49,748 nucleotides of DNA, taken from assembly GCA_017615355.1 (NCBI GenBank), contig JAGAAJ010000139.1:1-49748 (forward strand). The letters are read 5' to 3'. Positions within the stretch are counted from its first letter, which is position 1. Each line of letters begins with the position of its first letter. The position numbers were made by a program, and so were the translations under genes. Shown here piece by piece: positions 1 through 49,748 of the stretch. Source of the stretch: Prevotella sp. (GTDB taxonomy: Bacteria > Bacteroidota > Bacteroidia > Bacteroidales > Bacteroidaceae). The notes under the pieces are model-generated. The model worked only from the letters and a program-made list of their open reading frames with translations. It had not been told where the DNA came from and searched no databases.

Positions 1-1
1 G

Positions 2-430
2 ACCGACCGCGACTACTACACCAACTCCAACCACGTGCCCGTCTACTACAAGTGCTCGGCTCGCCACAAGGCCGAGGTGGAGGCACCCTATCACGACCTG
101 ACTCGCGGTGGTCATATCTTCTACGTCGAGATTGACGGCGATGCCACTCACAACCCGCAGGTGATTATGTCGGTTGTTGACATGATGGACCGCCTGAACA
201 TGGGCTATGGCTCCGTGAACCACAACCGCAACCGCTGCATGGACTGCGGCTACGAGAACGCTGCGCCCAACCTGAAGGAGTGTCCCCGTTGTGGTTCAAA
301 GAACATCGACCGCCTGCAGCGTATCACGGGCTATCTCGTGGGCACTACCGACCGCTGGAACTCCGGCAAGCTGGCCGAGCTCAACGACCGCGTCACCCAT
401 ATCGACGACGGTGAGCAGAGCCTGTTCTAA
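2..430 (+). CDS. nrdD: Anaerobic ribonucleoside-triphosphate reductase, C-terminal part
   Basis: This is the last 142 codons of a gene that begins before the window; the frame is open from base 2. The product makes deoxyribonucleotides from NTPs without oxygen, using a glycyl radical installed by NrdG. Visible signatures are the YYTNSNHVPV motif near the start, a four-cysteine zinc site (CMDCGYENAAP followed by CPRCGSKN), and the C-terminal glycyl-radical loop RITGYLVGTTDRWNSGK, in which the Gly after RIT is the expected radical site. No nrdG follows; the next gene is on the other strand after a strong hairpin terminator. Identification of the family is secure; the missing N-terminus cannot be judged. 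Confidence 0.96.
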   Translation, partial: TDRDYYTNSNHVPVYYKCSARHKAEVEAPYHDLTRGGHIFYVEIDGDATHNPQVIMSVVDMMDRLNMGYGSVNHNRNRCMDCGYENAAPNLKECPRCGSKNIDRLQRITGYLVGTTDRWNSGKLAELNDRVTHIDDGEQSLF

Positions 431-439
431 AATAGAGAC

Positions 440-470
440 GCCCGTCGGAATTTCCGACGGGCGCTTTCTT
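440..470 (+). terminator. Rho-independent terminator after nrdD
   Basis: A perfect 9-bp stem, GCCCGTCGG (440-448) with CCGACGGGC (454-462), is followed by a T-rich stretch TTTCTTTGTT. It starts 9 bases after the nrdD stop. On the minus strand the same hairpin is followed by a weaker run (CTCTATTTTA), so it may also stop transcription from the GH5 gene. Confidence 0.85.
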
Positions 471-533
471 TGTTAACGGTAAATGGTCCGCTCGACCCAG
501 AGGGGCGCTTGCTACCGTAGGGCCGCAAGAATA

Positions 534-2105
534 TCATGGAGCCTTGTTATAGATGCTCTCCAGCGTGTAGCTGGTGTCGTCGCTCGTGGCGGCCTTGATC
601 ATGGTCTTTACAAGTGACTCCAGGTTGTTCAGGTAGGTGCCGTCCTTGTGGTTGAAGTAGCCGTGGTGCTCGTTGCCGCCACCTGTTGAGTTGTTGTCCC
701 ATATGCAGAGGGGTAGGTTGTAGGTGTGGGCTGCACGGCAGACGTACTCCAGATAGTAGTTGCGGAAGAGGTTCGAGCGGTCGGTTTTTTGCATCACGCA
801 GCCATATTCGCCGATGTAGACGGGGATGTTGTTGGCGATGAACTTCTCCTGCAGCTTCTGGAAGGTCTCCACGACATGATCCTCGTTGCTGCCCTCCACG
901 TATTTGCCGGCAGCGGCGGTGTGGCCCCACTCCGTCTTGCCATCGGTATTCTCAGGTGTCAGGGTGAAGTTGCTGGGGTCGTAGAAGTGCACGCTCACCA
1001 TGATGTGGTTGGCGGGGTCGTCGGGCAGTTTGAAGCTGCTCTGAAGCACGAAGGTCGGGCTCGAGGCATAGCCGGGCACGCCAATCCAGCGAGTGGCATT
1101 GTTGCCGCCTGTGGCACGGATGGCATCGACGGCCGTCTGGTTCCACTCGTTCAGCGTGTTATACTGCTTGCCGCCGTCGGTACGGTTGGCACCCCAGCCC
1201 CACTGGCCGTCCTGCACCTCGTTGAACGACTCGAAGAAGAGGAAGTCGCCCTTGTCCTTGAATGCCTCGGCTATCTGCGTCCACGTCTTGGCGATGCGGT
1301 CCTTCACCTGGTCGTTGATGATATTGTTCGAGGCGGCGCTCTTGATGTCCTGCCAGTATTCGTCGTGGTGCATGTTCAGGATGACGTTCAGCCCGGCCTG
1401 CTCGGCCCAGTCCACATTCTGCTTCACCTCAGCCATATAATTGGCGTCGATGGTCCAGGGATCGGCCGTCTGGTAGTTGCCCCAGGTCACGCAGATGCGC
1501 ACGGTGCTGGCGCCGGCCTTCTTCAGGTTGGTGTAGAGCGTCTGCGTAGGCGTGGCATTGTCCCAGTATCCATATTGGTTGGGCTTGCCGTCCTCGCCGC
1601 TGCTGGTGTCGAAGTGGTTGCCCAGGTTCCAGCCCCAGCCCAGCTTCTTCGTCAGGGCCGTGGCGTCGTTGTCGATGGGCTGCGGAGCGGCCTTCGTGGT
1701 GAAAGACACCTTGTAGGCGGGTGCCGATACCGTGGCGTCGGTCTTGCTGACGATGCTGCCGGCGGGGATGTCGAGCGTATAGCTCTTCCCCTCTTCCAGG
1801 GCAGGCAGGGTGACGATGACATTCATGGCCGTAGTGGTAGCCGACTGCGCCGCACACTTCGTGCCGTTCAGCGTGATGTTGGCCGACGGGCTGACCGCCA
1901 CCACATTATTATAAGACAAGGTGACCTCTGTCAGGTCAGGTGCGTTGTACTCGGCACCCTCCGTGATGCTGCACGAGCGCAGGCTGATGGTGACCTTCGG
2001 CGTTACGGGGTCATCCTCGTCGTCGTCGCCTCCGCAGGCTGCCAGTCCTGTTGTCAAGCCAATGATCATCATGGCTAATGCTGCAATTGTGTTCAATCTC
2101 TTCAT
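534..2105 (-). CDS. GH5 endoglucanase-like lipoprotein
   Basis: Predicted 523-residue exported glycoside hydrolase of family 5 acting on beta-1,4-glucans (cellulose, beta-glucan or xyloglucan). I start it at the ATG giving MKRLNTIAAL, because this yields a lipoprotein signal with LAAC and lipid Cys24, followed by an acidic linker; an upstream in-frame start lies before the promoter. Residues about 35-140 form a beta-rich Ig-like domain. The catalytic domain begins at about 153 with GWGWNLGNHFD. N295-E296 (FNEVQDG) is the expected acid/base pair and E433 (VYIGEYG) the nucleophile. The WNLGN opening resembles subfamily 4, which I cannot prove. It is divergent from the M64 gene and has its own promoter. 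Confidence 0.93.
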   Translation of the reverse strand: MKRLNTIAALAMMIIGLTTGLAACGGDDDEDDPVTPKVTISLRSCSITEGAEYNAPDLTEVTLSYNNVVAVSPSANITLNGTKCAAQSATTTAMNVIVTLPALEEGKSYTLDIPAGSIVSKTDATVSAPAYKVSFTTKAAPQPIDNDATALTKKLGWGWNLGNHFDTSSGEDGKPNQYGYWDNATPTQTLYTNLKKAGASTVRICVTWGNYQTADPWTIDANYMAEVKQNVDWAEQAGLNVILNMHHDEYWQDIKSAASNNIINDQVKDRIAKTWTQIAEAFKDKGDFLFFESFNEVQDGQWGWGANRTDGGKQYNTLNEWNQTAVDAIRATGGNNATRWIGVPGYASSPTFVLQSSFKLPDDPANHIMVSVHFYDPSNFTLTPENTDGKTEWGHTAAAGKYVEGSNEDHVVETFQKLQEKFIANNIPVYIGEYGCVMQKTDRSNLFRNYYLEYVCRAAHTYNLPLCIWDNNSTGGGNEHHGYFNHKDGTYLNNLESLVKTMIKAATSDDTSYTLESIYNKAP

Positions 2106-2153
2106 GTTTTTTTTGATGATAATTAGTAATTCTTCGTTTTCAGTTTCTCGTTG

Positions 2154-2185
2154 CAAAAATACAACTTTTCGCCTATTTAGCCAAA
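2154..2185 (-). promoter_or_regulatory. Bacteroidetes promoter for the GH5 gene
   Basis: Read on the minus strand: TTTG (2185-2182), 20 bases, then TATTTTTG (2161-2154), matching the TTTG/TAnnTTTG consensus. The ATG at 2105 is 48 bases beyond the -7 box. Confidence 0.75.
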
Positions 2186-2219
2186 TATATCGCAAAAATC
2201 TTCATTTTTCTTTTCGTCT

Positions 2220-2251
2220 TTTGTGGAAATAAAGAAAAATGTGTACATTTG
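2220..2251 (+). promoter_or_regulatory. Bacteroidetes promoter for the M64 gene
   Basis: TTTG (2220-2223), a 20-base spacer, and TACATTTG (2244-2251) fit the Bacteroidetes sigma-70 consensus exactly. The ATG chosen for the peptidase is at 2273, so the leader is very short. The box lies across the alternative upstream start at 2249, which is why that start was not used. Confidence 0.75.
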
Positions 2252-2272
2252 TGGATTGAAAAGAAAGGAAAC

Positions 2273-3634
2273 ATGAACGGAAAACATTTCTTCAACTGTA
2301 TCGTGCTGCTGACGGCCCTGCTGGCCTTCCATCTTCCTGCTGCAGCACAGACCTTCGATGAGGTCTTCGACGGACGCAACCTGCGCCTCGACTATGTCTT
2401 CGCAGGCACCAACAACACGCAGGACATCTTCTTCGAACAGGCCTACACTACGCCGCAATGGGCAGGCCGACGGGCACGGCTCACCGATATGCCCCTGCGC
2501 GGCAATGGGCAGATCAGCATGCGCGACCACAACACCGACAGCCTACTCTTCGTCCACACCTTCTCCACCCTCTTCCAGGAATGGCAGGCCACCGAGGAGG
2601 CCACCCGAGTGAAAAAGGCATTCCAGACGAGCTATAACGTGCCCATGCCGAGGAAAGCCGTCGACATCACCGTCACGCTCACCGACTTCCACGGCAAGAC
2701 GGTGGCCACCCTCACACATACCGTCGACCCTGCCGACATCCTCATCCGTCCCATCGCCCAGAACGGCATCCCCTACGACTATATCTGGAAGGGAGGCACT
2801 GGCGAACAGCCCGACATCGCCGGATGCATCGACCTGGCCATCGTGGCCGAGGGCTACACCCGCGAACAGATGGGCAAGTTCTACCGCGACTGCCAGCGCG
2901 TGGCCGACGCCCTCTTCGCACATGAGCCGTTCACGACGCTCAAGAGCCGCTTCAACATCGTCGCCGTCGCGGCAGAGTCGCTGCAGAGCGGCCCCTCGGT
3001 GCCCCATGAAGGCCGATGGAGCAGCACCCCGGCAGGCACCCACTACGACACCTTCTATACCGACCGCTATCTGATGACGCAGGACATCCACCGCCTCTAC
3101 GACCTCCTGTCGGGCGTGCCCTTCGAGCATATCATCGTCCTGGTGAACAGCGACACCTACGGCGGAGGCGGCATCTACAACCAGCTCACCGTCAGCACCA
3201 GCGACCACTTCACCTTCCAGCAGGTGCTCGTCCATGAGTTCGGCCACGCCTTTGGCGGCTTGGGCGACGAGTATTTCTACGACGACCAGTACGAGACGAT
3301 GTATCCTGCCGACACAGAGCCGTGGGAGCCCAACCTCACCACGCTGGTCGACTTCCAGAGCAAGTGGGCCGACATGCTGCCGAAGGGCACCGCCATACCC
3401 ACGCCGCCGTCGAAGGACGTCCCCTATTTCCGCAATATCCACACGGAGAAAGAGCGGCAGCTACTCAATGCCGCCACCCAGCGCGTCGGCGTCTTCGAAG
3501 GCGGCGGCTACCAGTCGCACGGCGTCTACCGCCCGGCGCAGGAGTGCCGCATGAAGATCAACGAGGTGGAGCATTTCTGCCCCGTCTGCTCTCGCGCCCT
3601 CATCCGCATCACCGACTTCTACACCAGCCACTGA
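2273..3634 (+). CDS. Peptidase family M64 (IgA-peptidase-like), secreted
   Basis: 453-residue zinc metallopeptidase. The start giving MNGKHFFNC was chosen because it supplies a signal peptide (hydrophobic core VLLTALLAFHL, cleavage after PAAAQ) and lies just behind a promoter. The N-terminal half (about 20-190) fits the beta-rich M64 N-terminal domain; the C-terminal half carries H321-E322-F-G-H325 followed by GGLGD332, the HExxHxxGxxxD zinc motif of the family. CRMKINEVEHFCPVC near the end may be a disulfide or metal cluster. Founding members cleave IgA; the substrate here is not predictable. It is divergent from a secreted GH5 and followed by a strong terminator, so it is probably transcribed alone. 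Confidence 0.92.
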   Translation: MNGKHFFNCIVLLTALLAFHLPAAAQTFDEVFDGRNLRLDYVFAGTNNTQDIFFEQAYTTPQWAGRRARLTDMPLRGNGQISMRDHNTDSLLFVHTFSTLFQEWQATEEATRVKKAFQTSYNVPMPRKAVDITVTLTDFHGKTVATLTHTVDPADILIRPIAQNGIPYDYIWKGGTGEQPDIAGCIDLAIVAEGYTREQMGKFYRDCQRVADALFAHEPFTTLKSRFNIVAVAAESLQSGPSVPHEGRWSSTPAGTHYDTFYTDRYLMTQDIHRLYDLLSGVPFEHIIVLVNSDTYGGGGIYNQLTVSTSDHFTFQQVLVHEFGHAFGGLGDEYFYDDQYETMYPADTEPWEPNLTTLVDFQSKWADMLPKGTAIPTPPSKDVPYFRNIHTEKERQLLNAATQRVGVFEGGGYQSHGVYRPAQECRMKINEVEHFCPVCSRALIRITDFYTSH

Positions 3635-3658
3635 GGCATATGAGGCATAAAGAAAAGC

Positions 3659-3690
3659 GCCTCTCAACGAAAGCTGAGAGGCATTTTTTC
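3659..3690. terminator. Bidirectional terminator between the M64 gene and folK
   Basis: An 8-bp stem, GCCTCTCA (3659-3666) with TGAGAGGC (3675-3682), is followed on the plus strand by ATTTTTTC. On the minus strand it is followed by GCTTTTCTTT, so it can end both the M64 gene and the folK operon, which converge here. Confidence 0.85.
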
Positions 3691-3693
3691 GTC

Positions 3694-4140
3694 CTAATCC
3701 TTGAGGATTTCCTGCAAAGGAACGGTGACGAAGGGTCGCTCGTTCATGTGCGGGTGGGGAATGGTGAGCGTGGGTGTGTGGAGGGTGATGTCGTCGTAGA
3801 GCAGGATGTCGATGTCGATGGGACGGTCGTGATAGACGTCGGCCTGGCCTGCTGTGCGCTGGGTGGCATGACGGCTGTCCTTGCCCATCTGGCGCTCGAT
3901 GCGCTGGGTGGTGCGCAGCAGGCGGTGCGGCGTCAAAGTGGTGTGGATGCAGACGACGGCATTGACAAAGGCATTCTCTGACTCGAAGCCCCAGGGCTCG
4001 GAATAGAAGAGAGCAGACTGGCGCACAAGGGTGCCTGCCTGCTCTGCTATGAGTGCTATCGCACGGCTGATGTTGGCCTCCCTGTCACCCAGGTTTGACC
4101 CCAAGCCAAGATACACTGTGTGTAGGGTTTCAGGTTTCAA
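3694..4140 (-). CDS. folK: 6-hydroxymethyl-7,8-dihydropterin pyrophosphokinase
   Basis: 148 residues, normal for HPPK. It transfers pyrophosphate from ATP to hydroxymethyl-dihydropterin in folate synthesis. Signatures are VYLGLGSNLGDR at the N-terminus, FVNAVV, the metal and substrate segment RPIDIDILLYDD, and PHPHMNERPFV. The start is unusual: an in-frame TGA at 4146-4144 leaves only the TTG at 4140 (MKPETLHT) or the GTG at 4116, just before YLGLGS. Most HPPKs begin close to YLGLG, so GTG is a serious alternative. The extra residues at the TTG start are encoded by a heptamer repeat that also contains the queA stop codon. Last gene of the ftsX-to-folK operon. Confidence 0.95.
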   Translation of the reverse strand: MKPETLHTVYLGLGSNLGDREANISRAIALIAEQAGTLVRQSALFYSEPWGFESENAFVNAVVCIHTTLTPHRLLRTTQRIERQMGKDSRHATQRTAGQADVYHDRPIDIDILLYDDITLHTPTLTIPHPHMNERPFVTVPLQEILKD

Positions 4141-4160
4141 GTTTCAGGATTCAATGGTCA
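4126..4160 (-). repeat. Heptamer array at the queA/folK junction
   Basis: Five consecutive 7-mers on the plus strand: GGTTTCA, GGTTTCA, AGTTTCA, GGATTCA, ATGGTCA. On the coding strand the array starts with the TGA stop of queA and runs through the TTG start into the first codons of folK. Confidence 0.8.
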
Positions 4161-5300
4161 ATCGTCGAGGATGAGCATGGCGTCGCCGTAGCAGCCGAAC
4201 TTGAAGTCGTTCTTGAGTGCCAGCTCGTAGGCCTTGATGCAGAGGTCGTAGCCGGCGAAGGCGGCTGTGCTCATCATCATCGTCGACTCGGGATGGTAGA
4301 AGTTGACGACCATGGCGTCGGCCAGGCCGAACTCGTAAGGCGGGAAGATGAAGCGGTTGGTCCAGCCGTCGTATTCCTTCAGCAGACCGTCGGTGCCGAC
4401 GGCGCTCTCTGTGGCACGTGCCGTGCTGGCTCCCACCACGCATACCTTGTTGCCGTCGAGCTTGGACTGGTTGACAATCTTGCAAGCCTCGTGGCCGATG
4501 ATCATCTGTTCGCTGTTCATCTTGTGCTTCGTGAGGTCTTCCACCTCGATGGCATCGAAGGCGCCCAGCGAGCAGTGCAGGGTGATGAAGGCTTTGTTCA
4601 GGCCGCGTATCTCCATGATCTTCAGCAGCTCACGGCTGAAGTGCAGGCCTGTGGACGGTGCCGTGACGGCTCCCTCGTTGGCGGCGAAGATGGTCTGGAA
4701 ATTCTCCGTGTCGTCGGCATCGGCAGGACGGCGTTCCACGATGTATCGGGGCAGCGGTGCCGTGCCCAGGGAGAAGAGCTCGCGCTTGAACTCGTCGTGC
4801 GGACAGTCGTAGAGGAAGCGCAGGGTGCGACCGCGGCTGGTGGTGTTGTCGATGACCTCGGCCACCATGGGGCCTTCGCCGTCGAAGAAGAGCTTGTTGC
4901 CGATGCGGATCTTGCGTGCCGGCTCCACCAGCACGTCCCACAGGCGCAGCTCCTCGTTCAGTTCGCGCAACAGAAACACCTCTATCTGTGCGTCGGTCTT
5001 CTCCTTCGTGCCGAAGAGACGTGCAGGAAAGACCTTGGTGTCGTTGAAGATGAAGGTGTCGCCCTCGTGGAAATAGTTCACGATGTCGCGGAACACGATG
5101 GGCTCGGTGGTGTCATTGCCTTTGGCATCCTTCTGCCAGAGGTCGATGGCCTGGCTCTTGCGGTGAACCACCATGAGGCGACAACGGTCGCGCTGATAGA
5201 TGCGCTCCACGGTGCCGTCCTCGTTGTTGAAGACACGGTGCGGCGGGTAGAGGGCGATCTGCTCGTCGGGCAGCTTGAATCTGAATTGCGATAGTTTCAT
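4158..5300 (-). CDS. queA: S-adenosylmethionine:tRNA ribosyltransferase-isomerase
   Basis: 380 residues. QueA moves the ribosyl part of SAM onto 7-aminomethyl-7-deazaguanine in tRNA to form epoxyqueuosine, the penultimate queuosine step. Recognised by KLSQFRFKLPDEQIALYPP at the N-terminus, HEGDTFIFNDTKVFPARL, and APSTGLHFS in the middle. The start was set at the ATG giving MKLSQFRFK, 11 bases after the truB stop; a further upstream start would overlap truB and add a non-conserved extension encoded by a repeat. The gene lies between truB and folK in the housekeeping operon. No other queuosine genes are visible here. Confidence 0.95.
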   Translation of the reverse strand: MKLSQFRFKLPDEQIALYPPHRVFNNEDGTVERIYQRDRCRLMVVHRKSQAIDLWQKDAKGNDTTEPIVFRDIVNYFHEGDTFIFNDTKVFPARLFGTKEKTDAQIEVFLLRELNEELRLWDVLVEPARKIRIGNKLFFDGEGPMVAEVIDNTTSRGRTLRFLYDCPHDEFKRELFSLGTAPLPRYIVERRPADADDTENFQTIFAANEGAVTAPSTGLHFSRELLKIMEIRGLNKAFITLHCSLGAFDAIEVEDLTKHKMNSEQMIIGHEACKIVNQSKLDGNKVCVVGASTARATESAVGTDGLLKEYDGWTNRFIFPPYEFGLADAMVVNFYHPESTMMMSTAAFAGYDLCIKAYELALKNDFKFGCYGDAMLILDD

Positions 5301-5305
5301 ATTTT

Positions 5306-5348
5306 TTGTTCTTATGTCTTTATGTCTAAACAACTTGTTCTTATGTCT
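5306..5348 (-). repeat. Octamer array at the truB/queA junction
   Basis: TTATGTCT occurs three times (5312-5319, 5320-5327 directly adjacent, and 5341-5348). The larger unit TTGTTCTTATGTCT is repeated at 5306-5319 and 5335-5348. The array contains the truB stop (5312-5314) and encodes the duplicated end of TruB, LDIRTS then LDIKT. Confidence 0.75.
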
Positions 5349-6034
5349 AAACTATCCAGCCAATGAGGGAACTCGTCGAAGGTGAGGCATTGCTCTATCC
5401 TCAGGTCGCCGACGCGGGTGCGGCAGAGGGCGGTGAGGAAGGCGCCGGAGCCCAGGGCCTCGCCGATGTCGCGGGCCAGGGCGCGGATGTAGGTGCCCTT
5501 GCCACATACCACGCGGATGCTCATCTGCATCGTCTGCGGGTCGAAGGAGAGGAGCTCTATCTCGTCGATGCGGATGGTCTTGGCCGCCAGCTGCACGTCG
5601 TCGCCGCGGCGTGCCAGCTTATAGGCGCGGTCGCCACCGATGTTGCATGCGCTGTAGACGGGCGGCACCTGCTGAATCTCGCCAACGAAACGGGTGAGCA
5701 CCTGCTCTATCAGCTCGCGGGTGATGTGGCGGGTGGGGTAGGTCATATTTACTGTGTGCTCGCGGTCATAGCTGGCGGTAGTAGCACCCAGCTGCAGGGT
5801 GGCCGTATATTCCTTTGTGGCCTGCTGCAGCTGCTCGATGCGTTTTGTGGCCTTCCCGGTACAGAGAATCAATACGCCCGTGGCCAAGGGGTCGAGCGTG
5901 CCGGCATGACCTGTCTTCAGGCGCTTCACATGGAGTGCCTTCGACAAACGGGTGCGCACATACGCCAGTGCCCCGAATGACGACATGCCGTAGGGCTTGT
6001 TGATGCCGATGATTTCTCCTTCCTGGAAATTCAT
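5312..6034 (-). CDS. truB: tRNA pseudouridine synthase B
   Basis: 240 residues, normal length. It isomerises U55 to pseudouridine in the T-loop of tRNAs. The signature GHAGTLDPLATGVL holds the catalytic Asp48; KPYGMSSF near the N-terminus and the later RVVCGKGTYIRALARDIG also match the family. The last residues, SLDIRTSCLDIKT, are a duplication encoded by a short tandem repeat rather than conserved sequence. It sits between uppP and queA, a frequent Bacteroidetes order. Confidence 0.96.
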   Translation of the reverse strand: MNFQEGEIIGINKPYGMSSFGALAYVRTRLSKALHVKRLKTGHAGTLDPLATGVLILCTGKATKRIEQLQQATKEYTATLQLGATTASYDREHTVNMTYPTRHITRELIEQVLTRFVGEIQQVPPVYSACNIGGDRAYKLARRGDDVQLAAKTIRIDEIELLSFDPQTMQMSIRVVCGKGTYIRALARDIGEALGSGAFLTALCRTRVGDLRIEQCLTFDEFPHWLDSLDIRTSCLDIKT

Positions 6035-6037
6035 ATA

Positions 6038-6059
6038 CCAGTCTTACTAGTGATACTAG
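6038..6059 (-). repeat. CTAG nonamers at the uppP/truB junction
   Basis: Three units spaced exactly 9 bases apart on the plus strand: CCAGTCTTA, CTAGTGATA, CTAGAATAA. The last CTAG supplies the TAG stop of uppP (6056-6058). The same unit type, CTAGTNNNN, recurs in ispG at 39200-39248. Confidence 0.6.
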
Positions 6060-6853
6060 AATAAGCTGTAGATGATGGCGATGGTGCCTATGATGGCGCA
6101 GTAGATGCCGAAGTAGACCAGTTTGCCTTTCTTTACGATGTTAATCATCCATTTGCAGGCGAAGCAGCCGCTGATGAAAGCGGCAAGGAAGCCAACAGCC
6201 ATCGGCACGGCACCGACGCCGCCGAAGGTCTCTTCACCCGTGATGAAGTCCTTCACGCTGAGCAGTGCCTGGCCCAGGATGGGCGGGATGACCATCAGGA
6301 ACGAGAACTGTGCCAGTCGCTCTTTCTTGTTGCCCAGCAGCAGACCCGTAGCGATGGTGCTGCCCGAGCGGGAGATGCCCGGCAGTACGGCGACGGCCTG
6401 TGCGATGCCCATGATGAAGGCGTCGACGGGACTGAGGTGCTCTTTTTTGCGCGGACGTGCGTAATAGGTAAAGATGAGCAGGGCAGCAGTCACCATCAGA
6501 CAGCAGCCCACCAAGAGGATGTTGCCTGTGAAGAACGCCTCGATCTGGTCTTTGAACAGGAAACCGACAACGGCCACCGGAATCATCGAGATGATGATGT
6601 TGATGACGTATTTCGTCTCCTCATTCATCTTGCATTTGAAAAGACCCTTCAGAATCCAGTCAATCTCTTTCCACAAGATGACGAGCGTAGACAACACCGT
6701 GGCTACGTGGAGCATCACGTCGAAGGTGAGATTCTCCTCCATCTTCACGCCGAGAATGGCGTTGCCCAGCTCCAGGTGTCCGCTGCTGCTGACGGGCAGA
6801 TACTCAGTCAGACCCTGTATGATGCCCATGATAAGGGCTTGTAACCAATCCAT
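6056..6853 (-). CDS. uppP: Undecaprenyl-diphosphate phosphatase
   Basis: 265-residue integral membrane enzyme of the BacA/UppP family. It dephosphorylates undecaprenyl pyrophosphate so that the lipid carrier for peptidoglycan and surface glycans can be reused; loss or overproduction alters bacitracin sensitivity. Both hallmark motifs are present: [13 protein letters not shown] (about 14-26, with Glu17) and [10 protein letters not shown] (about 158-167, with Arg162). Around seven hydrophobic segments are visible. It begins 3 bases after the DUF3098 gene, implying co-translation. Confidence 0.97.
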
Positions 6854-6856
6854 CGT

Positions 6857-7126
6857 TTATTCCTTTTCGAGTTTAGCGTCTTTGTGTTTCTGCCAAGGGA
6901 ATCCTTTATCGGGATTGTGCACCACAGCGTAGATCATCGAAACGAAGCCGAGGAAGCACACCACGGGTGCAATCTTGATGCGGCGTGCGCTGAAGATGTC
7001 GGGGTTGTAGGCGTCGGGTGTCGTCGAGTCGCCACCCATCAGTATAAAGCCGATGATGACAACGAGCATCCCCACGCCGAGGAGGATGAAGTTCATCCTG
7101 CCAAAAGCAAAATCTTTCTTGTCCAT
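6857..7126 (-). CDS. DUF3098 small membrane protein
   Basis: 89 residues with two predicted membrane segments (about 12-31 and 52-68). The opening DFAFGRMNFILLGVGMLVVIIGF and a later SARRIKIAPVVC match the Bacteroidetes DUF3098 family. Function is unknown. Its position directly between ftsX and uppP is typical of the phylum and suggests a role linked to the cell envelope or division, but nothing in the sequence shows a mechanism. Confidence 0.9.
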   Translation of the reverse strand: MDKKDFAFGRMNFILLGVGMLVVIIGFILMGGDSTTPDAYNPDIFSARRIKIAPVVCFLGFVSMIYAVVHNPDKGFPWQKHKDAKLEKE

Positions 7127-7172
7127 ATCGTAAATAATTCTATATTCTTACTTCTTACTCGGCAAAGCCGAT

Positions 7173-7235
7173 AACTCTTAACTCTCAACTCTCAACTCTT
7201 AACTCTCAACTCTCAACTCTTAACTCTCAACTCTT
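7173..7235 (-). repeat. Heptamer array after ftsX
   Basis: Nine uninterrupted 7-mers, each AACTCTC or AACTCTT, occupy 7173-7235. On the coding strand the array begins within the ftsX TAA stop and fills most of the gap to the DUF3098 gene. The same heptamer, shifted in phase as CTCAACT, occurs inside the coding sequence at 8830-8878. Confidence 0.92.
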
Positions 7236-8112
7236 AATTTTTGTACAGCTCCCCAGCCGTCATGCGCAGGAACTTGTTCACCGACAGCCATGTGCAGAAC
7301 AGCATGATGGCGAAGCCGAAGACGAAGACGGCGGCGATGGTGATGACCACGTCGCTCCACGTGATGAGCTGGGCAAGGCTGTTCTGATAGCGGTAGAGGG
7401 AATATCCAATCACCACCAGCACGATGCTGGCCAGCAGCGACGAGATGAGGCCGATGACGATGCTACGCACGAGGAAAGGCCGGCGGATAAACGACCAGCG
7501 GGCTCCCACCAGTTTCATGGTGTGGATGGTGAAGCGACGGGCATAGACGCCCAGCTGCACAGAGTTGCTGATAAGGGTGTAGCAGATAAAGATGAGCAAT
7601 GCCGACAGCACCAGTAGCACCAGGTTGACGTAGTTCAGCTTGTGGTCGGCGGCGTCTATCTCATCCTGCGCGTAGTACACGTCGGTGACGAGTGAGTCGG
7701 TCTTCAGGGCCCTCGCCAGTCGTGCCAGCGAGTCAGAGTTGGCATAGTTGGCGTTCAGCTGTATCTTAATCTCGGCCTGGAAGGGATTGACGCCGGCAAA
7801 CTCCACGGGGTCGGCACCCAGCTCTTCGGTCATAATGGCCAGTGCCTCGTCAGCGCTGACATAGTACACCTGATGGGCATAAGGCCGCTGTTGCAGGCTT
7901 GAGGCTAACCGCTGCCCATCGCTGACGCTGACCGTGTCGCCAAGCACGATGTTCATCGACATGTTCTCCCTGACGTAGGTAGAGAGATTCCGCGTAGTAA
8001 GCACGATGGCCACCACGATGCCCAACAGTGTAAGCACCATCGTGGTGCTAATGCACAATGATATGGCCTGCATGCCAAGGTGGCGGCCGGCCTGTCTTTT
8101 TCTTCTCTTCAT
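7234..8112 (-). CDS. ftsX: Cell division protein FtsX-like permease
   Basis: 292 residues with the FtsX layout: basic cytoplasmic start (MKRRKRQAGRH), a first membrane helix (about 18-40), a periplasmic domain to about 165, then three membrane helices. With FtsE it forms an ABC-type complex that couples division to peptidoglycan hydrolase activation; no ftsE is next to it, which is common in Bacteroidetes. I prefer the ATG at 8112 because the upstream TTG at 8136 would lie at or before the transcription start expected from the promoter. First gene of the operon that runs to folK. Confidence 0.92.
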   Translation of the reverse strand: MKRRKRQAGRHLGMQAISLCISTTMVLTLLGIVVAIVLTTRNLSTYVRENMSMNIVLGDTVSVSDGQRLASSLQQRPYAHQVYYVSADEALAIMTEELGADPVEFAGVNPFQAEIKIQLNANYANSDSLARLARALKTDSLVTDVYYAQDEIDAADHKLNYVNLVLLVLSALLIFICYTLISNSVQLGVYARRFTIHTMKLVGARWSFIRRPFLVRSIVIGLISSLLASIVLVVIGYSLYRYQNSLAQLITWSDVVITIAAVFVFGFAIMLFCTWLSVNKFLRMTAGELYKN

Positions 8113-8144
8113 TTTGAAACGGGCATAATCTGCCAATTACGCTG

Positions 8145-8152
8145 CAAAGGTA
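8145..8152 (-). promoter_or_regulatory. -7 box for the ftsX operon
   Basis: TACCTTTG on the minus strand (8152-8145) fits TAnnTTTG. No good -33 TTG is visible at the expected distance. It supports the ftsX start at 8112. Confidence 0.55.
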
Positions 8153-8268
8153 GTCATTTCTTTGAAGTTTAGTCACTTTGATTTGACTTTGTCATACGGC
8201 GTTAAATTTATTTAACATAATGTATGCAGATGAAAGTGATGTCCATGAGGTAATTGGAAAATTATTTG

Positions 8269-8276
8269 TATTTTTG
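8269..8276 (+). promoter_or_regulatory. Possible -7 box for the lipoprotein gene
   Basis: TATTTTTG fits TAnnTTTG and lies 50 bases before the GTG start at 8327. The -33 element is weak (TTG at 8254-8256 is too close). Confidence 0.45.
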
Positions 8277-8326
8277 CACTCTCAAACCATTTTCTTAAGC
8301 AGAACGCTTACAGCCATTCAGGGAAA

Positions 8327-9268
8327 GTGCCATTATTGCAACAGAAATATGAGACAAGGCTGCTGACACCGTTGGTGGTGCTGGTGTGGCTGTTGACGTC
8401 GTGTGCCAGCCAGCCGTCGTCTATGGATGAGCTAAACGCCGTGTATTACTGGCGTACGGAATTGCGGCTGAACGACGCGGAGCGACAGTTCCTCTCAGAC
8501 CATCATATCCGCAAGGTCTATTGCCGTTATTTCGATGTGGTGATGGACGAGGCCCAGGCCGTTCCAAGGCCCAATGCCACGCTGGCTTTTAATGACACCC
8601 TTCCTGCTAGTGTGGAGATAGTGCCTACGGTCTACATCACTGAGGACTGTATGCATGAACGGCACGACAGTCTGGCCATGCTTGTCGTGCGCCGCATCCT
8701 TCAGATGAACGAAACCAACGGCATCCGTGGTGTGCGTGAAATCCAGATTGACTGCGACTATACCTCCCACAGCCGTCCTGTCTTCTACGAATTTCTGCAG
8801 GAAGTCAAGGAAGAACTCAACAAAAATCACTCAACTCTCACCCCTCAACTCTCAACCCTCAACCCTCAACTCTCAACCCTCTCAGCCACCATCCGCCTGC
8901 ACCAGCTGCAGATGGAGGCACCGCCTGTGGACTACGGCGTGCTGATGCTTTACAACACGGGCGACCCACGGCGTTTTCAGGAGCGCAACCCCATCCTCGA
9001 CGAGCGCGACGTGCAGCCCTATGCACAGTATCTTGCCGATTATCCGCTGCCCTTGGCCGCCGCCTATCCTGTCTACCGCTGGCAGCGACAGGTGGAAGGC
9101 GTGCGCATCGAGCACACCGTCGACAAGGATGTCATCCTCAATGTCAAGACATTGGTGGAGCGGAAGCGCCCTGAGCTCAGCCGCGCCATCATCACCTATC
9201 ACTTGGACGAAGAAAATATTAACAGATATGACAAACAAACCTATGAAGCGATTTACCGTCATCATTAG
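8327..9268 (+). CDS. Conserved lipoprotein of unknown function
   Basis: 313 residues. The only usable start is GTG; no in-frame ATG precedes the signal sequence. A lipoprotein signal is clear (TPLVVLVWLLTSC, Cys26). The body (about 35-165) is a mixed alpha/beta domain with YYWRTELRLN, HHIRKVYCRYFDV and REIQIDCDY, suggestive of a TIM-barrel-like fold, but I do not recognise a family. Residues about 168-185 are a period-7 repeat (STLTPQL, STLNPQL) encoded by a heptamer array and are probably an insertion. The 3' end overlaps the start of the next gene by 26 bases, so the two are probably translated together. Confidence 0.75.
   Translation: MPLLQQKYETRLLTPLVVLVWLLTSCASQPSSMDELNAVYYWRTELRLNDAERQFLSDHHIRKVYCRYFDVVMDEAQAVPRPNATLAFNDTLPASVEIVPTVYITEDCMHERHDSLAMLVVRRILQMNETNGIRGVREIQIDCDYTSHSRPVFYEFLQEVKEELNKNHSTLTPQLSTLNPQLSTLSATIRLHQLQMEAPPVDYGVLMLYNTGDPRRFQERNPILDERDVQPYAQYLADYPLPLAAAYPVYRWQRQVEGVRIEHTVDKDVILNVKTLVERKRPELSRAIITYHLDEENINRYDKQTYEAIYRHH
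8830..8878 (+). repeat. In-frame heptamer array inside the lipoprotein gene
   Basis: Seven consecutive 7-mers of type CTCAACT, CTCACCC or CTCAACC. Because three units make 21 bases, the protein shows a 7-residue period. It is the same heptamer as the array after ftsX at 7173-7235. Confidence 0.9.
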
Positions 9269-11288
9269 TCTTTTGCTCCTTACGGCAGCGCCCTCACTGG
9301 CCTGCATGTGGATAGAGACACACAACTATTATCTTTTTAGCGTGTATAACAGCAGCGAGTTCAGCCAGCGTGTGGACGACATCTCGCGAAAGAACTGGAA
9401 GGTCTATCTCGGTCAGACCGACGACAATACCTACTATTTCGACGCTGAGGAAATCATCAAGTTCGCCCGACAGAAAGGCGACCAGTTGATGGTCAGCTAT
9501 GCGGAGAGCCTGAAGGAATATCTGGAGTGTGTGCGCTCGAAAGAACGTGAGCAGTGGGCATGGGACTACCCCACGCAGGATGAGATAGCGCAGCGCAATC
9601 GAACCCTTGCACGCCTGCGTACATATGCGCAGAGTAAGTTAGGTACGCGTCTGCGTAGCCAGCATGCCCTGCTCTTCATGCGCTGTAACATGATGCTGGG
9701 ACGCCACGGCGAGAACGTCACCTTCTGGGAGCAGACCGCCAGCCAGTATATCGAGACGGTCTATAAGGACATGATGCAGAACATCTATGCCGGCGCTCTC
9801 CTGAAGACAGGACGGCCCGATCGTGCCGGACAGATCTTTGCACAACAAGGTGACTGGAAGAGTCTGATGACACAATATTATAAAAAGCGCTCCTTCCAGG
9901 CCATCCGCCAGGAGTATGTGCGTGACCCCAAGTCGGCCGTGTTGCCCTTCTTGTTGCAGGACTTCGTGAACAATGCTCAGGAGGCCACCGACGTGGACAA
10001 TCCGCAGGCCGGCGGCTTGGACGGCAAGCTCTTCATCCGTAACATCCAGCGCCAGGAGGCCCAGCAGATGATTCAGCTGTGTGCACAAGCTGTGCATGAC
10101 GGCAAGACCGATGTGCCCTGTCTGTGGATGAGCGCGAAGGCTTGGCTGGAGTATATGTATGGCAACCGCCGACAGGCCCTCACCGACATCAATGAGGCCA
10201 AACGGCTGGACGGTACTGAGCGCATGAAGGCCAACGCCCGTGTCTTACACATCTATATCACGTCCATGCAGGCCTCGCCCAATCCCCAGTTCGACACCTA
10301 TATTGCCGGCGAGCTGCAGTGGCTCGACCTCATGGCCGACGGCGACTACCACTACAGGAATGCCAAGGACCGCATCGTTCATCAGGCCCTGGAGCCTCGC
10401 TATAGTGCGAATGGACAGCAGAACACGGGATTCTCGCTGCTCTGTGCCGCCCATGCTTCCGAGTGCTATGAGTATATCGACACCATGAGCGTCGACCATC
10501 TGCTCAGCTATATCGACTATGCCAAGAGTCCTGCGCAGAATCCGCTGGATCGCTACCTCAAGCCCCTGCAGAATATCGATGACACCAAGATGAACGATCT
10601 CATCGGCACGAAGTATATGCGTCTGTGTCAATGGAGTGCCGCCCTGCCCTGGCTGCAGAAGGTGCCGGTGAGTTACTATGGCCAGCGCGGCTATGTGGCC
10701 TACGCCGCCAACCGTTCCTACACCGTCGAGCCCTGGATCACACGCCAGTGGCTCACCGACGAACAGCAATGGAACGACAGCCCGTCGCAGCTGACGAAGA
10801 ATCCGAAGCTGGAGTTTGCCCGCGAGATGGAGAAGATGGAGAAAGACCTCAACCGTCTGTCGGGCAAGACACGCCAGCAGCGTTGCTATGACCTCGCTGT
10901 GCGCTATGCCCAGGCCAGCTTCACTGGCGACTGCTGGTATCTGATGCGCGACTCGAAGAGCATCAACGATTGGGTGCGCCCCAACGAGACCGACCTTGCC
11001 GCCCGTGCTGTCGAGCTATTGCGTGAGGCCAGTCTTGGCAACGACTTCAAGCTGAAGGAGCGCGCCCTCTTTGCCTTGGCCTACTGCTATCTGAACAACG
11101 ACTCGTGGTATGAGCGCCAATGGAACAGTGCCACCGCCGACTATGACCGCATTCCGCAGCGCTCCACCGCCCACTACAGTGCCTGGGCCACACTCGCCAC
11201 CCTGGAACGTGCCAATGCCGGCCGCACCTCCGACTATGTCACCCGCTGCGACGAATACAAGCAGTTCCTGAAAGTTTTTGGCAGGTAA
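9243..11288 (+). CDS. Exported TPR-like protein of unknown function
   Basis: 681 residues. The ATG at 9243 gives a signal peptide (MKRFTVIISLLLLTAAPSLA, then CMWIE); an ATG 15 bases upstream is also possible. The mature part is almost all alpha-helical, with TPR-like pairs such as MYGNRRQALTDINEAKRL (about 300-320), ALLKTGRPDRAGQIFAQQGDW (about 180-200) and a final ALFALAYCYLNNDSWYERQW. I do not recognise a named family. It overlaps the upstream lipoprotein gene, so the pair may act together at the envelope. The stop lies only 19 bases before the GxxExxY repeat unit. Confidence 0.8.
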   Translation: MKRFTVIISLLLLTAAPSLACMWIETHNYYLFSVYNSSEFSQRVDDISRKNWKVYLGQTDDNTYYFDAEEIIKFARQKGDQLMVSYAESLKEYLECVRSKEREQWAWDYPTQDEIAQRNRTLARLRTYAQSKLGTRLRSQHALLFMRCNMMLGRHGENVTFWEQTASQYIETVYKDMMQNIYAGALLKTGRPDRAGQIFAQQGDWKSLMTQYYKKRSFQAIRQEYVRDPKSAVLPFLLQDFVNNAQEATDVDNPQAGGLDGKLFIRNIQRQEAQQMIQLCAQAVHDGKTDVPCLWMSAKAWLEYMYGNRRQALTDINEAKRLDGTERMKANARVLHIYITSMQASPNPQFDTYIAGELQWLDLMADGDYHYRNAKDRIVHQALEPRYSANGQQNTGFSLLCAAHASECYEYIDTMSVDHLLSYIDYAKSPAQNPLDRYLKPLQNIDDTKMNDLIGTKYMRLCQWSAALPWLQKVPVSYYGQRGYVAYAANRSYTVEPWITRQWLTDEQQWNDSPSQLTKNPKLEFAREMEKMEKDLNRLSGKTRQQRCYDLAVRYAQASFTGDCWYLMRDSKSINDWVRPNETDLAARAVELLREASLGNDFKLKERALFALAYCYLNNDSWYERQWNSATADYDRIPQRSTAHYSAWATLATLERANAGRTSDYVTRCDEYKQFLKVFGR

Positions 11289-11341
11289 GCTGGGTCACCA
11301 GCAAACCCCAGTGTTTCATCTGAACAAAAACAATAACAACC

Positions 11342-11467
11342 CTTTTTGAAAGTTTTGCACTCCGTGCATCCTTCTTCTATTGTCATGAATCTGGTCGGAA
11401 GCACGCTTCCACCATCTTCCTGCCAATAGCAGAACATGTCCTTGCAGACATCAAAACTTTCAAAAAG
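11342..11467 (+). repeat. Left palindromic element
   Basis: 126 bp with perfect 16-bp terminal inverted repeats (CTTTTTGAAAGTTTTG at 11342-11357 and its complement at 11452-11467). Inside are three hairpins: GCAC/GTGC (11357-11367), a long central stem from CTATTG (11377) to CAATAG (11429) capped by GGAAG/CTTCC, and ATGTC/GACAT (11436-11451). Confidence 0.85.
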
Positions 11468-11571
11468 CAAAAACCAGTTTCGCTCTGCTACACTAAAAAA
11501 CTTCGTGGTTGAGTTATCAGAACAATATAATCACATAGCATCCCGTTAAAAAGAAAATCTATAATGCCATT

Positions 11572-12015
11572 ATGACCTACAACATAGCAAAACTTGCAGA
11601 CTTTAATTCAGCCTTAGCTACAGAACTCAAGAACCACTGTTATATAATAGTTGGTTTGTGTCAACAGGTACATCGTGAAATGGGTCCTTTTCTCAACGAA
11701 TATATGTATCAGGAAGCCTTGGATATATCTCTTGAAGAGAATGGCATAGAGAAAGTGAAGGAGTATTATTTCTCCGTGATATATCATGGAAGGCAGATAA
11801 GACACAAGCATTATGCTGATTTCCTCATTAATAATGATATCCTGATTGAGTGCAAAGCTGTTGAGCGACTAGGAACCGAGCATCGTCAGCAACTGTGGAA
11901 CTATATGAGGCTGACAAATATATGCATAGGGATATTATTCAACTTTGCTCCAGTACATGACCAGTGTGAACGTTATTATTTAGACAAGGAAACAGGAAAT
12001 ATGTATATGTTCTAG
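11572..12015 (+). CDS. GxxExxY family protein (PD-(D/E)XK nuclease-like)
   Basis: 147 residues, normal for the GxxExxY family, which is small, often multi-copy and related to PD-(D/E)XK nucleases. The naming motif is partly degenerate: GPFLNEYMYQEAL keeps E43 and Y46, but Phe stands where the Gly of GxxExxY is usual. The nuclease-like core is intact: D83 (YADFLINNDI), E93 and K95 (LIECK), then a helix with EHRQQLWNYM. Cellular role is unknown. The gene is clearly more A/T-rich than its neighbours and sits between inverted palindromic repeats, both signs of acquisition. No Bacteroidetes -7 box was found before it. Confidence 0.88.
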   Translation: MTYNIAKLADFNSALATELKNHCYIIVGLCQQVHREMGPFLNEYMYQEALDISLEENGIEKVKEYYFSVIYHGRQIRHKHYADFLINNDILIECKAVERLGTEHRQQLWNYMRLTNICIGILFNFAPVHDQCERYYLDKETGNMYMF

Positions 12016-12057
12016 CAACGGTAAACTTGACTCTGCTCTCGTTTTTTACTGTTTTTG

Positions 12058-12184
12058 CTTCTTGAAAGTTTTGATATTCGAAAGAATATGTTATGGTGTT
12101 GACAGGAAGATGGTGGAAGAAGTCTTCCAACCAGGTTCCTGACAACAGCAGAACGTAGCACGTAGTGCCAAAACTTTCAAGAAG
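12058..12184 (-). repeat. Right palindromic element, inverted copy
   Basis: 127 bp with perfect 16-bp terminal inverted repeats (CTTCTTGAAAGTTTTG at 12058-12073, complement at 12169-12184). Read on the minus strand it aligns with the left element throughout and has the same three hairpins: GCAC/GTGC (12158-12168), the central stem capped by GGAAG/CTTCC, and ATATTC/GAATAT (12074-12089). Confidence 0.85.
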
Positions 12185-12257
12185 AGTTATTTTTGTTTTT
12201 GTTAAAAACGAAAACACTGGATTATGCAGATGAGCCGATAAGCGTTTGGCTTCTTTT

Positions 12258-12303
12258 CAACCGCTCTTTTCCCTGTTGGGGAGGGGAGCGGTTGGCATTT
12301 TTT
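12258..12303 (+). terminator. Terminator before the fimbrial locus
   Basis: Stem CAACCGCTC (12258-12266) with GAGCGGTTG (12286-12294), with an inner CCC/GGG pair, followed by GCATTTTTTGCG. It would insulate the fimbrial promoter from transcription arriving from the GxxExxY unit. Apart from this terminator, the right repeat and the promoter, the gap 12016-12411 shows nothing else. Confidence 0.75.
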
Positions 12304-12343
12304 GCGGGAAAACATGCCAAAAAGCCTTTTTTTCTTTGAAAAA

Positions 12344-12375
12344 TTTGTTGGTTTAGAAAAAAGAAGTTAAATTTG
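12344..12375 (+). promoter_or_regulatory. Bacteroidetes promoter for the fimbrial locus
   Basis: TTTG (12344-12347), 20 bases, TAAATTTG (12368-12375). It lies 36 bases before the DUF3575 ATG. No other -7 box of this quality was noticed between genes up to 29654, so it may drive the whole locus. Confidence 0.75.
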
Positions 12376-12411
12376 CCCGCAATAACCGAATAAATAAAGA
12401 CACTGACCTTA

Positions 12412-13002
12412 ATGATAAAACGTTTGTATCACTGGATAGCAGCGTTCGCTATCTTGTTTTTTATGGCACCTTCTTCCGCCCTTGCCCAGCAGGTGGCGCT
12501 GAAAACGAACCTGCTCTATGATGCCACAGCCACGCCCAATATCGGGTTGGAAATTGGCGTGGGAAAGAAACACTCCCTGCAGGCATTCTATGGCCTTCAC
12601 CCGTGGAAGTTCGGACATGGCGACGACCAGAAATACGTCAAGCACTGGATTGTCAATCCAGAGTGGCGCTATTGGTTCTGCCACCGCTTCAACGGCTCCT
12701 TCGTCGGCATCCATGCCTTCGGAGGCCAGTATAACGCAGCCAACGTGAAGATGCCTTTGGGTTGGTGGGACGAGCTGAAGGATCACCGCTTCGAGGGATG
12801 GTTCGCCGGTGGCGGCGTGAGCTACGGTTACCAGTGGGTGATGTCGAAGCATTGGAACTTCGAGGCTGCCATCGGTCTGGGTGCCGCCTATATCGACTAT
12901 GGCAAGTTCCAGTGTGGCACCTGCGGCAAGAAAATCGAAGACGGTCACAAAATTTACGTCGGTCCTACCAAGGCCGCCCTCTCACTTCTTTATATGTTCT
13001 AG
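12412..13002 (+). CDS. DUF3575 outer-membrane protein
   Basis: 196 residues. Signal peptide MIKRLYHWIAAFAILFFMAP to about residue 26 (SSALAQ). The mature protein begins VALKTNLLYDATATPNIGLE, the DUF3575 hallmark, and continues as alternating beta-strands to a C-terminal LLYMF, consistent with a small outer-membrane beta-barrel. A CGTCGKKIEDG loop near residue 167 is not obviously functional. DUF3575 genes often precede DUF3868 and Mfa-type fimbrial genes in Bacteroidales, as here. The exact role in fimbriation is unknown. First gene after the locus promoter. Confidence 0.88.
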   Translation: MIKRLYHWIAAFAILFFMAPSSALAQQVALKTNLLYDATATPNIGLEIGVGKKHSLQAFYGLHPWKFGHGDDQKYVKHWIVNPEWRYWFCHRFNGSFVGIHAFGGQYNAANVKMPLGWWDELKDHRFEGWFAGGGVSYGYQWVMSKHWNFEAAIGLGAAYIDYGKFQCGTCGKKIEDGHKIYVGPTKAALSLLYMF

Positions 13003-13005
13003 GCT

Positions 13006-14511
13006 ATGAAAAATATACTCACCATCATCCTGCTTGCTTTCGTGGCAACAGCTACGGCACAGCAGACCATCAGCCTGACAGGCGAGAAGAGCGGAACCGA
13101 CACACAGGTTTCCGTCACCAATGTCAACGTGGCAAAGACCGCTGGTCGCACCATCCTAACGATGGACTTTATCCTCGACCAGCTTGATGTACCCTCCAAC
13201 CGCTATCGTGCCTTCACACCCGTCATCCGCTCTAAGGATGGCGAACAGGAGCAGCGTCTGAAGACGCTCATCGTCAGCGGCCGCCGCCAGAATATTGTCT
13301 TCGAGCGCGATGGCATCGACGATCTCTATGCTGCCAACTGCGAGAATATCCGCCGTCAGAATGGCCAGCCGCAATCCTATGCCTATACCGATGCCGTGGA
13401 GAGTCAGCCTTGGCACAACGGCGCCAACGTCTACGTGGAGAGCGACCTCTGCGGATGCGGCGATAAGCTGAAGAACGACGAGACCTTCATCACCAATCTG
13501 CTGCCGCCGGATCCTTGGGAGCTCATCGAGCTGGCCAGTCAGGAGCCCGACACTTACAAGCCCATGCGCGAGCTGCACGGCTCGGCCTACATCACCTTCG
13601 TCGTAGACCGCTGGGAGATGAAGCCCGACTATATGGACAACCGTCGTGAGCTGCGCAAAATCACCGATACGCTCGACATCATGGTGGCCGACAAGAACAT
13701 CACCGTCAACACCATCAAGATTCACGGATGGGCTTCGCCAGAGTCACCCTACAACCACAACCACATGCTGGCCACCAACCGTGCTAAGAGCCTCACCGAC
13801 TGGCTCCGACAGAACTATCAGCTGCCCGCCACCGCCTTCGCTCCCGCTGAGGCCACGCCCGAGAACTGGATTGGCCTGCGTGAAGCCCTCACCGCCGGTG
13901 CGTCCGATGGTTCTCCCATCGGATCATCCCTCCTCCCTCACAAAGAGGAGATTGCTGCCATCGTGAGCGACCTGCTCAGCCAGGACAGCATCACCATCGC
14001 ACGTACTGCCGATCAAACCGAGGCAAATATCAAGGGACGCTTCCCGCAGGAATACCAGTATCTGCTGAAGAACATTTATCCCGGCCTGCGTCGTTCCGAC
14101 TACGAGATCACCTTCAACATCCGACAGTTCAACACTATCGAGGAGTGTCTCGACATCTACCGCACCAAGCCCTATCAGTTGTCGAAGCATGAGCTGTGGC
14201 GAGTGGCACAGACCATGCAGCCCTACAGCGATGAGTACAACCGCTGCATGCAGACCGCCCTCAACTATTATCCCGATGATGAGGCCGTCAACCTCAACCT
14301 CGCCGTGGTGGCTCTCTCGCAGCGCGACATCCTCAAGGCCCAGACGCTTCTTGAGCATGCCGGCGATGGTGCCGCCGCTGAGAACGCCCGTGCTGTCATC
14401 GACATTGTCAACGGCAACTACGCCGCTGCTGCCCAGCACCTCGACAATGCCGAGCGCCAGGGTCTCAACGTCAGCCGCAACCGCGAGGCCATTGAGCAAC
14501 TGACACAATAA
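13006..14511 (+). CDS. DUF3868 protein with OmpA-like C-terminal domain
   Basis: 501 residues, starting 3 bases after the DUF3575 stop. Signal peptide MKNILTIILLAFVATATAQQ. The N-terminal part (about 22-190) fits DUF3868: beta-rich, with SDLCGCGDK near 147. An OmpA-like segment follows at about 222-275 (DTLDIMVADKN, then KIHGWASPESPYNHN and LATNRAKSLTDWL), which would bind peptidoglycan. A helical repeat tail (about 395-500) contains ALNYYPDDEAVNLNLA. Probable envelope anchor or accessory for the fimbriae encoded downstream; the family function is not established. Confidence 0.85.
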   Translation: MKNILTIILLAFVATATAQQTISLTGEKSGTDTQVSVTNVNVAKTAGRTILTMDFILDQLDVPSNRYRAFTPVIRSKDGEQEQRLKTLIVSGRRQNIVFERDGIDDLYAANCENIRRQNGQPQSYAYTDAVESQPWHNGANVYVESDLCGCGDKLKNDETFITNLLPPDPWELIELASQEPDTYKPMRELHGSAYITFVVDRWEMKPDYMDNRRELRKITDTLDIMVADKNITVNTIKIHGWASPESPYNHNHMLATNRAKSLTDWLRQNYQLPATAFAPAEATPENWIGLREALTAGASDGSPIGSSLLPHKEEIAAIVSDLLSQDSITIARTADQTEANIKGRFPQEYQYLLKNIYPGLRRSDYEITFNIRQFNTIEECLDIYRTKPYQLSKHELWRVAQTMQPYSDEYNRCMQTALNYYPDDEAVNLNLAVVALSQRDILKAQTLLEHAGDGAAAENARAVIDIVNGNYAAAAQHLDNAERQGLNVSRNREAIEQLTQ

Positions 14512-14574
14512 ACATCTTTATAACCAGATACAAATAACAATTATTCAAATATTAACTTTTTAAACTTTACAATT

Positions 14575-16569
14575 ATGAAAAAATTAAGTTTTCTCGCACT
14601 CGCAGCAGTAGGATTACTGTTCGGTGCATGCTCCGACAAGGAAGTGGTGGAAAACCAAGTAGTAAACCCTGGAGAACTTCAAGGTGACCAATACCTGGCT
14701 ATTGGTATCAATCTTCCACAAGATCCTTCTAGCACAACACGTTCGGCAGGAACTGACAATAATGGCAATGTCACTTACAATGATGGTCTGGCTTCTGAAT
14801 ATGCCGTTAAAGATGCCATGCTTCTCCTTTTTGATGATAATACAAACGAAGATGATGCCGAGTTCATCGCAGCCTACGATTTGAGTACAACGCCATGGAC
14901 TACAACTAATGCCTCTAATAATGTTACTGAGTATTCAAGGAAAGTTATTAAGAAGGTCTCAGACGTTAGTGTCGGAGACAGAATACTTGTTATTCTTAAT
15001 AGAAATAATATTATTAATCTTCCTGATGGTTCAAAAATACCCTCTGTAAACGGTACCCCTTTATCGCAGAAAACCACGACTGCAGATGGAACTACATTTA
15101 AAACTTTCCGCGAGATGTTAGCTACTGTTGTAACCACTACTGGTGAGGGCGCAAGCGCAGTAACAACAGTCACACGCGATGCTGCCGCTATGACTTCTAA
15201 TGGATTTTTCATGACAAACTCTCCATTGATAGACAAAGCTGGTTCTAGCACATCAGCTATAGATGCTTCAGCAAAAACTACCACTTTGGTGACAATTTCC
15301 GATGGAGCTATTTACGAAACAGAAGCCTTAGCTGAAGCTGGTACTGTTTACGATGAGGTTTATGTGGAACGTGGTATGGCAAAGGTGACTATGGAAAAGA
15401 GTCATAGTACAGATACTGATACTGGTTCTGGTTTAAACGTTATGGCAAGTAAAATGTCTGGTGAAGCTAATGGTCTTAGCTGGGAAGTTACTGGGTGGAT
15501 TCTTGACAATACTGCTCCCACATCTTATCTTGTTCGCTCCACTGATGGAGATGCAGATTTCCGTAGTTTGCATACCAGTAAGACAAATGGCGTTTACCGT
15601 TATGCAGGTAATACAGAAATCAATAATGGTGAAGGAACAGCAAGCAGCTTATTCCGTACTTATTTCGCCAAGAGTAAGGGCTTTGATGAGTTGGCCAAAG
15701 CAAATGGTAAATATGAATTAACAAAATACAAAGGTGCAAATGGCGATACTTTTAGTGACGCTTTCGGTGAGGCAAATCCCAAATACTGCTTCGAGAACAC
15801 TTTTGATGTAGATCATCAGATGGTTCAACACACGACTTTAGTTCAGGTGGAAATTCAGGCAAAAATAATAGGTGGATCTGCTGAGGATCTCTACATTATT
15901 AGTGGACAGAAATCAACAGTATATACTTTGGAGCTGCTTGAGACCTATGTGAAGGCTCAATATTATAACTATCTCAAAGCCAACGGATGCATTAAAGAGG
16001 CAGATGTCGCTTTATACAATTCGACTCATACAGAAGCTCCAATTACCCTGTCTTCTAATGTTGACTTAAGCGTCACGATTACAATCGATGCAACCGATGC
16101 CACCAAAGCCAGCATCACAGCTGTTGGTGTTAACCAAAATAGCCCAAATAAATCATACTATACTATCAATGCAGCTAATGACCTTGTAGCAATGCAAAAT
16201 GCAATTGGTGAATTCACGGTTTATGATGATGGTAAGAGCTACTACAATATTCGAATCAAGCACTTTGGAGACAACTTGACTCCATGGAATAATGGCGAAT
16301 ATGGATCAGGAACTGCACCAGCTCCAGGTGATGTAACAAAGATTTATCCTAACAACAATTCTAACCGTGATAATGACTATCTAGGTCGTTATGGTGTATT
16401 GCGCAACAACTGGTATGCTATTTCCGTTAGTTCTGTACGCATGTTGGGTAATGCTTCACCCAATACAGACACTTGGGATGAAACTCCTGATGATGAGCTT
16501 GACAACTATTTGGCTTTCCGTATTAATGTCCTCAGTTGGGCTAAGCGTACTCAGGGTGCTGAACTCTAA
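14575..16569 (+). CDS. Mfa1-family fimbria major subunit, lipoprotein precursor
   Basis: 664 residues. Lipoprotein signal LLFGACSDK with Cys19, as in Mfa1/FimA-type fimbrillins, which are lipidated, processed by an Arg-specific protease and polymerised by strand exchange. An Arg suitable for such cleavage is in SSTTRSAG (about 57). YVERGMAKVTM, the LGRYGVLRNNWYAISVSSV stretch and the closing INVLSWAKRTQ are family landmarks. It is longer than the roughly 560 residues of classical Mfa1. The coding sequence is visibly more A/T-rich than the flanking DUF3868 and Mfa2 genes, common for variable surface antigens. Its position next to the Mfa2-like gene supports the role of shaft subunit. Confidence 0.9.
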   Translation: MKKLSFLALAAVGLLFGACSDKEVVENQVVNPGELQGDQYLAIGINLPQDPSSTTRSAGTDNNGNVTYNDGLASEYAVKDAMLLLFDDNTNEDDAEFIAAYDLSTTPWTTTNASNNVTEYSRKVIKKVSDVSVGDRILVILNRNNIINLPDGSKIPSVNGTPLSQKTTTADGTTFKTFREMLATVVTTTGEGASAVTTVTRDAAAMTSNGFFMTNSPLIDKAGSSTSAIDASAKTTTLVTISDGAIYETEALAEAGTVYDEVYVERGMAKVTMEKSHSTDTDTGSGLNVMASKMSGEANGLSWEVTGWILDNTAPTSYLVRSTDGDADFRSLHTSKTNGVYRYAGNTEINNGEGTASSLFRTYFAKSKGFDELAKANGKYELTKYKGANGDTFSDAFGEANPKYCFENTFDVDHQMVQHTTLVQVEIQAKIIGGSAEDLYIISGQKSTVYTLELLETYVKAQYYNYLKANGCIKEADVALYNSTHTEAPITLSSNVDLSVTITIDATDATKASITAVGVNQNSPNKSYYTINAANDLVAMQNAIGEFTVYDDGKSYYNIRIKHFGDNLTPWNNGEYGSGTAPAPGDVTKIYPNNNSNRDNDYLGRYGVLRNNWYAISVSSVRMLGNASPNTDTWDETPDDELDNYLAFRINVLSWAKRTQGAEL

Positions 16570-16606
16570 CCATTTGAAAAACAAACAAAAAACACTCTAA
16601 CCGACA

Positions 16607-17794
16607 ATGAACGTTCGACTCATCATACAAAAGGGCTTTGTGGCCATGATGGCTGCAATGGCATTGAGTAGTTGTGACATGATGACCGAGGACCTGGACG
16701 ACTGTCCGACAGGCCTCTACGTCAACTTCGTCTACGACTATAACATTCAGCGGGCAGACATGTTCAAAGACCATGTCGGTGGCCTCACGCTCTTTGTGTA
16801 TGATGAGTCGGACCGACTTGTCGCCTCTAAGACCATGGGCGGAAGCCAGCTCTCCAAGTATGGAAGTTACATCCACTTCACAGAACAGGAGCTGGCTCCC
16901 GACCATACCTATCGTCTGATGGCTATTGCCTTCCAGAACGACCAACTGTCGGCCAACGGTGCCAAGTATCGCCTCACTGGCAATAGCATCGGCGACCAGC
17001 GGCAGCAGTTCTTCATCAACCTTGACCACAAGGCCACCAGACAACCCGACAACTATTTCTACGTGAGCAATGCCACTCCGCTCGACACGCTGTGGCACAC
17101 GCTGACCACCGTCACCACACCTGCCGACTCTATGCCCAAGCAGCTGTATCCCGCTTTGCTTACACCTGCAAAATGCGACTATAGCTGGCAGCGCGATGGC
17201 AGCATCAAAACCAATGGACAAGAGACTGTCCGTGTGGTATCAGGTGAACCAACCTACGCCACTCTGAGTCTTATCCGCGACACGAAGCACCTGAACATCT
17301 CGCTGCGAGAGATTGACCACCCTGAGCAGGTAAGTCATGAGGACTATGACATCACCATCATAGATGACAACACAATCCTTGACTGTGAGAACAACTTAGT
17401 AGCACCTGCCGACAGTGTGGTCTATCGTCCATACGCTCAGTGGACATCGGTAGTTGAGAGCGACGGTCAAACCACCGCCGACTACTCGGCACACTACGAC
17501 CTGATGTTCAATCGTCTGCGCTACAACCCCACGACACAAAACAATGCCGTGCTCTGCATACGTAAGAAGGCAACGGGTGATGTTATCGCTTTGTTTAACC
17601 TGCCATACATCCTTTGTCAGGGACGTATGGCCTATGAGATTTACAACTACCAGCCACAGGAGTATCTCGACCGTGAGTACGACTATCGACTGGAATTGTT
17701 CCTTAAAGACGGTCGCTGGCAGGAAGGAGCCTATCTAGCCATCTGTGTAAATGCGCTGGCTTGGGCTAAGCGCATACAGTTTGTATCATTATAA
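16607..17794 (+). CDS. FimB/Mfa2-family fimbrial anchor subunit
   Basis: 395 residues. Lipoprotein signal MAAMALSSC with Cys23, followed by the family opening LDDCPTGLYVNFVYDYN and VGGLTLFVYDE, typical of the FimB/Mfa2 (DUF1812) family. Homologues stay lipid-anchored in the outer membrane, cap the base of the fimbria and limit its length. Two beta-sandwich halves are expected. The final segment INALAWAKR-like (CVNALAWAKRIQ) echoes the fimbrillin C-terminus. It follows the major subunit after 37 bases, as expected for an Mfa-type locus. Confidence 0.9.
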   Translation: MNVRLIIQKGFVAMMAAMALSSCDMMTEDLDDCPTGLYVNFVYDYNIQRADMFKDHVGGLTLFVYDESDRLVASKTMGGSQLSKYGSYIHFTEQELAPDHTYRLMAIAFQNDQLSANGAKYRLTGNSIGDQRQQFFINLDHKATRQPDNYFYVSNATPLDTLWHTLTTVTTPADSMPKQLYPALLTPAKCDYSWQRDGSIKTNGQETVRVVSGEPTYATLSLIRDTKHLNISLREIDHPEQVSHEDYDITIIDDNTILDCENNLVAPADSVVYRPYAQWTSVVESDGQTTADYSAHYDLMFNRLRYNPTTQNNAVLCIRKKATGDVIALFNLPYILCQGRMAYEIYNYQPQEYLDREYDYRLELFLKDGRWQEGAYLAICVNALAWAKRIQFVSL

Positions 17795-17813
17795 GATTCC
17801 TAAGAAATAGAGC

Positions 17814-19691
17814 ATGAGTGTGAAAAAGCTATATCATCTACTATCCTTGACAGCAAGCTTCATCTTGTTGTCAGTAGTGATATCGGCGTGCAACATTGTA
17901 GTCGACGGCGAATATGATGATATAGAAATCCCGACAAAGGACATACTCGCATGCTTTAATGCTGAGGGCAAGGCATGGCTTAACTTGGAAATACCCTTTG
18001 GCTATTCCAACGGTGCTACACGCAGCTCCTTTAATGATGGCACCGAGTATGCTGTACACGACATGACCATTATACTGTTCCATGGTTCAGAAGAGGTTGA
18101 TGCTAGGGTGGCTAGCACCTATACCTTTACTTGGACAGAATGGATGGATCCTGCCGATCAGGTAACGAAGACCCTGCAGGTGTCTTCCGATAATATCGAA
18201 AAAGGTGATAACGTCTATCTGCTCGCCATTCTTAATTACACACCATCACTTACCTCAGGAACGCTTTTCAGCGAGGTAAAGAATTCACTTACACCTATCA
18301 CCACCTCTTATAACAATACCGACTACTATGTTATGACCAACGCACCGTTGGCCACCTCCAACGATGGCACTGGCACGGTGCAAACGCTGATTAAGCTAAA
18401 CCCCAACTACTTCTTCGCAACCGAAGAGGATGCCTTAAGAAACCCTGCTGCCCACATCTATGTGGAGCGTGCCGCAGCGAAAGTGACGGTGGAACTAGAC
18501 GATAATATTCCCACCATCACCAATGACCCATATACCGACTACTACGTCAAGGGAAATCCCAATCTGGTCTTCACTGACCAACATCTGGCAGATTATTCTA
18601 TCTACAACTATCATACACAGGGCTACCTGGTGCGCCACTTCGAAAATAACTGGCTGACACTGCACCGTGCCAGTACTACCGATTACCGCTTCATCGAGAC
18701 GAATGCCCTGCCCTACGCCTCACCCAGCCGCTACCGCACCTACTGGGCCAAGGATGTCAACTATGACGATGATGACGAAGAAATAACCAACAATGGAGCA
18801 AAGGGCTGGAAGAAAATCAAGACCAATGCCTCAGGCTCAACTGGTGAGTGTGACTACTGCGCAGAGAACACCATGGACCTGGCACACATGGACATCAAGA
18901 ACAGTACGTTGGTGCTGGTGCAACTGAATCTGAACAACTATACCAGCTTCTATACCACCAGCGTGACGGGCAGCGATATTATCTACCAGTTGCCCGAGAA
19001 CCCGCAGGAAGAGGAAGGTACCAGCGCCCATGAGTCGTTTGCCCGTCGCAATGCTGCACCTGAGAGTGACACGCATTACTATGTATCATCGGCACGAACT
19101 ATCGACGAATACCTGCGTGAATGGCTTATGCAGACCAATAGTGCCGCCCGCAACTGGGTGAACACCTACGCCGCTGGCGATGCGAACCGCATCATCATCC
19201 GTCTGGATGACGGCCAAGCCAGCAATCCCAGGGTTAGCGGTCCCAAGGATGGCGGACAGGCCGTCGTACACTGCACGCAGAACGCACGCACCAGTGGCAC
19301 CGGTGTCAGTACGTTTGCCGCACTGAACCTCGACACCTACTTCGCCAACAACATCACCGTCAATTTCTACGACGACGGTTACTGCTACTACCTCGTGCCC
19401 ATCATGCATTTCGGCGACACACAGGCTCCCTGGCAATCTGAGCCAACAATGGCAGGAAGCAGCGCAGCCTACGCCTATGGCAACAACAATAACGACTATC
19501 TCGGCCGCTACGGTGTGCTGCGCAATAACTGTTACAATATCTCCATCACAGGCGTCAGCCACGTCGGAGGATGTAATGTCACCCAGCTTTTCAACAAAAT
19601 GAAGGATCAGGCCGATGACACCGTGGAGCAGCTGCTCAACGCCACGTTGGTCATTAATAGCTGGGAGGCTCACAATGAATCGCTACAATAA
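17814..19691 (+). CDS. Mfa1-like fimbrillin, probable accessory subunit
   Basis: 625 residues. Lipoprotein signal ends VVISAC (Cys26). The C-terminal part repeats the Mfa1-type signature: DNNDYLGRYGVLRNN-like text (NNDYLGRYGVLRNNCYNIS) and VINSWEAHN at the very end, corresponding to the INVLSWAKR end of the major subunit. YVERAAAKVTVELD (about 220) matches the same internal landmark. It is therefore a second Mfa1-like subunit, probably a minor or tip-proximal one, or an alternative shaft. It is less A/T-rich than the major subunit and starts 19 bases after the Mfa2-like gene. Confidence 0.8.
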   Translation: MSVKKLYHLLSLTASFILLSVVISACNIVVDGEYDDIEIPTKDILACFNAEGKAWLNLEIPFGYSNGATRSSFNDGTEYAVHDMTIILFHGSEEVDARVASTYTFTWTEWMDPADQVTKTLQVSSDNIEKGDNVYLLAILNYTPSLTSGTLFSEVKNSLTPITTSYNNTDYYVMTNAPLATSNDGTGTVQTLIKLNPNYFFATEEDALRNPAAHIYVERAAAKVTVELDDNIPTITNDPYTDYYVKGNPNLVFTDQHLADYSIYNYHTQGYLVRHFENNWLTLHRASTTDYRFIETNALPYASPSRYRTYWAKDVNYDDDDEEITNNGAKGWKKIKTNASGSTGECDYCAENTMDLAHMDIKNSTLVLVQLNLNNYTSFYTTSVTGSDIIYQLPENPQEEEGTSAHESFARRNAAPESDTHYYVSSARTIDEYLREWLMQTNSAARNWVNTYAAGDANRIIIRLDDGQASNPRVSGPKDGGQAVVHCTQNARTSGTGVSTFAALNLDTYFANNITVNFYDDGYCYYLVPIMHFGDTQAPWQSEPTMAGSSAAYAYGNNNNDYLGRYGVLRNNCYNISITGVSHVGGCNVTQLFNKMKDQADDTVEQLLNATLVINSWEAHNESLQ

Positions 19692-19694
19692 AGA

Positions 19695-21692
19695 ATGATA
19701 AGAAAAGCGAACATAAGGTATAGTTGGAAGGGATTTGCAATCCCCCTGCTGCTTTCAGCGCTGCTGTTGCTGACAGCCTGCACCGACTACGACGCTCTGC
19801 TACCGACGAAGGCAGAAGAGCCGTCGCAGGCAGAACGCCTGGCCAATGCCGATACGCTTTTCTTGAATCTCAGCATCGTTAGCAATTCCAATGTCACTCG
19901 CGCAGCAGAGGTAGGCACAAGTGCCGAAAACGCCATCTATGACGGTATCCTCTGCATCTTCGAGGGAAATGGTGAGACAAATGCCACCCTTAAAAACGCT
20001 ACTGCCATCGACCAGCTTATCAGCAATCCCAATGAGCCGCGTCCTACGATTCTGTCATCGTCTTCATCCATTGACATCGTGCAGCGTCTTCCCATTGGCA
20101 CCCATCCCTATCCTAATGGCGGAAAGCTTTACGCACTGGTATTGCTCAATACCACTTCCACGGGCTTCACCGTCAGTAATAATATGCTCTATCTGAATGG
20201 CGCATCACTCGCAGGAAAGACGCGAGCTGAGATACAGGCAATGCCCATTAACTCTGTGGGAAGCACCGACGAGCATACGGGTCTCTTTATGATGAATAAG
20301 CCGAAAGACAGCGGTCAGTTGGTGATTCAAGTCTATGACCCATCATGGACTGACCAGTGCTATCTGTATGACAGTGAAGAGGCTATCACCCAAAGCACCT
20401 ATACGAAGAAGAAACTCACCATCAACGTAGAGCGTGCTGCCGCCCGAATTAAGCTTACAAATGATATTCCTGCCTCAAAGGCATTGTCAAATATTCATTT
20501 GAATGCTGTTACCACGGCTCACCCGCTAATCCATAAGATGACGTGGGCACTGGCATCGGAGCTGCCAGGCAACACCGAGGCAACAGGAGCAAACATCTTC
20601 AGCCTCTTCCACCAACATTCCCATGAGAGTGGTGAGGCCGTTTATGTAGCGGAAAATACTGCTACGCCCACGTCGATTGTTGTCGAGCTACAGCTGAAGG
20701 ACGAGTCAAATGTCCTATTGGGCGATTGCTATAGCTTCCCCTCACTCAATGGCTACAATCTTTATACGAGTGTGGACGAACTAATTGAATTCTACAAATC
20801 CAAATGGGATGAACGGAAAGACGGCGAGAGTTATACTTCCATTTCCTCGTGGTCTGATGATGATGTCTTCCGAAATACCAAAGTGACAATACTTAATAAC
20901 GGCTCGGTGAAGGTATCGCTTCTGACCGACGAAAACTATACTTCTGCCACTGTTACTGATGCTCAGCGTATAGCCCTCCAACGTCTTGAAGGCGATCTAA
21001 GTTACTTTACCCAGGGCTATCGCGATGGTAAGATGTATTTTACATATAGCGTTAGTTCCGTGCAGCATAACAACGCCTACAACCTTAGTTTGGTGGAGAA
21101 GGGCAGCACAGACACACGCTATGTAGCTGTTACATTTAACAACCAGAATGGCCAAGGTTGGGCCGCTTCCTTTAGCAATAACAGTGCCAACCTCTTTACA
21201 ACGAGCCGTGTTGTGGTGGGAAGTAACATGAATTACAATGGATGGGACACTAATTTCGGTCAGGCTAAATATAATCCTACAGCAGAGCATAGCTCACCAA
21301 CAGTCGATGACAAAATTGATTTCCTGTTTGACCCAGAGGAAGGCTGGACATTCACACCTACACGAGTGGCGTTCAACACAACCAGCTATGATACTGACGG
21401 TGGTATTATTGATGTTTATTGGCTGAATAGTGGCCTGGCTACCAATGTACCCTTGGCTACAGGAGTCGTGCCTCCTCGTGACAATAAACCTGTTAATGTA
21501 CTTACTTGGAATAGAAGTGTTACCGCTGGGTCCGTGGGCGACGGGGAATGTGGTCTGCGTCTCTTGCTCTATGGCCTAAAAACAGAAAAGCAGGTAGGTT
21601 TCTCTGATATAGTCATAAGTGGAACACTCTCAAAAGAGAGTACAGAGAGTTCTCAAAAGAGTATCAATGGTGTGGGCAACCCTACTCCATGA
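19695..21692 (+). CDS. Fimbrial accessory/tip-like lipoprotein
   Basis: 665 residues, starting 3 bases after the previous stop. Lipoprotein signal LLLLTAC (Cys29). The N-terminal half resembles the fimbrillins: YDGILCIFEGNGETN, an INVERAAARIKLT landmark at about 245, and threonine/serine-rich strands. The C-terminal part (about 470-640) differs from the other subunits: FTYSVSSVQHNNAYNLSL is followed by a separate beta-rich domain (DKIDFLFDPEEGWTFTPTRV through DVYWLNSG to FSDIVISGTL) that could be a ligand-binding module. I infer a tip or adhesin subunit; this is not demonstrated. Confidence 0.65.
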   Translation: MIRKANIRYSWKGFAIPLLLSALLLLTACTDYDALLPTKAEEPSQAERLANADTLFLNLSIVSNSNVTRAAEVGTSAENAIYDGILCIFEGNGETNATLKNATAIDQLISNPNEPRPTILSSSSSIDIVQRLPIGTHPYPNGGKLYALVLLNTTSTGFTVSNNMLYLNGASLAGKTRAEIQAMPINSVGSTDEHTGLFMMNKPKDSGQLVIQVYDPSWTDQCYLYDSEEAITQSTYTKKKLTINVERAAARIKLTNDIPASKALSNIHLNAVTTAHPLIHKMTWALASELPGNTEATGANIFSLFHQHSHESGEAVYVAENTATPTSIVVELQLKDESNVLLGDCYSFPSLNGYNLYTSVDELIEFYKSKWDERKDGESYTSISSWSDDDVFRNTKVTILNNGSVKVSLLTDENYTSATVTDAQRIALQRLEGDLSYFTQGYRDGKMYFTYSVSSVQHNNAYNLSLVEKGSTDTRYVAVTFNNQNGQGWAASFSNNSANLFTTSRVVVGSNMNYNGWDTNFGQAKYNPTAEHSSPTVDDKIDFLFDPEEGWTFTPTRVAFNTTSYDTDGGIIDVYWLNSGLATNVPLATGVVPPRDNKPVNVLTWNRSVTAGSVGDGECGLRLLLYGLKTEKQVGFSDIVISGTLSKESTESSQKSINGVGNPTP

Positions 21693-21714
21693 TTCATAGA
21701 TAAAATGTAAATAG

Positions 21715-24700
21715 ATGAAAAAGGCAACACATACACTCCAAATGCTTAGCATTCTCCTGTTAATGATGGCAGGGGTCGGTGCGGCATGGGGACAAAATAC
21801 TGTCATTGCTGATATCGACTTCAGCAATCCTATCACAGATGGTGTAGTGGCGGGACGTGTGAATACGATGACCATAGGAGATCCATCTGACATTTCTGAC
21901 GGGCGACTAGTCCTTGGCAACAATGATAATATCGTCACCATTCCAGAACAGCAGCGGGATGGCCAACTGGTTACTGTTTCTTTTGCATTTGCCTTTGGTA
22001 AACTAGTCAATCGCTATGTAAACTTTTATCTGAATGATGCCGATGGCAACAATATTGCCTATTTTACCTATCAACCTTATTATAATTCCTTAAGTACGAA
22101 TTTAGGAATTACTACAGCTGATTTGCCTGCAAACGATAAAAATAGTCCGGATTGGGCAAATAGAGCTGTTACTTTTACCATTACGCTAAATTATTATTCA
22201 AACCTGATAACCACACGCACCTCCATCACTAACACTGACCGTACAGTCAGCATGAGCATCACAAACCGCTTTGCTACTTTTGTCGTTAGTTCAAATTACG
22301 ACAATTCCAGTAGATTATGCCAGTTCGATGACTTGCTTATCAAATCTAATACCAATTATTATTCCTATTTGGTGAAGGCAAGAGTAAATTCTACGTATTA
22401 TTCAACTATTGCATCAGGAGCTGCGCTAAATGGTTCTTTGGTAACAGTACCATATCATGAGTTCATACAAATTGATAATAATCTGTATATTACTTCGGCA
22501 ACAAATCAGGAATATAGAAAGACCATCACGCTTGACAACATAAATGGAAAAGAAGTATTTGTTGATTATACTTTAAATCAAGAGAACGTCCTTTTCTTTT
22601 CTGAAGCAGAAGACATTGCTGGTGGAATACCTAGTTCAAAAGGAAATGCGGATGTAAGATGTTCTTATGCGTTAGGTGCCTATTTCCCAAATGACGTGAT
22701 TGTTAGTAGCTTTAATGCTGGTGTCTATCGAATATGGGGGCAAGTTCAAGGAAATACGGGAACGACCTTTTCCATGACAGCTGGTGGTTCTCAGGTTTGG
22801 AGTTGTGCCACACAGGGATACCTGACTTCGAGCGGAAGCAATTTTACATTGACTAATCCTGGAGAGGTGGTTATCTCGGCCATGGGTGATCAGAATCATG
22901 TAATTGACTGCTTCTATATCCAGGCCATTTTCGCCTTCAAGGAGAATGGTGCTACTTACACATTGGGGGAAACTCCGAATATCAGTTCAAGACTAATAAA
23001 CACAACGGGGCAAACGGTTACCTATAGTCCTTCTGTTGCTGCAGATGATCCTGTTTTGGCTGTGGCTCCAGACGGAACATTGACACTGAAAAGAACAGGT
23101 AGAAAAATTGTAAAGGCAACGGTAACCGTAGGAAATAACACATATACCGCACAATATCTAATCACAGTAAGGAGTACCACCAATGCAACCGGGGCTTTGA
23201 CCTACGATGAGGCTTCACACACTGAATCATTTACTATTACTGGTACTGGCAACTTCGATGTGGAGCATTTCGAAGGAGAACGAATTTCCTTTGACATCGG
23301 TAATCCCAATGAGGTGCAGCAGGTAAATGAAGACGGATTGTATTGTATTGCTGATAATGGTATGATTTATGCCAACACTCAATCGAATATACCTGTCGGT
23401 GGAACCTATTTCAAATTTACCCCCAAAGCCTCTGGAGTGCTTACTGTTGCGGGTCCCCCTACTGGAAACAATCTTCGCTTAGTGGATAGTGAAGGAAACT
23501 TGTTGAAGACTTTGGAAAAAAATGTTGATGACATATATACTTTTGACACCCAATTACAGGCTGACCACTCGTATTATGTCTATTCTCAAGATAACTGGTG
23601 GGCATTTTTCCTGAAGTCCTTTACCTTTGATGCAACCCAGTCGGCAAGCACGACCATCAACGTGAGCGATCTGCTTTATCCTACGGTTGAGGGAGGAATC
23701 AATTCTACGGGCAACAAGCTTGACCGATTCATCCCAGGGTTTGCACTGACTTTCAGCGGTGGCGACGGTGCTACGGTGTATAACAGCAATGGGATAACTT
23801 TCTATCAGAATGCCTCAGGTGTAGGGCAGATGGTCATATCTCCTCGTTTGATGAGCGAAGCCAATGAAGGAGACGTTGTGTTTACGGGTATCACGTTGAA
23901 CTATGCTACCATTGCTTCAGGCAAAGCCACCAGTGCTTTGGTCAATGGACAGACTGCCAACATGTCGGAAGGCAGCACATCGGCCAGCGTCACACTTGAC
24001 AATCCTGCTTCTACGATTATTGTCAAGTACGGTAGTGATACAGATGACAATAGCTTCGTGCTTCAGAGCTTAACTCTAAATTATACGGTGACAGGCCGTG
24101 AGTTGTTGGAAGAGGTCATAGATATGTCGAAGACAGCTACTCAGCTTTCTTTCGAGAATAGTGTTTATTATGTTAGTTTTGGTCAACCCAAAGGACAGCA
24201 GGCATTCTTTGATATCCCATCTGGTCAGCAGGCCTATTCCTATGGTGGTGGCTTTAATGGTACCATCACGTACAGTAGTGCCGACCCATCTATAGCTACG
24301 GTGGCACCCGACGGTACTGTAACGATGGTCGTTAATGATGGTAGCGAGACCACAATCAATGCCCAGTTTGAAGCAAAGATTAATGGTAATGAAGATCATC
24401 CATATTTCCTCCCATCGGCAGTAGCTTCTTATAGAGTTAAAAGTGCTATGAAACTGACCCCTGACAATAGTTATATCCTGAAGCATGTGAAGCGCGGCAT
24501 GGTGGTAGAGGCTGTTGTCAGCAGCGACGGGACGTCCATGCTCTCCTTCTCCAAGACTATTGCCACCAGCCAGCAGACCACCAGCTCCGAGGGTCAGCTG
24601 ATTAGCACCTTTGCCTATGACAACGAAGGTCTGGATACCGAGTTCGACGTGGTTATCAGCTATGTTTCAGGAGATTATGCCTACGTGCAGAGTGCCCGTG

Positions 24701-27700
24701 CCTATTACAAAACTCCTGAATTGCGGCTGAACTATACACCGCAGGCCATATACAATCATCACGGAAATTGGACAGACAGCGATCTGCAGACGAAGTTTGC
24801 CCATAACACGGGTGTTGTGTCGTGCTTCGACCTTCAAGGCATTCCTTCGTTCACAGCCTATTATGAGGATACCGACTGCTCGGCTGACTTCGTGGCCCCC
24901 ACGGCTGCAAGTGAGTTTAGCAAGACAGGTAATATTGCCTGGGTGACAGATCCTGAAACCACACCCAAGGCTACTATTCGTAGTAATGGCAGTGGAACAG
25001 CCATCACCGATGCCACGGTGTCGGCTCCTATCTCACTTAAACCTACGGCAATGGGCTACGACCCCACCGCAGCCAACAACGTAGCCACAGCCAACCTGCC
25101 CGTTATTCCGTTCCCCTACACATGGGATCTTACTACGGGAGAATTTGCCGCTAAGACCAAAGCCTTGGAACTGGTGAATATCACCGATGACGGCAATGCA
25201 TACGTGCTTCTGGGACCCGGTAGTGTGGCGGTACATGAAACGGTTATCATTGCAGGACGTGAGAAACCCAAGACCAACTACGAGATAGACCCGAGTCGCC
25301 CAAACTCGCGCCTACGCATTCCTGTGATGCAGGGTATGAAGGTGTCTATCACCAGCTATGGCGCCGAGGAGCGCGTGACAGGTGTACAAGGCTATCCCTT
25401 GCAAGTCAGCAATGTCACCGATCTGCGCGGCTATGCCACAGCAACGCTTGATATCAAGCAAACGAGCAACACACAAGAGTATATAGCCAAGGATGACGGC
25501 TATGTTGAGATTTACAACCGTAGCGACGTGAATGTATTTATACAAAGCATAACTGTCTCGGCTCCTTATCTGGTGTTTGCCGATGGTGACAATCCTAAAA
25601 TCAGTAAGACGACCACCTACCAGAATCTTGTAGTGAACAAGCCTACGAAAGCCACTCTTACCTTTGAGGACAATGACGATAGTAATGCAAAGATTGATAC
25701 TCGCGACAAAACAACGGGTACATACACTTTCCAATCGTCGGCATCGGGAGACATCGTGGTGACTGCAAAAACGACTGAACAAAAACCTGCAAAGAATCTG
25801 GAACCGTGCTGGGGGCAATACACCATCTCGCTAGTTGACTTCTATTTCAGCCCGAATGTAGTCAATCTCAATCACAGTGTACAGTCCGTTTCCTATCCTA
25901 CGAACATGTTCCTGTCATACGCCCACCTCTATTTCAATGGTAAGGATTGGCTAAACATGACGGCAGAAGAGAAGAGCAAAATCAGCTTCTCGGTTGCAGC
26001 GCCTGCATATATCGATGACGACCTTACCCGGCCTAATTTTGCCGAGGGTATCGTGAAAGTCAACAACGATGTAAACAATCCATACACGATGGAGGTGCGA
26101 AACGATGGACAGCTGATCATTACCGCCGTCTATCGTGAGAACAACAATTCAGTGAGCACGGTAAAAACTTCTTGTAAAGTAAACATCACAATGACAGCTT
26201 TCAATGGCTTCAAATATCCAGCACCTATCATACCATCCAACGTGGCCAGCTATACATTTGCGACGGATGGGTCTGACAATCCGTTGGATGCAACCGCGTT
26301 AAGCACTACTTCCGGCTATAACGTCTATTATATAGGAAAGGACAACAATCAGGAACAAGTCTATGGACTAGTCACGTGGAACGGCACTACCCCATCTTTG
26401 GATTTAGAAACAAAGGGCTCTGGTGTATATTGCGTTGTTGCCGTGCGCGATGATGGAGGTGGTGTCTATACGCCTATTGCCTCCTTCTACCTAACCAAAG
26501 CTTATCCTGTCAATCAGACAACCTCCCAGAGTTGGGACTTCAGAAACGGACTGCATAATAGTTTTGGTGAGGCATGGGATAACAAATATAATGACTTAAC
26601 GCTCTTTGAACGTCAGGGTGATTGGACTCGAGGTATGCCATCCAACCGTGCCAGTGACTATCGCTATCTCTGGAGTGTCAATGGCAATAACGGTTTCATT
26701 ATCCGTGAGACGGCAGGACTGCTCGTCATAGCCGATGCTCCGACATGCGACAACTCCATCATCGATGGTGCTCATTGTGATGGCCATTTCGGTGCCTATT
26801 CAGGAACCAAGGGCAACTATGTCTATCCGAACATCGGACTGCACCGCAGCACGCTTATCATACCTCACTTGCCAAAGGGTGCCTACGTGGCTGTGGCCTG
26901 GGATCGTACAAGTGAAGGCGACGGCAACACCATGGTTTTGGAGAATCTGCTCGATTTGGAGGGGCACACTATTGACGAGATACGATATGGCGGGTCGGTA
27001 CGCTTGATAGGAACCAATGCAGGCAACAACCAAGGCTATTATACCTTCCGCGTGGCTCATGACGGCAACGTCACTTTCACGCAGAACGACAAGGGTACCA
27101 GCCGCATCATCGCTATCCACGTCTATTATGGTAATCCTGATACAAATGTCAATGCATCTGACGACGTCTACTACAACCGCAACGCAACTGAGGAATTCAA
27201 GGGGTCGGGCATGACACAGAAAATTATGGCCTACGCCCGTGCTAATGCCGATGGTACAGCTGACGTGGGAAGTGGCCTGATGCAACTTGACGGTATTTTG
27301 ACTACCGAGGGCGAAACGACCAGTCAGTGGCTGACAAACTACTTGAACTTTAGTGCTCCCAATGGTGTGCCGGAGTTTAAGATGGTGAATCAGGACGAGA
27401 CGCTGCATAATATGACAATGGATATGTCGCAGACCTATTTCGACTCTGGTAATGGCAGATATGCAGTGCCTGGTCTGTCATTTGTCGGTGCCTGCTGGGG
27501 TAAAGCTGTGATGAGCGTCGGCGTACGTGATAACAACGGTTATCTAGTGGCCTACCGACAGTACCGTTTCACCGTCGGTATGCGACCCAACATGACTTAT
27601 CCGAAGACATGGGACTTCACCCGCTTCTTCGACAACTCTACGGTAAAGATTGAAGACTCTCCCGTCACGGTGCTTCCCGCTACTGCCAACCTGAACACCA

Positions 27701-29169
27701 AGAACAGCCTGATTGAAAATGTCGGCTATCCTGATAATACGGAAAACATGGCAGTGCTTGACACATCACCGACAAGTACCTGGGACTTCGTCAATGATGA
27801 CTCCAGTTTCAAGGTGAAACGAAAAAGTGGCACGGAAACCTATCATCAATATGGCTATAACGACTACTCATCCTACTATGTCGACGATGCCGTGCTGGTT
27901 TGCAACCTGGGCGACCGCAACAATAAAGGATTTGTCATTGAGGAAACAAAAGGACTGGGATTCTCCATTGAACCCGAAGACGATGAAGACACCAGTAAGA
28001 AATTGGAGTGGGCCATGCCCAATAGGAATGTAGGCTATGCTGAGAACACCTATCTGAAGATAAACGGTACCATAACCATTGCTGCTGTTGGTGAAAGCTA
28101 TGAGGGATACTATGTATTTCTCAAGAGTGACAGGGCACCCGATGCCTGCTCCGAGAACCTTAAGGCGGTGAATAGCGGCGAATACAGGGGCATCGTATCC
28201 AATAACGAGGGACAGTATATCTTTGAAGTTAACTCACCAGAGAACATGACGATGACCTTCAGCAGTGATACTAAGATTTATGGTATAGGCGTTACCAATA
28301 TCAAGAAGGATGCTATTCACCCAGTGGGTGGTATCGGCTGGGCCACAGAAAGCCGTACTATCGACATCGACTACGCGCTGACGGGCTACTACACCCGTCA
28401 CCCGCTGAAAGCGTACGAGGTGAAGTACGATAGCTACGACATGAACACCGCGACAGTGTATTTGACAGAGATAAAGAACACCGCGAAACTTACAGATAGT
28501 AAAGGAGTGGAATTTTACGATCACGGCTATGTGGCACAGAACAATGGCATTGTACTTAAGGAGGTACAGACCGATGAGGCATCACCCTACGTCGTGCCGC
28601 TTTTCGTTCCTGCCATCACTACCACACATCCAGCGGACATCAGCGATAATAACATGATGCACCCGAACATTATCCGTAAGGAGTTCCATGTGAGCGACGT
28701 TGCTGACAATGATAATATTTTCATCCTTACAAATGTCCATTGGAAGTACTCGGTGGACAGCGAGTGGAGCAAGGATGGGGATAATTATGTGGAGAACAGG
28801 AATGGTAGCTGGCAGGATTATGGAGCGCCCACCAATGCGGATGCCGCTGGCTTCTACCGCCTGCACATTTGGGAAGACCCTGCTGCCAATACGATGGCTG
28901 CAAACACGGCCTATCTATTGGTTGACAGCGATGATTTGCCCATTGCTCTGTGGAACTCAAGCACGGCCAACGCACAAGGGGTAAGACCAGGCACCATCGG
29001 CATCCGTGAGCTGGGTGTTGTTGATGGTATGGATGAGGTGGAGGCTGGAAGTAATGCCAACGGCGACAACGGCAATGATGCATGGTACACTCTTGACGGA
29101 ATGAAGCTGAACGGCCAGCCTACGAAGTCTGGGTTATACATCCATAATGGAAGAAAGGTTGTAAAGTGA
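21715..29169 (+). CDS. Giant secreted multi-domain beta-rich protein, probable adhesin
   Basis: 2484 residues. Signal peptide MKKATHTLQMLSILLLMMAG to GAAWGQ. Early residues (about 28-230) look like a jelly-roll domain (IADIDFSNP, RLVLGNNDN). Ig-like modules follow near 433-486 and 849-890 (SIATVAPDGTVTM). Repeated modules begin with a WDF/WDL motif at about 1133, 1607, 1965 and 2023; two share GFIIRETAGL and GFVIEETKGL. About 15 cysteines are spread along the chain. The C-terminus, AWYTLDGMKLNGQ then GLYIHNGRKVVK, resembles type IX secretion sorting tails. No catalytic motif was recognised. Position after the fimbrillins suggests a surface adhesin or fimbria-associated protein. The TGA stop overlaps the GTG start of the next gene. 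Confidence 0.75.
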   Translation: MKKATHTLQMLSILLLMMAGVGAAWGQNTVIADIDFSNPITDGVVAGRVNTMTIGDPSDISDGRLVLGNNDNIVTIPEQQRDGQLVTVSFAFAFGKLVNRYVNFYLNDADGNNIAYFTYQPYYNSLSTNLGITTADLPANDKNSPDWANRAVTFTITLNYYSNLITTRTSITNTDRTVSMSITNRFATFVVSSNYDNSSRLCQFDDLLIKSNTNYYSYLVKARVNSTYYSTIASGAALNGSLVTVPYHEFIQIDNNLYITSATNQEYRKTITLDNINGKEVFVDYTLNQENVLFFSEAEDIAGGIPSSKGNADVRCSYALGAYFPNDVIVSSFNAGVYRIWGQVQGNTGTTFSMTAGGSQVWSCATQGYLTSSGSNFTLTNPGEVVISAMGDQNHVIDCFYIQAIFAFKENGATYTLGETPNISSRLINTTGQTVTYSPSVAADDPVLAVAPDGTLTLKRTGRKIVKATVTVGNNTYTAQYLITVRSTTNATGALTYDEASHTESFTITGTGNFDVEHFEGERISFDIGNPNEVQQVNEDGLYCIADNGMIYANTQSNIPVGGTYFKFTPKASGVLTVAGPPTGNNLRLVDSEGNLLKTLEKNVDDIYTFDTQLQADHSYYVYSQDNWWAFFLKSFTFDATQSASTTINVSDLLYPTVEGGINSTGNKLDRFIPGFALTFSGGDGATVYNSNGITFYQNASGVGQMVISPRLMSEANEGDVVFTGITLNYATIASGKATSALVNGQTANMSEGSTSASVTLDNPASTIIVKYGSDTDDNSFVLQSLTLNYTVTGRELLEEVIDMSKTATQLSFENSVYYVSFGQPKGQQAFFDIPSGQQAYSYGGGFNGTITYSSADPSIATVAPDGTVTMVVNDGSETTINAQFEAKINGNEDHPYFLPSAVASYRVKSAMKLTPDNSYILKHVKRGMVVEAVVSSDGTSMLSFSKTIATSQQTTSSEGQLISTFAYDNEGLDTEFDVVISYVSGDYAYVQSARAYYKTPELRLNYTPQAIYNHHGNWTDSDLQTKFAHNTGVVSCFDLQGIPSFTAYYEDTDCSADFVAPTAASEFSKTGNIAWVTDPETTPKATIRSNGSGTAITDATVSAPISLKPTAMGYDPTAANNVATANLPVIPFPYTWDLTTGEFAAKTKALELVNITDDGNAYVLLGPGSVAVHETVIIAGREKPKTNYEIDPSRPNSRLRIPVMQGMKVSITSYGAEERVTGVQGYPLQVSNVTDLRGYATATLDIKQTSNTQEYIAKDDGYVEIYNRSDVNVFIQSITVSAPYLVFADGDNPKISKTTTYQNLVVNKPTKATLTFEDNDDSNAKIDTRDKTTGTYTFQSSASGDIVVTAKTTEQKPAKNLEPCWGQYTISLVDFYFSPNVVNLNHSVQSVSYPTNMFLSYAHLYFNGKDWLNMTAEEKSKISFSVAAPAYIDDDLTRPNFAEGIVKVNNDVNNPYTMEVRNDGQLIITAVYRENNNSVSTVKTSCKVNITMTAFNGFKYPAPIIPSNVASYTFATDGSDNPLDATALSTTSGYNVYYIGKDNNQEQVYGLVTWNGTTPSLDLETKGSGVYCVVAVRDDGGGVYTPIASFYLTKAYPVNQTTSQSWDFRNGLHNSFGEAWDNKYNDLTLFERQGDWTRGMPSNRASDYRYLWSVNGNNGFIIRETAGLLVIADAPTCDNSIIDGAHCDGHFGAYSGTKGNYVYPNIGLHRSTLIIPHLPKGAYVAVAWDRTSEGDGNTMVLENLLDLEGHTIDEIRYGGSVRLIGTNAGNNQGYYTFRVAHDGNVTFTQNDKGTSRIIAIHVYYGNPDTNVNASDDVYYNRNATEEFKGSGMTQKIMAYARANADGTADVGSGLMQLDGILTTEGETTSQWLTNYLNFSAPNGVPEFKMVNQDETLHNMTMDMSQTYFDSGNGRYAVPGLSFVGACWGKAVMSVGVRDNNGYLVAYRQYRFTVGMRPNMTYPKTWDFTRFFDNSTVKIEDSPVTVLPATANLNTKNSLIENVGYPDNTENMAVLDTSPTSTWDFVNDDSSFKVKRKSGTETYHQYGYNDYSSYYVDDAVLVCNLGDRNNKGFVIEETKGLGFSIEPEDDEDTSKKLEWAMPNRNVGYAENTYLKINGTITIAAVGESYEGYYVFLKSDRAPDACSENLKAVNSGEYRGIVSNNEGQYIFEVNSPENMTMTFSSDTKIYGIGVTNIKKDAIHPVGGIGWATESRTIDIDYALTGYYTRHPLKAYEVKYDSYDMNTATVYLTEIKNTAKLTDSKGVEFYDHGYVAQNNGIVLKEVQTDEASPYVVPLFVPAITTTHPADISDNNMMHPNIIRKEFHVSDVADNDNIFILTNVHWKYSVDSEWSKDGDNYVENRNGSWQDYGAPTNADAAGFYRLHIWEDPAANTMAANTAYLLVDSDDLPIALWNSSTANAQGVRPGTIGIRELGVVDGMDEVEAGSNANGDNGNDAWYTLDGMKLNGQPTKSGLYIHNGRKVVK

Positions 29170-29654
29170 CTTATACGAAATTATTATTGACGGCATTGCT
29201 ACTCTTGTCTGCAGTCGGCTGCAGCTTGAACGACGATGAGGAGGAACAGACGGAGCGCATTAAGGTGGGCGACCGTGTGCCGTCGTTCTCGCTCACTGTC
29301 GACAAAGGAGGACAGGTGCGCACCTTCTCGACCGCTAAGCTGACGGGCGAGACGGTCATCGTGTTCTTTAACACGACGTGTCCTGACTGTCAGCGTGACC
29401 TGCCATTGCTGAATGACTATTACCTGAAGCATAAGGACGAGGAGGGTTTCCAGATGGTGGCCATCAGCCGTGAGGAGGGCGATGCGAGTGTCGCTGCCTA
29501 TTGGGAGGCCAACCATCTGCAGATTCCCTACTTCGCCCAGACCGACAGACGTATCTATAACCTGTTTGCCACAAGCATCATTCCCCGCGTCTATTTCTGT
29601 GGCGCCGACGGCATCGTCACCCGTATCTGCATAGAGAAATTTGATGTGGAATAA
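29166..29654 (+). CDS. TlpA-like thiol-disulfide oxidoreductase lipoprotein
   Basis: 162 residues. GTG start overlapping the previous stop in GTGA, so translation is coupled to the giant protein. Lipoprotein signal LLLSAVGC (Cys19) and an acidic linker (NDDEEEQ). A thioredoxin fold of the TlpA/AhpC-TSA type follows: GDRVPSFSLTVD, then VIVFFNTTCPDCQRDLP with active-site C72-P-D-C75, GFQMVAISREEG, and the cis-proline segment SIIPRVYFC. CPDC rather than CxPC/CGHC is compatible with a reductase. Coupling to a protein with many cysteines suggests it services disulfides in that protein; this is inference. Confidence 0.9.
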   Translation: MTYTKLLLTALLLLSAVGCSLNDDEEEQTERIKVGDRVPSFSLTVDKGGQVRTFSTAKLTGETVIVFFNTTCPDCQRDLPLLNDYYLKHKDEEGFQMVAISREEGDASVAAYWEANHLQIPYFAQTDRRIYNLFATSIIPRVYFCGADGIVTRICIEKFDVE

Positions 29655-29872
29655 CGTCCAAAGCATTGACTTAGTGCCTTGAGAAGATATTCTTGAGCCT
29701 CCAAAAATCTTACGGAGCCACTTGCAGATGGTTACACGCTTACATTGTAATCATGTAATCGTTTGTGCATATTCTCAACATACTTTGCGGCTATGCCCGA
29801 GAAAGCAATTTTGCAACTTGTTGGTTTTCAGGATAATAAAAATTTGCATTGTTGACAAAAAATTTTTCCACG
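29655..29872. other. Non-coding stretch after the fimbrial locus
   Basis: No gene, clear terminator or promoter was recognised. One segment, GAGCCTCC at 29695-29702 with TACGGAGCC shortly after, resembles the GGAGGCTCC units found at 30031-30095. Confidence 0.4.
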
Positions 29873-30266
29873 CAAAAAGTGAAAAATAACCACAATCCAT
29901 CACTTTTGCCTCTAACCTTTTGTGCATCAAATGTTTAGGGAGTGATGGTTTGTAGTGATGGTTCAAAAAAACCATCACTATTTCTTGTTTTTTGACACAA
30001 TTTTTAGCGTCCAGAGTAGCGCTATTCAGCAAATTTTGGAGGCTCCGCAGCAAAATACGGAGGCTCCTCAGCAAATTTTAGAGCCTCCAAAATTTCAAAA
30101 ACAGCCTGTTTTTCAGAAAATTAATGCCATTATTTGCAACAAAAATTGTAAAGAAATCGGAGTGATGGTTTAAAAAACCATCACTACAAACCATCACTCT
30201 TTAACATACTGTGTTTCAGAGAGCTGAACGCAAAAGTGATGGATTGTGGTTTATTTCCACTTTTTG
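29873..30266. repeat. Nested inverted-repeat element
   Basis: A 394-bp structure. The outer arms, 29873-29909 and 30230-30266, are complementary at 34 of 37 positions and contain ACCACAATCCATCAC. The next layer is a mirrored pair: GGAGTGATGGTTTGTAGTGA before a hairpin AGTGATGGTT/AACCATCACT at 29954-29979, and the same hairpin at 30161-30185 followed by ACAAACCATCACTC. The centre holds a 15-bp stem (30031-30095). No transposase or credible gene is inside. Confidence 0.8.
30031..30095. repeat. GGAGGCTCC repeat units in a central hairpin
   Basis: AAATTTTGGAGGCTC (30031-30045) and its exact complement (30081-30095) bound two direct units, GGAGGCTCCGCAGCAAAATA and GGAGGCTCCTCAGCAAAT. It is the centre of the larger nested repeat. 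Confidence 0.75.
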
Positions 30267-30481
30267 AATGAAATGAAATTTTATGTCTACATCAAAACCG
30301 TCAAAATGATAATATTTCTTTACAAAGCTGCTTCTCCCGTTCCGTCATCACATCAGATTATTTCGAGGCGTCCTTTTTGTCTGCGCAACGTCACAGCTGT
30401 GACCGTGACCGTTAAGGCTGTCGAAAATTATCCTATCAATTTCATGGTTTGTGGTGCATAGATGAAGAAATATCTGCAGAA

Positions 30482-30514
30482 TTGTTGGGGTTTCAAAATC
30501 TTTTCGTAACTTTG
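30482..30514 (+). promoter_or_regulatory. Bacteroidetes promoter for the thiamine operon
   Basis: TTGTTG at 30482-30487 provides the -33 element and TAACTTTG (30507-30514) the -7 box; the spacing is 19 or 22 bases depending on which TTG is used. Transcription would start just before the riboswitch. The rest of 30267-30481 holds no gene I can support; a 14-bp palindrome GTCACAGCTGTGAC lies at 30390-30403. Confidence 0.7.
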
Positions 30515-30521
30515 CAGCCGA

Positions 30522-30601
30522 TATTCAAGGGGTGCCCACGGTTGTGGGCTGAGATGATACCCTCTCACCTGATGCGGACAATACCGACGTAGGGATGGAT
30601 A
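30522..30601 (+). promoter_or_regulatory. TPP riboswitch (THI element)
   Basis: Conserved THI-box segments appear in order: GGGGTGCCC (30529-30537), GCTGAGATGATACCC (30548-30562), ACCTGATGCGGACAAT (30567-30582) and CGTAGGGA (30588-30595). A short P1 helix can form between TATTC (30522-30526) and GGATA (30597-30601). The aptamer begins just after the predicted transcription start and lies about 60 bases before a TonB receptor followed by a PnuC-type transporter, the usual Bacteroidetes thiamine-uptake arrangement. A downstream ACCCCCTTTTT (30614-30624) could pair with AAGGGGT of the aptamer and form part of the expression platform; that part is inferred. Confidence 0.93.
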
Positions 30602-30621
30602 ACGATCACTTGTACCCCCTT

Positions 30622-30660
30622 TTTAAAAGTTTAAAGGTTTAAAAGTTTAAGAGTTAAAAG
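30622..30660 (+). repeat. Octamer array before the thiamine receptor start
   Basis: TTTAAAAG, TTTAAAGG, TTTAAAAG, TTTAAGAG, then TTAAAAG, directly before GGAATG. It fills the space between the riboswitch and the ATG at 30664. Confidence 0.8.
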
Positions 30661-30663
30661 GGA

Positions 30664-33105
30664 ATGAAAAAGACTCTCTTACTGGTGGCAATGACCACCA
30701 CACTTGGCGCTCAGGCACAGCAATCCCTGAGCAATTCAGAGAAAGCATTGATGGATTCATTGAAGATGGAAAGACTGCAGGAGGTGGTCGTAAGCGGCGT
30801 GCGCACACAGAAGAACGCACCTTTTGCCGTGGCGAACGTAAAGCGGCAGGAGCTGGCCGAGCACAGCACGACGGGTCAGGAGCTGCCCTTCCTCTTCGCC
30901 CGTACGCCGGGTGTGTTGGCGTGGAGCGAGAATGGCTTGGGCACCGGCACGGTGTATATGCGTATACGTGGCGGCGGCGACCCGCGTATCAACGTCACCC
31001 TCGACGGCGTGCCCCTCAACTCGCCCGAGGACCAATGTGTGTTCTGGGCCAACATGAACAGCTATGGTAGCCTGCTTGGCTCAGCACAGATACAGCGTGG
31101 TGTGGGCACATCGACCAATGGCGATGGGTCGTTCTGCGGACGTCTGGCACTCGGCATGAAGGCACCCGCTACGAAGATGGGCGGTGAGGTGTCGGTAAGC
31201 TACGGCTCGTATAACACCAGTAATGTGGGTGGCAGCTTCTCTACAGGAGCGATGAAGGCCGGCGTGGGTACGCTCGTCATTGACGGTGCCTACCACCAGA
31301 CCACTACCGACGGCTTCATTCACGGTACCGACGGCCGCTCAGGCTCCTACTACGGCGGCATCACGTGGCAGAAGGAGGGCGTGAATATGTTGCAGCTGAG
31401 CTATAAGAACATCGGCAACTTCGAGAAGACAGGTCAGGCATGGAACGGCATCACCGCCGGCAGCAACGACTATTCGCTGATGGACGGCTGCTATGACGAC
31501 GGCTCGTGGGGCTATCAGACGAAGACGGGCATCAAGACCTACGAGGATCTCTACAACGTCGGTCTGGGCAAATACAACTCGCTCTACGAACAGATAATGA
31601 CCGATGAAACCGGCCTTTTTGCAAAAGATGCCAACGGTAACTACCTCACCGACCGCTACAGGACACTCTCACCAGCGTCCACAGCAGGGCAGACTATCTG
31701 GGATCTATGGCCCAGAACGACTGATAACTTCTGGCAGAATCATAACCTGCTGAACGTGGTGGGTAATATCAATGATCATTGGAAGGCCAGCGCCACGCTG
31801 CACTACACCCACGGTTATGGCTACTATGAGGAGTTCCGTCCGCAGAACAAGCTGAAGAAATTCGGTCTGACACAGGCCGGCGTGAAGAAGAGCGACTTCG
31901 TCAGGAAAAAAGGCTTGCGGCAGGATGTGGCAGGCATCGTGGCTCATGCCGACTACAGCGACTACCGCTGGAACATCATCACCGGCTTGTCGGCACAGCA
32001 TTTCTGGGGCGAGCATTTCGGTTTCCTGACCTACGCCAGCAACGAGATATTGGCACAGCGCATCGGCAAGGGCTACAAATACTATGACAGCGATGCGAAG
32101 AAGCTCGACGCCAGTGCCTATGTGAAGGCTGCCTACAAATTGACCGACGAGTTGCAGGCCTTCGCCGACGTGCAATACCGCCACGTGGGCTACAAGACCG
32201 ACGGCATCAACGACAAGTTCTACGAGGACAACGGCCGTTGGGCCAACCAGCCCTTAGACATCGATGAAACCTACGATTTTCTCAATCCGAAGGCCGGCAT
32301 CAGCTGGAGCCTGGGCCCACACCACGCTTACGCCTCGGTAGCCGTCAGCCATCGTGAGCCGCAGCGCGACAATTTTACGGATAACTACAAGTATCCCTTC
32401 CCCAAGGCCGAGACTCTGACCGACTATGAGCTGGGCTACAACTTCTCGACTAGAAAGGTACGCGTAGGCGCGAACATCTATTATATGGACTACACCGACC
32501 AGTTCGTTCAGACGGGCGAGCTGAGTGAGATTGGCGAAGCGCTGACCACGAATATCAAGGACTCATACCGTATGGGTGTGGAGCTGACGGCTGCCTGGGA
32601 CGTGCTGCCCGTGCTGACCATCGAGGGCAATGCCGCCCTGAGCGAGAACAAGCTGAAGGACTTTACAGAGATGGCCTCTGTCAACTGGGAGGAGTCGTTC
32701 CGTGCCATCCACTACGACGATGCCACGCTGGCCTTCTCGCCCTCGGCCATTTTGAACGGTTTCATCGACTTCCATTGGAAAGGGTTGAAAGCTACATGGC
32801 ATACGGGCTACGTCAGCCGACAGTATCTCGACAACACCGAGAATGAAGACCGCTCGCTGCCTGCCTATAGTGCCAGCGACGTGCACCTGAGCTATACGCT
32901 GCCGCTACAGAAGCTGGGCCTGCGTGAGGCCATTCTGGGTGTCAACATCGGCAACGTCTTCGACAAGCACTATGCCGCCAGCGGCTGGGTGTACAGCAGC
33001 ATCCTGGAAGACTACGGCCATCCCAACGAGAACCGCTACTATCAGATAGGCTTCATTCCTATGGCCGGCCGTACCTTGATGGGTAGCGTGACACTAAGGT
33101 TCTAA
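30664..33105 (+). CDS. TonB-dependent receptor, probable thiamine uptake
   Basis: 813 residues. Signal peptide MKKTLLLVAMTTTLGAQAQ; then a TonB-box-like stretch LQEVVVSGVRTQKNAPFAV, the plug domain (about 45-170, with GTVYMRIRGGGDPRINVTLDGVPLN), and a 22-strand-type barrel ending MAGRTLMGSVTLRF with the terminal aromatic residue. No carboxypeptidase-like N-terminal domain is present, unlike SusC proteins. Substrate assignment to thiamine or its phosphates rests on the TPP riboswitch immediately upstream and the PnuC-type transporter 3 bases downstream. When TPP is plentiful the riboswitch should lower expression. Confidence 0.92.
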   Translation: MKKTLLLVAMTTTLGAQAQQSLSNSEKALMDSLKMERLQEVVVSGVRTQKNAPFAVANVKRQELAEHSTTGQELPFLFARTPGVLAWSENGLGTGTVYMRIRGGGDPRINVTLDGVPLNSPEDQCVFWANMNSYGSLLGSAQIQRGVGTSTNGDGSFCGRLALGMKAPATKMGGEVSVSYGSYNTSNVGGSFSTGAMKAGVGTLVIDGAYHQTTTDGFIHGTDGRSGSYYGGITWQKEGVNMLQLSYKNIGNFEKTGQAWNGITAGSNDYSLMDGCYDDGSWGYQTKTGIKTYEDLYNVGLGKYNSLYEQIMTDETGLFAKDANGNYLTDRYRTLSPASTAGQTIWDLWPRTTDNFWQNHNLLNVVGNINDHWKASATLHYTHGYGYYEEFRPQNKLKKFGLTQAGVKKSDFVRKKGLRQDVAGIVAHADYSDYRWNIITGLSAQHFWGEHFGFLTYASNEILAQRIGKGYKYYDSDAKKLDASAYVKAAYKLTDELQAFADVQYRHVGYKTDGINDKFYEDNGRWANQPLDIDETYDFLNPKAGISWSLGPHHAYASVAVSHREPQRDNFTDNYKYPFPKAETLTDYELGYNFSTRKVRVGANIYYMDYTDQFVQTGELSEIGEALTTNIKDSYRMGVELTAAWDVLPVLTIEGNAALSENKLKDFTEMASVNWEESFRAIHYDDATLAFSPSAILNGFIDFHWKGLKATWHTGYVSRQYLDNTENEDRSLPAYSASDVHLSYTLPLQKLGLREAILGVNIGNVFDKHYAASGWVYSSILEDYGHPNENRYYQIGFIPMAGRTLMGSVTLRF

Positions 33106-33108
33106 GCC

Positions 33109-33780
33109 ATGACTGAATTTATCGTAGCCCATTGGCTCGACATCGTGACTACCGTCCTCGGGTTGGCCTATATTCTCTTTGAGTATAGGGCCAGCGCGTG
33201 GATGTGGCTGGTGGGCTTCCTCATGCAGTCGTTGGGCATCGTGCTCTATTACCAGAAAGGACTCTATGCCGACTGCGGCATGGAATTCTACTATCTGGCC
33301 GTCACGGTGTATGGATGGTGGAGGTGGCGGACCCACCCCCAACCCCTCCCTGTAGGGAGGGGAGCAGATACTCCCACTTTGAAAGACACACAGCAAGGTA
33401 ATGATTCCCCTCCCTCACAGGGAGGGGGCAGGGGTGGGTCTGCCATTCGCCATTTCCCCAGGAAGCTGATTCTTCCCTGGCTGTGCATCATCGGAGTGGT
33501 GTGGGCGATCATCTTCTGGCTGCTGGTGACGTTTACCAACTCCAATGTGCCGCTGGCCGACAGTTTTACTACTGCGCTCAGCATCATCGGCATCTGGGCC
33601 TTGGCTCATAAATATTTGGAGCAATGGTTCATTTGGATTGCCGTCGATGTCGTCACCTGCGCACTCTATTTCTATAAGGACATCCCCTTCAAGGGCAGCC
33701 TCTATGCCCTCTATATCGTCATCGCTATCTTCGGCTACCGCAAGTGGCGGAAGATCATGAAAAAAGAATCCGGGGCCTGA
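33109..33780 (+). CDS. pnuT: PnuC-family transporter, probable thiamine (PnuT)
   Basis: 223 residues. Inner-membrane facilitator of the PnuC family, which passes a vitamin that is then trapped by phosphorylation. The N-terminal part (LDIVTTVLGLAYILFEYRAS, then VTVYGWWRW) and the C-terminal part (WIAVDVVTCALYFYKDIPFKG, then YRKWRK) match the family, with about seven helices. Residues about 74-112 are foreign to it: a proline/glycine-rich stretch (PQPLPVGRG, then SPPSQGGGRGG) encoded by a 119-bp palindromic repeat inserted in frame in a loop. The operon shows no thiamine pyrophosphokinase gene; the next gene is on the other strand. Confidence 0.9.
   Translation: MTEFIVAHWLDIVTTVLGLAYILFEYRASAWMWLVGFLMQSLGIVLYYQKGLYADCGMEFYYLAVTVYGWWRWRTHPQPLPVGRGADTPTLKDTQQGNDSPPSQGGGRGGSAIRHFPRKLILPWLCIIGVVWAIIFWLLVTFTNSNVPLADSFTTALSIIGIWALAHKYLEQWFIWIAVDVVTCALYFYKDIPFKGSLYALYIVIAIFGYRKWRKIMKKESGA
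33326..33444. repeat. In-frame palindromic element inside pnuT
   Basis: Outer arms 33326-33351 and 33419-33444 are near-perfect inverted copies (GGCGGACCCACCCC against GGGGTGGGTCTGCC). Each arm contains its own hairpin of type CCCTCCCTGTAGGGAGGG or CCCCTCCCTCACAGGGAGGG. The 119 bp remain open in the pnuT frame. Confidence 0.88.
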
Positions 33781-33790
33781 GCCTCGGATT
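33767..33790 (-). terminator. Terminator overlapping the pnuT and dus ends
   Basis: Stem AATCCGGGGC (33767-33776) with GCCTCGGATT (33781-33790), one G-T pair. On the minus strand it is followed by CTTTTTTC, a good T-run, so it should end the dus transcript. It contains the stop codons of both converging genes. Confidence 0.7.
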
Positions 33791-34736
33791 ATAAACCTAG
33801 TTTGCGGGTGCTTTCCAGAATTTCAAGCAACTCGTCCATGTGGGTGGCTCGCAGCATGGCGATACGTGTGGGCCGGAAGTTGGCGATGCCCTTGAAGATG
33901 GGCGTGGCAGCCAAATGACGGCGTGTGTGGATGATGCCGCGCTGTTCGTCGATGCGCTCCACATTGATGCGTAGCAGCTCCTCCAGAATGTCGAGCTTTT
34001 CGTCGAAAGTGAAAGACTGACGGCTGAAGATCCAGGGGCAGCCGAAAGTGGCACGGCCAATCATTACGGCATCCACGCCATACTGCTCAAAGGCCTTGTC
34101 GGCCTCTTCGAGAGAATGGATGTCGCCGTTGCCGATGATGGGGATATGGATGCGCGGATTGCGTTTTACCTCGCCGATAAGCGTCCAGTCGGCCTCGCCG
34201 GTGTACATCTGAGAACGTGTGCGCCCATGGATGGTCAGCGCCTGGATGCCACAGTCCTGCAACTGCTCGGCCAATGTGGTGATGATGAGCTGTTCGCTGT
34301 TCCATCCTAAGCGTGTCTTTACCGTCACGGGCACCTTTACTGCCTGCACCACCTGTCGTGTGATGTCGAGCATCTTTGGGATGTTCTGCAGCATACCGGC
34401 GCCGGCACCCTTGCCAGCAACCTTCTTCACGGGGCAGCCGAAGTTCAGGTCGATGACGTCGGGCCCGGCCTGTTCCACGATACGAGCTGCCTCAACCATC
34501 GCGTCAGTATCGCGGCCGTAAATCTGTATGCCTACAGGCCGTTCCTCGTCGCTGATGGTGAGCTTCTGTACCGTCGTCTTCACGTCGCGCACCAAGGCCT
34601 CGGCCGACACGAACTCCGTGTAGACCATCGAGGCACCGTAGCGTTTGCACAACAGGCGGAAGCCAATGTCGGTGACATCCTCCATCGGGGCTAAGAAGAC
34701 GGGGCGCTCGCCCAGGTCGATATTTCCTATTCTCAT
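33789..34736 (-). CDS. dus: tRNA-dihydrouridine synthase
   Basis: 315 residues, normal for the family. FMN enzyme that reduces uridine to dihydrouridine in tRNA D-loops. Seen: the N-terminal PVFLAPMEDVTDIGFR, the catalytic-cysteine motif LNFGCPVKKVAGKGAG (Cys101), KTRLGW, the TIHGRTRSQMYTG segment and IIGNGDI. A TIM barrel with a helical C-terminal domain is expected; the protein is DusB-like. The start at 34736 (MRIGNIDLGERPVFLAPM) was chosen because frames upstream run through the divergent promoter region and lack family similarity. Divergent from the 34860 gene. Confidence 0.94.
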   Translation of the reverse strand: MRIGNIDLGERPVFLAPMEDVTDIGFRLLCKRYGASMVYTEFVSAEALVRDVKTTVQKLTISDEERPVGIQIYGRDTDAMVEAARIVEQAGPDVIDLNFGCPVKKVAGKGAGAGMLQNIPKMLDITRQVVQAVKVPVTVKTRLGWNSEQLIITTLAEQLQDCGIQALTIHGRTRSQMYTGEADWTLIGEVKRNPRIHIPIIGNGDIHSLEEADKAFEQYGVDAVMIGRATFGCPWIFSRQSFTFDEKLDILEELLRINVERIDEQRGIIHTRRHLAATPIFKGIANFRPTRIAMLRATHMDELLEILESTRKLGL

Positions 34737-34759
34737 AAAGGTCTGCTCCTTTGCGGCTG

Positions 34760-34767
34760 CAAAATTA
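34760..34767 (-). promoter_or_regulatory. Possible -7 box for dus
   Basis: TAATTTTG on the minus strand (34767-34760) fits TAnnTTTG, 24 bases before the dus ATG. The -33 element is not evident. Confidence 0.5.
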
Positions 34768-34830
34768 TAAAAAAAATGGCAGCGCTTATACTTTTTACTT
34801 GAAAAAAGCAATGGTAATGAAGATTTTTTG

Positions 34831-34838
34831 TACCTTTG
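34831..34838 (+). promoter_or_regulatory. -7 box for the rpoN operon
   Basis: TACCTTTG matches TAnnTTTG and lies 21 bases before the ATG at 34860. A clear -33 TTG at about 20 bases is not present. Confidence 0.55.
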
Positions 34839-34859
34839 CAGCAATAAACCTTTTGAGAC

Positions 34860-35510
34860 ATGGCAAAGAAAGCTGTTTGGCACGATGACTACTGGCTCCT
34901 GCTGATGCAGGCCTACTTGCAGCGACCTGTAGGTGTGAAACCACTCTACAGCAAGACAATGGTGGCACTGAGTCTTGAGCTGCATATCGCTCCCGAGACG
35001 CTGCAGACGCGGATGCAGCAGATAGCTACGCTGAATACGCCACGCATCGAGCGCATCTGGAACACGTATTCCACCAACCCAAAACGTCTGGCCCGTGCCG
35101 TGCGACTCTATAGGAGTATGAAAGGTTTTGGCGCTGCCAGCGAGTTCTACGACGGCGTTGAGGTGCAGGAGACCTTTGAGCGTGATTTCCGTCCGTTGGC
35201 GGAAGATGAGCGTTTTACACCCGTCATGCTCATTCTCATCCTCAACCTTTATTTCCAGTTGACGCCGCTGACGATGGTGACACAGACGCCCGAGGTAAGT
35301 CAACTGGCACGAAAGCTGCAGCTGAAGGCACAGGACATCGTGGAGGTGCTGGATGTGTACCAGATTTGCGACCCGTATCTGGAACGCAGCGAGGTGACTT
35401 TCTCACCCTTGCTGTTGCCTTGTCAGCAGATATGGCAGCGCATGAGCGACAAAGAACCGCAAGAGTTGCATGCATTAGCCGAACAGCTTCTGGAGTACTT
35501 TAAAGGTTGA
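34860..35510 (+). CDS. Conserved hypothetical protein upstream of rpoN
   Basis: 216 residues, no signal peptide or membrane segment, so cytoplasmic. Predicted all-helical. Landmarks are VWHDDYWLLLMQAYLQRP at the start, VGVKPLYSKTMVALSLELHI, ERIWNTYSTNPKRLARAVRLYRSMKGFGAA, and a later LARKLQLKAQDIVEVLDVYQICDP, which could be helix-turn-helix-like. I do not recognise a named family. It is the first gene of a run that continues into rpoN, purE and ispG. Its TGA stop is the first point of a heptamer repeat leading to rpoN. Confidence 0.75.
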   Translation: MAKKAVWHDDYWLLLMQAYLQRPVGVKPLYSKTMVALSLELHIAPETLQTRMQQIATLNTPRIERIWNTYSTNPKRLARAVRLYRSMKGFGAASEFYDGVEVQETFERDFRPLAEDERFTPVMLILILNLYFQLTPLTMVTQTPEVSQLARKLQLKAQDIVEVLDVYQICDPYLERSEVTFSPLLLPCQQIWQRMSDKEPQELHALAEQLLEYFKG

Positions 35511-35537
35511 TGGTGGATGGCGGAAGGTGGAATGATT
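35510..35537 (+). repeat. Heptamer array at the junction before rpoN
   Basis: ATGGTGG, ATGGCGG, AAGGTGG, AATGATT in succession, beginning on the last base of the TGA stop and ending 4 bases before the rpoN ATG. ATGGTGG is also the unit seen at 42919-42946. Confidence 0.7.
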
Positions 35538-35541
35538 TGAG

Positions 35542-37047
35542 ATGGAGCAGATTCAGATACAGCAACAGAAACAGGAACAGCGGCAACTGCAGAGCATCAC
35601 GGCACAGCAGTTGCTGGTGTCGCAGTTGGTTGAGCTGCCACTTCAGCAGATGGAGGAGCGTGTGGAGACGGAGCTACACGACAATCCTGCGTTGGAGAAG
35701 ACGGTGGCCGACGATGACCTTTCTTCCTGGGACAGCGCTCCAGAGACAACAGAAAACGCCGATTCCACCGATGACTATGACACCCAGCGCGAGCGTGAGG
35801 AGCGCAGCGATGCCCTTGATGCCGCTTTGGAAAATATCGGGCGTGACGACGAAGACCTGCCCGTCTATCAGGGTGGACGCCAATGGGGCGACGAGCAGGA
35901 ACAAACCGTCTTTGCACAGGAGCAGTCGTTCTATGACACGCTGATGGCGCAGGTGGGTGAGCAGGAGCTCAACGACAGCGACCGCTATGTGCTCGAATAT
36001 CTCATCCAGTCGCTCGACGACGATGGCCTGCTGCGCACGCCGCTGGCTGATATCTGCGAGCAGTTGGCCATCTACCATAATGTCGATATCAACGAGGCCG
36101 ATGCCTTGCGCCTGCTGCAACACCTGCAGCAGATGGACCCTCCGGGCATTGGTGCCCGCTCGTTGCAGGAATGTATGCTGCTGCAGATAGAACGTCGCCG
36201 CAACTCGCCGCAGAAGGAGCTGATGCGGCGTGTGGTGACACAGTATTTCGATGATTTCACACGGAAGAAATGGAAGCGCATCCAGCAGCAGATGAACATG
36301 AGCGACGTCGATGCAGAGGATGTCTTCGCCGAGCTGCGCCGTCTCAATCCCAAACCCGGCACTGCCCTGGGTGAGGCCGTGGGACGCTCCGTGCAGCAGA
36401 TAACGCCCGATTTCATCGTCGAAACACATGATGACGGCACGTTGAGCCTACAGCTGAACTACGGCGATATGCCGCGGCTGGAGATCTCGCAGTCGTTTGC
36501 CGACCTGCTCAAGGATTTCCAGACCAATCGCGACCACATGACACGTCAGCAGAAAGAGGCCCTGCTCTACACCCGTCAGAAGGTGGAGGCCGCCCAGAGC
36601 TTCATCGATGCGATGGAGACACGCCGTCAGACCTTGCTGCGCACCATGAAAGCCATCATGCAGCTGCAGCGTCCGTTCTTCGAGGAGGGTGACGAAGAGC
36701 TGCTGCGTCCGATGATCCTGAAGGATGTGGCGGCACTGACAGGTCAGGATCTGAGCACCATCTCTCGTGTGTCGAACTCGAAGTACGTACAGACACGCTG
36801 GGGTACTTTCCCATTGAAGTACTTCTTCAACGACGGCTATGTTACCAGCAGCGGTGAAGCACTCTCGACACGCCAGATAAAAGCCACGCTGAAGCAGCTG
36901 ATAGAAAACGAAGACAAGCTGAAACCGATGAGCGACGATGCGCTGCGTGACGAACTGCAACGGCAGGGCTTCCCCATTGCACGTCGCACAGTAGCCAAAT
37001 ACCGCGAGCAGCTGGGACTGCCCGTTGCCCGCCTAAGAAAGACATGA
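35542..37047 (+). CDS. rpoN: RNA polymerase sigma-54 factor
   Basis: 501 residues with the full sigma-54 layout. Region I is glutamine-rich (EQIQIQQQKQEQRQLQSITAQQ) and ends near PALE; the acidic region II covers about 50-110 (DDDLSSWDSAPETTE). The core-binding domain follows (LLQHLQQMDPPGIGARSLQECM, then LNPKPG). The C-terminal DNA-binding part has QDLSTISRVSNSKYVQT and, at 480-489, the RpoN box ARRTVAKYRE. It needs an enhancer-binding ATPase to open promoters; none is encoded in this window. Its stop overlaps the next start by 4 bases. Confidence 0.97.
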   Translation: MEQIQIQQQKQEQRQLQSITAQQLLVSQLVELPLQQMEERVETELHDNPALEKTVADDDLSSWDSAPETTENADSTDDYDTQREREERSDALDAALENIGRDDEDLPVYQGGRQWGDEQEQTVFAQEQSFYDTLMAQVGEQELNDSDRYVLEYLIQSLDDDGLLRTPLADICEQLAIYHNVDINEADALRLLQHLQQMDPPGIGARSLQECMLLQIERRRNSPQKELMRRVVTQYFDDFTRKKWKRIQQQMNMSDVDAEDVFAELRRLNPKPGTALGEAVGRSVQQITPDFIVETHDDGTLSLQLNYGDMPRLEISQSFADLLKDFQTNRDHMTRQQKEALLYTRQKVEAAQSFIDAMETRRQTLLRTMKAIMQLQRPFFEEGDEELLRPMILKDVAALTGQDLSTISRVSNSKYVQTRWGTFPLKYFFNDGYVTSSGEALSTRQIKATLKQLIENEDKLKPMSDDALRDELQRQGFPIARRTVAKYREQLGLPVARLRKT

Positions 37048-37664
37048 CACGAAACAAAAGCCTCATTATTGTAGCAAGGGTGGTTAGTCTGGTCTTCACA
37101 CCATTCTACCTGCCATTGGTGGGCATTGCCCTGCTGCTCACGTTTACGTTTCTGAACGGGTTGCCCACGAAATACAAGCTGCTGCTCATCTCCACCGTCT
37201 ACCTGCTCACCGTCTTTATTCCCACGGTGCTGATCTTCCTCTATCGCCTGGCACGAGGGTGGAGCCTGCAGGAGTTGGGACAGAAACACCACCGCATCGT
37301 GCCCTACGCCATCAGCATCGCTTGCTATCTGATATGTATCTGGCTGCTCGACCGCGTGTATGTCAACCACGAAATCATCAGCATCATCATTGCTGCCCTG
37401 ATTATCCAGGCGGTGGTCATCTGCGTCAATTTCTTCTGGAAAATATCTTCACATACGGCAGCCATCGGTGGTGTCACCGGTGCTCTCGTGGCCTACGGCT
37501 TCCTGTTTGAGTTCAATCCTGTGGGCTGGCTGTGCCTGTCCATTTTCATCTCGGGCATCGTGGGTTCGGCACGTATCATCCTGCGCCAACACTCCGTAGC
37601 CCAGGTGGTGGCCGGCTTCTTCATTGGCGCCGTCTGTGCGTTTGTATCCATTACCTATTTATAA
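37044..37664 (+). CDS. PAP2-like integral membrane protein
   Basis: 206 residues, about six hydrophobic helices, start overlapping the rpoN stop in ATGA. The layout resembles PAP2-type lipid phosphatases: GQKHHRIVPY in place of the first motif, KISSHTAAIGG in place of PSGH, and GSARIILRQHSVAQVVAGFFIG in place of SRxxxxxHxxxD. The His residues of motifs 2 and 3 are there, but the Asp expected at the end of motif 3 is Gln and the Pro of PSGH is absent, so activity is uncertain. Possible role in lipid-linked phosphate metabolism. Confidence 0.7.
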   Translation: MTRNKSLIIVARVVSLVFTPFYLPLVGIALLLTFTFLNGLPTKYKLLLISTVYLLTVFIPTVLIFLYRLARGWSLQELGQKHHRIVPYAISIACYLICIWLLDRVYVNHEIISIIIAALIIQAVVICVNFFWKISSHTAAIGGVTGALVAYGFLFEFNPVGWLCLSIFISGIVGSARIILRQHSVAQVVAGFFIGAVCAFVSITYL

Positions 37665-37699
37665 CGAAGACGAAAACGAAAACCAAAACGAATACGAAA
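37664..37699 (+). repeat. Hexamer array at the junction before purE
   Basis: Six 6-mers: ACGAAG, ACGAAA, ACGAAA, ACCAAA, ACGAAT, ACGAAA. The array starts on the last base of the TAA stop of the PAP2-like gene and ends 4 bases before the purE ATG. Confidence 0.88.
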
Positions 37700-37703
37700 A
37701 GAT

Positions 37704-38190
37704 ATGAACCCTGTCATTAGCATTATTATGGGCAGCACCAGCGACCTGCCCGTCATGGAGAAAGCCTGCAAGCAGCTCAACGAGCTGCAAGTACCCTTCG
37801 AGGTGAACGCCCTGTCGGCACACCGTACACCGCAGGCTGTGGAGCAGTTTGCCCACGAGGCCGCCGGTCGTGGCATCCGCGTTATTATTGCTGCTGCCGG
37901 TATGGCTGCCGCTCTGCCTGGAGTCATTGCCGCACAGACCACCCTGCCTGTCATCGGCGTGCCTATCAAGGGTATGCTGGACGGTCTCGACGCCCTGCTC
38001 AGCATCGTCCAGATGCCACCGGGCATTCCCGTGGCCACCGTCGGTGTCAACGGCGCACAGAACGCCGCCCTCCTGGCCTGTCAGATGCTCGCTCTCAGCG
38101 ATGAGGCCCTTGCCCAGCGTCTTGCTGCACATAAGGAGGGACTGAAACAGAAGATTGAAAAAGCCAACCGCGACCTTGCAGAAGTGAAAT

Positions 38191-38210
<20 letters not shown>
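37704..38210 (+). CDS. purE: N5-carboxyaminoimidazole ribonucleotide mutase
   Basis: 168 residues, the usual size of class I PurE. It moves the carboxyl group from N5-CAIR to C4 in purine synthesis. Family signatures are IIMGSTSDLPVME at the N-terminus, NALSAHRTPQ, IAAAGMAAALPGVIAAQTTLPVIGVP, and GVNGAQNAALLA. No purK or other pur genes are nearby. The 3' end overlaps the start of ispG by 20 bases. Confidence 0.96.
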
Positions 38211-39582
<1,372 letters not shown>

Positions 39583-39595
39583 AAACACCACAACG

Positions 39596-42127
39596 ATGAA
39601 GAAACTACTGCTATCTACTATGCTTTTGGCGACAGTCTCAGCCTGGGGCCAGCGACAGGAGATTGTGCTGACCGATAACTGGCAATTCTCACAGGTTCCC
39701 TGCGACGAGTCGAGCTGGAAGACGGTGAGCGTGCCGCATGACTGGGCCATCGACGGACCTTTCGACAAGAAATGGGACCTGCAGACCGTAGCCATCGAGC
39801 AGAATGGTGAGACGGAGGCCACCGAGAAGAGTGGCCGCAGCGGTGCCCTGCCTTGGATTGGCGAAGGCCATTACACTCGAAAATTCACCATTCCATCGGG
39901 ATTTGACGGCCACGCTGAGCTTATCTTCGATGGAGCGATGGCCGAGCCTTTGGTCACCGTCAACGATCAAATGGCAGGCCGCTGGGCCTATGGCTACAAT
40001 GCCTTCCGCATTGATATCACCCACCTCGTGAAACCTGGTGAAAACCGCTTGGAGGTGAGCCTGCAGAATCTGGAGGAGAGCTCCCGTTGGTATCCCGGCG
40101 CTGGCCTCTACCGTCCGGTGAAGCTGGTGCTGACCAACAAAACCTATATCGACGACTGGAGCCTTGTGGCCCGTACTGTCAGCATCAGCAACAACAAAGC
40201 CGAGATGGAGGTCGACATGCAAGTGGTGGGCATGAATCCTGATGTGCTCTATACATTGGCATTGGTTGATGCCAATGGCGAGCAGGTGGCTGGAATCACG
40301 TCCAAAAATCCTGGGCAGGACGGCGCTGTCCATGCCAGGCTGACGGTGAAGAACCCGAAGCTGTGGTCGCCGGAGTCGCCATCCCTCTATCGGCTGAAGG
40401 CAAGGGCGATAGGAAAGGGAGCTGAGATTCTCGACGAGAAGACAGTCAACGTGGGCATTCGCACCGTCCGTGTTGATCGTGAGCATGGCTTCCAGCTGAA
40501 CGGCGTGACACGAAAAATCAAGGGCGTCTGCCTGCACCACGACCTCGGCCCGCTCGGTGCCGCCGTCAACAAAGCCGCCCTCATCCGCCAGGTCAAAATT
40601 ATGAAGGAGATGGGCTGCGACGCCATTCGCACCTCTCATAATATGCCGAGTCAGATGCAGATGGACGTGTGCGACTCCCTGGGTATGATGGTGATGGCTG
40701 AGAGTTTCGACATGTGGCGCTATCCGAAATGCAAGAACGGCTACAGCCGCTTCTTCGATGACTGGGCCGACAAGGACATTACCAACCTCGTGCTGGCCAA
40801 CCGCAATCATCCTTGCATCGTGATGTGGTCGATAGGCAATGAGATTCCCGAGCAGAGCAATGCAGTAGGCCGCCAGCTGAGCATCCGCCTGCAGGGTCTG
40901 TGCCACTCGCTCGACCCCACGCGTCCTGTCACGCAGGGCTTGGATCGTGTCGACCATGCCTTGGGCAACGGCATCGCGCAGGTGATGGACGTACCGGGCT
41001 TCAACTACCGCCTGAACAAATATGCAGAAGGCATCAAGCGACTGCCGCAGGGTTTCCTCCTGGGATCAGAGACTGCCTCGACGGTCTCGTCGCGTGGTGT
41101 GTATAAATTCCCCGTTGAAACCACGGATAATTCGCAGTATTCCTCCTGGGCACCGGGATATGACCCGAAGGCTATCAAGAATGCCGATGGCCAGTGTTCT
41201 GCCTATGATGTGGAGAGCTGTGCCTGGAGCAACCTGCCCGACGACGATTGGCGCTGGCAGGACGACTATGACTGGGTAATCGGCGAGTTTGTTTGGACGG
41301 GTTTCGACTACCTGGGCGAGCCTACGCCTTTTGATGAATACTGGCCCAGCCGCAGCAGCTATTTCGGCATCTGCGACCTCGCCGGCCTGCCCAAGGACCG
41401 CTATTTCCTCTACCGCTCGCATTGGAACAAAGACCGGCACACCATCCACCTGCTGCCCCATTGGACATGGCCGAAGCGCAAGGGACAGGTGACGCCCGTC
41501 TATTGCTACACCGACTATCCCGAGGCCGAGCTTTTCATCAACGGCAAGTCGCAAGGAAGAATCAAGAAGCAAAGCGACCCCTCACCTCTCACCTCTTACC
41601 CCACACCTCAAGACAAAAACCGCCTCGACCGCTACCGCCTCCGCTGGAATGATGTGAAGTATGAACCGGGCGAGCTGAAGGTCGTTGTCTACGATGAAAT
41701 GGGCAAAAATTGTGGCGAAGAGGTTGTTCGCACCGCTGGCAAGCCCCACCATCTACAGCTCGATGTGTGGACCCAGCAGAGTGAACAGTCTCCCCTCCTT
41801 TTGGGAGGGGCAGGGGGTAGGCTTCTCTCTGCCGATGGCCAAGACCTTGCCTTTGTCACTGTTTCTTTGGTCGACAAGGACGGCACCCTCATTCCTGATG
41901 CACAGGATCAGCTGACCTTCGATGTCACTGGCGCCGGCACCTTCCGTGCTGCTTGCAATGGCGACGCCACCTCGCTGGAGCCGTTCACCAAGCCCACAAT
42001 GAAGCTCTTCAACGGTCAGCTCGTCGTCATCGTGCAGGCTGGCCATGAAACAGGCAACGTGGTGCTCACCGTCAGCGATAAGAAACGCGGCATGAAGCAG
42101 CACGTCACCATCGCCGTCGGCAGATGA
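39596..42127 (+). CDS. GH2 beta-galactosidase-like enzyme
   Basis: 843 residues. Signal peptide MKKLLLSTMLLATVSAWGQ. Sugar-binding beta-sandwich (about 22-185, with HDWAIDGPFD and YPGAGLYRPV), an Ig-like domain, then the TIM barrel: KGVCLHHDLGPLG, AIRTSHNMPS, MWSIGNEIPEQ with acid/base E416, and LGSETAS with nucleophile E492. C-terminal Ig-like domains follow. Two low-complexity insertions lie in the C-terminal part: QSDPSPLTSYPTPQ (heptamer array) and SPLLLGGAGGRLL (half palindrome). It probably cleaves terminal beta-galactosides in the periplasm. It starts 13 bases after ispG although unrelated in function. Confidence 0.93.
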   Translation: MKKLLLSTMLLATVSAWGQRQEIVLTDNWQFSQVPCDESSWKTVSVPHDWAIDGPFDKKWDLQTVAIEQNGETEATEKSGRSGALPWIGEGHYTRKFTIPSGFDGHAELIFDGAMAEPLVTVNDQMAGRWAYGYNAFRIDITHLVKPGENRLEVSLQNLEESSRWYPGAGLYRPVKLVLTNKTYIDDWSLVARTVSISNNKAEMEVDMQVVGMNPDVLYTLALVDANGEQVAGITSKNPGQDGAVHARLTVKNPKLWSPESPSLYRLKARAIGKGAEILDEKTVNVGIRTVRVDREHGFQLNGVTRKIKGVCLHHDLGPLGAAVNKAALIRQVKIMKEMGCDAIRTSHNMPSQMQMDVCDSLGMMVMAESFDMWRYPKCKNGYSRFFDDWADKDITNLVLANRNHPCIVMWSIGNEIPEQSNAVGRQLSIRLQGLCHSLDPTRPVTQGLDRVDHALGNGIAQVMDVPGFNYRLNKYAEGIKRLPQGFLLGSETASTVSSRGVYKFPVETTDNSQYSSWAPGYDPKAIKNADGQCSAYDVESCAWSNLPDDDWRWQDDYDWVIGEFVWTGFDYLGEPTPFDEYWPSRSSYFGICDLAGLPKDRYFLYRSHWNKDRHTIHLLPHWTWPKRKGQVTPVYCYTDYPEAELFINGKSQGRIKKQSDPSPLTSYPTPQDKNRLDRYRLRWNDVKYEPGELKVVVYDEMGKNCGEEVVRTAGKPHHLQLDVWTQQSEQSPLLLGGAGGRLLSADGQDLAFVTVSLVDKDGTLIPDAQDQLTFDVTGAGTFRAACNGDATSLEPFTKPTMKLFNGQLVVIVQAGHETGNVVLTVSDKKRGMKQHVTIAVGR
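41581..41608 (+). repeat. In-frame heptamer array inside the GH2 gene
   Basis: CTCACCT, CTCACCT, CTTACCC, CACACCT in succession. It encodes a proline/serine/threonine-rich loop between the catalytic part and the C-terminal domains. Confidence 0.7.
41790..41820 (+). repeat. Half palindromic element inside the GH2 gene
   Basis: CTCCCCTCCTTTTGGGAGGG followed by GCAGGGGGTAG. It resembles one arm of the element found in pnuT (hairpin CCCTCC/GGAGGG then a G-rich tail) and is read in frame as SPLLLGGAGG. Confidence 0.65.
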
Positions 42128-42131
42128 GCAG

Positions 42132-43358
42132 TCACTCAGGAAAATCGTACACCAGATACTGCATGTTGGGCTCGGTGGGATAGTTGGTGAGCCGTCCGGA
42201 GCGTGTCACAAACGACAGGATGCCATTATAAACGCCATTGCCAAAGGTGTATTGGTCACTGTAGATGTTGATGTAGTGAATGCGGCGGGCATCATAGTTC
42301 AGGAGCCGCTCTATGTCGCCGACAGGCATGCCGTCGATTAGTACCAATGTCGGCAATGAAGTGTTGTAGATGTCGTCCATTTTACGGACAATCAGCTGTG
42401 GCACGCCGTCAATGGTCGTATTCTTGACGCAAAGCACATATTCCAGCAGCACCTCCCTGATGGTGAGAAACTGACGGTACTCGTCAAGATTATAGCTCAG
42501 ATCAGGATGGATGCCAAACACCGTTTCGTCATAGTCTAACATGGATGAAGGGGGAAGGGTCTTCTGATGCCGCTGCATGTCGAGCGAGCGGGCTTCCACT
42601 TCTTTGCGATTGTAATGGAAGACGAGATGCGGGAGTTGCTTTGGCAGTAAGGCGGCAAACGGGCTGACCATCTCGACAGGCAGTCTCACGCCAGTGGTTG
42701 ACATGGCTGTGAGCACCAGCGGTTGCTTGCCGTGGATGCCGTAGGTGAAGAAAAGGGCCGTGGAGTCGTTGATCATCTTCCCCTCGAAATAGTGTATCTG
42801 CTTCCCTACGATGCTTAACGAAGGGCGAATCTGACTGGCCCTGAAGGATTGGCCGTCATAGTCATTCCTGATACGTGCCTTGATGATGTGGCCTTCGGTC
42901 TCGGGAATATCGACAGGAATGGTGGAAAGAGTGGGGTGGATGGTGGATGTGTTTTCTGCATGGCTCAACGAGTCGGGAGGAGTGACTTGCACCCATTCAA
43001 TATCGTCATCCACGCTCTTGCGAAGGGGATTGACGACGGCGATAAACTGCTGCGACACCTCAGCATTGTTACGGGTATAGACAGACAACAGATAGTACCC
43101 GCTATGGAGGTCGGCAGGCAGTTCGATAGCTCCCTTTCCTTTTCCAGCCTTAAGACCTACCGTGATACTAGCTGCCAAACCCTGCGTGTCACACAGTTCG
43201 GCGTATGCTATCACGGCATTGTCGGCAGTCACGCTGATTTTCATCGTCTCGCCGGCAAGATACCATGTGCGGTCGGTCTGAATACTCGCAGCAGAGATGC
43301 TCAGGGTGAGCAACAACGCAGCTGTCAGTGATAATACTTTGTTTTTCATCTTCTTCAT
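42132..43358 (-). CDS. MG2- and plug-like exported partner of a TonB system
   Basis: 408 residues; ATG at 43358 (MKKMKNKVL) or the internal ATG at 43349. Signal peptide with core LTAALLLTLSISAAS. The first domain fits a macroglobulin-type MG2 fold: DRTWYLAGETMKISVTAD, then GYYLLSVYTRN. The end resembles a TonB plug (PTLVLIDGMPVGD, then FGNGVYNGILSFVTRSG). Such proteins often accompany TonB receptor/DUF4249 pairs in Bacteroidetes; their function is not settled. A heptamer array lies in the linker (NTSTIHPTLSTIP). It follows DUF4249 after 14 bases and converges with the GH2 gene, leaving only 4 bases and no terminator. Confidence 0.75.
   Translation of the reverse strand: MKKMKNKVLSLTAALLLTLSISAASIQTDRTWYLAGETMKISVTADNAVIAYAELCDTQGLAASITVGLKAGKGKGAIELPADLHSGYYLLSVYTRNNAEVSQQFIAVVNPLRKSVDDDIEWVQVTPPDSLSHAENTSTIHPTLSTIPVDIPETEGHIIKARIRNDYDGQSFRASQIRPSLSIVGKQIHYFEGKMINDSTALFFTYGIHGKQPLVLTAMSTTGVRLPVEMVSPFAALLPKQLPHLVFHYNRKEVEARSLDMQRHQKTLPPSSMLDYDETVFGIHPDLSYNLDEYRQFLTIREVLLEYVLCVKNTTIDGVPQLIVRKMDDIYNTSLPTLVLIDGMPVGDIERLLNYDARRIHYINIYSDQYTFGNGVYNGILSFVTRSGRLTNYPTEPNMQYLVYDFPE
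42919..42946 (-). repeat. Degenerate heptamer array in the MG2/plug gene
   Basis: On the plus strand: ATGGTGG, AAAGAGT, GGGGTGG, ATGGTGG. Only two units are identical. The same unit opens the array before rpoN at 35510. Confidence 0.5.
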
Positions 43359-43372
43359 AACTTACCAGACGA

Positions 43373-44566
43373 TCAGTACTCAGCACCATCTACTTTTAAT
43401 GACCAGAAAACGGGTTCTTCTGCATACGCACCTCTTAATCTGACATCGAGTTGATGTTCGTATGCCCATGCCGTCTGCAGCGTGCCTGCTGGCTTGTATC
43501 TCTCGTCTTTCCATTCACACAGAAACAGGTTTTCTTTTACTACCATCCGGTAGCAGTCCTCTTCGTCGCAGTCGTCGAGCCATATACGGGAGTCTTTTCT
43601 ATAAGGTTGGTCGATGGAGTAGTCGACACGATCGAGGAATAACCTGTATTCGCCCGTATTCAACGAGCATCCCACATATCCGATCACGCGTTTCTTCGAG
43701 TTGAGGCAATGGATATTGGTCGGCAGGGCTGAGGGCAGCGGTGTGAACAGGCCGCCCATCTCCGTACTTGCCTGTTGGCGTGCCAGCTCATATTCGTACT
43801 CGCCCTTTGATATGGCACGCTGATGCACCAGACCGCTATACCTGTAATACATGCGCTCGTCGCTACGGTCGATGTCGTACAGCTTGAGGCTTTGGATGTG
43901 ATGCCCTTCGTAGCCGCTGGTGGCACTGACATTGATTGTCGAGCTGGTCACTGTCTTCCATCCACGAGTAGGAAAAAGGTCGGGCTTATAGACAGGCGCC
44001 CTCAATCTCGTGTCGAAATAAATGACGGTCGTGTAGTCGGGATGCACTTCCCATGTCTCATCGTATGACCACGAATAGTAATTCGTCTTGCTAGGGTCAA
44101 AGGGTGTCTCAGGGGTGACGAGCACGTCGATATTGCTTTCCGGCGTGTACTGTATCCCGCTGACCTTTGCTATTTTCTCGGTAGGGAGGGGCTTCTGGGG
44201 CTCTGACTCATAGACCTCGCCCTCCGTCTCGATATGCAGATAATACTCCACGTTGGGATCAAGGGCGTCAATCCAGCAGGAGTAATACCCGTCGGTAAGC
44301 TCCGTAGGATATACAGAGCCGTCGGTTCCTCTTACGCTGACGCTTGCTCCCAGCACCAATTGCGGTGTATAGGAGGTATTGACAGGCTGCGAACGCGACA
44401 GGACGAACTTGTTCATTCTCGATGAACATATCGTGCCTTCAACGACGAGCAGGTTGGATTCCTCTGACGGGATGTCCGCTTCGTATTCCTCAATACAGCC
44501 CGACAGCATGCAAATACCAGCCATGAGGCATAGCACAAAATATAGCGATTTTATCTGTTTCATCAC
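43373..44566 (-). CDS. DUF4249 lipoprotein
   Basis: 397 residues. Lipoprotein signal LMAGICMLSGC with Cys24, then EEYEADIPSEESNLLVVEGTI, the usual DUF4249 opening, followed by beta-rich sequence (VLGASVSVRG, YYLHIETEGEVYESEP). DUF4249 proteins are surface or periplasmic-face lipoproteins encoded next to a particular class of TonB receptors and are thought to work with them in nutrient uptake. Here it starts 10 bases after the receptor gene. Substrate unknown. Confidence 0.9.
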   Translation of the reverse strand: MMKQIKSLYFVLCLMAGICMLSGCIEEYEADIPSEESNLLVVEGTICSSRMNKFVLSRSQPVNTSYTPQLVLGASVSVRGTDGSVYPTELTDGYYSCWIDALDPNVEYYLHIETEGEVYESEPQKPLPTEKIAKVSGIQYTPESNIDVLVTPETPFDPSKTNYYSWSYDETWEVHPDYTTVIYFDTRLRAPVYKPDLFPTRGWKTVTSSTINVSATSGYEGHHIQSLKLYDIDRSDERMYYRYSGLVHQRAISKGEYEYELARQQASTEMGGLFTPLPSALPTNIHCLNSKKRVIGYVGCSLNTGEYRLFLDRVDYSIDQPYRKDSRIWLDDCDEEDCYRMVVKENLFLCEWKDERYKPAGTLQTAWAYEHQLDVRLRGAYAEEPVFWSLKVDGAEY

Positions 44567-44576
44567 ATCTAAACTC

Positions 44577-46736
44577 TTAATTGAATCGGATATTCAGTGA
44601 GATGTATGGTATGGCAGTGCCAAACACGGATAGCTTATACCCTTTCACCCTTCCTCCTTCGGTGACGTAGTAGATGGAATAGGCATTCTTGCGGGCAAGG
44701 GCATTGTATAGGCCCATCGAGAACGACGTGTGAAGAAAGCTCGTCAGCTTATGCGTCGGCTCAATGTTAAACGCAAGGTCCAGTCGCATATAGTCAGGGA
44801 TGCGATAGGTGTTGCGGTCGGTATAGTAGGGCATGTATTTCCTGTTGCTCGAGTCATAGTATTGACCGGCAGGCAGCGTCGTCGGGCGACCAGTGGCATA
44901 GTTGAAGTTGCTGGAGAGGCTATATCTCTCGGTGAACTTGTAGTTGATCACGGCCTTCACCTCATGCGGCCTGTCGTATTCTGCAGGATACCAGTCGCCG
45001 TCGTTCAGAGGTGTCTCCACCCGCTTGTCATCCTGACGGAGCAGGGAGCGTGAGAAGGTATAGCTCACCCATCCGTTCATCTTTCCTGTGGGTTTCTTCG
45101 CCTGCAGCTCTATGCCGTAGGCCTTTCCCTTGGTTGAGATGACGTCGGTCTCAAGGTGGTGGTTCATCAGCAGGACGGCTGAGTTGCGATAGTTCAGATA
45201 ATCGCTGATGTGCTTGTAGTAGACCTCGGCCGAGAACTCGTATTTCTTGTCGGCTGTCTCATGATAGATGCCGGCAGCAGCTTGCCAGCCGCTCTGGGGC
45301 TTGATGTTTAGGTCGGAGAGCTTCCAGATATCAGTAGGCGACATGATCAGCGTGTTCGACACCTTATGGATATACTGGTGCATCGTGTTGAAGCCGGCTT
45401 TCAGGGAGAGGTTCTCCTGCAGGGCATAGCGGGTCGACAGGCGCAGCTCGGGAGCATGGTAGGTCTTGATGATACCCGTCTCATGCCGTGTCTCCAGCAG
45501 CGTCCCCTCCGAGGGGAGATCACCTTCGTCATAGATATTCACGTCACGTGGGCCGAGCGCATTAAACATGGAATAGCGCAATCCGGCCGAAACCGACAGC
45601 TTCTCCGTGAGCGAGCGCTCATAGTCGATATATGCGGCACTCTCCAAAGCCTTCTCTCTCTCCAGCTGATCCGTCGTGATACGCGATCTCTCACCCACAG
45701 GCTCGTACTTGCCGGCCTGCACATCGTATTGCTGCACGGAGAGGCCGTAGGAGAGCGACTGATTATCCGTCAGTCGATGGCGGAAATGCAGCTTGCCCCA
45801 CAGCTCGTCGATGCCGAAGCTCAGCCGGGCAGCCATGGTGGGCGTATTGTTGTCCTCATTGAAATAGTCATAGTGGTTGAGGCCGGCAGACAGCGTGGCC
45901 GTCACCTTCTCATTCAGGATGGAACGCCACTCTGCAGAGATGTTGCGGTTTTGATAGCCGTAGTTGTCCTTCGTGCTGAATGCGAACTTGTCGTTGCTCC
46001 AGTATCCAAACACCTTCAGGCGGTGCATGCTGTTGATTCTCCAAGTCAGCGCGCCGCCGAAATCATAGAAGTTGGCGGTGCCGTTCTTGTAGCCGCTCTT
46101 CTCCGGCAGTTTCTTGAGCATCCAGTCACTATAGGTCGTACGGCCGTTCAGCAGCAGCGACACATGGTCCTTCACAATCGGTATCTCAAGATTCGCCTTG
46201 CTGGTCAGCGCACCGATACTGGCCGAGCCGGTGAGCTTCTGCATATTGGCCTCCTTCGAGTTCACTCTCAGCACGCTGCTAATCCTGCCTCCATATTCCA
46301 CGGGAATGCTCGACTTAAACAACTCTACATCCTCCACCGCATCCGAGTTGAACGACGTGAACAGTCCGAACAGGTGCGACGGGTTGTACACCGTGCCGCC
46401 ATTGAAGAGTATCAGGTTCTGGTCGGTGGCACCTCCTCGCACATTATATCCGCTCGAAGCCTCTCCCACGGTGGTGACACCCGGCATCGTGAGCACTATC
46501 TTCATAATGTCCGACTCGCCAAGGGCCGAGGGGATGTTCTTCAGTATCTGGGGCTTGAACTTCTCAGCACCCATCATCATGTTTTTCACGGCCGACTGCC
46601 TACCGCCTACAACGACAATCTCGGCCAGCTCCTGGTCATCGGCCACGCTGGCCTTCGCCTTCATCACGCCTGGTGCCAGATAGAACGTCGTTTTACTCGA
46701 GCCACCAGCCGTTGCCACAGTATCGTTGTCAAGCAC
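44577..46736 (-). CDS. TonB-dependent receptor lacking an N-terminal signal in this frame
   Basis: 719 residues from a GTG at 46736; the frame is open further back to 46871 but has no ATG. The protein has LAEIVVVGGRQS, the plug (PSALGESDIMKIVLTMPGVTT, GYNVRGGATDQNLILFNGG), and a barrel ending YISLNIRFN. It lacks a signal peptide, so as it stands it could not be exported. The ORF just upstream has a signal peptide and overlaps by 8 bases in another frame; inverted heptamer arrays (46770-46874) span the break, and losing one 7-base unit would fuse the two. It is therefore either a phase-off or frameshifted gene, or a sequencing error in the repeat. DUF4249 and MG2/plug genes follow in the operon. 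Confidence 0.8.
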   Translation of the reverse strand: MLDNDTVATAGGSSKTTFYLAPGVMKAKASVADDQELAEIVVVGGRQSAVKNMMMGAEKFKPQILKNIPSALGESDIMKIVLTMPGVTTVGEASSGYNVRGGATDQNLILFNGGTVYNPSHLFGLFTSFNSDAVEDVELFKSSIPVEYGGRISSVLRVNSKEANMQKLTGSASIGALTSKANLEIPIVKDHVSLLLNGRTTYSDWMLKKLPEKSGYKNGTANFYDFGGALTWRINSMHRLKVFGYWSNDKFAFSTKDNYGYQNRNISAEWRSILNEKVTATLSAGLNHYDYFNEDNNTPTMAARLSFGIDELWGKLHFRHRLTDNQSLSYGLSVQQYDVQAGKYEPVGERSRITTDQLEREKALESAAYIDYERSLTEKLSVSAGLRYSMFNALGPRDVNIYDEGDLPSEGTLLETRHETGIIKTYHAPELRLSTRYALQENLSLKAGFNTMHQYIHKVSNTLIMSPTDIWKLSDLNIKPQSGWQAAAGIYHETADKKYEFSAEVYYKHISDYLNYRNSAVLLMNHHLETDVISTKGKAYGIELQAKKPTGKMNGWVSYTFSRSLLRQDDKRVETPLNDGDWYPAEYDRPHEVKAVINYKFTERYSLSSNFNYATGRPTTLPAGQYYDSSNRKYMPYYTDRNTYRIPDYMRLDLAFNIEPTHKLTSFLHTSFSMGLYNALARKNAYSIYYVTEGGRVKGYKLSVFGTAIPYISLNIRFN

Positions 46737-47583
46737 GGGGATACCGGTAATGAGTGTCGAGTCTTTTATAGAGGAAAGAGGAGAGGGGAGAGAGGAAGGA
46801 GATATGTCTTGAGATGGAGATAATTCCTCTTGGACGTTCTTGAGGACAGAGTAATCTCTCTCCTCTCTCCTCTAAATCCTTTCCCGAGAGGCTTCTCACC
46901 AAGGTGACCAGGCTTCCCTCGCGCCTGCTCTTCGAGAATTTCAGGTGATTCTTCTTTGCAAACTGCCTGATCTGTTTCTTCTGCTCAGGAAAGAGCTTTG
47001 CTATGTCCGATGCACCCTTCACATGATACATCTCTCCGCCAGGAGTGACGAGCGTGTAAAGCTCCTCTGTAGTAAGCGTCTTCTGGAATTTCTTCCCTTC
47101 AAAGGCATGGTCGCCGCTGTATACCTTCCACACGCTGTGGTAAAGACGCATGTCGTTGGCCTCATGACTGCCCGTAGCCTTTCCGTCGCAGAGCAGCGCC
47201 GCAAAACGCGAGCCGTCCTCAGGGTCATGCACATATCTGTGACCATCCATCTCAAACCAGTCAATATATTCCTGTTCAGGCAGGCAAATCACCTTCTCTC
47301 CGGGAGGAAGAACCACAACACACTGCTTCAGTTGGTCGAAACGCAGCTGCACATCGTCATACACCACGCCATGATAGCTGACGCGGCCCGGATACATATC
47401 CGTCGTGCCTTTGTAATAAGGCATGTCGTGCCACAGAGATTTGGGATACTGAGGCTCAATAGCTCCCACATACAGGCGGGCAAAGTCGGAGGCAGAGGAA
47501 TAATAATCCTGTGCCCCAACATGTTGGACCATTGCCAGCATACAGGCCAATACCAGCCCATATTTTCTCCTCTTTCTATACAT
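46729..47583 (-). CDS. Exported N-terminal partner or domain of the TonB receptor
   Basis: 284 residues from the ATG at 47583, chosen because the frame further upstream lies inside the promoter. Signal peptide MYRKRRKYGLVLACMLAMVQ to VGAQ. The body (about 26-235) has SSASDFARLYVGAIEPQYP, SYHGVVYDDVQLRFD, CVVVLPPGEKVI and FPEQKKQIRQFAKKNHLKFSKS, a pattern I associate with Bacteroidetes envelope proteins found beside TonB receptors, without a named function. The last 45 or so residues are read through repeat DNA in what may be the wrong frame. See the receptor entry for the likely fusion. Confidence 0.7.
   Translation of the reverse strand: MYRKRRKYGLVLACMLAMVQHVGAQDYYSSASDFARLYVGAIEPQYPKSLWHDMPYYKGTTDMYPGRVSYHGVVYDDVQLRFDQLKQCVVVLPPGEKVICLPEQEYIDWFEMDGHRYVHDPEDGSRFAALLCDGKATGSHEANDMRLYHSVWKVYSGDHAFEGKKFQKTLTTEELYTLVTPGGEMYHVKGASDIAKLFPEQKKQIRQFAKKNHLKFSKSRREGSLVTLVRSLSGKDLEERGERLLCPQERPRGIISISRHISFLSPLSSFLYKRLDTHYRYPRA
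46770..46874 (-). repeat. Inverted pair of heptamer arrays at the receptor frame break
   Basis: Plus strand 46770-46797: AGAGGAA, AGAGGAG, AGGGGAG, AGAGGAA. Plus strand 46854-46874: ATCTCTC, TCCTCTC, TCCTCTA, the complementary unit. The two arrays can form a stem of about 17 bp around a 55-base loop. Confidence 0.8.
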
Positions 47584-47591
47584 ATTGGCTG

Positions 47592-47623
47592 CAAAGGTAC
47601 GAATAAGCGAGCGGAAAACCAAA
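47592..47623 (-). promoter_or_regulatory. Bacteroidetes promoter for the TonB/DUF4249 operon
   Basis: On the minus strand: TTTG (47623-47620), 20 bases, TACCTTTG (47599-47592), an exact consensus match. The ATG at 47583 is only 8 bases beyond the -7 box, so the mRNA would be leaderless or nearly so. Confidence 0.75.
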
Positions 47624-47686
47624 TACTATTTGAGTTTTCTCGAGCGAGAGTACCTTCGGCGGAGCCAAAGGTATGAATAAGCGAGC
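47592..47686 (-). repeat. Duplicated promoter segment
   Basis: CAAAGGTACGAATAAGCGAG at 47592-47611 recurs with one change (T for C) at 47666-47685. Both copies hold a -7 box for the minus strand. Just before the second copy is a palindrome, TACCTTCGGC with GCCAAAGGTA (47651-47673). Confidence 0.75.
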
Positions 47687-47718
47687 ACTGTGACATGCCA
47701 TCATCTTGGCGTTTTTTT

Positions 47719-47743
47719 GAAGAAAAACGGTCTTTTTTTCTTC
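47719..47743. terminator. Weak A/T-rich hairpin
   Basis: GAAGAAAAA (47719-47727) with TTTTTCTTC (47735-47743). It has a T-run inside the stem but little G/C, so termination is uncertain. Confidence 0.3.
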
Positions 47744-47780
47744 TAATGAAGACAGTTTTGAAAAAAAGGATGTTAAAAAA

Positions 47781-47811
47781 TTGTGAAGAATGCAGAAAAT
47801 GCTTATCTTTG
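47781..47811 (+). promoter_or_regulatory. Bacteroidetes promoter for the SusC-like gene
   Basis: TTG (47781-47783), 20 bases, TATCTTTG (47804-47811). The ATG is at 47872, leaving a leader of about 50 bases. Confidence 0.78.
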
Positions 47812-47871
47812 CAGCGTTTTTGTGAAAAAACTTAGCTAACTTCATATAATTAACCAAAAAAAAACAAACCT

Positions 47872-49748
47872 ATGAAATTGAATTTTAGTAAAGAATTCAA
47901 GGTTGTGGCAGTATGCGCTGGCCTCTCGCTGTGCTACTCGCCGCAGATTCTTGCTGCGCCTGGTGGTGGCGAATCGCCGCTGCCCACAGAGGTGCAACAG
48001 GCAAAGAAGATTACGGGTGTGGTGAGCGATGCCACCGGCCCCGTCATCGGCGCCAGCGTCGTGGTGAAGGGCACCAGCAATGGTGCGGCCACCGACCTGG
48101 ACGGACGCTTCTCGCTGAACGTGCAGCCGGGCCAGACGCTGGTCATCAGCTACATCGGCTACATCACCAAGGAGGTGAAGGTGGGCGCACAGAGCCACTA
48201 TGACATCACCATCGAGGAGGATCGCAACTCCCTGGAAGAAGTGGTGGTGGTGGGCTACGGTACGATGAAGAAGAGCGACCTGAGCGGCTCGTCGGCCTCT
48301 ATCGGCGAAGCAGCCCTGAAGGGCTCGGTCATCACCTCGCTCGACCAAAGCCTGCAAGGCCATGCCACGGGTGTGACGGCTGTCACCACCTCGGGCGCTC
48401 CCGGCTCGTCGTCGAGCATCCGCGTGCGTGGTATCGGCTCTATCAATGCCAATCAGGAGCCGCTGTACGTCATCGACGGTGTCATCGTGCAGACGGGCGG
48501 ACAGTCGGGTGCCGACTTCGGTCTGGCCGACCGTCTCGGCAATGGTAAGGTATCGACCATCTCGCCGCTATCGACCTTGAACCCCAGCGACATCGTGTCG
48601 ATGGAGATCCTGAAGGATGCCTCTGCCACCGCCATCTACGGTGCCCAGGGCGCCAACGGTGTGGTGCTGATCACCACGAAGCGCGGTAAGGCCGGTGAGG
48701 CTAAGTTCAGCTACGACGGCATGTTCGCCGTGAACCGTCAGGTGAAGCGCCTCGACATGATGAACCTGCGCGAGTATGCCGAATACTATCAGGACTTCGT
48801 CAACGACGGCTGGATTGTCAAGAGCCAGGCCAACAGCAACTATTCCGACCCCTCCATCCTGGGCAAGGGTACGAACTGGCAGGACGCCGTGTTCCAGACG
48901 GCCCTGCAGCACCAGCACCAGATATCGGCACAGGGCGGCACCGATGCCGTGAGATACTATGTCTCGGGTAACTTCATGAACCAGGAAGGTACCATCATCG
49001 GTTCGGAATTCAAGCGCTACTCCGTGCGTGCCAACCTCGACGCCCAGCTGAAGCCCTGGCTGAAGCTCGGCATGTCGACCACCTTCTCGACCACCAATGA
49101 TGACCTGACGAGGGCCGACGGTACGGAGGGTGTGATTGGCTACTCGCTGACAACGCTGCCCGACATCCCGATCTACGACGTCTTCGGCAACTACTATGCC
49201 GAGGTGCGCGAGGGATATACCAACCCCAACCCCGTGGCTCTGGCCAACATGAACCAGTACACGCTGGAGCGCCGCAAGCTGACGGGTAACATCTTCGCCG
49301 AGGTGACGCCTATCAAGAACCTGGTGTGGCATGCCGAATTAGGCTACGACATCAGCGACAGCAACGCTGAGACATGGGAGCCCTCCGTCGACCTGGGCGG
49401 CTGGCAGAAGCCCGGCAACCAGGACCACTGGCAGAGCAACAACAACAAGTTCTGGCAGCTGAAGAACTACCTCACCTATACCGGCCAGATCGGCAAGCAC
49501 GGCTTCACCGCCATGCTCGGTCAGGAGTGCTGGGAGTCGAACTGGAAATACCAGAGCATCACGGGTCAGAACCTGCCGCGCAACGATGTGCAGAATCCCG
49601 CATTGGTGGAGAAGGTGGACCGCGACTTCGGCTCTGGCTTTGGCAGCGCTTCGATGGCTTCGTTCTTCACGCGCGAAACCTATAACTATGACGACCGCTA
49701 CTATGCCACCTATACCTACCGCTATGACGGCTCGTCGAACTTCGGCCC
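47872..49748 (+). CDS. SusC-like TonB-dependent receptor, 5' part
   Basis: The first 625 residues of a gene cut by the window end; full-length SusC proteins have about 1000. Signal peptide MKLNFSKEFKVVAVCAGLSL to about ILAAPG. Carboxypeptidase-like regulatory domain at about 45-120 (GVVSDATGPVIGASVVVKGT, TDLDGRFSL, ISYIGYITKEV), TonB-box-like LEEVVVVGYGTMKK, then the plug (IRVRGIGSINANQEPLYVIDG, LKDASATAIYGAQGANGVVLITTKRGK) and the start of the barrel. Such receptors import glycans or other large nutrients with a SusD lipoprotein, which is expected just beyond the window. Substrate cannot be told from this part. Confidence 0.95.
   Translation, partial: MKLNFSKEFKVVAVCAGLSLCYSPQILAAPGGGESPLPTEVQQAKKITGVVSDATGPVIGASVVVKGTSNGAATDLDGRFSLNVQPGQTLVISYIGYITKEVKVGAQSHYDITIEEDRNSLEEVVVVGYGTMKKSDLSGSSASIGEAALKGSVITSLDQSLQGHATGVTAVTTSGAPGSSSSIRVRGIGSINANQEPLYVIDGVIVQTGGQSGADFGLADRLGNGKVSTISPLSTLNPSDIVSMEILKDASATAIYGAQGANGVVLITTKRGKAGEAKFSYDGMFAVNRQVKRLDMMNLREYAEYYQDFVNDGWIVKSQANSNYSDPSILGKGTNWQDAVFQTALQHQHQISAQGGTDAVRYYVSGNFMNQEGTIIGSEFKRYSVRANLDAQLKPWLKLGMSTTFSTTNDDLTRADGTEGVIGYSLTTLPDIPIYDVFGNYYAEVREGYTNPNPVALANMNQYTLERRKLTGNIFAEVTPIKNLVWHAELGYDISDSNAETWEPSVDLGGWQKPGNQDHWQSNNNKFWQLKNYLTYTGQIGKHGFTAMLGQECWESNWKYQSITGQNLPRNDVQNPALVEKVDRDFGSGFGSASMASFFTRETYNYDDRYYATYTYRYDGSSNFG

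Follow-up and report, generated by a model that had tools for sequence, protein, structure and literature searches.

Among described systems, those closest to the locus analysed here are the REPIN/RAYT pairs; 93% of 430 REPIN doublets are reported to be inverted, with 71 and 110 bp as the commonest spacings (PMC3116915), and the REP unit measures 20–40 bp (PMC3733652). ERIC, an enterobacterial repeat, is a mobile palindrome of 127 bp, and the author of one account did not know how it moves (PMC2759123). Insertion sequences of the IS200/IS605 kind, which have subterminal hairpins, carry an enzyme gene between hairpin-forming ends (PMC6006769), and integron attC cassettes have a similar repeat–hairpin–repeat look. 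The unit described below would work like REPIN/RAYT and is not a member of it. It is probably a new kind of jumping DNA unit, belonging to a protein family, GxxExxY (TIGR04256), for which the open-licence literature searched describes neither a role nor flanking repeats, a silence that carries little weight; one paper that mentions GxxExxY places such a gene next to a reverse transcriptase, and the name TIGR04256 occurs in none of those searched.

The gene and its inverted flanks

The window (the whole stretch of Prevotella DNA analysed, 49,748 nucleotides, from a genome of 3.25 Mb in 147 contigs) holds at positions 11572–12015 (+) a gene for a GxxExxY/PDDEXK_3 protein of 147 aa. An earlier note, made from the sequence alone, had named it as such, and both family profiles bear this out: PF13366 matches with an E-value of 1.1e-30 (106.8 bits, cut-off 22) and TIGR04256 with 4.3e-30 (104.5 bits, cut-off 35). 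The predicted structure (mean pLDDT 95.5) has a PD-(D/E)XK-type fold and, with its D..ExK motif intact, would place the protein among the PD-(D/E)XK nucleases; D83 and E93-C94-K95 are invariant in 76 aligned clade proteins. A median dN/dS of 0.07 (maximum 0.14, 73 pairs) supports purifying selection on the clade gene, as judged from sequence comparison. A PDB sequence search with the protein returned 0 matches, PADLOC and PHROGs gave weak matches only (best E 0.02 and 0.0061, respectively), and no relatives were found in the viral contigs searched. The family is common, PF13366 being present in 66/100 genomes of the genus and 75/148 of the phylum. A DDE insertion sequence was considered and rejected: there is no DDE transposase, and the single gene matches only PF13366 in Pfam. 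Another GxxExxY gene of this genome (L005, contig C7 of G000) has one upstream copy and four downstream copies of a repeat of ~57 bp, TCTACGGACTAAAAGGAC....

The two flanks are inverted copies of each other, with 79% identity across some 170 bp. The earlier note had put this match at ~160 bp; local alignment of the left flank with the reverse complement of the right shows it to be longer, reaching out to about 11292–12236, with 11292–11316 and 12212–12236 as the outermost inverted pair and a left/right match of 76% in the outer stretch with CCAGTGTTT. These edges, set by flank alignment and not by an empty site, delimit what is probably a mobile unit. Within it lie two elements of ~165 bp that we refer to as cloverleafs, each with A-rich outer and inner repeats: the left at 11322–11486 (+; covariance model R2, 111.2 bits, E 1e-25) and the right, its inverted copy, at 12038–12204 (−; R2, 110.6 bits, E 1.5e-25), both of which were also among the sequences of the model. 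Their palindromic cores, of 126 bp at 11342–11467 (+) and 127 bp at 12058–12184 (−), have perfect 16-bp ends, exactly as first noted. The A-rich strip reported outside each core is likewise present (AACAAAAACAATAACAACC at 11323–11341, +; AACAAAAACAAAAATAACT, read on the − strand, at 12185–12203), and a second one lies on the inner side. What had been called a palindrome keeps its inverted symmetry and folds not as a simple hairpin but with four arms.

Scanning the whole 3.25-Mb genome with the covariance model gave four elements, the two in the window and a second, convergent pair without a gene on contig C14. An Rfam scan of the window gave no match at gathering score over the elements; its sole match is a TPP riboswitch at 30518–30612 (+; 63.9 bits).

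Fold and distribution of the element

Protein relatives were taken as the best 80 of 119 loci (L014–L093; 54–90% identity), mostly from rumen or gut Bacteroidales, and many of these have palindromes of 122–134 bp near the gene despite differing sequence. Core lengths span about 114–140 bp, mostly 121–134. Borders are shared among 40 palindromes, with an outer A-rich strip (approximately ACAAAAACMNNNAAAACC) before the core and an inner one (CAAAAACM...AAAAAC) after it. As there is an A-rich strip on both sides, each core lies between direct A-rich repeats.

Folded singly, many of 59 elements are four-armed and some fold otherwise. The cloverleaf has an outer stem of ~15 bp, inside which a long central hairpin, bearing a short apical stem, stands between two small hairpins. 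A first covariance model (R1), from RNAalifold on a MAFFT alignment, was abandoned with only six apical pairs, owing to misaligned arms. Its successor R2 carries the four-armed structure, averaged from single-sequence folds, on 42 sequences including the two of the window; with a structure of this origin and an alignment (A2) fitted to it, pair counts on that alignment lean towards the structure, and slid and shuffled controls were used as a guard against this bias. Searching with R2 gave 207 matches at E ≤ 0.01 in 89 sources.

The covariation test covered 143 distinct aligned elements, 500 shuffles and slid versions of the structure. Paired cells make up 71.7% (46.6% shuffled), double-changed cells number 2157 (880 shuffled) and the covariation score is 0.538 (0.174 shuffled, at most 0.163 slid), all three lying above every shuffle and every slid version. 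The other two of the five do not rise above the shuffles, which often reach the observed value (66/500 for the number of pairs with a double change, 152/500 for further pair types). The fold is conserved: arm sequence varies and pairing is kept. G–U pairs are rare in 54 elements (59/2513 read on the + strand, 113/2581 on the − strand), almost all pairs being Watson–Crick, and single mismatches on the A-rich strand of these elements are pyrimidine–pyrimidine in 121/152 cases. The scarcity of G–U and the mismatch bias fit a constraint on DNA, on one strand, better than plain RNA.

Elements and gene are linked. R2 elements lie beside the gene at 74 of the 75 loci that have more than 400 bp of sequence on both sides (another five, truncated at contig ends, were excluded): on both sides at 59, upstream only at 9, downstream only at 6 and at neither in one. 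This tally leaves out 11 weak matches, two of them in the single negative locus, and most of the elements behind R2 came from these loci themselves. A model-free scan of the 80 loci agrees: of 40 palindromes measuring 110–140 bp, 37 are no more than 600 bp away from the gene, an enrichment in relatives that the earlier note had named as a check on its reading. Density falls from 157 elements in 93 kb (within 600 bp of the gene) to 24 in 335 kb further off, across the 80 loci. Orientation is equally regular, the nearest upstream element being + in 66/70 and the nearest downstream − in 59/68; consecutive elements in the protein loci run + − 77 times, − + 14 times, + + 12 times and − − 8 times. 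No full element was found at L057. Cloverleafs and a GxxExxY gene of Bacteroidales type also occur on a contig titled Lachnospiraceae (L048), which is perhaps mis-binned.

Across 100 genomes of the genus, searched with a profile of 76 clade proteins at a threshold of at least 220 bits, elements occur in 8/8 genomes with the clade gene and 8/92 others (Fisher 7e-8), a test that is not independent because seven of the eight gene-bearing genomes (all but G002) supplied model sequences. The next protein group (185–195 bits, four genomes) has none of the cloverleafs.

At least 125 elements are listed in these 16 positive genomes, from one to 25 or more in each; the counts are lower bounds, at most 28 candidates having been scored per genome, and the highest are at least 24 (G096) and at least 25 (G098). 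Among the 125 listed elements, 33 of 36 adjacent pairs within 1.5 kb are convergent, G002 contributing two near pairs, one convergent and one − −, and 56 elements have no listed neighbour within 1.5 kb. By spacing, 32 of the convergent pairs comprise 25 at 28–149 bp, four around the clade gene at 474–588 bp and three with gene-less gaps of 230, 234 and 978 bp. The last of these, at G037:C34:393-1369, has one of the convergent cloverleafs at either end and no recognised GxxExxY gene within it. Doublets of one genome mostly have unlike outer flanks. In G044 the gene has a doublet on each side and is not itself enclosed by one, and G008 has, besides two full elements, four weak partial matches (model positions 25–145), possibly from a different element family.

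The likeness to REPIN/RAYT proposed in the earlier note holds in layout and fails on the enzyme. One enzyme gene is flanked by its own hairpin repeats (59/75 on both sides, 74/75 on at least one) and short-spaced, gene-less inverted doublets lie elsewhere in the genome, as described for REPINs (PMC3116915). However, the gene matches only PF13366 and not a tyrosine (HUH, Y1) transposase, there are fewer copies per genome, and a cloverleaf of ~126 bp between A-rich repeats takes the place of a 20–40-bp REP (PMC3733652) with a GTAG/CGTC-type tag, a difference judged by length only. Palindromic, intergenic, gene-less, probably mobile and of near-equal length, the elements also resemble ERIC and bacterial MITEs (PMC2759123), yet they are paired in inverted doublets, their arm sequence is free to vary and a candidate enzyme is attached. 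The IS200/IS605 enzyme has another fold, and the ends in the window's clade are inverted, four-armed copies; unlike the repeats of attC cassettes, they stand in inverted and not direct order.

Repeats beside other GxxExxY clades

Ten loci of other clades yielded no full cloverleaf (six without a match, four with 19–30 bits only). Repeats of another kind are nonetheless frequent: the two 300-bp flanks share one in 44/49 GxxExxY genes from within the genus (a fiftieth had too short a flank) and in 19/30 of other Bacteroidota families, the genes tested being well-scoring ones and not a random draw. Controls show shared repeats at 5/48 genes and 9/400 random gaps; the gene control was 13/74 with GxxExxY loci included and 5/48 without them, and at least two of the five lie near extra cloverleafs. 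A more stringent motif finder, with which most loci dropped out, was replaced. Eight plasmid GxxExxY records were found, and four of seven have a shared flank repeat at E ≤ 0.01.

Flank repeats differ by clade. By eye, a CACAGAG/CGCAGAGG-type motif recurs inverted across phyla, in Gemmatirosa (L307), Bernardetia (L308) and Bacteroides (L311), and the flanks of other clades have a suggestive period of 9 bp (z 8.1 at lag 9), set against a control that is largely coding DNA with a 3-bp period of its own. Shared flank repeats also accompany six of six further genes, of which four are near relatives of the clade; in these four the repeats are inverted and, by eye, A-rich. On this comparison the A-rich array would be the older and the cloverleaf a later arrival in it. 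On a Sphingomonas plasmid (L306), the gene sits between fabD and fabG at spacings of 33 and 2 bp, with a CGCGAAGG-type repeat upstream only. Three near-clade genes (L314, L315, L316) lie, by eye, in the same gap between the same two genes, which resemble what we take to be the two subunits of indolepyruvate oxidoreductase.

Evidence for movement and a proposed explanation

Comparison of relatives, mostly as metagenome assemblies, supports mobility of the unit. L025 and L022 carry it at an orthologous site at which G256 (L197) has the flanks directly joined and the unit absent; ACTTCGT occurs once in this empty site and borders the insert at either end in L025, the right copy in L022 having one mismatch. 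A relative's whole unit thus has a precise empty site, the comparison that the earlier note had put forward as a second check. The doublet L140 of G098 is absent at the matching site in G193, G256 and G371, the last having a short unrelated insert there, and its ends carry diverged direct copies of ~25 bp of the target. The unit also recurs within single assemblies: L053 and L061, from one, share 93% over 1001 bp in different surroundings, and L026 and L027, from another, are nearly identical inside less similar flanks. For the window's own copy no empty site was found with homologues of the upstream 755-aa gene (102/398 genomes), the 29 such loci read besides the window's having no DUF3575 gene in the ~0.4–1.5 kb downstream.

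The two empty sites differ in duplication (7 bp versus ~25 bp) and, unlike MITEs, show no TA duplication (ACTTCGT; the ~25-bp repeat). Across 81 flank pairs, 12 share a 7-mer where mismatched flanks predict 9.6; direct repeats being no commoner than expected, these counts do not make target duplication a general feature. Beyond the A-rich strip, a conserved terminal motif of CACC type was sought and rejected (30/186 against 22 expected), and no excision product was seen. Between L022 and L025, gene and outer flanks are the same and the cores on both sides are swapped between A-rich motifs. At this locus L075 has a GxxExxY gene in the opposite direction, which is a different one; of the cassette able to move or invert that had been suggested, movement is borne out in relatives and inversion is not. 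Taken as a whole, the interpretation in the earlier note is supported.

The explanation that we favour, with moderate confidence, is a single-gene mobile element, like REPIN/RAYT in its working, with a PD-(D/E)XK nuclease acting on folded ends. These ends would be the two inverted copies, each able, as a cruciform or in single-stranded form, to take up a cloverleaf fold around a four-way junction. The nuclease, GxxExxY, would recognise the folded end or the surrounding A-rich repeats and nick or cut there. In this way the unit could be copied or moved to intergenic positions, with the last steps left to host repair; the gene-less inverted doublets would be the non-autonomous form, moved in trans. 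We infer that movement is driven by GxxExxY, whose substrate would be the cloverleaf, and that the enzyme works on DNA and not on RNA. The core swap between L022 and L025 is not accounted for by simple transposition.

Doublets could instead be MITE-like and moved by an unrelated enzyme, GxxExxY being a passenger or a repair or maintenance nuclease that tolerates or resolves palindromes. Another mover is possible since elements occur in eight of 92 genomes without the clade gene, and the core exchange at L022/L025 is independent of the gene; 22/25 listed elements in G098 and 22/24 in G096 do not lie beside it. Yet gene-bearing genomes hold 102 of the 125 listed elements, doublet spacers below 150 bp are too short to hold a further gene (the three gaps of 230, 234 and 978 bp are longer), and the different repeats that other GxxExxY clades have of their own are hard to reconcile with a passenger. 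We regard an unrelated mover as unlikely, though as deserving weight.

A homing-type selfish gene, whose nuclease would cut at or near the repeats so that host recombination and gene conversion copy the unit and no transposition takes place, appears decidedly improbable. It would accommodate the nearly identical unit of L026 and L027 inside less similar flanks, the replacement of cores between conserved A-rich motifs and the GxxExxY genes fitted tightly between conserved genes (fabD/fabG on the Sphingomonas plasmid; L314–L316 by eye), but the two insertions have unlike target sites and so, mostly, do the doublets of one genome in their outer flanks. That the elements are structured RNAs, or terminators or regulators of the nuclease gene, is very hard to credit, for all their strong fold and nearly fixed position and orientation around it, against the few G–U pairs, the existence of gene-less doublets and empty sites and the lack of an Rfam match at gathering score for the elements of the window.

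The element proposed above, moved by its own GxxExxY nuclease, can be read together with the other clades. On this wider reading, to which we give slightly less than an even chance, GxxExxY proteins across bacteria would be repeat-associated nucleases, the PD-(D/E)XK counterpart of the RAYTs: each clade would have its own short-period, often inverted repeats (of CACAGAG/CGCAGAGG type in several phyla, A-rich in Prevotella), and would seed copies over the genome, and in the window's clade a DNA cloverleaf with a four-way junction, inside an A-rich array, would serve as the transposon end. The link between GxxExxY and repeats gives the family a testable role and points to a possible source of short repeats in these genomes. 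If true, it would add a class of mobile DNA in which a PD-(D/E)XK nuclease is the sole protein and works on a DNA end folded into a four-way shape.
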